From contig OY987230.1 in assembly GCA_963920705.1 (NCBI GenBank), positions 20,733,320 through 20,797,319 on the forward strand: a stretch of DNA of 64,000 bases. The letters run 5' to 3'. The stretch's first letter is position 1; each line of letters opens with the position of its first letter. Of the stretch, positions 1 to 64,000 are shown piece after piece. The notes beneath the pieces were generated by a model, which made no database searches, was not told the DNA's origin, and saw nothing but the letters and a program-made list of their open reading frames with translations. A program made the position numbers and the translations under genes. The DNA comes from Odiellus spinosus. Taxonomy: Eukaryota > Arthropoda > Arachnida > Opiliones > Phalangiidae.

Positions 1-277
1 TTAAACACAATGTATTAATTCGCATCAAGCTTTGGCTCCATTTTAAATGTTTTTTGAACAAAAGTATAAGTAACTGTTTTAACCACTTGTCCAGTATAAA
101 ATGAATGATGAATAATTGGAAGACGTAACGAAAACTAGTTCCACGATTTTTTAAAATGAATCTTCTGTTGTTTTATTGAGATGATGAAGAATCAGTTTCA
201 ACAGAAGGATATGATAAGAGAAGTGTACCACTAATCTAATTGTAACCAGAATCTGACCAAGTTTAGATCCGCACCAG
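1..277. other. AT-rich flank, no gene seen
   Basis: I see no coding exon, RNA gene or clear repeat here. The missing N-terminal exons of the EPB41L5 gene downstream were searched for and not recognised; they may lie beyond the window. Confidence 0.4.
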
Positions 278-766
278 AGAGAATTTAGAATTTTCCGTGG
301 ACAGGGGGTATGAAGTAGGACCCCTCTGATCTCGTAAAATTGTGAATTTTACCCATACCAGAAGCAGATGAAACCCTACGTTGAAGTCTACTACTCCAAT
401 GTTCCATATAGCGCTCCTCTCTGTATGGGTAAAATTCCCAATTTTACGAGTTAGAAGGGGTCCTACTTCATCCCCCCTGTCTACGGAAAATTGGAAATTC
501 TCTCTCTCCACAAACGACGACGTTTTTTGGACGAACTCCAAGGCTGCTAGAGATATTCGCTCGACGAGCTCCCGCTCCGAAAACATCTACCGTTAGGAGG
601 CGTACGAATCGCGCCTTTTGAGAATAACCCATACAGAGAGGGGTAGACAAGACCCGGGAGTAATAGACTTCAAAGGAGGGTTTCATCGGCTTCTGCCCAT
701 ACAGAGAGGAGCGCTATATGGAACATTAGAGTAGTAGACTTCAAAGGGGGGTTTCATCGGCTTCTG
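278..766. mobile_element. Older MITE copy of the same family, split by copy 1
   Basis: Sequence 278-358 and sequence 703-766 together read as parts of one 337-bp family member in the orientation that ends GGTTTCATCGGCTTCTG. The left terminus is lost. The inner copy landed in its internal CCCATAC, so that target duplication is made of this element's own sequence. The flank after 766 (TGATAGTATTAAGCTACG) recurs near 31240, so this copy itself sits in another dispersed repeat. Confidence 0.75.
359..695. mobile_element. 337-bp MITE, copy 1 (nested insertion)
   Basis: The element is bounded by a near-perfect terminal inverted repeat that starts CAGAAGC(A/C)GATGAAACCC and ends with its complement, about 40 bp per side. 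It is flanked by an exact 7-bp target duplication, CCCATAC, at 352-358 and 696-702. It is the same length as the copies at 29832-30168 and 39913-40249 and nearly identical to them. It has no transposase, so it is non-autonomous. The small ORFs across it on both strands are incidental. Confidence 0.88.
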
Positions 767-1414
767 CTGATAGTATTAAGCTACGGTGCGTTGTTTATTT
801 TTATGGAATGAAATGATTGACTTTTGATATGAATTAAAAGAGTGACCCACCTAGTTTGTAAATACCCTTTTTCTTGAAAACCAATTAATATGTATGATTT
901 AAGATCTTTATCATAAACCATTTGATGTTTCTAGGCTTGACTTTGCGAATTCAAAGCTTTCGGTTCGCAAAAGTCTCCCAGTGAAAATGAACCTTTACCT
1001 GTAAATCAAACAATAACAGTAGGAAGTCCAACAATACTTGGTTAGACTATGGTTACGCAACTAAAGTATTGGGGAGATGCACTTCAGTGGCTCCCTTCTA
1101 CTCTCATATCCTTCTGGCTTGAGTTTTTACCACCCGTAATGCTATAAACCCTATTCTGTCTCTACGAGTTTGGTTAGTGATAGAAGTTTGCGTATCATCG
1201 TTCTTGGTATTAACTGGAACTGATTCTCAATATCGTACCTGTTTAATCGGTTTTGAAAGGGAAATATATATAATGAAGCCGGAACTTGGAAGCCGATCGC
1301 TAAATTTATGCAAGAGCTGAACTCAGTGTCTGCTTCTTTCGATAAAATATTGCTTCATCGTTTTTATTATTTAAATTTAAATTTTTATGAGAAATTTTCT
1401 CGGTTTTCTTCTAT

Positions 1415-1890
1415 TTAAAGGGAAAATGACGCGTTAAAAGAAACCTAACTTAAAATGTAATACTTTACACTATGTTAATACCATCTTAGTTGAAGATATA
1501 ACCTTCAATAGAGAAATATATTTAAAAATTTGAATTCCAAATTAATTCATAATCCTTTATAATATGTAACATGTATTATGATAAGATTGCGGATGGTATT
1601 ACCTCACCCTTAACTAAACCCACCTTTGGGTTTTTTGTTTTGATATAAAGGGAAAGTGACACGTTTAAATAAAAATATGGCTAACCAGTTGATACATTCA
1701 GATCAGTGGCAGGGAGAAGTGTTTTAAAATTTCAATTCCAATTTTAGTCTAACTTCGAGCGAAATTTCGTTATATCTTGTTGAAAATCATCGAATTTATT
1801 TCATCATCTCTTTAAAAAATATATTATGATAAGATTGAGGATGGCCTTACCTCACCCTAAACGTAGCCCACCTTTGAATTTTTTTCTTTC
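1415..1890. repeat. Two diverged direct repeats of about 230-250 bp
   Basis: Both units begin AAAGGGAAA(A/G)TGACRCGTT (about 1418 and 1648) and both contain ATTATGATAAGATTG followed by GGATGG and TACCTCACCC, then CCCACCTTTG. The order of these blocks is the same in each, giving a head-to-tail pair. Confidence 0.65.
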
Positions 1891-2383
1891 ATTTAAAAAA
1901 AAAGTTAAACCTTGAGTTCTAAATATTACCTAAGGGGGAAAATGTCAGACGTTGTTGTAAAGGTGTGGGTGTGATATTCTTGGATATTCTTTAGCAATTA
2001 ATCGCTCCGATGACGTCATTTTATTTCTAGAAACGTCTACTTTTGGGTATGATTTTTTGTGTGTGTCTCCTAAGAAAATAAAAGGTCCACCTTTTGAATT
2101 TCTTATTCCTTATTGTTAACCCAGTTAATTTGCATAATTTAGCCAATATGAAAAGCTTTTGTTCTCTAACAGTTTGAAGAAAGTGATAATTTGGCTGCAT
2201 AAATTTTCCAAGTACCTCAAAAATCTTAATTACTCAAATCTTTGCCCTATTTTAAAAGGCCCAAACCAAATATATTCAAAATTTCCTCACAATTAAATAC
2301 GTTTCACCAAAACTTGTGAATATATTTTCTTCTGAAACTTGTTTTCTGTCGAAACAACCCGTTTTGGCTCTCGTAAATTTAAC

Positions 2384-2553
2384 TTAAAGGTAGAGTGAAG
2401 AGGAAAATTAAATATTTAATTGATTATGCTTCTAAAAATAAGAAAAAGTTTGCGTAGAACGTGTTCCATCGGAACCTGATTAAAAGGTGAACCTCCGACT
2501 AATCAAAATACGTCCTGTACCTTTAGCTAATATTCTTCTTCACTCTCCCTTCA
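2384..2553. mobile_element. Short inverted-repeat (TTAA-type) MITE, degraded
   Basis: The left end reads TTAAAGGTAGAGTGAAGAGG and the right end is close to its complement (CTTCACTCTCCCTTCAA). Internal blocks GCTTCTAAAAATAAG and AACCTCCGACTAATC are shared with the members at 5075-5469, 12294-12674 and 41830-42277. Confidence 0.65.
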
Positions 2554-3871
2554 ACTATTTAATTTTTTTTTTTCAATGAAGCACTCTTAGATTTCAATAT
2601 ATATGCAGCTAAGCTCTCCTTTATATCTAAGTATTTAAATTTTGAAGAAAGAACGGTGTCTCTGATTTAAAACGCAGTTTATGTGAACTGGCTTTGACTA
2701 GAAAAGTGTCAGGGGCTGATATTGAGTTTGAATGAATATTTTTCGGTGTAGGTTTAAGAAACTCGGGGAGAAAGTATTCGAAATATGAAACTTAAAGTGG
2801 GTGTTTAATCACGTACTTTGTTTTTTAACCCGCATTAAGTTAGGCCTGTATGTTAGAGTTCATTCCATATTGAATATCATTTTATATATGTATGGTATTC
2901 TCTTTGTGAATATTTCTTGAACAATTGACCGTTTCAAAAGACGATAGAAAACTGTTTTAAAGTTTTCAGTGTGATGTAAATTTGACTTAAAAGAACCATA
3001 TATAGATTTGTAAGTACTGCGAATTAAGGGGAGTGTAACTTTACTCCATTTGTGGAATACGCGAGAGTTTACAAACTTTGCCACCATGATAATTAATATC
3101 TACAGACTATTATGGGGGTCATTCCTAAAATTAATGAAATTTTCAGTAATAAAAATATTGTAGGTTATACTCCCTTTAAATGCAAAGTAAATTGTAAATA
3201 TACAAGCCTGGAATACGTGGAAATATCAGGGGATTTGAATGTTTACAAAAGATTTGGTTCGAATAGAAATATCAGGCTAATTTCACTGTTAAAAATCAGT
3301 TATATTGTTTTTTTTTACAAATGTCGTATGAACCTTAAATAAGCCGTTAACTTCTTTAATCATATTAATCTAACCAGATCAACTGATCTTCAATAACCGA
3401 GTATAATTTGAAATTATTAGTACTTTGTTTTTTACAAAGTTCGTTTCGAAGTTGATAAGCAATTCATTATTATTTTGTAATATTACGTAACAAAAGAAAA
3501 TAACGAAAACTTAGAATAGTGAGAAAAAACAGACCATCCATTCATAACTAGAAACTTAATTATATTTTTTTTCGTTCACGGTGAGAAACATCCTACGTTA
3601 TTAAGTAAACCTTTTATATTTGTCCCATGGCTATTTTAGTTCTATACTCTGTAGTCTATTGTTAGGAGATATGTATCTCACCACATCTTCCCACGAGCAC
3701 AATGCCGCCAGCTGATCTTCGTGACACGTTTATAAAGACAGCCTTATTCGTTTATGTCATGATTAATATCATTATTTTCCAAGTTAAAAATAAACCGCAC
3801 GCAATGTTCTGACAGTTCGTTTTTCTTCGGATTATTATCTTTAATTAATTATAGCTTGAATTTAATTACAG

Positions 3872-6800
3872 AAAAAGGCTACAGGCGCGGCTCTTTTGGA
3901 ACAAGTTCATTATCATTTGGACTTGATTGAAAATGATTATTTTGGTTTGCAGTATACGGATCCGGCCCACGTTCAAGTCAGTGAACTTAATTTTTTTAAT
4001 TATTTCATTAAAGTGCAAGCCCAATTTAAATTTTAAGTTTTATTATTATGATATTTGTATACAACTCGCTAAAGGTTTTTAAAGTGACTATCTGAGATTT
4101 GTCGGATTCTTTTAGTCCTAGGAACTGTTAACACCATGACACCAATATTAATTGATAAAGATTAATAAGTTGAACAAATCCTGGAGTTAATAAGCGTCCT
4201 CTAACGGCAAACAGTGATAAAAGTAGTCTTAACTAATAAAACCATCTGTGCTACTACCTATTATTTATCCTTAGCAGCCACGCACTAGGTTTTGTTAGTT
4301 AAGACTACTTTTGCCCGCACTGTTTGCCGTTTGAGGACTATTATGAAGGCCCGGTATTGTTAGTGTCCATTCTTAATAGTCCTAGGGTGTAATAAAACTA
4401 AAGCTAGGCTGTATGCGTCAGAGCAGATGATTTTCAAAGGAAATATTTTAGGTCAGATAAGATCTTTAAAATGATCTGGTCAGCATTTAAATCAACTGCA
4501 AATATCTTGAAATTTATAACAATGTTATGACGTCACGAGCTTGTTAAATCTTAAGCGTGGCGTTTCAAATCAAGCTGATTATATAAAAAATGATAATTTT
4601 AGTCGGACATAGTTAAAAGAAAAATCAGCAGGTTAAAATTAATACGAAACGTGAATTTTTATGAGACTTTCTCTTTATTTTTAATACCTTATTCACAGAG
4701 GATTAACAAAATTAATTTTTGGGATATTTTTAATTTATTTTGTAGCATTGGTTGGATTGCACGAAACCAATCAAGAAACAAGTTAAAAGTAAGAGCGATT
4801 TCTAATAAAAAAAAATAAGATTTTGGAATTGGTTGAATAAGTTTTATCTTATTCCGCATTAGACCGTTAAAATTGGGGTGGAACTAAGTTATTTCTAGAC
4901 AGATTTTATATTTATATTTAATTATATATTATCTTACGTGGCTGTCACACGTAGGTTTTTAACATATGTTTATGTGTTTGAGGACACTTAGTTTAAGACA
5001 AAGCCAAGCTCTTAATCTTCTAATTGTATTTAATTAGATGTGTGTGTGTGTGTGTGTATATATGCAGCCAATTAATGGCAGGGTGAAGTGAAAAATGAAA
5101 TGAATATTTTTTATTGATTCTGCTTCTAAAAATAAGACCCGTGTGAGTAATAAATCATTCAAGGAGTGTCTCTGAATTGTACAAAAAATTTTAAACCTCA
5201 TTTTGGCATAGAATTAAAAGGAGAACCTCCGACTAATCTAAACCTTTGGCTTAGTAAAATCCACTCGACACGTGTGTTGTGTTGAACACTCTTTGAATCA
5301 AGTTAACCTCGTTCTTGATTATTTTAGCGCCTACAACAGCGAGTGTCGTGAATATTTTATGAAGATTAGTTGGAGGTTCTCTTTTTAATTGAATGCCAAA
5401 ATCTAAATCTTTCACCGAATGTTTTAATACAAGAACAATTTATTTTTTATCTCTTCACCCTCCCTTTAATGCAAATTATTAGTTTTCAGCTCTTATTGTC
5501 AATTAAAACCTTTTAAGTTGAATAACTACATACACTCCTTTGTTGAAACCTTATTGGTGTTCAGGGAGAAGCGTTTCTCATGGGGATATTTCTTTTATTT
5601 TTCAGATGATTAATCCTACCTTTTTATTTTTCAGTTGGACCTCCTTATACGTTGAGGCTTAGAGTTAAATTTTATACTTCAGAACCTAATACGCTACGAG
5701 AAGAACTAACTAGGTATAGATATTGATCAACAATTAAAAATAATAGCCATTGTCTTTGAATTATAATTATTACTAATGACATACTTTTTGTTCTCTCTGT
5801 CTCTCGCTAGATATTTATTTTTCCTTCAATTAAAGCAAGATATTTTGAATGGTAGACTACCTTGCCCTTATCAAACTGCCGTTGAATTATCTGGATATGC
5901 CTTACAATGTAATTTAATTCTTTAATTTTAAGTTGTTTGACCCCTTCTGTCTTTATTTCACCGTTTTAAAATATTTTCTCGATGTCTGTGTGACCTAATA
6001 GAACTGAAACAGTTGGTAATTTATCATTCCTCGCGCTTTCTTAAACTTTTTAGCGGAATTGGGTGATTATGAAGATGATATTCACACTGCAGAATTCATC
6101 TCAGAATTTCGATTTGTTCCCGAACAAACGGAAGAAATGGAAGTTGATATTTTGGAGTTTTATAAAACTTGCAAGTAAGTGTTAAAATTACTGAAATTAT
6201 CATAACCCAGGCAATTAACCGCGTGAGTTACCAGGGTAAATTACCTATTTAGAACTGTAGTTAAAATGTTTGCTTATTTCTACAATCTTTTATTGAAGGG
6301 GTCAAAATCCAGCTCAAGCAGAGTTGAATTTTCTTAGCAAAGCTAAATGGTTAGAAATGTACGGAGTCGATATGCATACTGTTTTGGTAAGTTCAAAAAC
6401 TTGGCCTATAACAATATTCATACCAATTTCTGTCCTATTCTTATTAATTTTAAAATTCTCTTTTAGGGTAAAGACGGTAATGACTATTCATTGGGTTTAA
6501 CTCCAACGGGAATCTTAGTTTTCGAAGGAAGCACTAAAATAGGTCTTTTCTTTTGGCCTAAAATTACGCGTTTGGATTTCAAAAGTCGTAAATTGACTCT
6601 GGTAGTAGTTGAAGATGATGATGAGGTAGATTTTTCTGTATGTTTTTTAAATATTTAAATATCTAATCCAATTTTTGATTATTATTTGTAGGGTAGAGAA
6701 CAGGAACATACGTTTGTTTTCAGATTGCATAACCAAAAAGCTTGTAAGCATTTATGGAAATGCGCCATCGAACACCACGCCTTTTTCAGACTTCGAGGTC

Positions 6801-9800
6801 CTGTAAAAGGACCAAATTCCAGGCAGAATTTTTTTCGTATGGGATCGAGGTTCAGATACAGGTAAGATACAAAGTTTATTTTTATTCCTTTCGAATTTCG
6901 ACAAATTTTTTGTTGCTTAATATTTAATTTTCTCTCAGCCTCACCCATATTTCCTTTTCATTAGGATTACTTTTCAGTTTCTCATAGACCAAAGTTTCCC
7001 CCTTTTTTTATTGAAGTACCACTTTGAATTTTAACGAGGCACTTGTCTGACCTTAAATCGGGTAATTAACGATTAAATGTGTCTAGTTCCGAGTTAATTT
7101 TATATATCCAATGGGTTTCCTCTCTATTTGACCCTTATCTTGAGGTTTGAGAAAGAAAAAAACACTCTAACAACTTAAAGAAACTAGTTATAGTGGGGGA
7201 AATGAAAGGCCAGGCACTTAAGAATTAAGAATCAAGTTCTCTTATCGTAAAGGAATGAAAAACTTGTTAAATTGGAAGGAAATGTAATTTGACTCATTAT
7301 TTTAGATGTTTTTAATATAAAAATATCCGCTAAGGGTCAATGAAATAGGTTTTAAAGGGATAATAAAGCCAGACGAATTATTTTATATTGATTTTTTTTC
7401 ATCATTATAATAATTTTAATTCTCTAGTCCAAAAAGATTGCAAATCATTTATTAAGGTATAGAATGGTGTTGGGCCAAACTGATACTGATATTTGGGGGG
7501 GGATATATGGCGGACTTTTCCAATGGCAGCGCGTGTTGACGTCATATCTTAAATAAACCAATGGCCAAAATTTCCATTGAGTTTTATTTAAAAAAATAGC
7601 TGACAGTTTAAGTGTAAATTTAATATTAAGATAATATCAGTATCCAATTGGTTAAATTGCAATGCCAATTTATTTGTAGCGGTCGCACGGAATTTCAAAC
7701 GACGCAGCACAAGGCTCGGAGGACGGTTCAGTTCGAGAGACGACCGAGTCAACGTTACTCGCGTCGGACTACGCACGAACGTCAGCAACAAAATCGAGAA
7801 AACAGAGAACGAAATCGAAACAACCATCAGGAAACGTCCTCTTCGGGGACCGGAACCACTTCGTCCATCGCAAACAAGACTTCGAATGAGACATCGATCA
7901 TTTCAGTGACGGGAGTCAATAACTCGACTCCCGTCACTACATCATCAAGCCATAATTCGCCAAAATCGAGCACCATGACCAATGTAGCCGTAACTCTGAG
8001 CATTCCAGAAACTAATAACAACAATAATAATAATAACAACAACCCGGCTGAGATGGCTTCGTTGATATCTTTACCAGAAAGTGCTGGAACCGTAATAACT
8101 CTCAGTGGACCAACTCCACCCAAAACCCCTGTTATTACGTCTAACGGGACCAATGGATCTGCCGAAGAAAGACTCGACAATCTAATTAAATCCTTAACCA
8201 AGGAGAAATCCAATAACATTTCTATGGAAGCCAAAAACGAATATTCGGCTTCCCCCGTTTCAAGAAGAACCGAAGAAACTTTAGAATGTTCCGCGTCTAA
8301 CGGCGCTGGTGAGGCCGAAGCTATCGCAGCAAAATTGAAAGGGTTAGATTCCCCTGGTCCAATTCATACCAAAACTGCCAAGGAAATCGCTATAGCCAAC
8401 CTTCAAAATAATCAGATGCTACCCAGCAGCGGTGGAGCGAGACCTTTACCTTTAGATCAGAGAAAATGCAACGTTTTAAAAGCCAAATTAGAAGAAGAAC
8501 TTAAAAAGAGTTGAGTCTATTTATACTTTCAAATTATAGTAACGAGCCACTTTAAAACTTCTCTATTGTTAGGCACTGTATAATTTTTATTCTATTGTTT
8601 AATTTTATTTTTCTTTAAAAGGTGAAAAGTCTCCCATTATAACAGAAGATTTGGTACATTATCCTGAAGATCCGGTCTCTGAGAAAGTCAAGGTCACTGT
8701 TATTAACGGGTAATTATTGTTTACAAATTACAACCTTAAAAAAATTTTAATTTTTGAATTGGTTAATTTTTTTATAGGATTGGATTTGATAAAGAGAGTG
8801 TTAACAATGAAAAGGATTATAACAAATGGTAAATTAACAAGCAAATTAACTATTTTCCCCAAAATGGCAGTTCAGTCAGTTTAGTTTCAATTTCAAGTCC
8901 TTGTCTCTGGTTCTACCAAGGTTTAGCTATTTTTTAAGTTCTCTGGTTTTACCAATGCTAGTAGATGGAGCCAATTTGGGGAAATTTTCTTTAATTTATA
9001 TTGTGTTTGTCTTTTATTTAAAGTTATTTTCTAATTAGCGGTACTTGCAGTAAAATCGTTCGCAAATCTTCCCTAACTGACGAGGAGTCTCAGAGTCCTT
9101 CGCCAACATCTAACAACGGTTCTCCATTCTTTTCAGTGGTAAGTATATTGTTTTAAAAAAAGTCTTTTTACTGTAGTTTGCCATAATTCGCACGCATTTT
9201 AAATTACATTTTTTTGAAGTTGTATTTTTGAAATGTAATAGTTTTGCCGCTTGACGTAGTAGTAATTTTAGTAACATTGTTAACATTTATAGGTCCCCTC
9301 TAAGACTAAACCCCCTGAATTAACAGAGAGCGCTAGTAGAGATGACGAGGAGTCAGATAGTGAAGATACTGCTTTTTTAATACCCTCGGCTAGTTCAGCT
9401 AATAATAATAATAACAATAGTACTTTTAACAACATAACTCCCACTATCATAGCTGTTGGCTCGGGGCAATCCAATTCTCCTTCCATTCGCGATAAATCCA
9501 TCGCATCTGAGACTGTTACGATTGATAAGTCGGAAATTCCTAGTTATAATGCCAATTCTTTAACTAGAAAAAAAGCTGCCAAAGAAAATCTTAATAATTC
9601 GGGAATAGCTCGACCAAAAATACCTGTACCGGTATCTCAGTCCCAAATTCGGGGTCCAGGAACTTCTTTAGTTATCAGTCCCTCTACTCCGAGTAAAATA
9701 CCAAGTGTAGTGGGTACCAAATCTAAAATACCTAGCGTAGGCTCGCAATCTTTCATTAAAATTCCTAGCATAGGTACCCAATCTTCCATTAAAATTCCCG

Positions 9801-10894
9801 TTATGGTTAGCCAATCCACTTATGTCAAACCACCATCGACCAGTAAAAGTGCCACTCCTACGCCAGTTGTTTCTAAAATTCCCACCGTTCTTAAATCTCC
9901 CGAATCATCCTCTAACTCAGCCTCTCGAGTTTTGTCGGGTAATAGTCTTGAGGAAGGGAATGGTGGAGCGTTGGTGGGAAAAACTCCTTCAGCTACTGGG
10001 ACTTCGGAATCATCGGAACCATGGGTTGTTACTGTAAGTGGTGATAGGGTTTTTCTTCGTCTGGGGGCTATTTTACCCTCCGGTTACTTAATTAATGTCA
10101 TTTTAATGTCATTTGTGCATATTATTCTCAACATTGTTCTAGTTTTGCATGGTTTTCTTTGCACGTTTTTTTCATTATAAAGCTGTAAAAACTGTCATAT
10201 TTTAACCAAATTTTTGTGTAAAATTGAATAACTAACTATAAAAAGTTAGTAGACAAGCAACCAGACTCATTTTGGCCCTTGTCAAATTGAACTCGCGCGA
10301 CAAACACGTGAATTTAGTTTTCTCAAGCATATGTTAAGTCATTTTATTTATTTTTTTATTTTGTTCAATTCTTGAAAAGGAATTTCATGTGTTTGGTGCG
10401 AGTTCGATTTCACCAGGCCCAAAAGGAGTCAGGTTGTGTGTCTACTGAAATATATTGTCTTAATTTACCCCATAATTGTGGCAGTTTGCTTTTATTCCCA
10501 AGGCTTAGACCCTAATATACTTCCAAGCCTTAGCAATCTGTGTGAGTAAGTAGCATTGTTATTTATGCTCATTCTTGCTGCCATCATGGGATGAAAATTA
10601 AATTAGGGAAAAAGGTTTTACATTGTATTCTTCAAGTTCTTAACTTTTGTTTTTTATTTATTTCCTATCAAATTAAAATAGGAGACTTCGTTTGCGGGTG
10701 CTAATCCTATCACTCGCTCAGTATCGTCAGCGAGTGCTAGAGCCATTTCAGTTCATTCCTTAAAACGTACGCCATCTGGAATCACCCCACCTATTATTGG
10801 TGTTTCACCGAGTGCAGTGCCAACTTGGCAAGGGGAAAATTTGGCGAGACGCGAAAGTGACTTGAGACGAACAGTTATGACTACTGAACTCTAA
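3872..10894 (+). CDS. EPB41L5: EPB41L5/Yurt FERM-domain protein (5' end missing)
   Basis: Band 4.1-like 5/Yurt/Lulu family: a cortical FERM scaffold that restrains apical membrane and regulates actomyosin at junctions. Fourteen exons: 3872-3976, 4746-4788, 5635-5713, 5811-5908, 6054-6174, 6299-6386, 6467-6625, 6692-6861, 7680-8509, 8622-8709, 8778-8828, 9039-9138, 9293-10033, 10682-10894. They give 961 residues in consistent phase. FERM lobes are clear: [49 protein letters not shown] and [19 protein letters not shown]. The FERM-adjacent region ([13 protein letters not shown]) follows. The rest is a Ser/Thr/Asn-rich tail with three SKIP motifs. The C-terminus MTTEL matches the vertebrate ending TTEL, a class I PDZ ligand. 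The protein start lies upstream, probably outside the window. The exon ending at 8509 could instead read on to a TGA at 8512-8514. Confidence 0.93.
4196..4339. mobile_element. Foldback element with about 45-bp arms
   Basis: The left arm (CTCTAACGGCAAACAGTG ... AGTAGTCTTAACTAA) and the right arm (TTAGTTAAGACTACTT ... CACTGTTTGCCGTTTGAGG) are inverted copies around a short loop. It lies in an EPB41L5 intron. A partial relative with AACGGCAAACAGTGCG is at 37094-37115. Confidence 0.7.
5039..5060. repeat. (TG)n microsatellite
   Basis: An uninterrupted GT/TG run of about 20 bp in an EPB41L5 intron, directly before a TTAA-type MITE. Confidence 0.85.
5075..5469. mobile_element. TTAA-type MITE, about 400 bp
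   Basis: The ends read GGCAGGGTGAAGTG on the left and CTCTTCACCCTCCCTTTAA on the right. Internal inverted blocks (AAAAGGAGAACCTCCGACTAATC and GATTAGTTGGAGGTTCTC) form a long hairpin. No ORF of transposase type is present. The element sits in the intron 4789-5634. Confidence 0.75.
6862..7679. other. EPB41L5 intron, about 820 bp
   Basis: This separates the last FERM exon from the tail exon. I see no clear element or RNA gene in it. Confidence 0.6.
10034..10681. other. EPB41L5 last intron
   Basis: The donor is ACT|GTAAGT and the acceptor AAAATAG|GAG. It contains the MITE at 10247-10446 and nothing else recognised. Confidence 0.7.
10247..10446. mobile_element. 200-bp MITE with about 66-bp inverted arms
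   Basis: The left arm AGTAGACAAGCAACCAGACTC with GAACTCGCGCGACAAACACG pairs with the right arm (CGTGT/CATGTGTTTGGTGCGAGTTC ... GGAGTCAGGTTGTGTGTCTACT). No other copy was noticed in the window. Confidence 0.75.
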
Positions 10895-11019
10895 GAATGT
10901 TCTTCAAACTTTACAGAATTCCATCCTTTTATACACACGTAAACATGGTTCTAAACACTATATTAATGGGTAATTGACAACAAAATGGCTGCTAAAGGAT
11001 TTTTACCAATTTTAAAAAT

Positions 11020-11395
11020 TTGAATATTTCAAGGCTTAGTGATGAAACTTAACACTTTAGCCTTGAAATTTGAATATGCCAAGGCTTAGTGATGAAACCG
11101 AACCTTTTAGCCTTGAAATTTGAATATGCCAAGGCTTAGTGATGAAACTTAACCGTTTTAGCCTTGAAATTTGAATATGCCAAGGCTTATTGCTGAAATT
11201 TAACTCTTTAGCATTGAAATTTGAATATGCCAAGGCTTAGTAGCAAGAACTAAGCCTTAAGCCTTGAAATTTGAATACTCCAAGGCTTTGTGGTGAGATT
11301 TAATCCTTTAGCTTTGAAATTTTAATATTCCGAGGCTTGGGGGTAAAACCTAAGCCTTTAGTCTTAAAAATTGAATAAGACTTCAAGCCTTATAA
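11020..11395. repeat. 50-bp minisatellite, about seven units
   Basis: The unit carries GCCTTGAAATTTGAATATGC and CAAGGCTTAGTGATGAAA. CAAGGCTTAG starts near 11030, 11080 and 11130, so the period is 50 bp. Units decay toward 11390. Confidence 0.9.
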
Positions 11396-12293
11396 TAGAT
11401 TTTATTTTAATGAAGCTGATGCTGAATATCAGCCATTTTCCAGGTAAAATAAGCCAAAATTATTTTCGAACCATTTTACATTATTTTGAAAATTTTCGAC
11501 CTAATGAGTGATGAAAGAAGCAACTATTTTTTAAGCACACATTTTTATTTGACAATATTTTGGCCTAGATATTTTTCAAAGTACAATTTATTAACTCGTT
11601 ATAGAAGAAATTTTAAGTTTATATTCGCGTAAACTTTTTTATTTATGTTTTATTATGCCAGGTTAACTTTTTTTTAACTCTTTGACCAATGTATTATAAT
11701 TAGCGTAACTATTAGGTGAAAATTCCCCCCTGTCCCTCATTTAAGTTTACTCTTAAGTTCATACGTGTATTTAAAACCCTTATCGAGCAGCTTATTATAC
11801 GTTAGTGTCATACTTACGGATTAAACCTAATTTAACGCGAGAAGTATACGTTTAGTTAAATACTTCAGGTAATAAAATTTATATTGAAGTATTTCGAGAT
11901 CTTTTAAGAGTTATTAAGCAACGGCAATGTCATATTTTAGTGCCATTTTTAGCGGAAATTGAATTTGACTGTGATAAGTCAAAAAAAAAAAATTGATACA
12001 GAAGTTTAAATTTTCTACAGCCGTCCAATTTTTATGAGATAATTCTTAAATCACGGTGTTTTAACTTTATATTTGTATTTTAGTGCCTATATCCAATTTG
12101 TGCCTGCCCCTAACCGTGGTTTTAACACTATTCGTATACAAATAAAAACAAGATTAAGCTTATACATGTACTTATAAGTTACCACCCCACTTCAGTGTTC
12201 TACTGTCTGTGCCTATGAATTGGTTGTAAATAAAAGATACATTCGAAATTACATATATCAAGAATTTGAGATACATATTTTTACAGATTCATT

Positions 12294-12674
12294 TAAATGG
12301 AGGGTGAAATGTAGAATGGAGTGATTTTTCTTTATCGATTCTATCATTCTTTTATTAAAAATAAGACTTATTCGCGTGTTAAAACACCCTGGAAATATCT
12401 CTGAATTGTGCCCAAAAGTTGGTATTCAATTAAAAGAAGAACCTCTGACCAATCAAGACTCTTTGGCTTATTAAAATATCAGAGACACGCACTGTGAAAA
12501 TAATCTAAGAGTGAGATTTTGCTGCAACGCGTGTCGAGGATATTTTGATTAGTTGGAGGTAAATCAGGTTTGATTCTTTGTACAATTCAGAAACACTCTG
12601 AATGTTTTACTAAGCAAACATGCATTATTTTTAGAAGTAGAATCAATAAAAAACTCGCTTAATCCTCCCTTTAA
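12294..12674. mobile_element. TTAA-type MITE, about 380 bp
   Basis: The left end reads TGGAGGGTGAAATG and the right end TTAATCCTCCCTTTAAGG. It shares the internal blocks AAAATAAGACTTATTCGCGTG, TCTCTGAATTGT and GAACCTCTGACCAATCAA with the copies at 5075 and 41830. Confidence 0.75.
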
Positions 12675-13462
12675 GGTACTTCATTATTGACTTTTCGTTG
12701 CTTCTGTTTGGAATGTAACAATCTATCCAAAACAAAAGATGCAAGATTTAAAAATACTTCATATATCTGATTATATTAGAAGTGGTTGGGATTAATTTTG
12801 ACGAAATTTGCATATTTTCGATTAGATAAACTTTTACTATCCCAACATATCTATTTAGAAGTATCTTCAATCCAGTTTTATAACTTAACCGTGACATTTT
12901 TTGAGTTTTTCTTAAAAATTAAGCCACTTTCCTAGCCAATGTCTATTTAATGATTAGCTAGAATCGGGATCTTAACAACAAAATGACAGATCCCCGTATT
13001 TAAGTACTCTTGATTCCAGTCATGAGAACTTCATACTTCAACTTTATAGTGAATTCCACCTAAAACTGGGTACATGGATGAAAGCTAGTTTATCTCTAGA
13101 TAAAAACTCTTAAAGATAGCTGACTCCAAGCTTTGTCAGTCTTGTCGATTCATAGAGAAATTCAGTCTTACTAGGAAAATTATAATGTTTTTGTAACTAA
13201 ATTTATCCAAACTTTCAATCTTCTTCCACCTTGAATTTGGTCTCCTTATCTCTGTTAAAGAATAAAACCTGATAGCAATTGATTTTCAACGATTCCTTAT
13301 CATTAAAATAGGCTAAATCCACTTGTAAAATGGTTTTCAAACTTATATAAGGTTAGAACTCAACTTTCAACTTACCTGGAAAGTAGACTTAACAATAACC
13401 TGCTAATCTTGTAAGAGGCACGGACTTATTAGGCGTATGTAAATGAAAAGTAATTTAACAAA

Positions 13463-13655
13463 TCACTTGTCAGGCTGCATTCTCCCTTTACTCCTAAGAA
13501 TTCTGACTAGAATATGTAAATGAAAAAGAATTGATAGAAATAACTTGTCAGGTTGCATTCTCCCTTTACTGCTAAGAATTCTGACTAGAATATGTAAATG
13601 AAAAAGAATTGATAGAAATAAGTCAGGTTGCATTCTCCCTTTAAAGGGACTATCT
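13463..13655. repeat. Tandem array of about 78 bp, three units
   Basis: TTGCATTCTCCCTTTA recurs at about 13476, 13554 and 13628, each separated by CTAAGAATTCTGACTAGAATATG and AAAGAATTGATAGAAAT. The shared block is the terminal sequence of the 31390-31833 element, so this looks like a tandemly amplified element end. Confidence 0.8.
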
Positions 13656-14709
13656 GCGATTTTCAAATCCCCTTTAAAGTCGCCTTCTTTTCTAGCTTAG
13701 CAGACGACGTTGTACGAAACAAATTGTACAGTCAAAGCAAGGAGGATCAGATCCTCCTTGGTCAAAGCTAGGCTGTGTGCATAAGGGAGGAGCATTTTAA
13801 AGGGGGCAAGTTTCAGAACAGAAAGGGCCTTTAACATGTCTACTATCAAGTCTAGTTTGAAACATTCTACTGTCCAAACAAATGCACACTATTGTGATTG
13901 GTCAGACTATCTCGGTTGATCCTTGTTAAGCCTACTTTGAGTAAATTAAAAATTTCTATATCAATATGTTTTCTAGTGAAAAAGATTGGACTTTATTCTC
14001 CCTTTAAATCAACGCATAAAGATCACAGGTAACCTAGCTTTGAGATTGCTACCATCTCAAGGTGAACTGAACTATATACTCAATCGAAGTAAGTAAATAA
14101 ACGAAACGATAAACTATTAGTTTTATTATAACTGTTAGGCTTATTATCTTTGGGATAATATTAAGGGTCATCACGCCCATTCGAAGAACTTGTCTACGTG
14201 CTAAAATAAACGTAACTAAATCAGATAACTTTTTGTCAGTGATGGTAATAACGCTCTTGACACATTTGATTATCGTGAAAATGAAATTTTTTTTTTATTT
14301 TCCTTTTAAAAAAGAGATTTATAAAATCTCGTGATATTTGTAACGCAGCATTTCTCATAGAATAATTTAAAAAAAAAGACATGTTTAATTTAAATATTTA
14401 CAAATTAGTTATTTTTTTCGTTTCTTATTTAACCGTAAACTTCTAAAAGGGGACCAAGTATTGCCTGCTATTTAAAATAACCTAAAATACGACTATGAAT
14501 GGGATGAAAAATACTATGACAAAATATGACTAATGTAGGACACTACTAAGTACAACTTTTAAACTTAAATGACAATGATTAGTTTTTAAAAACTGAAGGT
14601 AGGGTTTAAGGGAGGAGCTAAAAATTCAGATCTGACAAAAATTGTTTTTGTACGTTATAAAGTTCCGCCAATTTGTCAAGTTTTAATACTAAAAAAAAGG
14701 CACTGGGTG

Positions 14710-15708
14710 TTATTCGTTATGACGTTTTTGAACTTCACTTTCGATGGAAATTGAAGCTAGTTGTCTTCCTATGTTTCCAATTGTAATTCCCCCCGTGAAT
14801 ACGACGCAAGGTAACCAAGATCTAATGTACATAAAGTCTCTTTCCGTGTAACTGGAAAAGGTTAAATTTATAAAAGGTTATAAATAATTTTACACTTTAA
14901 CAGAATCTCTATGGATTTTTAAACTTAAAGGGAGGGTGAAGAAGAATTTCATTATAATTATAAATAATCCCTCGGAAACATTCACATAAAGGGAAGGAGA
15001 AAAAGGGTTTCATTATATCATCACCCCTATTTTTTTCTATTCCCATAATATATGCTTAGTAATTGAATAATACTAAAAAAAGGTTTCCTTACTTATAAAC
15101 GCCATTATGCACCAACAGCTGCGTAATAAAGGTTGCTAGGACGGCTATAGTAACACCCATTACAAAACCGCTGCGCGTTCTATCGAAAACCCACCACAAG
15201 GTGATCGATAAAACTGTCAGTGATATAGATAGTTGTAGATTGCTGGCAAAATCTATCTTCTGTTAAACGCAGGTGTTTAGGAAAAAAAATGAAAAAACAC
15301 AAAATTCAAAACCACTGGGCTTCTCCAAGTTTTAGAAAAATTATACCGTGCTCGCTTGGTTTATTCCAACAAACATAGAAATGCATTTCATAACAGCTGA
15401 CCATTCTTGACTGATGACATGATGTTCCCCTAGTTTTCTATCCAAGTAAGGAAACAATAGACCTACAATGGCTAAAAACGAAGGCTTGTTAGTTTTGGTT
15501 TCTAAGATCACTGGGGTCAAGTTATAGTACCAGATCCAACTCCAGAAACTACTGGTATCCACCAGGGCTTATTTAATATTGCCGAAAGATCTCTTTTAAC
15601 TGGTGGTAAATGTCTTTGGATTTGTAATAAGTTCAGAACAAAAGCGAAGAAAACCCCAATTATACATAGGATCATTCCCCGAGCAATTGTTTTAGTGATA
15701 GAGATCAT
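14710..15708 (-). CDS. INSIG: INSIG (insulin-induced gene) ER membrane protein
   Basis: INSIG is a polytopic ER protein. It binds oxysterol, holds SCAP-SREBP in the ER and links HMG-CoA reductase to degradation. Four exons on the minus strand: 15531-15708, 15347-15471, 15093-15259, 14710-14851, giving 203 residues; vertebrate INSIG2 has 225. Family blocks seen in order: [10 protein letters not shown]-like [103 protein letters not shown]. The ending QKRHNE resembles the EKSHQE end of INSIG2. The ATG at 15708 gives a family-like start; an in-frame ATG at 15768 would add 20 hydrophobic residues. It is head to head with CCDC93. Confidence 0.95.
14928..15010. repeat. TTAA-type MITE fragments just upstream of INSIG exon 4
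   Basis: TTAAAGGGAGGGTGAAGAAG followed about 60 bp later by TAAAGGGAAGGAGAAAAAGG: two left-end fragments in the same direction, with no right end. They lie in INSIG intron 3. Confidence 0.55.
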
Positions 15709-16610
15709 TTTGCTATAATTGACAAAAAAAAAAACTGAAATTAATATCATAAGTTTATTACTATACATAATATTAGACTTATGATATCAATATTTAAATA
15801 AGACACTAAGCACTAAATGGTTAAATACAGTTGACCTATTTTTAAAACATGGTCAATTTACTTTTTAAGGGCTATAAAAAAGTTGAAACTTACTGTGTTC
15901 TTTAAAAGTTGATATTGTAATCAATGTTTATCCAACGTGTTTAAAAATTTAATTAATATTTTTTAAAAGCCTAGAAACAAATGTCAAAAAACATCCTTTT
16001 GTGAAGTCAATGTGAACTGACGAGAAATAGAAAGTATTAGTGGCTTAAAAAAGTCGCGTTATTTAGGTACAAGGATTTTTTATCTATGAAGGTTGCGATC
16101 GGAAGTTTTGCTAATTTTTTCTTGATGTCGCGAGATCATATAATAGACAAAAGTCCAGCGAACCGAAAGTTGATTAAATTACAGATTAGCATGACAATAT
16201 ATTTTAATTTCTCCTAGTCGCCCGACGTCCGCCTTTAGTTGAATAAAAAAAGCCGCGATCACCAGACAGGCTCTACCGGTGGCATGTTGGTCTTGTCAAC
16301 ACGCGACTATCTTCAGCCAATGAAACTTACGTAGTAATCTCAGCTGATTCTTTCAGCCAATCGTAGCTTGAAGAAGCATTAGACACACACGTGAAAATTT
16401 GAACGCGCGTTTTTGACCTAAAAAAAAATGTGCTTAATAAATTCTGACACAAGGCTAGTTATTTTTTTAAATAGATGTCGCCACTTCTGTTTGAATTTTT
16501 GACCTAGCGTCTGCTTATGCTCATTTTCAATTTTTCGTCAAACGGTCAAAGTGTTCGCTGGTTGTCGTTCCGCAAGCGACTATTAATTTCTCTTTATTTA
16601 AACGTTAATA
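15709..16610. promoter_or_regulatory. Divergent INSIG / CCDC93 promoter region
   Basis: About 900 bp lie between the two start codons, which face away from each other, so promoters of both genes must be here unless distant 5' exons exist. I found no clear sterol regulatory element and no convincing TATA box. An in-frame INSIG extension could start at 15768. Confidence 0.55.
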
Positions 16611-19600
16611 ATGATGAAAGTTAAAACTAAAGTTGCACCACCTCGGTTACCATCCTTATCGTCCTTTGATGATCAAACTTATCAAGTAAAACATTGTTTT
16701 TTTTTTTATTAATTTTGTTTTGGTATAGCTCTATTTCGTCTTAAGAAACAAAGATACCAAGGCTTATTTTCAGTAGGCGGGTTTTGAATCACGAGGTTAT
16801 TCAATGTTCTGACATCTGTTAAGCCTTGGACACAACAAAGCTAAAATTTAAAAGGATTTTGTTGTTATTGGGGCAATTTTTAGGTTGAAACTAGGGAAGA
16901 TGAGGAACAAAATGTCAAGCTACAAGAAATCATTGATCTGCTTTTGGCTGCCGGTTATTTCCGAGCTAGAATCAAGGGATTGTCTCCCTTCGATAAAGTA
17001 CATCTATACAAAAGCTCTATCTCTGTTGGGATAGTTTTTTGACTCTTTCTATAAATTATTCTTTATCCTAACCATTTGACTAGATTGTTGGGGGTATGAC
17101 ATGGTGCATCGAAATGTGCAATATGGATATAGATATTGATTTACTATTCCAAGAAAACTTAACCATAGGTCAAAAAATGTAAGGTTTTCAGTAATTATGC
17201 AGTCTTACCCACAAATGGAACCCGTATTTATCAAATTTAATCTTTGGACCAACAATTTAGAGGTCTGACTGAAAAAATAGTGGCAGTTTTGCCCAAAATG
17301 AAATGTCCTTATCAAATTGAGCCTCATCAGATTCAGGGTCTAGATAACATTCATGTATTTCCCGTTGTTCAGGTATTTTTGCAGCACATTTAAGTACATA
17401 ATCTTTGAGCGAAGTAAAAATTATTTTAAAATGTCTAGTGGCTTGTTAAAAGAGCCATTGAAACCAGGGAAGAAACTGGCGATTACGTTAGAGCTTATTC
17501 GATAATGCAATTCAATAAATTTCACAAAACACCCGAGGTAATTAAACTCTAAACTCTCTTAGTTGGGGTATAGTAATCTATATGGCCTTTCTCTATAAAG
17601 GATGAAGCTAAGAAAGTTGTTGAAACAAAAGTATGGGATAATATTAATGAATTGAAGGATATATATCGACCCAGGCGAAGATACCGCCACCCAGCTCCTC
17701 ATAAATTGAAAGATGAGGAAGTCAGGGTTCAAAGCACGTTGTTAGAATATGGGAAGTGAGTTGAAAAATTTATCAATTCGCAAAATTTATTTAACATAGG
17801 TATAATTGAATATTATCTACCATGTATAGACATCATGGAATTCTACAAAGTGCTGCTTCAAAAGATGTATGGTTTGATTTGAAAAGGGGTGGGCCGTATT
17901 AAATTAACATTTTAGAGCAACAAATTTATATAATCAGGAATCCGAGGATTCCAGTGAAACGAGTTTAGATAATTCTCATTCCGAAGTTGAGAAGGTAATT
18001 TATTTTTATCACTCATTGCTTGAAGTCTGGTTTTATTCAAAAGCATTTGTTTTATATCAAATTTTAGTTTAGATTTTGATTTTTAGGCTGTGATAAGTCT
18101 GTTACCAATAATTTTGTGTTATATTCTATTTTTTAAGCTTGTTTTTTTTTACATTACGTTTGCACGGTGTTGTTTTAACTTAGAATCATTGACTTTTTAA
18201 GTTTTAATACCGACCAGGCTCAAAGTATACGTAGATTATATTTGCGCTTATTAATTAATGAACAAAAAAAGATCTTAAAAACTAAAACGCTAGAAAATTT
18301 TGTTGACTGTAGCGACAAATTGAAGCTTTGATGAGCAGCATGAGTGCCACTGAAGAGAATGAGGTGCGTTCTAAAACTTCTAACCAACGTTAATATAAAA
18401 CAATTAAAAAAAAATCATATTCCCAAGGATTCTTTTAAATTAAATTTACTCCCAAATAATTCCTGACATCCCTTTATGCGCAAATTCTTACAGATTAGAC
18501 TCTCAGCTAGTGCTGTTGGTAATATTGTTGGTATGCAGTCAGCGGAAATTCAACAAATTGCAGCCGCATTTGCTGATAAGGTTCGATATTAGCTTGAAAG
18601 TGTTAGTGTTTTTCTCCCCATTTTCTTAAAAACTGGGTGCTATTTTACGTAGCAAGCGCAATTAGCTTCGGAAGGTGGAGGAGCTGGAGGAGCTCAACAT
18701 CATAAAAGACTAGTAGCTTCGCTGACAAAACAGTTGGAAGCTAAGAAGGAACAACTTAAAACTGTAATACAGAGGTTTTTCTGTTTGATTTGATGGTCGA
18801 TTAAAATGTTTTAACTCAAAACAATCACATAAGGCTCGAGAGAAATGTCAAGATTTACGAACAAATTACACTGAAATGAACGAAAAATTGCAACAGATGA
18901 AAGATAAAGAGGAAAATTTGAATCTTCAAATGAAAGAGATGGATTCCATGGAAACTGATGAGAATAAAAAGTATTTTTAAACCTTGTTGGATAAGGATAC
19001 GCGATAATCCTTCAACATTTTTTGACCTCCTAAGTGTCCTGCAAAAGCTTCGAGCCCTTGTTGCTATGAATGAAAGTTTAAAACGTCAGGAACAAGAATT
19101 CCGAGCTCATTGCAAAGAAGAATTGTCTAGATTGCAGAGCAATATTGAAGAATTATCCTCAACGGAACAAGGCTCTTCCGAAGATCAAGTATAGATCTTA
19201 CCTTTTGAATTTTTAACGACTGAAAACTAAATTATCGGATCCATTTAGGAACGTAAACAACTTATTCAAAAGCAATACGAAGCCGATAAAGAGAGACTCC
19301 AGAAAATGAGAATCGTTTTGGCCAGAAAAAATCGAGAAATAGCTTCTCTGATTAGAAAGATCGATGAAGTTCCATCCAGAACTGAATTGAGTCAATATCA
19401 ACGTCGTTTCGTGGAACTTTATAATCAAGGTTAGTTTTTTGACACTTCCAATCCTTGACCCTTCTCAAATTCGGAGTTTTCTTTCAAAGTGGCTGCTAAA
19501 CATAAGGAAACTAAACAATTCTATACTCTATATAATACTCTGGAAGATACAAGAATGTATTTATGTCGCGAAGTCAATTTACTCAACTCTATTTTGGATA

Positions 19601-20019
19601 ATTTTTCTCAGTAAGTTATTTATTCTTTTTCATCGATGGAGGAAATCTTAAACTTTCATCTACTTGAGCTAAATTTGGGTTTTAATTCAAATCAGAGCCA
19701 TGTCATCTTCGAATACTAAGGAACAGTTCTTGTCGCAATTTTCTCAAATTGTGGATGGAATCAAACAAGCCAAATTTAAAGTGGATAAGAAGAAACAGGA
19801 GGAAAAAATGCGTCGAGACCAACTGCACGATCAGTATTTGGATTTAATTGAGAAACAACGACTTTATTTCAAAACAGTCAAAGATTTCAAAGAAGTTAGT
19901 GACTGTTCCTTTTTGGCCATTTTAGGCTTTCTAAATCTATTAGTTAATAATTTGTCTTCCCCGTTTCATAGGAATGTCGTAAAAACGAAATATTGGTTGC
20001 CAAGAGTAAAAATCGATAA
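16611..20019 (+). CDS. CCDC93: CCDC93, CCC-complex coiled-coil protein
   Basis: CCDC93 joins CCDC22 and COMMD proteins in the CCC complex that works with WASH and retriever on endosomes. Exons: 16611-16685, 16884-16997, 17084-17178, 17261-17372, 17439-17537, 17601-17755, 17916-17994, 18313-18363, 18494-18580, 18653-18763, 18834-18970, 19035-19188, 19249-19429, 19490-19610, 19696-19894, 19972-20019, giving 605 residues (human 631). The N-terminal calponin-like part is very conserved: [60 protein letters not shown]. Then come coiled coils and the ends [31 protein letters not shown]. One junction (17755 to 17916) is uncertain, since an extra 66-nt exon at 17830-17895 may exist. Confidence 0.95.
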
Positions 20020-20365
20020 CTAATTCTATAAAATGAACGAGTCACGAATTGCATTAAAAAACATTTAATTTTCAGGAAGGTGTCAGGTTTTTTTTGTTTT
20101 ATAATAATAGTAGATCATCGTATTTATACTGTACATAAAAGCGTAAACTTTGGGGAAGAATCAAAAATTAGGACTCAAAAATTAATGAAAGCGTTTTCAA
20201 GATAAATTTATACTTTGATTTATCCTCCCCTAGTTTACGTCTATCTTTCGTATATTTTAAGCCCTAAAAAACAGTAAACGCAAGACAGTGAATGTTTAAA
20301 AAGATGGGAGAAAAGAAAAAAGTTCGTCAAACAATCGTAAACTTGTCAATAAACCAAAAGTTAAA
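20020..20365. other. Short convergent 3' spacer, CCDC93 / CUL2
   Basis: Only about 350 bp separate the two stop codons. AATAAA at about 20347 on the plus strand could end CCDC93 transcripts almost at the CUL2 stop, so the 3' UTRs may overlap. Confidence 0.5.
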
Positions 20366-25332
<4,967 letters not shown>

Positions 25333-28300
25333 ATGCATTATTGCCCCGGTAATCAAACATTTACTGAAATATGGGAGGACAATGGTGTTTCGAAATGTTT
25401 TATGGAAACAGTGTCATCCGTGATTATCTTCTCATTCATTGCCGTATGTGGCAGTATCGAACACATTATTTATAGAAGGTATTCTACGAATGTTGATAGG
25501 CAGTTGGTGAAAAAATCTTGGTTATATACTTTACAAATCACCCTTTGCGCATTTCTGTCCATCCTCGCGATTTCTCGATTCGTTCTACAACTCACTGTGA
25601 TCAATGATGGAACAATCTCGGGCTACTTAATTCTTAGTTTCATCCTCCCGCTTTTATATTGGCCATTTTCTGTTAGCGTAATTTTACTCGAGAGATTTAA
25701 AGCCCTTCCTAGCGTACCGACATCGGGTCACGGCCTGATATTATTAGTCTTTTGGACTCTAGCCTTCATTAACGAGAACTTGTCATTTTTAAATTTGAAT
25801 AAGAAGTCCTGGTGGTTCTCCATATCAAAGTACGAATTTGAGTCTTTTATATTAATCACACTCATTCGTCTAACAAATATGACTGTTATTCCAGTCAATC
25901 TGATGAAATTGAACTTGCATTGTTCATTGTACGTTACGTATGCACCTTTTTGGTATTTTTCCTGGGTTTAAAAGCGCCGGGTCTTCCTACCTATCGAGAA
26001 TATCTCGCTCATTCGAGTGGAATTCAAGTTGAAACTCAGGTTTCTAACAACTTTTTAGCATTATTTAAATATTGTCTCTTCTGACATAACAAATTACGAA
26101 TATATTTAATATTTAGCCCCTGATTGAAAATACTACCAACCAAGGGTCAACGTTTGCTGATTTTATTCACAAAATTAAACTACTCGCGCCATTTATTTGG
26201 CCTAAGAAAAATTTACTGCTTCAATTCCAAGTACTTATATGCTTGGTTTTGCTCGTAGGAGGAAGGGTTATCACGGTTTATATTCCTCTTATAAGCAAGG
26301 AAATTGGTAAGAACACTATACTATTATCACGACGCGGGCAATATCAGACTCTTGGTTAACTATTTTATTATTAATTACTTAGTCAATAGCCTGACTGACG
26401 CGACTGGAAAAAAATTAACTTTCCGATGGGATTATATTCTTTTATACGTTGGCTTTTGGTTTTTACAAGGACAAGGTAGAAGAAAATATGACTATTGATA
26501 GATCTAAATTTTTAAATGATTTTAAATAAATTAAACTTAGGCGGAAATAGTTTCATGGGTAATTTGCGATCCTTTTTATGGATCAAAGTTCAACAATACA
26601 CCGTTAAAGAAACTGAAGTTAAAGTTTATTCGCATTTACATTAGTAGGTTTTAGTTTTTCAATGACAAATTACATTTGGCTTCATCATAAAGTTCGAGAT
26701 TTTAATTGATAATTTTCAGCTTATCTCTAAGATGGCACATTTCTCGAAAAACGGGAGAAGTGCTTCGAATCATGAATAGGGGAACTAATAGCGTTACTAG
26801 TTTGTTAAAGTATGTTTCAATTATTAATTTATAAAAATTAAAGTGACGTGACTGCTTGTGATTTGTGAACTAACTTCATTTTTATCATTTTGGCTGAAAT
26901 TGAACTCAGGATTTTCTACTAGGGGATATCTTTTCTAGAAGAGAAAAATCGGAAAAACAGTTTAAAACACTTAAAACGAAGTAAAAAAACTTATAAAACA
27001 TTGCAACACTATAATACAGAATATACTTTCGAGAGCTGTAATGGACTTATGTTACTAGCTCTACCAAAAAAAAAAATAACACTGAAAATAAAACAGGGCT
27101 CCCAGAGTACCTATAATTCCCAGGTGATCCTATAAGAGCCTTTAATTCGTATATTTCTCCTATAAATATATATTTTTCTTATCTTAAATTGCGCTGGGAA
27201 AGTTAAAAAAATCCTGTGTATGTTAATTTCGTTTCTAAAGGCAATTTGAAAAGTTTTTGGACTTTCCTTTGGTCCATGGAGGCAATTTGAAAGGTTTTTC
27301 GACCTTTCATTCTCTGGGCCTCTACGACAGGGCTCTCAGAGGTCCTATAATACCTATAATTCTAAGGTGGTCCTATAAAAACCACTAATTCATAAATTTA
27401 TCCTATTTTTTTGTTGTGTTGGTTAAATTGCACTGAGAAAGTTTAAAAAATGATATGTTAATTTCGTTTCATGATAGCTCAGTTAAAAGATACGTTAAAT
27501 ATTAGTTTTGAAGTTTCCAATAAAAAAATTTCGGAGTGGCTGGGCCTTCGCCACCCCAATTTCGAAATTGGAACACGCTGAATTGTCACTTGCCTCCCCC
27601 TTGCAAATATTTCGGCTAGTGCCTATGGTTGAAAATACCTAATCTTTTCAAATTATTAGGAAAAATTTTTTCGTTCGTTGATATAATTTATAATATGGTA
27701 AAAAGTTCCACAATAAAGTTAAAACATGTGATATTTCCAAAAAAAATTATTAAACTTCAAAGGCTGGGTTTTTTTCGTCACTATTTGGTTACTATTTTTA
27801 AAGCTGTTAGTCACTTAAATCACTAAATTTTGCAGTGTAAGTGAGTATCAGGCCTGCGCTGGGAGCCCTGTAAAGATTGAAACACCATAACCAGTTTAGA
27901 ACATTTTAACACACTGACTCTAAAACACTGAAATTAAATATTGGATCACTATTTAAAGCACTCAATATATTGAAACAATATAAAAAGAGACTGAAAAATA
28001 GACTGAAAGAATAACCTTTTTGTTTCAAAACTTGGTGTCACTGTCACTTTAATATCTTTGATATATCACTCAAGAAATTAAGACGAAATTAATAACGATT
28101 CGACTTGTGAAATATATTTTTAGCTATCTACTCTTCAGCATTTTTCCGACAATCGCCGATATTTTAATCGCAATAATTTTTTTTGTAACATCATTTAACG
28201 CCTGGTTTGGTTTGATCGTTTTCGTGGCGATGGGTTTGTATTTGGCCGTCACGATAATCGTGACGGAGTGGCGAACGAAATTTCGTCGCGAAATGAATAA

Positions 28301-31300
28301 GAGCGATAATGCTATGGAAGCCAAAGCGGTCGACGCTTTACTAAATTTTGAAACTGTAAGGAATCAAAATATATCTTGGGCCTTTTTAGACAGAGAGAGA
28401 AAGAGAATTGACCGATTTTTGGTCTTGATTTACAATTTAGGTGAAATACTACAACGCTGAACGATACGAGATTGAAGCTTACCAAAAATTAGTCGATTGC
28501 TACCAGGTGAAAAACGCTTTAAATTGGAGCTTCTGGTAGTTTTGGGAGTACTGAGAGATTAGTGGATTGAATTCACACGTATTTTAAAATAGATTTTTGT
28601 CATAAGTAGATTAAATTAGCCAATTTCGAACTAAATCTGTTGGAATCGCGAATTTCCAGTTAGGCAGAAACGCAATCTTGTATCATTTAAACTCTTCTCA
28701 TAGTATACATCCACACTAAACAGAAACGAATTTCAAAAAATGTGGGCTCGTTCATATATTTGAATAATTTCTCTCCCCTTTGTTTTTGTCTTAAATCTCT
28801 TGTTGGTTAAATCTCAAGGGTGTTATAGTTTTTTCTTTTACCACAAGAGGCGATTTTTTACGACCCTCACGAAGAGATTCACGCTTCTAAGAAATTCCAC
28901 ATTTGAGTCGACTACCTAGTACTTACACGTTTTAATTTACTTATGATATCGTTTATACGAAAAATTCAAATATCAAGGGATAGTGCCACGCACGATCTGG
29001 TCGCAATTTTTATTGGGTCGAGAGGTCGGATCAAAAAATATTTCATTAAGCAGAAAAATTCGGTATTTTGGCTTGGTATTCCGAACAATTTTTAAAAAAT
29101 AATTGTAAAAATAGACCCCCCTCCAAATATTTGACGGGTAATCTTTTATAGTTTGACCTTTTGGGTGTCTTAAGCTCGTTTTTAGTTGAAACAGCAGTAA
29201 TATATATCGAGGTAGCGTTTTCCTTCAGCTAGTTGTGGCTTGACCTTGGGTTTCAATTCCGGACATGTTGTTCCAACTTTAAATAGATCGGTTTATAGTG
29301 GTTCCCTTCCTCTAATATCTCCTTTTGATGGTACTATCCCTTTAACGAAGCGAATTTTGTCATAAAAGTTTAATATTCTTGACTGTATTCCTGAAATTAC
29401 CCCAGGCAATTTGAAACTTTCCAAATATTTTGCGAGTACATATTCGTTATAATTTTAACTTCGATATTCGAAGGTTACCGAATGGAAAGCCCAGGCTTCT
29501 TTGAATTTATTAAACACATTGCAAAGTTTGGTCATAACATTGGCCGTTTTGGCGGGAACCTTACTTTGCGCGGATCTGGTGGTCAATCACGAAAATCTGA
29601 CCGTCGGAGATTACGTTCTCTTCACGACCTATTTGTTTCAACTTTATACCCCCTTGAATTTCTTCGGAACCTATTACAGGTCAGCCCTAGACTATTCTGA
29701 CCGTTGGAAAAGTATTTTTTTAAAACGGGGTTCATACAAACAAGAAATGGTAAAATTTTAAATCGGTGCTTTCCTTCACTTAAAGATAATTTTACTCACG
29801 AAACTAGACTTATTTAACTTACAACCTTTACCAGAAGCCGATGAAACCCTCCTTTGAAGTCTATTACTCCCGGGTCTTGTCTACCCCTCTCTGTATGGGT
29901 TATTCTCAAAAGGCGCGATTCGTACGCCTCCTAACGGTAGATGTTTTCGGAGCGGGAGCTCGTCGAGCGAATATCTCTAGCAGCCTTGGAGTTTGTCCAA
30001 AAAACGTCGTCGTTTGTATAGAGAGAGAATTTCCAATTTTCCGTAGACAGGGGGGATTAAGTAGGACCCCTTCTAACTCGTAAAATTGTGAATTTTACCC
30101 ATACAGAGAGGAGCGCTATATGGAACATTGGAGTAGTAGACTTCAAAGGAGGGTTTCATCGGCTTCTGCCTTTACTAAACATCGAAAGAAACATAATCTT
30201 TCTCAAAATGCTAAGCCTAAATAAATTCGAGTGTAATTTTAAACCGCGCTTTTGCAATAAAACTGCGCTTCTAATTTTGAATATAGGCTTTGAATATTAT
30301 AAAACAGCTAAAATATAATTCCTTGGCTTTCGAAAAAATTGTGACAGCATCAATATAAATGAAAGCGTTAATATAAATTGCGACACAGAATTTAAAAATA
30401 GTTTTTTTTGATGATTAATACCAGTACTGTATGAACCCCTTTTTATTTTATCACTTACTATTTTGATTAACCGTTAATTATTAATAATTAGAATGATTCA
30501 AACCGCATTTATCGACATGGAAAACATGTTTGATTTATTGAAAGTTTTACCCGAGATTCAAGACGACTCTAACGCTCAACAACTTCGAGTTTTAGGAGCT
30601 AGTTTGTCTTTTGAAAAAGTATCTTTCAGCTACAATTCCGAGTACGAAGATCATTTTTTATTTTAAAAAAGAATCAAAACGGAAGATTTAGATCTTAAAT
30701 ATCTTTTAAATTTTTTCCCACGTTAATTAGCCGCCCAGTTTTGAAAAATATTTCATTCGAAGTTCCTTCCGGTAAAACGGTGGCTCTGGTTGGTCCATCC
30801 GGTGCCGGCAAGAGTACCATTATTCGCTTGATATTCAGGCTTTACGATACCACTTCCGGTAGAATTTTTTTCGATAATCAGGATATTAAGTTGGTAGGTC
30901 TTTAAATTGAAAAGAAAAGGTGAAGAGGAAATTGCAGTTATTTTTATTGGGTCCAAAACTGTATCAGAGTTCGAATAAACACAGAAAACGGAAATATCAA
31001 GGAAATACTACCAGCAAATGTCCAGTTAAATGTACCGGTATATTCTGATTCGAGACACTCTAGTGAAATCGAATTAGTGAAATGAAAAAATTCGAGTTGG
31101 GAGGGAAGACATAGGCAAGCGCGGCCCGCCTAAATTCCGTCCCTCTCTCCCGACTCAAAATATCGTGGAAGAGTCCAAATCACTCGAGCCAGACAGGGAT
31201 GACGACTTTTTTGTCTATTTTTAAGTGATGGACGTTTGCTGATAGTATTAAGCTACGGGGCGTTGTTTACTTTTATGGAAAAAGTGATAGACTTTTGGTA

Positions 31301-33580
31301 ATAAATAAACTCCTGAACATCATAATTCCTTGAGAAAATCAGGGAAATTTATGATTAAAAACTGCTTGATTTTTCTTTTCACTTTCCTTTTAAAGGGAGG
31401 ATGCAACCTAACAACAAGTGATTTTTTTTATCGATTCCTTATTGTTTAAATAGGCCTAATCCACTATTTAAAAAATTTACTAACAAATATTAAACTAGAA
31501 ATAAATTTAAAACTTACCCTGAAAATAGGCTTAGTGGGATTCATGGAGCTCCTGATTTCCTCGCGTGTAAGGTCTAGCGACCAATCGCACGCGACGTAAG
31601 CCTCGTGGAGATCTCGCGTGAACGACGGGCCTTTGCTCATTGGTCGCTAGACCTTACACGGACGCGATTCGGTATCTCCATGAATCCCGCTAAGCCTATT
31701 TTCAGGGTAAGTTTTAAATTTATTTCTAGTTTAATATTTGTATTGCAAACTTTTTATCGGTGGATTAGGCCTATTTAAACGATAAGGAATCGATAAAAAA
31801 TCACTTGTAATTAGGTTGCATTCTCCCTTTAAAAAAGGAGTCTGAAAAAGTTGAAATAGAAAAAATAATATATAATAAAATTAGGTTACTCAAGAATCAT
31901 TGCGAAAAAATATCGGCGTTGTCCCCCAAGATACTGTGCTTTTTAACGACACTTTGAAGTATAATATTCGATATGGGAGAGTCGATGCCAATGAGGATGA
32001 AATCTTAGACGCTGCCAAAGCGGCTGATATTCATACGCAAATTACAACCTTTCCACAAGGTAATAATGATATTATTTGCTTTGGTAGATAAATTTAAGCA
32101 CCTTCTAATCTCGCAACTATGTATATAGTCCCTTTAATTGATTACGTACTGTTTTTAAATAATTGGGGAAAATTTAATTGACGTTAGGTTACGAAACAAT
32201 TGTCGGTGAACGAGGATTAAAACTAAGTGGAGGTGAAAAACAAAGGGTAGCCATAGCGAGAACGATTCTTAAAAACCCTTACGTCGTCTTATTAGATGAA
32301 GTAAGTTCGTTTTAATATACTTATCAAGTTAATTTTTTACGCCCGAAATCGTAATTTTTGTTTGAAGGCAACTTCCGCTTTGGATACTAATACCGAAAGA
32401 AATATCCAATCGGCTTTAAATAAAATGTGCGCAAATAGAACGACCGTGATTGTAGCTCATCGTTTATCGACTATCATTCACGCTGATACTATTCTAGTAC
32501 TAAAAGATGGCGAAATTGTCGAACGTGGAAGGTGATTATTATTCATTTTTCTAACTTGAAACAATGCGTACAAATATCTTTCCAATTTGTTTCGAAAAAA
32601 TATTTGGAATACGGGAAACAGTTTAAGACTTGTTGGGTCGAAAAAAATGAGAATTTTCGATAAGTGAAACTGTTTAATACGTATTTAACCAACTTGTTTC
32701 GAAAAAATATAAATTTTGAATATGGGAAACAGTTTAGTACTTATTTGGCCAACTTGTTTCGAAAAAATATAAATTTGGTATATGGGAAACAGTTTAATAC
32801 TTATTTAGCCTACTTGTTTCGAAAAAATCTAAATTTGGTATATGGGGAACAGTTTATATATATTTCACCAACTTCGCTAAATATTAATTTAGCGAATGAG
32901 TTATATTCTAACTTAGCTAACTAGTTTTGGAAAAATAGGAATTTAGAATAAGTGAAACGGTTCCATTTTTAATTAGCCAACTTGTTTCGAAAAAAATTGA
33001 ATAAGTGAAACAGTCTATTTTTGCGTATTTGGCGTTTAAAACTTATTGGACCAACTTGTTTCGAAAAAATATAAATTTGGAATATGGGAAACACTTTAAT
33101 TCTTATTTGTTTCGAAAACCAACTTGTGTCGAAAAAAATGAGTAAGTGGCAAACTTATTTCGAAAAAATATTAAATTAGAGAATGAGTTAAATACTTAGG
33201 CAACTTATTTTGAAAAAATATGAATTTCGAATATGGGAAACTCTTAAATATTTATTTAGCCATCTTGTTGTAGAAAGATAGGGGTCAATTATAGGTCATT
33301 AATTTTTAAAAGGTCGCGATGAAAAGGTCAGGGAAATGGGGGAAAATAGACCTAAATATCAGGGTAAAGTCAGGAAATTTCAAAAATTGACAAATATGTC
33401 AGATAAATTACAAAATGGACCAAATTTGTAATTGGTGTAATTTTTTTTTTAATTTTTAGACACGAGAATTTGTTGAACGAAAAAGGTCTTTACGCCAGTA
33501 TGTGGCAACAACAGCAAGAAAAACTCAAAGAGGAGGAGGAAGTAACTGAACCGGAAACCATTCAACCCTCCATTTTTTGA
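25333..33580 (+). CDS. ABCB6: ABCB6, ABC half-transporter (porphyrin/heme)
   Basis: ABCB6 is a half-transporter linked to porphyrin and metal transport in mitochondrial outer and endolysosomal membranes. Fifteen exons: 25333-25829, 25895-26039, 26117-26306, 26383-26475, 26541-26643, 26720-26809, 28124-28355, 28441-28506, 29474-29679, 30492-30641, 30731-30893, 31885-32059, 32188-32300, 32368-32531, 33460-33580; 835 residues (human 842). An N-terminal extra membrane domain (TMD0) opens with [10 protein letters not shown]. The core TMD has [20 protein letters not shown] and [10 protein letters not shown]. The NBD has Walker [11 protein letters not shown]-loop [11 protein letters not shown], signature [16 protein letters not shown], Walker B VVLLDEATSALD and H-loop VAHRLST. 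Introns hold a hAT-like element, two MITEs and a minisatellite, yet every exon is intact. The tail is acidic. Confidence 0.97.
26810..28123. other. ABCB6 intron 6, with hAT-like insertion
   Basis: A 1.3-kb intron bounded by AA|GTATGT and TTTTTAG|CT. The hAT-like repeat 27094-27870 takes up most of it. Confidence 0.75.
27094..27870. mobile_element. hAT-like non-autonomous element with duplicated left end
   Basis: The ends are CAGGGCTCCCAGAG and GCTGGGAGCCCTG, an inverted pair of the CAGGG...CCCTG type common in hAT elements. A second left end (CAGGGCTCTCAGAGGTCC, about 27329) and diverged copies of the next 110 bp make it look like one copy inserted beside or into another. The 8-bp flanks do not match, so no target duplication is seen. 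No transposase. Confidence 0.6.
28507..29473. other. ABCB6 intron 8, about 970 bp
   Basis: The intron runs from CAG|GTGAAA to CGAAG|GTTACC. AT-rich, with no element or RNA gene recognised. Confidence 0.6.
29680..30491. other. ABCB6 intron 9, with MITE copy 2
   Basis: The donor follows TATTACAG and the acceptor is TAATTAG|AATG. The 337-bp MITE at 29832-30168 lies inside, and the rest is AT-rich. Confidence 0.75.
29832..30168. mobile_element. 337-bp MITE, copy 2
   Basis: Starts CAGAAGCCGATGAAACCCTC and ends with the exact complement. It is flanked by a perfect 7-bp duplication CCTTTAC (29825-29831 and 30169-30175). Identity with the other copies is high over the whole length, so the insertion looks recent. 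Confidence 0.92.
30894..31884. other. ABCB6 intron 11
   Basis: About 1 kb. It holds an imperfect inverted pair near 31088-31165 (GAGTTGGGAGGGAAG / CTCTCTCCCGACTC), about 75 bp shared with 767-840 (31238-31310) and the foldback element 31390-31833. Confidence 0.65.
31390..31833. mobile_element. 444-bp foldback MITE with very long arms
   Basis: The left end TTAAAGGGAGGATGCAACCT pairs with the right end AGGTTGCATTCTCCCTTTAA. Inverted pairing continues through TCGATTCCTTA, AATAGGCCTAATCCA, AAACTTACCCTGAAAATAGG and a central GTGTAAGGTCTAGCGACCAAT / ATTGGTCGCTAGACCTTACAC, so nearly the whole element is one hairpin. The terminal TTAA could be target-site duplication. It has no ORF. Confidence 0.88.
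32532..33459. other. ABCB6 intron 14, filled by a minisatellite
   Basis: About 930 bp between AG|GTGATT and TTTTTAG|ACAC, mostly the 60-bp tandem repeat. Confidence 0.8.
32570..33265. repeat. 60-bp minisatellite in ABCB6 intron 14
   Basis: The unit contains CCAACTTGTTTCGAAAAAAT, then ATAAATTTGG and TATGGGAAACAGTTTA. Three neighbouring units at about 32700, 32760 and 32820 are exactly 60 bp apart; others are degraded. The small ORF across them is a by-product of the repeat. Confidence 0.9.
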
Positions 33581-33661
33581 GCAACGCCTTTAGTGTATAT
33601 AGTATTCTCAAATGCGGATATAAAGCAAATTTTCGCCGCTAGGAGCGCGATAGCTCTAGAG

Positions 33662-34003
33662 CAGGGCTTCCACCAGGTACGTACAATATCTAAAAGTCCT
33701 TATTTTATATCTAGGTCTTTAAAATCGCAATGTACCCCTAGATTTTAAACAATTTTAGGAAACAACTCGATAGTCTGAATTTTTTTCAGTGTGTCAAAAT
33801 ACTAAAAGTTCTACCAATGAAATTAAGAATTTTTAAAAAATAATCTTTTCAAGGAGAGAATTCTTAGGATTTTGACTTATCTATTGTATGAAAAGTATCA
33901 CTACAAATAAGTGATGATAAGGATCTCATTTTTGGGTTTTTTATTAGTTTTTATGATCAAAAGTCCCTTTAATTTTCGGATTTTGGTGGAACTGGGAGCC
34001 CTG
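33662..34003. mobile_element. hAT-like MITE, 342 bp
   Basis: Ends CAGGGCTTCCACC and GGTGGAACTGGGAGCCCTG. The directly flanking CTAGAG occurs on both sides (33656-33661 and 34004-34009), a 6-bp match where hAT elements usually make 8. No transposase. Confidence 0.7.
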
Positions 34004-34334
34004 CTAGAGATTCTAGAATATATATAGATGCAATAAATGAAACCACTAACGCTGATGCGCTCTTAGCGGAGTAAATTTAACAAACGCGTTTAAAATAGAC
34101 AAAAAAAAATCATGTTATACTCAATTATATAGTTCATTCAACATCGATAAGATTGTTTTGGGTGTTTTTCTCTCACCCCTAATACTCCACGATGAACTTC
34201 TCGAATTTGAATGAGCACCCATTATAAATATATTTAAGCTTCAATTTTAAGCTGAGCTTAATTAGAAATATTTTAGAAAACTACTTGTAGAGTATATTTC
34301 TCTCGTTTTTTGAAATAAACGAAGTCGAACTTGG

Positions 34335-34498
34335 ATTCTTCGTGAATCTAGCTAAGCCTATTTTGATGGTAAGTTTTAAATTTATTTCTAGTTTAATATT
34401 CGTCTGTAATTTTTTTTTACTGTTGGATTAGGCCTATTTAAACGATAAGAAATCGATAAAAACATCAATTGTTGTTGTTAGGTTGCATTCTCCCTTTA
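34335..34498. mobile_element. Right half of a 31390-type element
   Basis: From GTGAATCTAGCTAAGCCTAT through AAGTTTTAAATTTATTTCTAG to GGTTGCATTCTCCCTTTAAA it matches the right arm at 31678-31833. No left arm is present, so this is a truncated copy. Confidence 0.8.
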
Positions 34499-34905
34499 AA
34501 TAAGAAGTTTTTGAAACAGTCGAGTTTGAAAAATCTTGTTTGTGAAAAGTCATCTCTTCTCGAGATCAAAAGACGTTACGCGACTGATGGTGATCTCTTT
34601 TATCATCTAATCGGTTGAAATATTGAGCTTTTGGCCGTGTTTTCGGATAGGTTATCGCCAATTGAGTTCGTAACGAAAATTTCCAACTTATGTTTTCAAT
34701 AAGTACGTGCGAAAGAGCATCTGCTTGCGTCTCTTAATATAATAATAATAATGGCGCGATAAGGATTTAGACTTGATCTATCAAATACAAACACCTGTTA
34801 CTTTAAGAGTACCTTAGTACCGATAATCGTATTTGTTTTAATTACAAAATTTACCTGTCTGATTAATACCAGTCATGATTAAAGGATGAGTAAAAAGATT
34901 GAAAT

Positions 34906-35303
34906 GGAATCACCATGACAAAAAACGGATTCCGGAATTTTTCACAACTTTTAGACATCTTTTTTGTGTTTAAAATAATTTCTGAAGTTTGGTAAAATTT
35001 GAATAAAAGTAAATATAAATTCTGACCAATCATATTCAGCCTTCAACAGAGCTTGTAATGTCCTAACATTTAAAGAATAGGCTGATATTTGATGCCTAAG
35101 ATCTTGGCCGTCAAACACCGGCATATTCTTTTAATGTTAAGAGATTACAAGCTCTGTTGAAGGCTGAATATGATTGGCCCGATTTTATATTTACTTTTTT
35201 CAAATTTTATCAAACTTCTGGAATTTATTTAAACCCGAAAAACGTGTCTAAAAATTCAGAAAAAATTGTGGAATACTTTTTTTGGCATGGTGATTCCGAA
35301 AAT
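34906..35303. mobile_element. About 400-bp foldback element with about 165-bp arms
   Basis: The left arm has GGAATCACCATGACAAAAAA, TTCTGAAGTTTGGTAAAATT and CAATCATATTCAGCCTTCAA. The right arm has their complements in reverse order. The loop is about 70 bp (35070-35140). Arm pairing explains the overlapping ORFs on both strands. Confidence 0.8.
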
Positions 35304-36599
35304 AAATTCAAAAGCTGTTCCCTTTTTAGCTCCAAGTTTCCCTTTAATCATTTTAATCATGAAAGTAGGCCCAAAATGTTCCTCAAATAACTGACGAACT
35401 TTTGGGAACCGTATCCAAATTTTTTGTTCTATTTTTTTAGTTACGCGAACTAGTTTTGAGTTCTTATAGCGAAATGTAACCAAATCTAAGTTTAATTGAA
35501 AAAATCCTGCAATTGATAGGATCAGAAAAAAAAAGCTTAAAATGGTTCTTTTTCAACTTTTCAAGTTTCTAGTCGTGTTTAAACAAATCCTGGCTAAAAT
35601 TTTAAAGTTAAAGACAAACAATTTGATTTTTAGGTTCAGTATAGATGACACTCTTTGGTCATTTTTTTTTTTTAATCTCCCCAATTCTTTCTTTTTTGCG
35701 TGTGATGGTGAGAAGCTGGGAGCAAACAAGATTTCAAAAGTGGGTTGTTCGAGTTTAAAATGCTTTTAAACTATCACTTTCAGACCTCGGTCTCTTTATT
35801 CCCCCAGAAGCATCCCTTGTTAGCTTTGTCAAGAAAATATTTTTCACCTCGAAATAGGGAATTTTTGGGAAAAACTTGGGAAGTCTCGGAAAATCAAAAT
35901 AAAAATGACGTAAATATCAGTGATTTGGTGGAAAAATAGAACACCGCGTTGGGATAAGTTATAAAAATAGGCTATATGGTTTGGAAAAGTCAGGGAATTT
36001 AAAAATGAGCTTCAAAATACTATTAGTCGTAAAAATCTGATTCCCTTCTCTCTCTTACTACCTTAGTCAGTTTCTATCTCACTCGAGCCTCAATCGGGTT
36101 ATAAAAGTATAAGAGTCTCTTTGCGGGATTGTTTTAGGCTTAACTCTCGGATGAGCAAGCGCCTTTCTCGAAAACGAATACTCTTTTATTTTTTTCCCTC
36201 TCTCGCACTTAAGCCACGTTCACAATATCTGTGAACAATATCTGTAGTTAATTCCCCAGGGCCTAAAAAGGTCGGCGGAGAAAACTATAATTTGAAAATT
36301 GAGTTGAGTGAAATATATTTGGAAATTAATTTAATTAAAAGCCAGGAAATTTGTCCCGGAAACTTAAGGGTCTTTCACACGAGCCAATTTTTACCTCGGA
36401 CATCAAGTCTTGTGAGAAATAACCCACTTGATGGGAATTAGTTTGATCTATATGAAAGTGGTGAAATTATCCACGTGTTTTCATTTTAAGTTATTTCTGA
36501 AAGCCACTGAAAATTACTTCAAAATCTAAAGGACTTCACGCAAAATCCATAATGATTGGGAATTGACTCGTCTGAAATGCCATTATATTATCCCTGTTT

Positions 36600-38040
36600 A
36601 AATTGTGAAGGAGACTTTATTCTTTCGTTGGCCCTCCTCTTCTCTCATGATATCCTTTCTCGAAAAGAACATGCCGATCGCATTAGCGGCCAAAAGTATT
36701 CGGCGTGGCTTTCCGATGTCCTCGCTCACGGAACGCCAGCGCGCACTCTTTTCCCTAGAACCTATATGGCCCCTGGTAGTTCACCCTCCCTCCCATCCCC
36801 CGTTATCTCTTGGCCCACCAGAAGAGTATCGCGCTCTTTAGTAGCTCGACGGATTTTCTGCTTCCAAATCTTTGCCAGATGACGACTTTCGCACGCCAGC
36901 CCCACTTATTCTCTCGCCCCTTTCGCGCCAGCATCTTCTCTGTAAGTTTTGAAATGTGGGGATCGTCCCTAAATGTCGTCCCGTCCCACGAAATCCAAAA
37001 AATCCTCAGTTGCACCTAGGACTATAAACTTTGGTTACCTATCTTTATAAATATGAATTACAAAACCAGGCGTTCGTAAGCTTCCTTTAACGGCAAACAG
37101 TGCGAGCAAAAGTGCTAAGAAAAAACCACACGCGCTTCTGCCTATTAATCTTTATCTTTCCTCCAAGCCGCAATTGTCCCAAGATATGCCTATTTAGAAC
37201 TGTATTCCGTGGCATACGTTGTTCAAACTGTCAATTAACCCTGCTAAGACTGCGTAGGTGCGTGATGGTCGTCTTCACCACAAAGGAACTCACGATAAGC
37301 GTGCACTCGATAAATTTAATATCTCGAAATAAATATAATGCTTTAGGTAATATCCCCTTTTCGAAACTTTCAGTCGAGTGTAAGTTAGGCCTTGGCTTCC
37401 TCGGGATCTATCCTTACCGTCAAAAAGGCAAGTAGAGAAGGGAGTAGTAGGAATCCCTCTTACGTAGCCGGAACGTCACGTGATCGATCAACAGCCAGCG
37501 CGCCGCGGGGGTGTGACTTCTGACTCGCCCTCTCATAACCTTTTCCAGGGCACTTTCTCCTTCCTTTCTCCCACCAAAACCAGAATATATCTCGCGCTTT
37601 CTAAAAGGGACTCGCTCGTGGAAAAATCTTATACTTGTATATTCGGGCAAGGATTATCCCCGGGGCCTGGAAGAAAGTATCCTCCAAATCCTTTCGACCA
37701 ATGAGAAAGGAGACTCCTCGAAGAAGAGGCGAGTCGAGCGGTGGAGAAGGAGAAATTTTGGCGCGAGATGTGGGCGTGGAAACAAATAAAAGCGACCTCG
37801 ATCTCCACCTTTTGGTCGTTTGGCGCGCGCGCGCAATCGTCAGCTATATACGTGTTGTACAAAGGCCTCGAGCACCCGTGAGATAAAGTTATCTATTTCG
37901 CACCCACCTCCTACACCCTCTCCTATTCTTATCTACCTGTTTGGTTCAAAAAGGATGGCACCTATATCATTTTTACCAACGAGTTATCAACGTAAGGGAC
38001 GACCAGTTTCTGCTCCCGCTTGAATTTCATCATAGTGGTG
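36600..38040. promoter_or_regulatory. GC/CpG-rich island, probable nuclear-receptor promoter
   Basis: Unlike its surroundings this 1.4 kb is GC-richer and full of CpG (for example GGCGCGCGCGCGCAATCG near 37822). It contains CACGTG at about 37478 and GCTATATACG near 37843. Many ORFs cross it in all frames, as expected where stop codons are rare; none looks like a protein. A strong donor, TG|GTGAGTAA, lies at 38037/38038, so 5' UTR exon 1 of the receptor could end here. This is inference from composition and position. Confidence 0.45.
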
Positions 38041-38409
38041 AGTAATTTTGATACATAATTGTTTTATTGAAGAGCTTGTTTATGTATCTTAACTTTTTCA
38101 ACCAACAAGAGTTGGGCAAACTCGTGTTGATGAATAAGTTTTGATCATCGTAACGTTGTATGACAAACATAAATCTGATCAATACCAAAATTTGGTTACT
38201 TTCGGCTGTCTTAGAAGTGGGAAAATACTAACAAATTATAGGGAACTTTGCACGCAGGAACACAATGATTCTTAGAGGGCATAACCAATGGGAAGTTTGA
38301 GTTAAAATCACGCTCTGTTGATGACATTGTGTTCATCGTGATATTTTTCATGTAAAAAAACTATGGTAATTAAGGTTTGAAATGAATTTTCTTATATGTT
38401 CTGACTATA

Positions 38410-38575
38410 GGCGCCTGTAAAAGTATTCCAATATTCGAACTTTAGTGTTCAGGGGATAGCCCACATTTAGGATGAAACCCCCTAATGTATTTTCTACGAG
38501 CGCCTGTAGAAATGTTTCAACCGTCTCGCTTTGAAGTTCAAGGTAAAGCCGATATTTAGGCGCAAAGGTTTTTAG
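38410..38575. repeat. Pair of diverged direct repeats, about 90 bp
   Basis: GCGCCTGTA(A/G)AA with TTTCAA/TTCCAA, then GAACTTTAGTGTTCA or GAAGTTCAAGGTAAAGCC, then ATTTAGG: the order is the same in both units. Confidence 0.5.
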
Positions 38576-39275
38576 ATGGGATATTATCGATATTTGACTG
38601 CCACAATTAGAAATATATTTTAAAGCTTACTTTAAAACCAAGAGTTTGTTTAGAATTTAATAAATGATTAATTATAAAGGGATAATAAAAAGCATTTTTT
38701 TAATTAATACCAAGAAATTACAAAAATCCTTGAAATGGCCATCAAATATTAATATTATTATATTAAAAAAAAAAAAAAAATTCCCCCGCGAGTTGAATTC
38801 TCTGACTCGCCTAGTGGTATATAGAAAACTTGCTTTCGGAGTGATTTCTCTTGCTCTAGAGAATCCAGTGTAATTCGCTATTAGTTATTTATTTATCTGG
38901 CTAAGTTAGATAATTATAAATAGAAAATATTGCTCAAACCTATGTATTTTTCTTCAAAATATAATTAATCATATTTAGATTATCAATCACTCGCCTCCTT
39001 CCCCCATCCACCCCCAAAATAAATGAAAAACATTTATTTTAAAAATAATAGTAACTATTAATAAATATTAAATGGTGTCATTTTCGGTTTTGGATTGCAT
39101 TTCCATTATATGACATTCGTATCAAAACGTAATAAGAATAGAAATCCAATACTCATTTCTATCGAAGAAAGAAAATCTTCGTGACACGTAAACGCCTCGA
39201 AGCTTTCGCGATGCGAATAAATCAAAATTACACGGACCTTTGCCACCTTTTGAATTCATATAATATCGGTTTTAT

Positions 39276-39393
39276 TTAAAGGGAGGATGATGAGGAAAAT
39301 TCAGAGACATTAATTCGCGAACGAGTCTTATTTTTAAAAGTAGAATCGATAGAAAAAAATCACTTCAGTTTCCTCTCTTCACCCTCCCTTTAA
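39276..39393. mobile_element. Short TTAA-type MITE, 118 bp
   Basis: Starts TTAAAGGGAGGATGATGAGG and ends CTCTTCACCCTCCCTTTAA, with AAAAGTAGAATCGATAGAAAA inside. Looks like an internally deleted member of the TTAA-type family. Confidence 0.8.
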
Positions 39394-39912
39394 AGCTTTG
39401 TAGATGTCGAGACCTTATTTCCAAGGGTCGCGTTGGGGGAAGGAGGTAGATCGGCTTTTAAGGACCATTTGAAAGAAGAAGAGCCCCCCTGCCCCGCTTT
39501 TGGGATTGAGGGGTTGAATAGTAGGAGGGTTTAGAACCCCAAGGGGTAGAGGGAAGTTCAGCAGGTGTCGACTTTCCGACTAATCTTTGTCATAGCATCA
39601 TCTTTTTTTGTATTGTCGCCTCCCTATCGGCTATTCAGGGATTTTATTGTTAGAAACTTGATATAAATGAAGCAATTAAACGTTTAGAAAAATTGCGTTA
39701 TTAGTTATTACCAAAAATCGATTCTTTATTGATTTTATTGTAATTATTTTTTGTTTGTTGGGAGTATGGATTCAAGGACTAAATTTATAACACTGGATCA
39801 GTCAGAGGAATGGAAAAAATAGGACGAATTTTAAACAAAATCTGAGAAAACTTAAGTATTTTGAAATACCTGGAAGAATTGGGGCATTTGTAGAGTATGA
39901 TTTTATGGTTCG

Positions 39913-40249
39913 CAGAAGTAGATGAAACCCTCCTTTGAAGTCTACTACTCTAATGTTCGATATAGCGATCCTCTCTGTATGGGTAAAATTCCCAATTTTA
40001 CGAGATCGGAGGGGTCCTACTTCATACCCCCTGTGTACGGAAAATTGGAAATTCTCTCTCTCCACAAACGACGACGTTTTTTTGACGAACTCCAAGGCTG
40101 CTAGAGATATTCGCTCGGCGAACTCCCGCTCCGAAAATATCTACCGTTAGGAGGCGTACGAATCGCGCTTTTTGAAACTAACCCATACAGAGAGGGGTAG
40201 ACAAGATCTGGGAGTAATAGACTTCAAAGGAGGGTTTCATCGGCTTCTG
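39913..40249. mobile_element. 337-bp MITE, copy 3
   Basis: Begins CAGAAGTAGATGAAACCCTC and ends GGTTTCATCGGCTTCTG. Flanks are TGGTTCG (39906-39912) and TGGTTAG (40250-40256), a 7-bp duplication with one mismatch. Same length as copies 1 and 2. Confidence 0.9.
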
Positions 40250-40483
40250 TGGTTAGGGAATTTGAAGTTTGGAGCAATAAAGTCAGGGAATTTTAAAATT
40301 GAGGGAATAAAGTAGGGGTCTGAAATAGGGAATATTAAAATTGGGCCAAAAAGTCTGTGCCAATTAAAATTTGAATATTATTTTCAAAATAAATAAAATC
40401 TGAGAATTTTCGGTTGTTTTCGATTCGGACTAACAACGCAAATATTTGTAAATTTACCATTTTAAAGGTTACAAAGCCATCAA

Positions 40484-43400
40484 ATGAACCATCTTCATTC
40501 GCATCACGAGAAAACGGAAAGTTTATGTCGCGTCTGCGGTGACAAAGCATCTGGACGACACTACGGCGTGCCCAGTTGCGACGGGTGCCGTGGTTTCTTC
40601 AAAAGGTCCATCCGAAGAAATTTGGAATACGTTTGCAAGGAAAAGGGAGATTGCGTAGTTGACGTCGCCCGAAGAAACCAATGTCAAGCTTGCCGTCTTA
40701 AAAAATGCCTGCAGGCAAATATGCGCAAGGAAGGTAAGCGAATCTTTAACAATTCCTAACGCCCACGCCTACGTGTGAGAAAAAATATATATTAGACTTT
40801 AAATGGCGCTTGCTGGTGACCCCCGGAAATGGTATATGACAAATTTTGACAGATTCTAGAGTTCGTTTCCGGTAAACGAAAAAAAAAAAAAAAGTGATAA
40901 AGTGTAATGGTCAAGAGAAAAAGCGGAAATAAACCTTCCTAACCAGATGACCCCTGCGATAACGGGGTCTTTCTAAATTAAACAAACTTTTGGTCTTTTA
41001 AAGGGAGACTTAAATGATTTTTTCTTCTGCGTGTTGAAATCTTTATTATTTGTTTAATTAGATAAGCAATTAGCCTAGCTTTTTTAATTAAGTCTTTTAA
41101 TTTTAGTGTTTACATGGAAAACATTCCATTTTTTTCCTTGAAATATGTTTTACCTTAGAAGGAAATTAAATTCGTATAGATAAAATGGGTATTTTTTTAC
41201 ACCATCTGGGTAAACTGCTCGAAATATTAAGGTTTTATTTTTGTCAGGTATGTAACCCATGTAACCCAGTGAAACATGTAGAAATGTTTTTTAATCATAA
41301 TTGATTTTAAAAGAATATCTTATAGTCACTGTTCAGTATGTGACTGGGTGTGAATATTGCTCTCGGGGGTGTCCCCGATATATAGCTGAAGTGTAGACCT
41401 TCGAACTTTTGAGGTTGTAGGCTCCCTCGCTTTCGTCTGTTTGCGCGCCTGTCAAAATCAGCGGTCACGGTTCTCACGCTTGCCTATTAGGAATCTCTAT
41501 CGGTGGGAGGTAAAATCGGTAGAGTTTTTGTGGCCTATGAGGTTCCTGACAAAAGAAAAATGTCCGTTTAAAGATCGTTAATAATTAATTCGCTTTAGTC
41601 TTAAAGATTTTTTTTTTTTTTTTTTTGGGACATTAATATCTAAATTTTGGTTTCTCTAACTAACGAAGAGATATCGTTGCAAAGTTTACATACTATTACT
41701 TTTAAACGGGTATGGTCAAAATACTTTCATTATATACGCGTGGGAAAATATGTGAGTGTCCCCTAAATTATTTACTAATTACCCTGAAAATAAAACGTTG
41801 ACTTCCTGAGAAATGTTCAAACAATACTATTAAAGGGAGAATCAACAGGAAAAGCAAGACATTCTACTATAAAAAATTACTCTTGTTCGCGTATTAAAAC
41901 ATTCAGGAAATGTACTGGTCTGAATTGTTCAATTAATTTTGGAATTAAATTAAAAGGAGAACCTCCGACCAATCAAAAGATTCCATGTATCTTTGGATTC
42001 TTAAAATATGAACGATTGTGCGCGTGAAAATAATCAAGAACGAGATTCTCCCCATTCAAAGAGTGAATGCCGAAACGCTTGTCGCGGGGATTTTATTAAG
42101 ACAAAGGTACAATGGCGTCTTTTGATTAGTCGGAGGCTCTCCTTTTAAATGAATGCCAAAATCAGGTTTCCCAATTTTTGTAAAATTCAGAAACATTTCC
42201 CAAATGTTTTAATGTCTTAATTCTAGAAGCAGAATCAATAAAAAAAATCGTCATTTTCCTCTTCATTCTCCCTTTAACGAGACAAAATTAATGTTTTATC
42301 AGTTTGTTTTTTTACGAAATATTTATTTTTTGGTATAAAGCGGTTCAACACGAACGGGCTCCTAGACTACCCGGTCGTAAACGATCTCGTCTTCAACAAT
42401 TGGTCCATGTTACGCCGTCTTGTCTGGGTCCTGGTTCCGTTTTCCCCATGCCTACAGTCAATCCTCATCACGTTGCTTGTCACGCGGCGGCCACTTCTTT
42501 GGCGGGAACCCCTATCTTCAGCGCTCACCACCATCATCAAAACCCGTCAACAATGACCACATATTACTCTCATTCGGCTTTGGGTGCAAACTTTCAAATT
42601 TCTGGGTCATCCGGGCCCACCTTGCGACGCGTCTTGCCCCATGGTATGCCGCATGACGTCTCGTCTGTTCTTTTGACAACTTCGGGTTCGATGTCCTCTT
42701 TGAATTCTATGACGTCTGCAGCCACTATTGGACACATTCCCCATTCGTCCGCAATCTCAACATCTTCGTCGTTAACTTCGGAAAATAATGGTCAGTAACT
42801 ATTGGAATCAGTTAGCCTGATTAATTTAAAATTTAGATCTGAAATGTTATAGAAAGTTCAAATGATTATAAAATTAGTCAGATTATTTGTTCAAAAGGTC
42901 AGGAGGGACAGGTCCAACAATTTAAGAAATATATTACAATTCGTTTTATTTAAAATATTATCTTCGCCTTCGAACAATTAAATAACTAAACTAACAAAGT
43001 CTGCGTGTAAATTTATTTGGAATCCAGGACCCTCAAATTTGGAAAACCACCGTTCATCTCCTCTCACGCGTCCTAATTCTGGTCATCAAATTCGTGACGA
43101 AATTCTTAGCGACGATTCTCAAGACGCGCGCGGTTCTAAAATGAGCGTCGGAAACCAAGACCAAGAAAACGTGGAAAATTCTTCTCGAGAAATGTATTCC
43201 GGGGGAATATCTTTGAACCCCGAAGAAGTAGCGAGTGGCTCGACTACATTTGTACCGAAACCCATCTACGTCGTTCCCGTGCGAGGCGGGGAAGCTAACG
43301 TAACCGGTGGTATAGTCCCTCCTACAACGGCATCAGCGCCTCTCCTATCAACGTTTTCTCCTACTCCGTCGACCGAAAGTTTTCAGGAAGCTTCGGCGAA

Positions 43401-44332
43401 ACTCCTGTTTTTTGCCATCCGCTGGATGAGGAGCATTCCTTCATTCTTACAACTTCCCTTCAGGTTCCTTTTTTTTTATTTTTTGAAGAAAAAATATCGA
43501 GAAAACACTTTTGCTTAATTCTAAAAGAAGGCATCATTAAATTATTTTGTCCCAATCCATTCAGGGATCAGTCTATCCTCTTAGAAGAAAGTTGGAGTGA
43601 CGTTTTTGTTATCAGTGCCGCGCAGTGGGGATTCCCTTTACACGAAGGTCAGTTCCTATACTTTTTTCTATTTGTTTGTTGAAATGGCGGATCACCATTA
43701 GTTCTTGCGCCTCCAAATACCCCTGCACCCGAGACAATTCTCCCTTGGCCCTCCCTTTAATCCGGCCCTGAGTAGGGGATCTAGAGTTCTGGATCTTGTT
43801 TTATGTACCGTTTCAACAAATAATAATGGGAACGTGATTATTTTTTGATAGGTTTGTACGCTCTGAGTGGAGGTATGTTACCAGAAAAACGAACCCAAGT
43901 CGCGACGCAATTACATCACATGAAAGACGTTTTATCTCAAATGTCTACTTTAAGAGTGGATCACACGGAATTCTCTTGTCTCAAAGCTTTAGCCATTTTC
44001 AGACCCGGTAAGTAGGTCTTTTTGTTTATACGCGTCACTAACTCCTTGACCCTCGTGACCTCTTGGTTTTGACCCTTAGTGTTCTTGTAATAGAAACGCA
44101 CGGTCTTCGAGACCCTCTGCAAGTGGAATTATTGCAAGACCAAACGCAACTCATGTTGCACGAATACGTTCTAACTAAATTACCTCCTTCCAAAGTCCGT
44201 TTTGGCAAATTATTACTCGTCCTTTCAATGCTGCGAAAAATTTGCGGACAAACTGTCGAGGAAGTTTTTTTTCGCAAAACTATAGGCAATATTCCAATTG
44301 AGAGACTTTTATGTGATATGTTTCAAGCCTAA
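40484..44332 (+). CDS. NR2E3: NR2E-type nuclear receptor (PNR/FAX-1/Hr51-like)
   Basis: A DNA-binding transcription factor of subfamily NR2E; relatives (vertebrate PNR, nematode FAX-1, fly Hr51/unfulfilled) act in photoreceptor and neuron identity. Exons: 40484-40733, 42341-42790, 43028-43463, 43565-43647, 43852-44007, 44094-44332; 537 residues. The DBD lies at residues 14-84: [20 protein letters not shown] then [12 protein letters not shown] and [13 protein letters not shown], followed by the extension [10 protein letters not shown] long Ser/Thr/His-rich hinge (about 300 residues) precedes the LBD, which has [32 protein letters not shown] and [14 protein letters not shown]. It ends [13 protein letters not shown], the helix 12 region of this group. 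The start is the first ATG in the DBD exon; 5' UTR exons probably lie in the CpG island. Assignment within NR2E is tentative. Confidence 0.93.
40734..42340. other. Receptor intron 1, 1.6 kb
   Basis: Donor GAAG|GTAAGC, acceptor TATAAAG|CGGTT. Contains poly-A and poly-T runs (40870-40884; 41609-41627) and the MITE 41830-42277. Confidence 0.7.
41830..42277. mobile_element. TTAA-type MITE, 448 bp
   Basis: Starts TTAAAGGGAGAATCAACAGG and ends CTCTTCATTCTCCCTTTAA. Inner arms are AAAAGGAGAACCTCCGACCA and GATTAGTCGGAGGCTCTCCT. Confidence 0.82.
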
Positions 44333-45798
44333 TTGAAAACCAATTTAGTTATATATTAGATTTCTTAAGCCTAAAACGGGCCTAAAATTACATAGCCGTG
44401 TGAACTAAGAATTACGTTGTAACTCGGTTCAGACGACATGTCTTAAAGGGAGGGTGAAGTGATTTTTTTATCTATAGTAGTATTCTACTATTTAAAAAAA
44501 AGGCTTGTTCGTGTATTAAAACATTCAGGAAATGTCTCTGAATTAAACCCATTAACCCCACTTTAAAGCCAATTATTTTAGCTCTAAACAATACTTTATT
44601 TAATTTTAATTTTGCATTTCAAAAACTGATTATAATATGTAAATTTATTTAAAAGAAAAACTTACAAGATATTTGATATAGCAATAATATAAATAAATAA
44701 TAAAACTACATGTCGAAATTCTTTTACTCGTCACCTTAAGGCAATCTGCTAATCTTTGACTATTCGGATAGCGCGTCAGACTTACGGAACGTACTTCCAT
44801 AAACTTATGGTTGCGTGGAATGCAGTCCTAAACCCGATTAGTCGAAGGCAATCAGAGTTTCATTCAGTTTGGGGGCGCGCGTTTGATGAAATTAGCTCAT
44901 CCGATCAGGAGGCTTTTGCTAACCTCTGACCAATCAAGATCCTTTTGAAAATATCGCTCAGTTCTCTTCCGGCGCGAGAGCCGAGCTGTCTTCCGATCAA
45001 AAGGAGAAATCTCGTATATCCTGGCAGGAACTGTATACCAATCCTTTATCGGACCCGCTCGAAAGAGCCGGGCCTAAATTGACTATAAAGTCAAAGGCTC
45101 AAATTGCTTGTCATTCCCACCATAGGATGAAAACCATTCATCCCTTGACGTTTTTCCGCTAATTCGATTCCCGCCTTTTCATTTCCCGCTCATTTGTCAC
45201 TCTTTTCAAAGTATTTTTTTACTTATTAAATCAATACTTTGCCCCCTATCGTGTAAATTATGCAATTTTCATTATCTCGAGAAATATCCTAGGTTATACG
45301 TCAAGCTTACGAAACAATTAAACTCTTCTAAAATGAAGAAATAATTTATATTTTTTTAAATAAAATATAAAAATATAATTATTTTTACCGAGCAAATGCT
45401 TCATTATTCAACAATAATGTACTTGGTTCGAAGTATAAGTGTTATATATTTATTTTAAAATGCATGGGTATCGAGTTACTTCACGAAGTCAAAAAGACTT
45501 GTGTCTGGCCCACCTCTCTTACACGGGAGTAACAGTTGATAATTATATAGAGACATCATAAAAGTAAATACATATAAGGTAAGGGGGAAAAATATAAAAA
45601 GAAACGGTAGTAACAAAAACAAAATGAAGATGATAATAATAATTTTCCAACAAACAATTCGCAAATTAACGAAACCTCACTAGAATAAAAATTCAAATTT
45701 GGTGAAAAATTTTCCAATAATTATTTATCCAATAATTTCGCTCCTTCAAGCCATGTGACTAAATATTTCAGTCTGATTGGTCCAATAATTTGTATAGT
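44333..45798. other. Intergenic, nuclear receptor to small ORF
   Basis: Contains the receptor 3' UTR, the left end of a TTAA-type MITE (44442-44555, TTAAAGGGAGGGTGAAGTG) with no right end, and AT-rich sequence. No further gene recognised. Confidence 0.5.
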
Positions 45799-46098
45799 TC
45801 ATGCTGTGGACCCCAGGATGTAATTTATTTGAATCATTTCTCGTTTTACATTTGGCGGTAAAGGTTCGTTGTCTTTGATTTTGTCAGCCGCATGTGTTAT
45901 TGTATAAAATCTCTTATTGAGCTTTGGAATTATATAGATATAATCTACAGACTCTTGGTACACCGGCACTGATAAAATTTGAACCGTTGATAAAATGATA
46001 AATTGATACGTAATCAGCAAACCAATGCTTTTATTATTTTCAACCCGTGAGTGTCTCTTTTTCCTTGTTTGGATAGAGCTCTGGTGTCCAAAGGCCAT
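45799..46098 (-). CDS. Small hypothetical protein, 99 aa
   Basis: I do not recognise this protein. The single-exon ORF starts MAFGHQSSIQTRKKRHSR, continues with a hydrophobic stretch at about residues 28-46 (SIGLLITYQFIILSTVQIL) that could be one membrane segment, and then a charged, mostly soluble tail ending INYILGSTA. Support for a real gene: the ATG is only 180 bp from the SRBD1 start and divergent, and the basic N-terminus before a membrane segment is plausible. No in-frame splice alternative was found. There is no homology evidence. It could also be chance or a non-coding transcript. Confidence 0.35.
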   Translation of the reverse strand: MAFGHQSSIQTRKKRHSRVENNKSIGLLITYQFIILSTVQILSVPVYQESVDYIYIIPKLNKRFYTITHAADKIKDNEPLPPNVKREMIQINYILGSTA

Positions 46099-46277
46099 AA
46101 CAGGGGTGTTGAAAAGTGAAGCTTTTATTTAAAGATTTTAATACTCTTAACACTTGGCTTTTTATTTCATTTTATTATTCCTCTTGGTGGCTTGGTTAAG
46201 TTGTTTCACATTGGTATTGTACATTAACTAGTTGTAACTTGTTGGTAATGGGTTGCTGTTTTAGCAAAAGCGACATA
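46099..46277. promoter_or_regulatory. Compact upstream region of SRBD1 (possibly bidirectional)
   Basis: Only 179 bp separate the SRBD1 ATG from the ATG of the small minus-strand ORF. An in-frame upstream ATG for SRBD1 is at 46248. Confidence 0.4.
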
Positions 46278-49200
46278 ATGGAGGTTGATAATAAAGGGGT
46301 CCAAAATAAAGGGCGCAAAAGGACTTTAAAGAAAGGACCCATTGATGAAAACTTTAAGCCTCCTAAAAAGGCCAAGAAAAAGGTGATAGTTTGCTTGACA
46401 GTGTGAAAGGTCAAACCTGATTAGAATTGAATCCTGAATACAATTTACAAATAACAGGTTGTGGTAAAGATATATTCATCCGATGATGATGATGATGTAC
46501 AATTTATGCCTGACAATCAGAAAAAAGGCAGTTTTGATAGTTTCGCTAGTAGTTCAACGGCATCAGCATGCTCTGGAAATGATAATGAGGTTGGTAGCGT
46601 GTTTGCAAAACCCGCAAAGATTTTATCATAAAGGCTAATCAAAATTCAGATGGAAGCTATTCTGGAGGAACTGGCCAGATCAAGATCCTGGTCTCCAGCT
46701 GATGTAATTTGCGATCAAATCAACATTGAAAGAAGAATAGCGCAGAATATTCTGCAGTTATTTGATCAAGAATGCACTATCCCTTTTATAGCGAGATACA
46801 GGAAAGAAATGACGGGTGGGCTAGATGCTGAGAAACTTCTCGAAATTCAAGAAGCTTATTCTAACGTTAAGTACGATATTCTTTAATATTTAAATATCAT
46901 TCTTGAAGCTCGAATTATAATATTTCAAACCTTCCTTCTTAGGGTCGTTCAAAAAAAGGTTGAAACTGTGGCCAGAACTTTACACAAGGAAAATAAATTA
47001 GACAGAAGTTTAGTTAATGCTTTGTGTAATGCCACAACAATTAACGAAGTTGATGATTTGGTAAGGGTTAAATTAAATTTATTTCTAGCAAACAATTTTT
47101 AGCCATAATGTTAAATTTTTTAATCTAAGTACGCTCCATTTAAACCTGGAAGTAAAAAATCGTTGGCACAAAAAGCAAGGCAGTTGGGATTGGAAGAATC
47201 GGCGTTAAAAATTATTTTCAATCAAGCCGGACCAATGGAATTTAATCCTCAAAATTATGTTAATAAGCAAATTAAAGGTAATTATTCTACTAACTATTGA
47301 TTTTGATTCCTAACAAATATTTAAATATATCTTTTCTTTAGATTTGGACTCTCCAGATAAAGTTCTCTTAGGTTGGCAACGAATTATGGCGGATGTTGTC
47401 TCGAAAGACTCGAATATCCTTAGTTTTATCAAAACATTGTAATTAAATTAATCACGATAGCTTTTTTTAGAATTATCATTTAATATAAATATTTTTAAAA
47501 AGTTACACACATCGAAGTATCGAAATTACGGCGACCAAAAGTAATGCTGCTCAAAAAGAAGATGCCAAAGCAGAAACTGAAGGATCTTCAACAAACAACT
47601 TTAAATTTGAAAACTACTTCAACTTTAATAATTCTATTGTCAATATAAATTCACATCAAGTAAGTGGACTTTGTCAAAATTCTCAGAAACATTTAAGTAG
47701 GGGTGTGTGAGCTCTGATTTTTAAGTTTCAAGCCCTTGAAAGTTTTCTTATCGAGCTTTGGGTTTCTTACTGAGCTTTTAGTTATACCGGTTTCGAGCCT
47801 TAAACGACCCTCAAAATTACTTTTTTGATTAAAAGTGTTTTCGCATCATTTGGGATTCTATAAGAGATTTAAATCCTTCGGAGATTGTAAATAAAGACGA
47901 GGATGCAAAGCGAGATTATCAATATTCAAGCTCAATAACCACGACTGACAAGCTTTTGAAATGCCTCTTACTGAGCATTAGGCTCGAAACTCAAAACATT
48001 TCGAGCATTCACACCTCTACTTTAAATTTAGATTTGTTTTGTTAATTTAATTTCATCACTATAGGTTTTAGCGCTGAATCGAGGCGAAAAAAACAAAATT
48101 TTATCCGTGAAAGTTGTTGTTCCTAATTTTATTCGTGACGCAATTTTAAAACATTGTTCTCAAACATTCCATCACAACTATTCAGACTCAGTCATGAAGA
48201 AACTCTTTGAAGATACTTTCGAAGATGCATATCAAAGACTTATGGAACCGCTAATCTGCCGACACATTAGGTAATATAATGGTAAAAGTATGGGGGTTAT
48301 AATCTTAAATTATGGTTGCAAATAGTTATGATAGGGGGCGCCACAGTCATTTAGTTGATTACGAGCCTATAGATAGATCAGTTACTACCAGGGTAGATTG
48401 CTCACTTGCGAATTTGGTGTTCAATTACTCTTATTATATGATTGAGTTGCTTGATAATGAGTTGTACATACTTTATCTTTACTTGGTCTTCAATTACTCC
48501 AAATATATGAACGAGTTACTCTATTAAAACGAGTATTTGCTCTCTAAACAAGTTGTGCTTTACCATTACTCGGTCTTGAATTACATACTTGTAATATTTG
48601 AGTTACTCGATTAAATCGGGTACTCACTCTGATAGTTTGAGATACGAATAATTAAATTTAGACCAATTCAATTATAGATCTGATTTGACAAAAAATGCGG
48701 AGAAAGAGTCAGTTCGAATATTTTGCTCCAATTTAAAGCAACTGTTACTGACTCCGCCAGTACGTGGGAATACTGTTTTGGGAATAGATCCTGGATTTAG
48801 TCATGGCTGTAAATTAGCTGTGGTTTCATCCAAAGGTGAAGTTTTAAGTACAGAAGTACTTTATTTGCACGGAAACAAAGCTGCGAGATATTCCAACCAA
48901 GCTCATTCGCTTAAACAATGTCTCCTTAATTTTGGGTGAGATTTCAACTTTTTTAACTTCAAAAGAACAAAATTTACTTATTGCATTCGAGTTATCAACT
49001 TATCATCCTTATTAATCTTGGAAAAATATTCCAATATCTAAGCTTCTTTAATTTTGGTATCAATTTAACTGACAGTGTCGAAACAATCGCTTTGGGAAAT
49101 GGAACTGCTTGTAGAGAAACTGAAAGCTTCTTATCGTCATTGATCAAGGATGATTTTTTCAAACCTTTGAAAGTTCATTATTGGTGATTAGATAAACTAT

Positions 49201-52200
49201 TAATAAATTTAAATTAAACAGTTTTTAAATTTCTATTTTAATACATGTACAAATTTTTAGTATCGTGGATGAAAGCGGTGTTTCAATCTACAGCGTTAGC
49301 AAAGAAGCTGAAGCTGAACTTCCTAATATGGATCCGAATCTAAGAAGCGCTGGTAAAGACTTTTATATTTTATATTTGAATCAATATCTTAATGTTTTTT
49401 TTTTTAGTTGGTCTGGCTCGTAGACTTCAAGATCCATTACTAGAATATGTCAAAATTGAACCTAAACATTTAGGAGTAGGACAATATCAGGTGATTAAAA
49501 ATTTAAAACTTATAGCCCAGTCTCTAGTTAGATTAATTACTCATGGTAATATAGATTAATTACTCATGGTAATATAGATTAAATACTCATGATAATAGAT
49601 TGATTAATCACTCATAATTGAATAGTTCAATTAATTACTCATGATAATTGAACAGTTTTATTAAATATTTGTGAGTAGTTCAATTGATCATGAAAATTGA
49701 ATAGTTGAATTTATTACTCGTAATAATAATCGTACATGTAGTTCAATTAATTGCTCATAGGCTGATTGAATAGTTTGATTAATCACTCATTGACTGATTG
49801 AAAAGTTTGATTAATCACTCATTGGCTGATTGAATAGTTTGATTAATCACTCTTAGGCTGGTTAAATAGTTTGATTAATCATTATATAATTTTCCTTGAA
49901 ATTGGATAATGAATATTGAATGCTGATTTGTTACTAGAATTTAAAAAAAATTTATCCAAACCCACCAGTAATTATCTTTTATTTAGCACGATATTCCCAA
50001 ACCTATGTTGGAATCGGCTTTAGACGAAGTTGTGATTCAATGCGTTAGTTTTGTGGGTGTGGATTTAAACGTAGTCTCTGCAGTCGTTCTACGGTAATTT
50101 GTCTTCAGAATTGTTTAAAAATATGAACGCGATAGAAATTGATCTTAATAATTTAACAATTGTCAAATTATCTTGGTTAAATAATAGGAGAGTATCAGGC
50201 TTAACTGCATCTAGGGCAAAAAGTATTGTTCAATGGAGAGAAGCCAATGGTTTCTTCAAAAATCGTCAACAATTATTAAAAGTTAAAGGAATTGGACCCA
50301 AAACATTCGAACAATGCGCCGGATTTGTTAAAATCATCCCGCAAACTACTCAAGATGTTTTTGAGTAAGATTTTATACTCGTTTCAATGGTTTTCGTTTA
50401 CAATATCTTACTCTTTCCTCGCAGAGCTAAAATTGCTGCTAACAAGAAGAAAAAAGCTAAAGTTGACGATGAAGATTCGTTTAATCCTTTGGATATGACT
50501 GTTATCCATCCAGAATCTTACGCAACTACCAAAACGTAAGTTTAATATTAGGCTTGTTTGAGTACTAAGGCTTAGTATCGCTTTTTCCTCCTCATTTTGA
50601 TTACGTAGTAGCGAGTAATTGAAGTGGGTTAAGCCTTAGCTGTCTCGTATTAAATTTAGACCCATTGAGCCCACCTATCTGCCAATTATCAAGGATTATC
50701 AGTTATCGATGCGAGTACTCTATATTGGAAATGAACTAAATTATGTAGGTCATTCAACCGAGTACTTGCTTAGACTTAGCAAGTACTTATTTCCATCGAG
50801 TATTTGCCATAAACTTCTACTATTCAGAAGCTATAGATTTAAAAATTGATGTGATTTTTAAAATAATTTTTATAGATTCGAGTACTCGTTATTGATAACC
50901 AACTACTCAATTCAAGTATATGTACTTGCTTAGCTTTAGCGTGTACTCATTTCAGTTGAGTAACTCAGATTAATTGTTATTAACTTCTATTATTCAGAAG
51001 TAAAAGTTTTCTTAAAAATTCTTGCGATTGTTAATTTAAAATTATCCAAAAAATTCTAATTTAGATTCCTAGAACTTATGGAAATTCCATTGAGTGAGAT
51101 CGGTTCTGACGATACGATCAAGAAAGTCACTAACTACCTGAATAACCATAGTAATTAAGCCAAAATTTTATTAAATAACTTTTAATCATTAAAGTTTATA
51201 GACCAATTTTTAATTAGGTATCGAAAGTTTAGCAGAAATACTAAACATTTCAACCGATACTATGTCGTTAATTGGAGATGCTTTGAAACAATCCGTGACT
51301 TATGATATTAGATCAGGTAAGAATGAACTCGTAATCTTATTCAATTTTAATCCTTAACCTTAGATCACCATTCCTATTGAATTTAGAAATGGGCGAGCCA
51401 TTATTCAAAACAGGAATAATGCTTTTTGAAGAATTGAAAGTTGGACAAAAATTAACTGGACGCGTTCAAAATAATACGACTTTTGGAGCTTTTGTGGATG
51501 TAGGAGTTGGAACCAGCGGTCTCATACACAAAAGTCAAATGAGACATCAAGATTTGTTAGTCGGTGATCGAGTAGAAGTCGAAATTTTGAGCGTAGATTT
51601 TGGGAAAAAACGATTGGGTCTAAAGCTTCTTTCTAAAGGTAATTATCTTATTTCAAATAATAAAATTTTGTTTTGACATTTAAGTTAGTTTAATCAATTT
51701 TATATTTCTTCAGGTCTCGTTAAAGCAACCGATAAAGCTGTGAAAACTGAAATTCCTTCGTACAACTCAAGTAGTACGAACGTGAAAACTGAAATTCCTT
51801 CGTACAACTCAAGTAGTACGAACGTAAAAACTGAAATTCCATCATACAGTGCAAATAGGAACGTGAAAACTGAAATTCCATCGTACAGTACAAATAGGAA
51901 CGTGAAATCTGAAATTCCTTCATACGACTCGAGTAATTGGAACGTGAAAAATGAAAATACGTCCTACAATTCAAATGGTGCTGCTACCGTGAAAAGTGAA
52001 ACAAAACCTCGGGACGTACTAAGCAGAGACTTCAAACCGAACAATTTCAATAAAAACTACAAAGAAATGAGAAATATTAATGACTTTTTCATCGGACAAC
52101 GCTTGGATGGTGTAGTTCGATCCGTGAAAATATATGGTGCCTTCGTTGATATCGGTAGTAAAAGAGACGGACTCATTCACTGTTCCAAAATGAACGGAGT

Positions 52201-52306
52201 CAGACTTGAAGAAGGGAACCAAGTAAGTGTTGAAGTTATCGAAGTAGATATCCCCAGGAGTAGAATTTCACTTAGATTATTACAAAGTTTTCAAGTTTCT
52301 TGGTAA
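46278..52306 (+). CDS. SRBD1: SRBD1, Tex-family S1 RNA-binding protein with two S1 domains
   Basis: Eukaryotic relative of the bacterial transcription accessory protein Tex. Nineteen exons: 46278-46382, 46458-46589, 46650-46870, 46943-47060, 47130-47277, 47342-47438, 47503-47659, 48065-48270, 48678-48935, 49076-49183, 49261-49352, 49408-49490, 49987-50093, 50188-50364, 50425-50535, 51065-51150, 51218-51316, 51387-51638, 51714-52306; 1049 residues (human 995). Order: basic/acidic N-terminus ([16 protein letters not shown]); Tex N-terminal helices ([20 protein letters not shown]); RuvC/YqgF-like fold ([37 protein letters not shown]); helix-hairpin-helix ([15 protein letters not shown]); S1 domain 1 (about 781-853); repeat linker (about 861-945); S1 domain 2 (about 973-1044). 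Human SRBD1 has one S1 and no such linker. Confidence 0.96.
48312..48640. repeat. Degenerate GAGTTACTC/AATTACTC repeat in SRBD1 intron 8
   Basis: Blocks such as TTCAATTACTC, GAGTTACTC and ATGATTGAGTTGCTTG recur irregularly. The ORF across it is a by-product. Confidence 0.5.
49500..49885. repeat. Intronic minisatellite, about 38-45 bp units
   Basis: SRBD1 intron 12 is filled with repeats of GATTAATCACTCATTGGCTG, ATTGAATAGTTTGATTAATC and related ATTACTCATGGTAATATAG units. Both exon ends are intact. Confidence 0.85.
51737..51994 (+). repeat. Coding tandem repeat: seven psi-K-x-E units in SRBD1
   Basis: Units of 13-15 codons: [14 protein letters not shown] twice, [55 protein letters not shown], then VKSETKP. 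Each begins with Val-Lys-x-Glu, the SUMO acceptor consensus. The first two units are almost identical at the nucleotide level (42-bp period), so the array is still evolving by duplication. Confidence 0.95.
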
Positions 52307-52330
52307 TTGAATTAAGCGGAAAACACTGTA

Positions 52331-52336
52331 AATAAA
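52331..52336 (+). promoter_or_regulatory. Poly(A) signal of SRBD1
   Basis: AATAAA 24 nt after the SRBD1 stop codon, implying a very short 3' UTR. Confidence 0.6.
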
Positions 52337-52539
52337 GCCTCACCCTATGATGGCTATCATATATCGTCTGCTTGCTTAGCCAAGGCTTAAAAGTTACGTT
52401 AAAAATTAAGATTCTAGATAGGAATATAGGGTTGCTTGAGTTTGAATGTTTGATATAATATAATTATAGGTATTCCTTTGTTACAAAAAGTTGAGTTTGG
52501 AATCCTATTCAAACTCAATGGTTTTTAACCTTTGATAAA

Positions 52540-52810
52540 TCATAAGGCTGAACAACTAAACTTTGCCAAAGTACTAAGGGCGAATATCTCCATATTATTC
52601 TTTAATCCTTATCTTTAATTAGGCCTAGAATTAATTTTTAAAGGTTCTTTATTATGGACTCAATATTTATAACATTTTGGATTTTTGGCAAATGATTAGG
52701 CTTAACGACCAAGCCTTGCCAAAGTACTAATGGGAATATCTTCAGATTTATTTATTATGCTGATTTATCCTTAATTAGGCCTAGGATTAATTTTAAATGC
52801 TTCTTAAATA
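52540..52810. repeat. Two direct repeats of about 120 bp
   Basis: TTGCCAAAGTACTAA, AATATCT(C/T)C, then TTAATTAGGCCTAG(A/G)ATTAATTTT appear in the same order from about 52550 and from about 52715. Confidence 0.7.
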
Positions 52811-54274
52811 TGAGCAGAGCTACATATTTAGGCATATTGCCTATTTTAAAGCCAAAATTATTGACAATTAGACCAAAGACTTAAGACTAGCTGAAGATAA
52901 AAAAGTAGATCCCAGGGACTACAGTTAATTCTAGTCATTTGTGTTTAATGAACGATTATTTGATTAATTAGTGCTATTGTTAATTAAACATTCCTAATTT
53001 TTTTGCCAATGATTAGGCCTAAAAAGCTAAGCCTTGTCTTAGGTAGCAGACGACAAAAGATGGCCATTTGAGTGAGAAAATTTGTAATCGCGGATTGGCC
53101 AATATATAAAAAAAATTTACTTTAGCTACTTTTATTCTCTATAATTTTCAAACATTGAACCACTCGAGTTCTTATAATCAAAGATAGAAAATACATAACC
53201 TATAGATACAAATTCACATTCCTAATCAGTCATTTCGCGGCAAAATATTATCACATCTTTGATAGATGGCGCCAACACCCTACTTCGAAAAGATACACAC
53301 TATATCTCTAGGATATGTTATATTTTATCACCTTGGTAATTTTTTTAATTTCTGTATAAGAAAATTTTGAAAACATAAAATAGTTTTTCTACGTAAATCA
53401 GATTAATCCTTTATTATTAATAATCTCTTACAAAGTTTTTGGGGTTATAAATTACAACTTATCGGAAAACATGAGGAACTTTAAAATAAATATTTTTTAG
53501 CGGTATGTCTTTTTCAATTTGGATTTCAAAGATCGTAAAGACGTAAAAACAGACAAATAGTTTCCTAAAACATGAAAAATAAAGGCAGCGTGTGAAGTTT
53601 TAATATTTTAATTTCGTGCAATAGAGATGATCCAAGCACTAAGGTTCTAATTATTTTTTAATCTTCTTAATCCGAGGTTTTTAGACTTTATTTTAATGAG
53701 GGGCTAGAAATTCCTAAAATTAAATATACAAATGAATAATAATTCTTATTACAGAGTTAAATTTTAAATTGAGCCATAATTGATAATATGGGGACCAGAC
53801 TAGTTGGAAGTAACGCTAAGAATTATCTCAATAGGAACAATATTGTCAAAAAGTATTTTTTCCTTTTAATTCAACGAAGACTAAGGGATTCTATTTTTAA
53901 TTCTAAACCTTTTTGTAAAACGAGTATTTTGACACGATTTTAATTTTTTTTCTCATTGGAATGTTTAAGATAATTCTTATTTTAGTTAGTGTTGACCGAT
54001 ATAGTAATTTAACCGATAGCAATATTGCAAAAATCATGAAACACCCATCCATTTCAATAAGGACCAAGGCCATTGATTTATTTAAGATATAACGTCAAAA
54101 CTTGCTCTCATTGAATAAGTTTTGGCGTAATTTTAAAAATAAAACAAGCTACAAACACCTATATACGTTCCCTTCTAATATGTGTATTGATTATTGAAAT
54201 ATTGCTATCTGCAAATAAAATATCGGTACTAATTTAGGTTGACATGTGTGTTTAGATTAGGTCTGGGTGAGTGT

Positions 54275-56456
<2,182 letters not shown>

Positions 56457-58194
56457 GTCTAATTGGGATTAATTAGAGCTATTTAAACTACTGACCAATC
56501 TAGCTTAACTCTCTCTTCTAAGCCTTTTAGTAGACTAAACGTCCAGACTAAAATGTATAGTCTCAAGTTATGAGAAAACGCAAATCTACCTTTGAAGTAA
56601 ACGCGGATTGAGCAGCTTACCTAATTTGAATATTCCTCAATTAATAGAGCGTGAAATACGCTAATAAATTCCCTTGTAAACGGAGAAAATCAGAGACAAG
56701 TGCCCACGCCCAGAAATGCCGGCTTTCAGTGCCAAAAAAAACTAAGATACCTCTGCACCAATATAAGGATTATTTTATCGAACTCTCTCACGGATTTTAA
56801 GTTCTCGGGATTATTAAAAATTGAGAGATTACTTTAATATTAACGTATGAAAAGATATAATTTAGTTAAAAGCACTCTGCAATATTACGTTTTAGTTCAA
56901 ACGATTGGAAGCTTCGTTTTAGAAAATGTTCTTGTTCTAACCTTTTAGCTTAGACTTTATTGATCCGAAATATCTAAGAAAGCCGCATCTTTTGCTTAAT
57001 AAAACTACTAACAAGCGCTCGTAAAATTATAAGCCTATTATGTATTCAGAAAATTAATTCGCAACGAAATAATCATTGATTATATTTAACTAATCAATTC
57101 ACAATTTAGGATTAATAAGTCATTGATGGCTTTCTGATAATGCTTTGGACTTTAAACTGGTCGAATGCCGATCGAACAAAGCGGCTAAAGAACTTTCTCA
57201 CGTGGTATTCGTACTCGGGTATGGACAGTCTGTGGTAGGTACTGAAGGACCAAGGTTACGATAGGACGATTCTATCTTTTGAAAGCTCCATCGTGACCCT
57301 ACACTAGTAAACGTACCCTAAGTACTTGGTCGATTTCCCTACGTCTGCACCAGGGTACTTGTATTCGGGTTGGGACAGTAGGCCAAGGCCAACACAGTAA
57401 CCTATAGCAGGGTTTTTATAGTATAGTAATACAATAAAATCCTTGACTATAGTAAGTGTAGCTCCGTAAGTATAGGAGGGATGTAAGCCGAGATTTTCGC
57501 CGCTTTAATCACAAATTTGCTAGAGATTCTTTTAGGGGACGTTTTCATTTAAAAGTATTTCCCAAAAAAAAAAAAAAAGAAAAGGAAAAAGCGCCGTCTG
57601 CTTAGAAACGATGGGATCCTAACGGCGAAAATCTTAGCTTGCATTCTAATTTGCGTGACCTTTTACCCGAGTTAGTGTACCCACCTTTACAATTCCATTT
57701 CACCAAGGAGGATCCTCCTTGATTTCACGAGGCTGTAAGATTATGACAAAGCATAGGCCTAATTCAGTAAAAGGCGCGTCCAGAGAGTTCCATTTAACTT
57801 CGGCAGCGCCTATCCACCTCATTCGTCTATAATCTAGGGCAAGTTTGGGTCCGTTAAATCGGGTTGCGACTCGAGGAGCTCGACAATATCCCCACTATTT
57901 TAGCACCAAAAAGGCGGGCGGCTTTAATATCAATAAAATAGGCTTAGCTAACCAGTGGTGACTTTAGTAACACCTTTATGGCCTAAAACAATTCACCGTT
58001 GCCCATTTTAGCGCTGAAAAAGCTCATGTCGCAACCCAATTAAACGCACCCTGAGACAGACACGCATAACGCATGCGTAGAATCTCCAAGCTTAGACCAA
58101 ACTGCTCAAAGACAGCCTTTCTAGAAGCCGGATCGGTAGTGAAAGCGTAAGGGGAAAGTCGGCAAACTTCAAAATTAATTTGAATTAGTTTAAA
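56457..58194. promoter_or_regulatory. Divergent secernin / citrate synthase upstream region
   Basis: About 1.7 kb holding promoters for both genes. An inverted pair GAGATTTTCGCCG (about 57491) / CGGCGAAAATCTT (about 57622) frames about 150 bp with a poly-A run. The stretch 57720-58120 is GC-richer with CpGs, as expected for a promoter. No core elements identified. Confidence 0.45.
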
Positions 58195-61100
58195 ATGTCT
58201 TTAACTAGAGCCTTAACCGTTCGTTTTGCTTCTCAACTTCAGGTGAGTGTATTTCAACTAATCTGGATGCCTATCTTTACGGTTGTACTGAAAATTTTAG
58301 AATTTTTTTTAAGCCTTGGTTTTAGTATCTGCAATTAGTCTCTTTTAGTCTATTCACTATTCATAAGCAATGAAGCGGCAGTAGCAAGCGTATAAATCTA
58401 ATGGAGAGCTGAGCTAGCTAGAATTCTATTATACTACGCGGATATGCCTTTGATACTTTGTTGGCTTTTGCCTTTTGAGCCTTGAAAGGAAAACCATAAA
58501 AAATGTTAAAATTTTGTGTTACAAAACTAGGCCGACAAGTTTTTAGTTTTTATTAAATGTTTAAGTTATTTTATACTAACATGAAGTCTTGCATACATAT
58601 TGTAGAGGTTGTCCTTTATAAAAACTGGTGTAATTGACCTGTACTAAATCCTTGAAGGTGAAAGCTTAAATGACATAATTTCTAGACTTCATTTTAAAAT
58701 AACTTATTTCACCAAATTTGCACCATTTATAGCAATTTCATACTTGAGTAGTTGCCTAATTCCTTTTTAAGGATAAAAAATAAATAGGAAATTTAAACTT
58801 TCCATGGAAATGTTGTGATATTGTAATTTACCCAAAGTGTAATTATAAGGAATTCAAACCAAGGTCAGATTTGATCTTGTGTTAGCATGTGTCGTTAATA
58901 GTTTAATACACAAGCATACATATGTAGTTTCCAAAGATTGTTTTCCTTTTGTGAGTCTGAGATACAATTTTCAAATTCATACGAAGAAAAATATTGTATA
59001 CTAAGGTCATGGAATACTACTACTACCTTCTGACTATTAAATTGCTTGTACCTGAGCTAAAGTCTGGCTTTAAAAAACCATTAGTCATTGCTCTAGCTTA
59101 GTTAATAAGTTTGGCAGTTTTAATTCAAGTTAAGTAAGCATTAAACTTTTGCGATATCTCTTTCAGAAAACATGCCCTGTATTAACTGTGAGCACTAGAA
59201 ATAAATCGGATACATCTGCAGTAAGTAAAATTCTTTGAAATTTCCATAATTATCACAAACATTAGCTTTTATGTCCCTTGTCGTCAAAACCTGACCTTTG
59301 AATGAGCATGACTTTGTGTATTGATCCCCAGTGTCCTGCCAATTGTGCAGAAATTGAAAAATTGGCAATTTGGCACGCGGGGGGGAAAAAAAAAAAAAAA
59401 AAAAAAAAAGTGACCCTTCCCCAAAAACCCTAGGGCACCTACTTCTATTTATTTTGTTTAATGCCAGATTAAAAATATTTTTTTAGTAAGAGTACAATAT
59501 TTCATACCAGTCAAAGTATCTTAATTTATTACCTTAAATTATATAAAATAAATTATAGCTCTAATAATCGTAACTTTAATTGCTATGTGGTACTTTTTTC
59601 TATGATGAATTAAATATTTAATCATGCTTATCTTAGCATAAAAAAAATTCTCTTTATTAATAGAATGTTGCAAAATTTTATCAACTTTATCAACACGCGC
59701 TGCGTTTAATAATTTAAATTTATGACAAACTAGGTTAAAATGTATCACTTGTCAATCGCGTGGTTTAATCTTTATATACCACTGGAACAGCGTACGTGAA
59801 AGACTTGGTTTTAATAAAAAAATTATCACTAGTTTTTCACGTGTAGGCGGATATGTATCGTATGTTTAATCGTTTCAAAAGTTGTAGGCTGATTATTTTC
59901 ATTATCAAAGTCTGTAGTTTTATGGTCTGATAAGTGCTTTAAAGATAAAAGAAAAATTTCCTGATTGCGTGATTGTAAGACTCTATTCTCTTAAATCCGC
60001 TATTATTAGAATATGGAATTAGTTAATCAAACATTTTCACGTGTTTTAGTCGGATTATTTTGGGATTAAAATTCCAAAATCATTTTGGATAACGGCGGTG
60101 TAATACTGCTGTTTCATTTTTTGCATTCCTACCCCCAAGTGTGTTCCCTCTACTTTAAAGGGATAATAAACTAATTTTTTTTGTTAAAGTGAGTATAAAT
60201 CTCTGGCCCAATTACTATGGGAAACAAGACGTCGCGCGCTTTAGCAGACGATTTTTCATTTTGGTTCATGCTCGCTTTAATATATGCTTAAAATGATTTA
60301 TCAAAAATCTGAAAAGGTTTTGTAATTTGCGGTTAATTATCAAAATTGACAAATTAGCCTTGTAGTATTTTATTTCAAAGGGACTCTATTGTTGATGAGA
60401 GTTCGTCTTTGAATTGCCGCATCAAGCTAAACAGTTGTTTGTTAGAAATCGGGCGTGTTTAAGATATTTCACTGTCATCACTCATCAGCAACTCAGTTTT
60501 CTCAAGAATTTTTACAATAATGAAATTTCTTTGAAATGGATTTAGGCCTAGAGTCTAGTTCGTGAATTTGTTAACTGTAAATTACTTAAAAACCTTGGGC
60601 GAGGTTCAATACGTTTTAACGCATATTTTGAAGAGTTAAAATGATGAAAAATAACTTATCAGTATCATATCTCATTAAATATTTGATATTCTAAAGAAAA
60701 TTTGGGTGGTGATAACTTCACTTTAAAAGAAATTTAAGTTTTTTCACGAATAACCTTTACAAAAATTAATAATGAACCATTTTCAGGATTTAAAATCTGT
60801 GTTGGCCAAAAAAGTTGTAGAACACCAGAAAAATGTCAAAAGCTTTCGAGAGGTTTACGGTGGTAAAGTTATTGGAGAAGTTAATGTTGACCAGGTATGT
60901 TTTAAAATTTAATCATAAACGTTTTCATTCCTGCTAGTTCATTGGTTATCAAAAAAGGGCTCGTCTTTTAGGTAACAGGGAGGCGGAATACATATTAATC
61001 TATTTTTAGTTCTCTTTCAATTTTTTGTTATCTTACATTTCAAGTTTGGGGACTAACTTTTTGGATACTTGCCAAACTATGTCTAGTTCAAACTGAATAT

Positions 61101-63969
61101 TTTTTCTTTCAAGTACTATATTGATAAGATGTTGGCTTTAGAAGTTATTATTAACTTGCTGAGGAATTGTTGCTTGACATTGAATAGAAAAAGGACAAAT
61201 TTTGTTATTTTATTTAGTATTAGTATATTAATCTCCTTATCACAATTATAGTAAATTATGGTTAAAGGGACCAGGAAACTTGCTTATTTCGAGTTAAAAC
61301 TTTTTTAAGGGTAGAAAATAGCATAAAAAATGGATTAAACATAATTTTCAGTTTAAAATACACCTATACATGGTGTCCATATGTGATTTCCATGTAAACA
61401 TAGTTTTGGTCCTTTTGAAAAGCAATTTAAAAGCCAATCATGGAACAGGGTCAGTCACTTGAGGTTATCGCGTTATGAATTAACTAGATATTGATGAATT
61501 GGAAATCAACAATAACTATAATAAAATGATTTACCTAAGTGAAAAGCATATTATTCTAACAATTATTGATCAAATAATATACTTTTACACTCGGTAAAGT
61601 GGGGCTGCGTTGAGTTAGAGAGAGAAGAGCCAACCTCCCACTCGGGTGGAAAGGGGGGATAGGAAATTCTCGAGGTAAACTGTTGTCACGTGGTCGCTAG
61701 CTAGCGCGTCTCATAAAGGATTCGTTTTACCCACGTGACAACAATTTACCACGAAGCATCTCTACCCTTGTCTGTCCCTCGTTCTCCCAGAGTGGGAGTT
61801 TAGGTCGACGCAGTAGGAGCCGCGCCGTTCCCACTTTTCCTCTCCTTATCTGATCCTTCTTGATTTAAACTATGTTTTAATGGTGATTAACCATTGAATT
61901 GCTTCGAAATTTAAATTATTTTCTGATAGGTTTTTGTTAATTTTGCTGGGCAAATATTGATATTTAAAAATTAGATATAGTTGGAGATTGTTTTGAAATT
62001 AAAATTAAGAATCAGTAAGCAAGTACAAAAGCAAATAACAAAGTAAAGTGCAGCTAATCTGAACACTCAAATGCGCAATAATGTTTCATACTTAATACTT
62101 GGTTTTTATTTTTATTGGGATGAACTTATATTGATTTAGTTTATTTTTGAACCCTTCAATATTTCCTATTAAACTTTATTTTTATTGAGTAGTTAAAAAA
62201 ATCAAATCTTCAATTATCTAGATTTATGGAGGCATGCGTGGTATTAAAGGACTGGTAACGGAAACGTCGTATTTAGATCCAGAAGAGGGTATTCGTTTCC
62301 GAAATCTTACCATTCCTGAATGCAGGCAGCTATTGCCCAAAGGACCCGGAGGAAAAGAACCTCTACCAGAAGGATTATTCTGGTTGCTTCTAACTGGAGA
62401 TGTTCCCACCGCTGAACAGGTTTAACAGCGAATAAATAATCTTCTGATAAAAGAAGGGTCATAAACTAAAAGGATTTCCCAAAATAGGTGAAATACGTAT
62501 CCCAAGAATGGGCTAAGCACGCCGACCTTCCATCTCACGTTGTCACCATGTTGAACAACTTCCCCTCAAACTTGCATCCCATGTCTCAATTTAGCGCCGC
62601 CGTGACCGCGTGCAATACTGAGAGCAAATTTGCCAAGGCTTATTCCGAAGGAGCTAAGAAAGCCCTATATTGGGAGGTAGATTGATATAGTTCAGTCTTC
62701 CACCTGTGGATAAATACCTAAATTAAATTTTTTCTCATAATCCAGCATACCTTTGACGACTCTATGCATCTTATCGCTAAGCTACCAACTATCGCTGCTA
62801 CTATTTATCGCAACTTATATCGTGATGGCAGCAGTATCGGAGCTATTGATAGCAACAAAGACTGGTCCGCTAATTTCACTACCATGTTAGGATACGATAA
62901 TCCTCAGTTCACCGAACTCATGAGGCTCTACCTCACAATCCACAGGTATTTTCTCTTAAATGGCGATTGAATTTGAGAGGAATCTTATCTTATTGCCATG
63001 GTATAGTGATCACGAAGGAGGCAACGTCAGCGCTCACACCGTTCATCTAGTCGGCAGTGCTCTTTCAGACCCTTACCTTTCTTTCGCGGCTGGTTTGAAC
63101 GGACTAGCCGGACCCCTTCACGGTTTAGCTAACCAAGAAGTTTTAGTTTGGTTATCCAAAATTCAAAAGGAATTAGGTGGTGACACTTCGGAAGCTAAAT
63201 TGAAAGACTTTGTCTGGAAAACTTTGAAATCTGGACAAGTAAATAATATTTTAATTTCTAACACCATGATTTATTTCGTTACTTAATGTTTGAGATAATT
63301 CTTGTAGGTTGTGCCAGGATATGGACACGCAGTATTAAGGAAAACTGATCCTCGATATACGGCGCAGAGAGAATTTTGCTTAGAACATTTACCCAATGAT
63401 CCTCTTTTCAAGCTCGTTTCCACGATATACAATGTCGTTCCACCCATTCTTTTAGAGTTGGGAAAGGTGAAGAACCCCTGGCCCAATGTTGATGCTCATA
63501 GTGGTGTCATCCTTTACGTAAGAGGCTTATTCTTAATATAAAGCTGTGAAATGAAAAAACAAGATTTTTATTTAATCCCACACTCATTAAGCGTATTTTT
63601 GAAGTTCTTTGAAAAAATGCTGAGTCATTAAGCCTAGTTTTGAGGTTTTAAAAAGAAATTCTAATCTTAACTTCTTAAGCCTTATTTGAAGATTTTTAAA
63701 GAGAAACAAATGGGCCTATTTTGAATCTATAACTTGATTTTTCATTTTCCAATCAGCAAGCCATTTAAATGTTGCGTTACTTATAAAAAAAAACTCCTTT
63801 ACAGCATTATGGCATGAAAGAAATGTCATATTATACCGTACTTTTTGGAGTCTCTAGAGCCTTGGGCGTTATGGCTTCTTTAGTTTGGGACCGAGCTCTC
63901 GGTTTACCTATTGAACGACCAAAATCTATGACCACTGAAGGTCTGCAGAAACTTGTTGGGGCCATCTAA
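58195..63969 (+). CDS. CS: Citrate synthase, mitochondrial
   Basis: Condenses acetyl-CoA and oxaloacetate to citrate in the mitochondrial matrix (EC 2.3.3.1). Nine exons: 58195-58242, 59167-59220, 60787-60894, 62222-62419, 62488-62676, 62746-62945, 63007-63238, 63308-63517, 63805-63969; 467 residues (human 466). Starts [16 protein letters not shown], an Arg-rich targeting presequence. Substrate-site blocks: the catalytic His in [12 protein letters not shown] and in [10 protein letters not shown], Asp in NVDAHSGV, and [13 protein letters not shown] for binding. Ends [13 protein letters not shown]. Introns 2 and 3 are large but clean of genes. Confidence 0.98.
58243..60786. other. Citrate synthase introns 1 and 2
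   Basis: Two introns of about 0.9 and 1.6 kb around the 54-nt exon 59167-59220. Apart from a G/A homopolymer tract (59379-59409) I see no element or RNA gene. Confidence 0.6.
59379..59409. repeat. Poly-G/poly-A tract
   Basis: About seven G followed by about 24 A in citrate synthase intron 2, in the sequence after GGCACGCG. Assembly length is unreliable here. Confidence 0.8.
60895..62221. other. Citrate synthase intron 3
   Basis: About 1.3 kb containing the foldback at 61600-61830; otherwise AT-rich. Confidence 0.65.
61600..61830. mobile_element. GC-richer foldback repeat in citrate synthase intron 3
   Basis: Arms GGTAAACTGTTGTCACGTGG and CCACGTGACAACAATTTACC are near-perfect inverse copies. 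Outer blocks (AACCTCCCACTC / GAGTGGGAGTTT) pair too. The loop holds GCTAGCTAGC. It stands out in composition from the AT-rich intron, so it is probably an inserted element. Confidence 0.65.
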
Positions 63970-64000
63970 ACAAATTTTAAAAAAAATTGAAGAAAAAAAA

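Follow-up and report, generated by a model that had tools for sequence, protein, structure and literature searches.

The name SRBD1 is taken here to denote the animal protein of Tex type, and the human protein presumably has a single S1 domain, at its end. According to the available text of one report, human SRBD1 is an essential and little-studied chromosome-segregation factor whose depletion changes few transcripts and whose AlphaFold model reportedly looks like Tex and Spt6 (PMC11830093); no word beginning with SUMO occurs in the main text of this paper. In the accessible part of another publication the human SRBD1 peptide KKIKTETYP is used in vitro as a consensus SUMO substrate (PMC10497417). 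Most studied SUMO targets contain [IVL]KxE, as stated in the available portion of a review (PMC3395311), and the synergy control motif of transcription factors is described, again in text available in part, as a SUMO motif with flanking Pro or Gly (PMC3554661), its action being on multi-site promoters. In bacterial Tex the S1 residues given for RNA binding are F668, F671, H683 and R718 (PMC6832287, available text).

The window (the whole 64,000-nucleotide stretch of DNA analysed) holds a gene whose product is like human SRBD1 in its Tex-like build and in having a consensus I/V-K-T-E site followed by Pro (PMC11830093 and PMC10497417, in their available parts), and unlike it in having seven sites between two S1 domains and none in residues 1-90. 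The reading considered probable, with reservations, is that of an SRBD1, probably from an arthropod, with a duplicated S1 domain and a minisatellite-grown linker of putative SUMO acceptors. The features are as follows.

46248..51316, + strand: SRBD1 exons 1-17 (GT-AG model, one open frame, exons hand-placed; Pfam)
51387..51638, + strand: exon 18, 252 nt, phase 1-1 (symmetric), with the first S1 domain (residues 792-862)
51639..51713, + strand: last intron, 75 nt, GT-AG
51714..52306, + strand: exon 19, terminal, with the repeat linker and the second S1 domain, ending in the stop TAA
51740..52030, + strand: seven V-K-x-E units (K873, 887, 901, 914, 927, 941 and 956)
52076..52291, + strand: second S1 domain (residues 984-1055; limits from a home-made profile; Pfam, AlphaFold2, Foldseek)
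52331..52336, + strand: AATAAA, candidate poly(A) signal

The exons were placed by hand, following splice sites, the reading frame and the sequence to be expected of the family, and the model so obtained has 19 exons at 46248-52306 on the + strand, with every intron GT-AG and 1059 residues in a single open frame. Its start codon is uncertain: translation may begin at 46248 (MGCC...) or at the Met of codon 11. Pfam identifies, in order, Tex_N, the Tex central region, Tex_YqgF, HHH_3, HHH_9 and S1, all six above their cut-offs, with the Tex-family domains preceding the two S1 stretches. Through the end of its first S1 the protein matches Pseudomonas aeruginosa Tex in the PDB (PA5201; 3bzc, 2oce) with an E-value of 5e-100; a Tex-like core is also common to it and SPT6, but there the match is far weaker (best E 8e-18). 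Seven Tex proteins from a plasmid collection, three of them in a form that lacks the ends, align to it at 34-38% identity. The 19-exon model and the Pfam Tex domains thus agree with the initial annotation, which had named an SRBD1/Tex-family protein, and sequence comparison supports assignment to the SRBD1 type of the Tex family. A retro-copy or pseudogene is ruled out, introns and frame being intact. The N-terminal tail (residues 1-90) is charged, of low complexity and without psi-K-x-E. The model begins MGCCFSKSD (46248-46300), which we take to resemble an N-myristoylation/palmitoylation start, and the intron between exons 12 and 13 contains tandem repeats, with units of about 23, 30 and 32 bases, at 49529-49881. 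A separate S1 exon elsewhere in the genome looks, by our reading, like that of SPT6.

The span first given for the two-S1 region, 51377..52306, has the right end, but 51377 is 10 bases before exon 18, in the intron. Exon 19 (51714-52306) is in frame and is entered in phase 1, its junctions with exon 18 are good splice sites by eye (AAAG/gtaatt and tttcttcag/G), and the chance of a 197-codon open frame at its base composition is about 4e-7. AATAAA occurs three times: at 52331, 25 nt past the stop, as expected of a terminal exon; at 51659, in the last intron; and at 52049, within the coding part of exon 19. Read-through of the last intron would lead to a stop about a dozen residues past the first S1.

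That a second S1 follows the repeats, as had been noted at the outset, holds on several counts. The Pfam S1 profile (PF00575; cut-off 22) gives 51.4 bits to the first S1 and 44.3 bits to the second, the two being 40.3% identical (29/72). AlphaFold2 predicts for the exon 19 product five strands with a pLDDT of about 95 across the second S1, from an alignment of 18 rows, two from the window and 16 of bacterial Tex S1, and the top three Foldseek matches of the second S1 are all Tex (2oce, 3bzk and 3bzc; 38-40% identity), with the caveat that the alignment used for the folding itself included those 16 Tex rows. By phmmer whole-sequence E-value the multi-S1 ribosomal proteins S1 outrank Tex for both domains, and Rrp5 does so for the second only. 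Ribosomal S1 outranks Tex by whole sequence because the scores of its multiple S1 domains are summed; for the best single stretch among the matches listed, the second S1 has 28.9 bits with ribosomal S1 versus 43.4 with Tex (one passing stretch). Given these summed scores, the term Tex-type for the second S1 leans on Foldseek and gene context. The equivalents of the four Tex RNA-binding residues are F, F, H and R in the first S1 and Y, F, H and R in the second, with one conservative change, as placed by spacing in alignment A2 (3, 12 and 28 residues, 28 being 35 minus the 7 residues by which the loop of the window S1 domains is shorter) and not by residue-by-residue structural alignment. The second S1 is read here as a functional copy of the first, predicted to bind nucleic acid, and perhaps arose via duplication of the symmetric exon.

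Between the two S1 domains lies the array that the initial annotation had described as seven tandem Val-Lys-x-Glu units in the last exon, and all seven do open with V-K-[T/S/N]-E. The units start at 51740, 51782, 51824, 51863, 51902, 51944 and 51989, with spacings of 42, 42, 39, 39, 42 and 45 bases, so that their lengths vary by multiples of three only. Tandem Repeats Finder reports 51740-51974 with a period of 42, 5.8 copies and 82% matches; this period, with the in-frame unit lengths, accords with the growth by a 42-bp coding minisatellite that had been suggested. Units 1 and 2 share the same 42 bases of DNA, and part of the array is therefore recent, while units 6 and 7 are degenerate everywhere but at V-K-x-E (unit 7 begins VKSETKPRD). 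In a search of the whole genome (443 Mb, 286 contigs, very common words skipped) the linker DNA has a single match, itself, and so gives no sign of being a dispersed satellite. Over the first 110 residues of the exon 19 product the AlphaFold2 pLDDT is 55 or lower in every block of ten; as the linker had almost no aligned rows, this is weak evidence of disorder, and on the model the linker of about 110 residues is probably disordered. In the course of events envisaged, an S1 domain would have been duplicated within SRBD1, and in-frame tandem duplication would have multiplied a unit of 13-15 residues, V-K-x-E-(I-P-S-Y)-spacer, between the two S1 domains.

The linker, taken as 113 residues, contains seven psi-K-x-[E/D] motifs (psi being V, I, L, M or F) against a shuffled mean of 0.17, with none of 20000 shuffles reaching seven; the other 862 residues contain three, where 3.0 are expected. 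Such an excess shows only that a motif-bearing unit is repeated, and for this reason the units were compared with each other. Among 14 hand-aligned columns of the seven units V, K and E alone are invariant (1 in 364 if columns are exchangeable); without unit 7, columns 7 and 8 (S and Y) are invariant also. The following pN and pS values are pairwise and non-independent, and come from few sites. For the V, K and E columns pN is 0.000 and pS 0.171, and since neither K nor E has a synonymous change all of that pS rests on one Val codon change; for the x column pN is 0.37. In six units the IPSY core has a pN of 0.074 versus a pS of 0.498. When the fewest possible changes are counted over the first eight codons, none of ten nonsynonymous changes hits V, K or E (P 0.0065), and without the degenerate unit 7 the count is none of four (P 0.13, not significant). 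Constraint on V, K and E is thus suggestive at the level of sequence, resting on the most degenerate unit and covering IPSY too. A plain psi-K-x-E motif does not require IPSY, and in young copies common descent would suffice to explain a shared V-K-x-E, which counts against the SUMO reading.

Bearing on the same reading, Pro comes shortly after Glu in six of the seven units, giving the form [I/V]KxEx(0-3)P, and the human peptide TFGQSALKKIKTETYPQGQPV (IKTE, then Pro) fits this form as well. Synergy control motifs are alike in the Pro that follows the SUMO motif, and unlike in that the window has a tandem repeat in a chromatin protein and not sites in a transcription factor. The human IKTE site we take to be in the N-terminal tail, a position not homologous to the window linker, and we know of no role assigned to it. 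That the human SRBD1 peptide is an in vitro substrate makes multiplied SUMO acceptors a sensible reading of a psi-K-x-E motif that recurs at seven sites in a predicted disordered segment with almost no aligned relatives. Exons of a SUMO-like gene that ends in QQQTGG are present in the genome. Fourteen of the 19 family matches have the same score and lie mostly in tandem arrays; these fourteen we take to be polyubiquitin.

The array could instead be a neutral coding minisatellite, a flexible spacer grown by slippage in which the V-K-x-E of a founder unit was carried along and is idle as an array. This is judged rather unlikely, and it has in its favor the identity of units 1 and 2, from which part of the array is recent, the unit lengths in multiples of three, a requirement for any spacer that is coding, and the lack of significance of the six-unit test of constraint. 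Against it, V, K and E are kept in units 6 and 7 though much else has changed there, and the seven core columns in six units have a pS of 0.390 exceeding a pN of 0.041, whereas five spacer columns in three units have no such gap (0.250 versus 0.216, on few sites). A different function is conceivable: [S/T]-x-I-P, the motif through which plus-end proteins attach to EB1, occurs in units 1-5 (TEIP four times, SEIP once), a recurrence absent from the initial annotation, and five such motifs compare with a shuffled mean of 0.08, none of 20000 shuffles reaching five. An array binding EB1 would link this mitotic chromosome protein with the ends of microtubules, in keeping with the pS excess of the IPSY core and with the action of human SRBD1 in chromosome segregation (PMC11830093, available text). 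Yet units 6 and 7 keep V-K-x-E and lose I-P, and the spacers are Asn/Ser-rich and by eye not basic, with Glu as x, while positive charge after SxIP favors binding to the negatively charged EB1 surface, according to the part available of PMC12695022. EB1 binding is accordingly ranked below SUMO, and of the alternatives weighed here it is the most improbable.

Hardly less improbable is a functional protein with one S1, owing to retention of the last intron or to early poly(A) addition, with exon 19 rarely expressed. The AATAAA at 51659 and 52049 and the stop soon reached on intron read-through would suit such a product, but AATAAA arises easily by chance in an intron of 84% A+T (63/75 bases), and an unused exon is not expected to keep good splice sites, a long open frame, a well-formed S1 and an AATAAA 25 nt past the distal stop, all of which exon 19 has.

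On the preferred reading, of multiplied SUMO acceptors, each V-K-x-E would most likely be an acceptor, several SUMO moieties could sit on one chromatin-bound SRBD1 alongside its two nucleic-acid-binding domains, and these moieties may recruit proteins with SUMO-interacting motifs. In place of the expression poly-SUMO platform, used in the initial annotation, multi-site SUMO acceptor array is the better term, as the data bear on seven tandem consensus sites and not on chains. A more tentative proposal, which we consider possible but doubtful, is that the SUMO acceptor of SRBD1 moved from the N-terminal tail to the C-terminal linker and was multiplied there, with array length acting as a length-tunable SUMO rheostat. 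The move and multiplication are proposed, from one species, because the human IKTE presumably lies in the N-terminal tail and the window tail (residues 1-90) is without the motif; the identity of units 1 and 2 points to an array length that has recently been changing. If the rheostat were real, array length would set the number of SUMO moieties per SRBD1 on chromatin. With its seven sites in tandem, such a natural orthologue would allow the role of SUMO on SRBD1 to be tested directly, and the array would exemplify how a minisatellite can copy a modification site.

Bacterial Tex, like the window protein through its first S1 and supplying the top Foldseek matches of the second, is unlike it in S1 number. 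The 87 prokaryotic Tex ORFs compared, largely of Bacillota, comprise the seven plasmid-collection records and the best 80 of at least 591 confirmed loci in prokaryote genomes; 86 have one S1 and one has none, and neither two S1 domains nor a linker between S1 domains is found in any of them. The scan used a home-built profile whose seed included the S1 domains of the window itself; L089, the member without S1, is a short ORF, and L050 ends at a contig end. The claim of a new Tex-family architecture therefore stands against these 87, a comparison set that is prokaryotic only. The two S1 stretches depart from the single C-terminal S1 of Tex and SRBD1, and we call the window protein a variant by an added S1 and not a canonical member in that feature. 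The two-S1 form was not found in the literature on two-S1 Tex, on SRBD1 with SUMO or on insect SRBD1, as covered in partial texts with subscription papers mostly outside the scope, and searches of viral contigs for relatives found none. If common among insects, the two-S1 SRBD1 could prove ordinary for the group. The form is also relevant to the ways in which Tex-type proteins acquire surface for binding nucleic acid.

Another S1 domain (34.6 bits) of the genome lies in an ANKZF1/Vms1-like gene (L013:5587-9150, on C13:2790001-2800000) with ankyrin repeats by Pfam, in the same open frame as, and just upstream of, a zinc finger whose exon we take to be of ANKZF1/Vms1 type; a search of the literature on ANKZF1 with "S1 domain" found nothing. 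It is 41% identical (30/73) to the second SRBD1 S1. Both SRBD1 S1 domains and the ANKZF1-like one have a short loop of 19 residues, versus 26 or 27 in those Tex S1 domains that fit the pattern (64 of 86), the other 22 being outside it and uncounted (of eight printed, seven are equally long by eye and one is cut off). The shared short loop suggests, on sequence, a kinship of the three. A tree of 29 of the 86 Tex S1 domains (every third) and seven S1 of the genome has long branches and unsettled bootstrap values; the three short-loop domains group weakly (70/34), and the first S1 joins the ANKZF1-type S1 (95/82), a pairing flagged as a meeting of long branches, whereas pairwise scores favor the second S1 with the ANKZF1-type one. 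No order of duplication is therefore drawn.

Elsewhere in the window two Ser/Thr/Asn-rich ORFs without a Pfam family lie at 7630-10180, the second with three SKIP and one SEIP motif. A stretch of this second ORF, at 9524-9559, resembles the SRBD1 unit in protein; homology is not claimed for it, its DNA identity to five units being 19-20/33. Open frames at 25267-28460 match a mitochondrial-type ABC transporter (MTABC_N, ABC_membrane). In the genome the TTAGG repeat, the telomere type searched for, has 7014 forward and 2583 reverse matches, overlaps counted, with none for the reversed control, which points to an arthropod. Among the places listed the repeat occurs at many separate points on contig C1 (e.g. 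35430304-35430558), a spread that suggests interstitial arrays.
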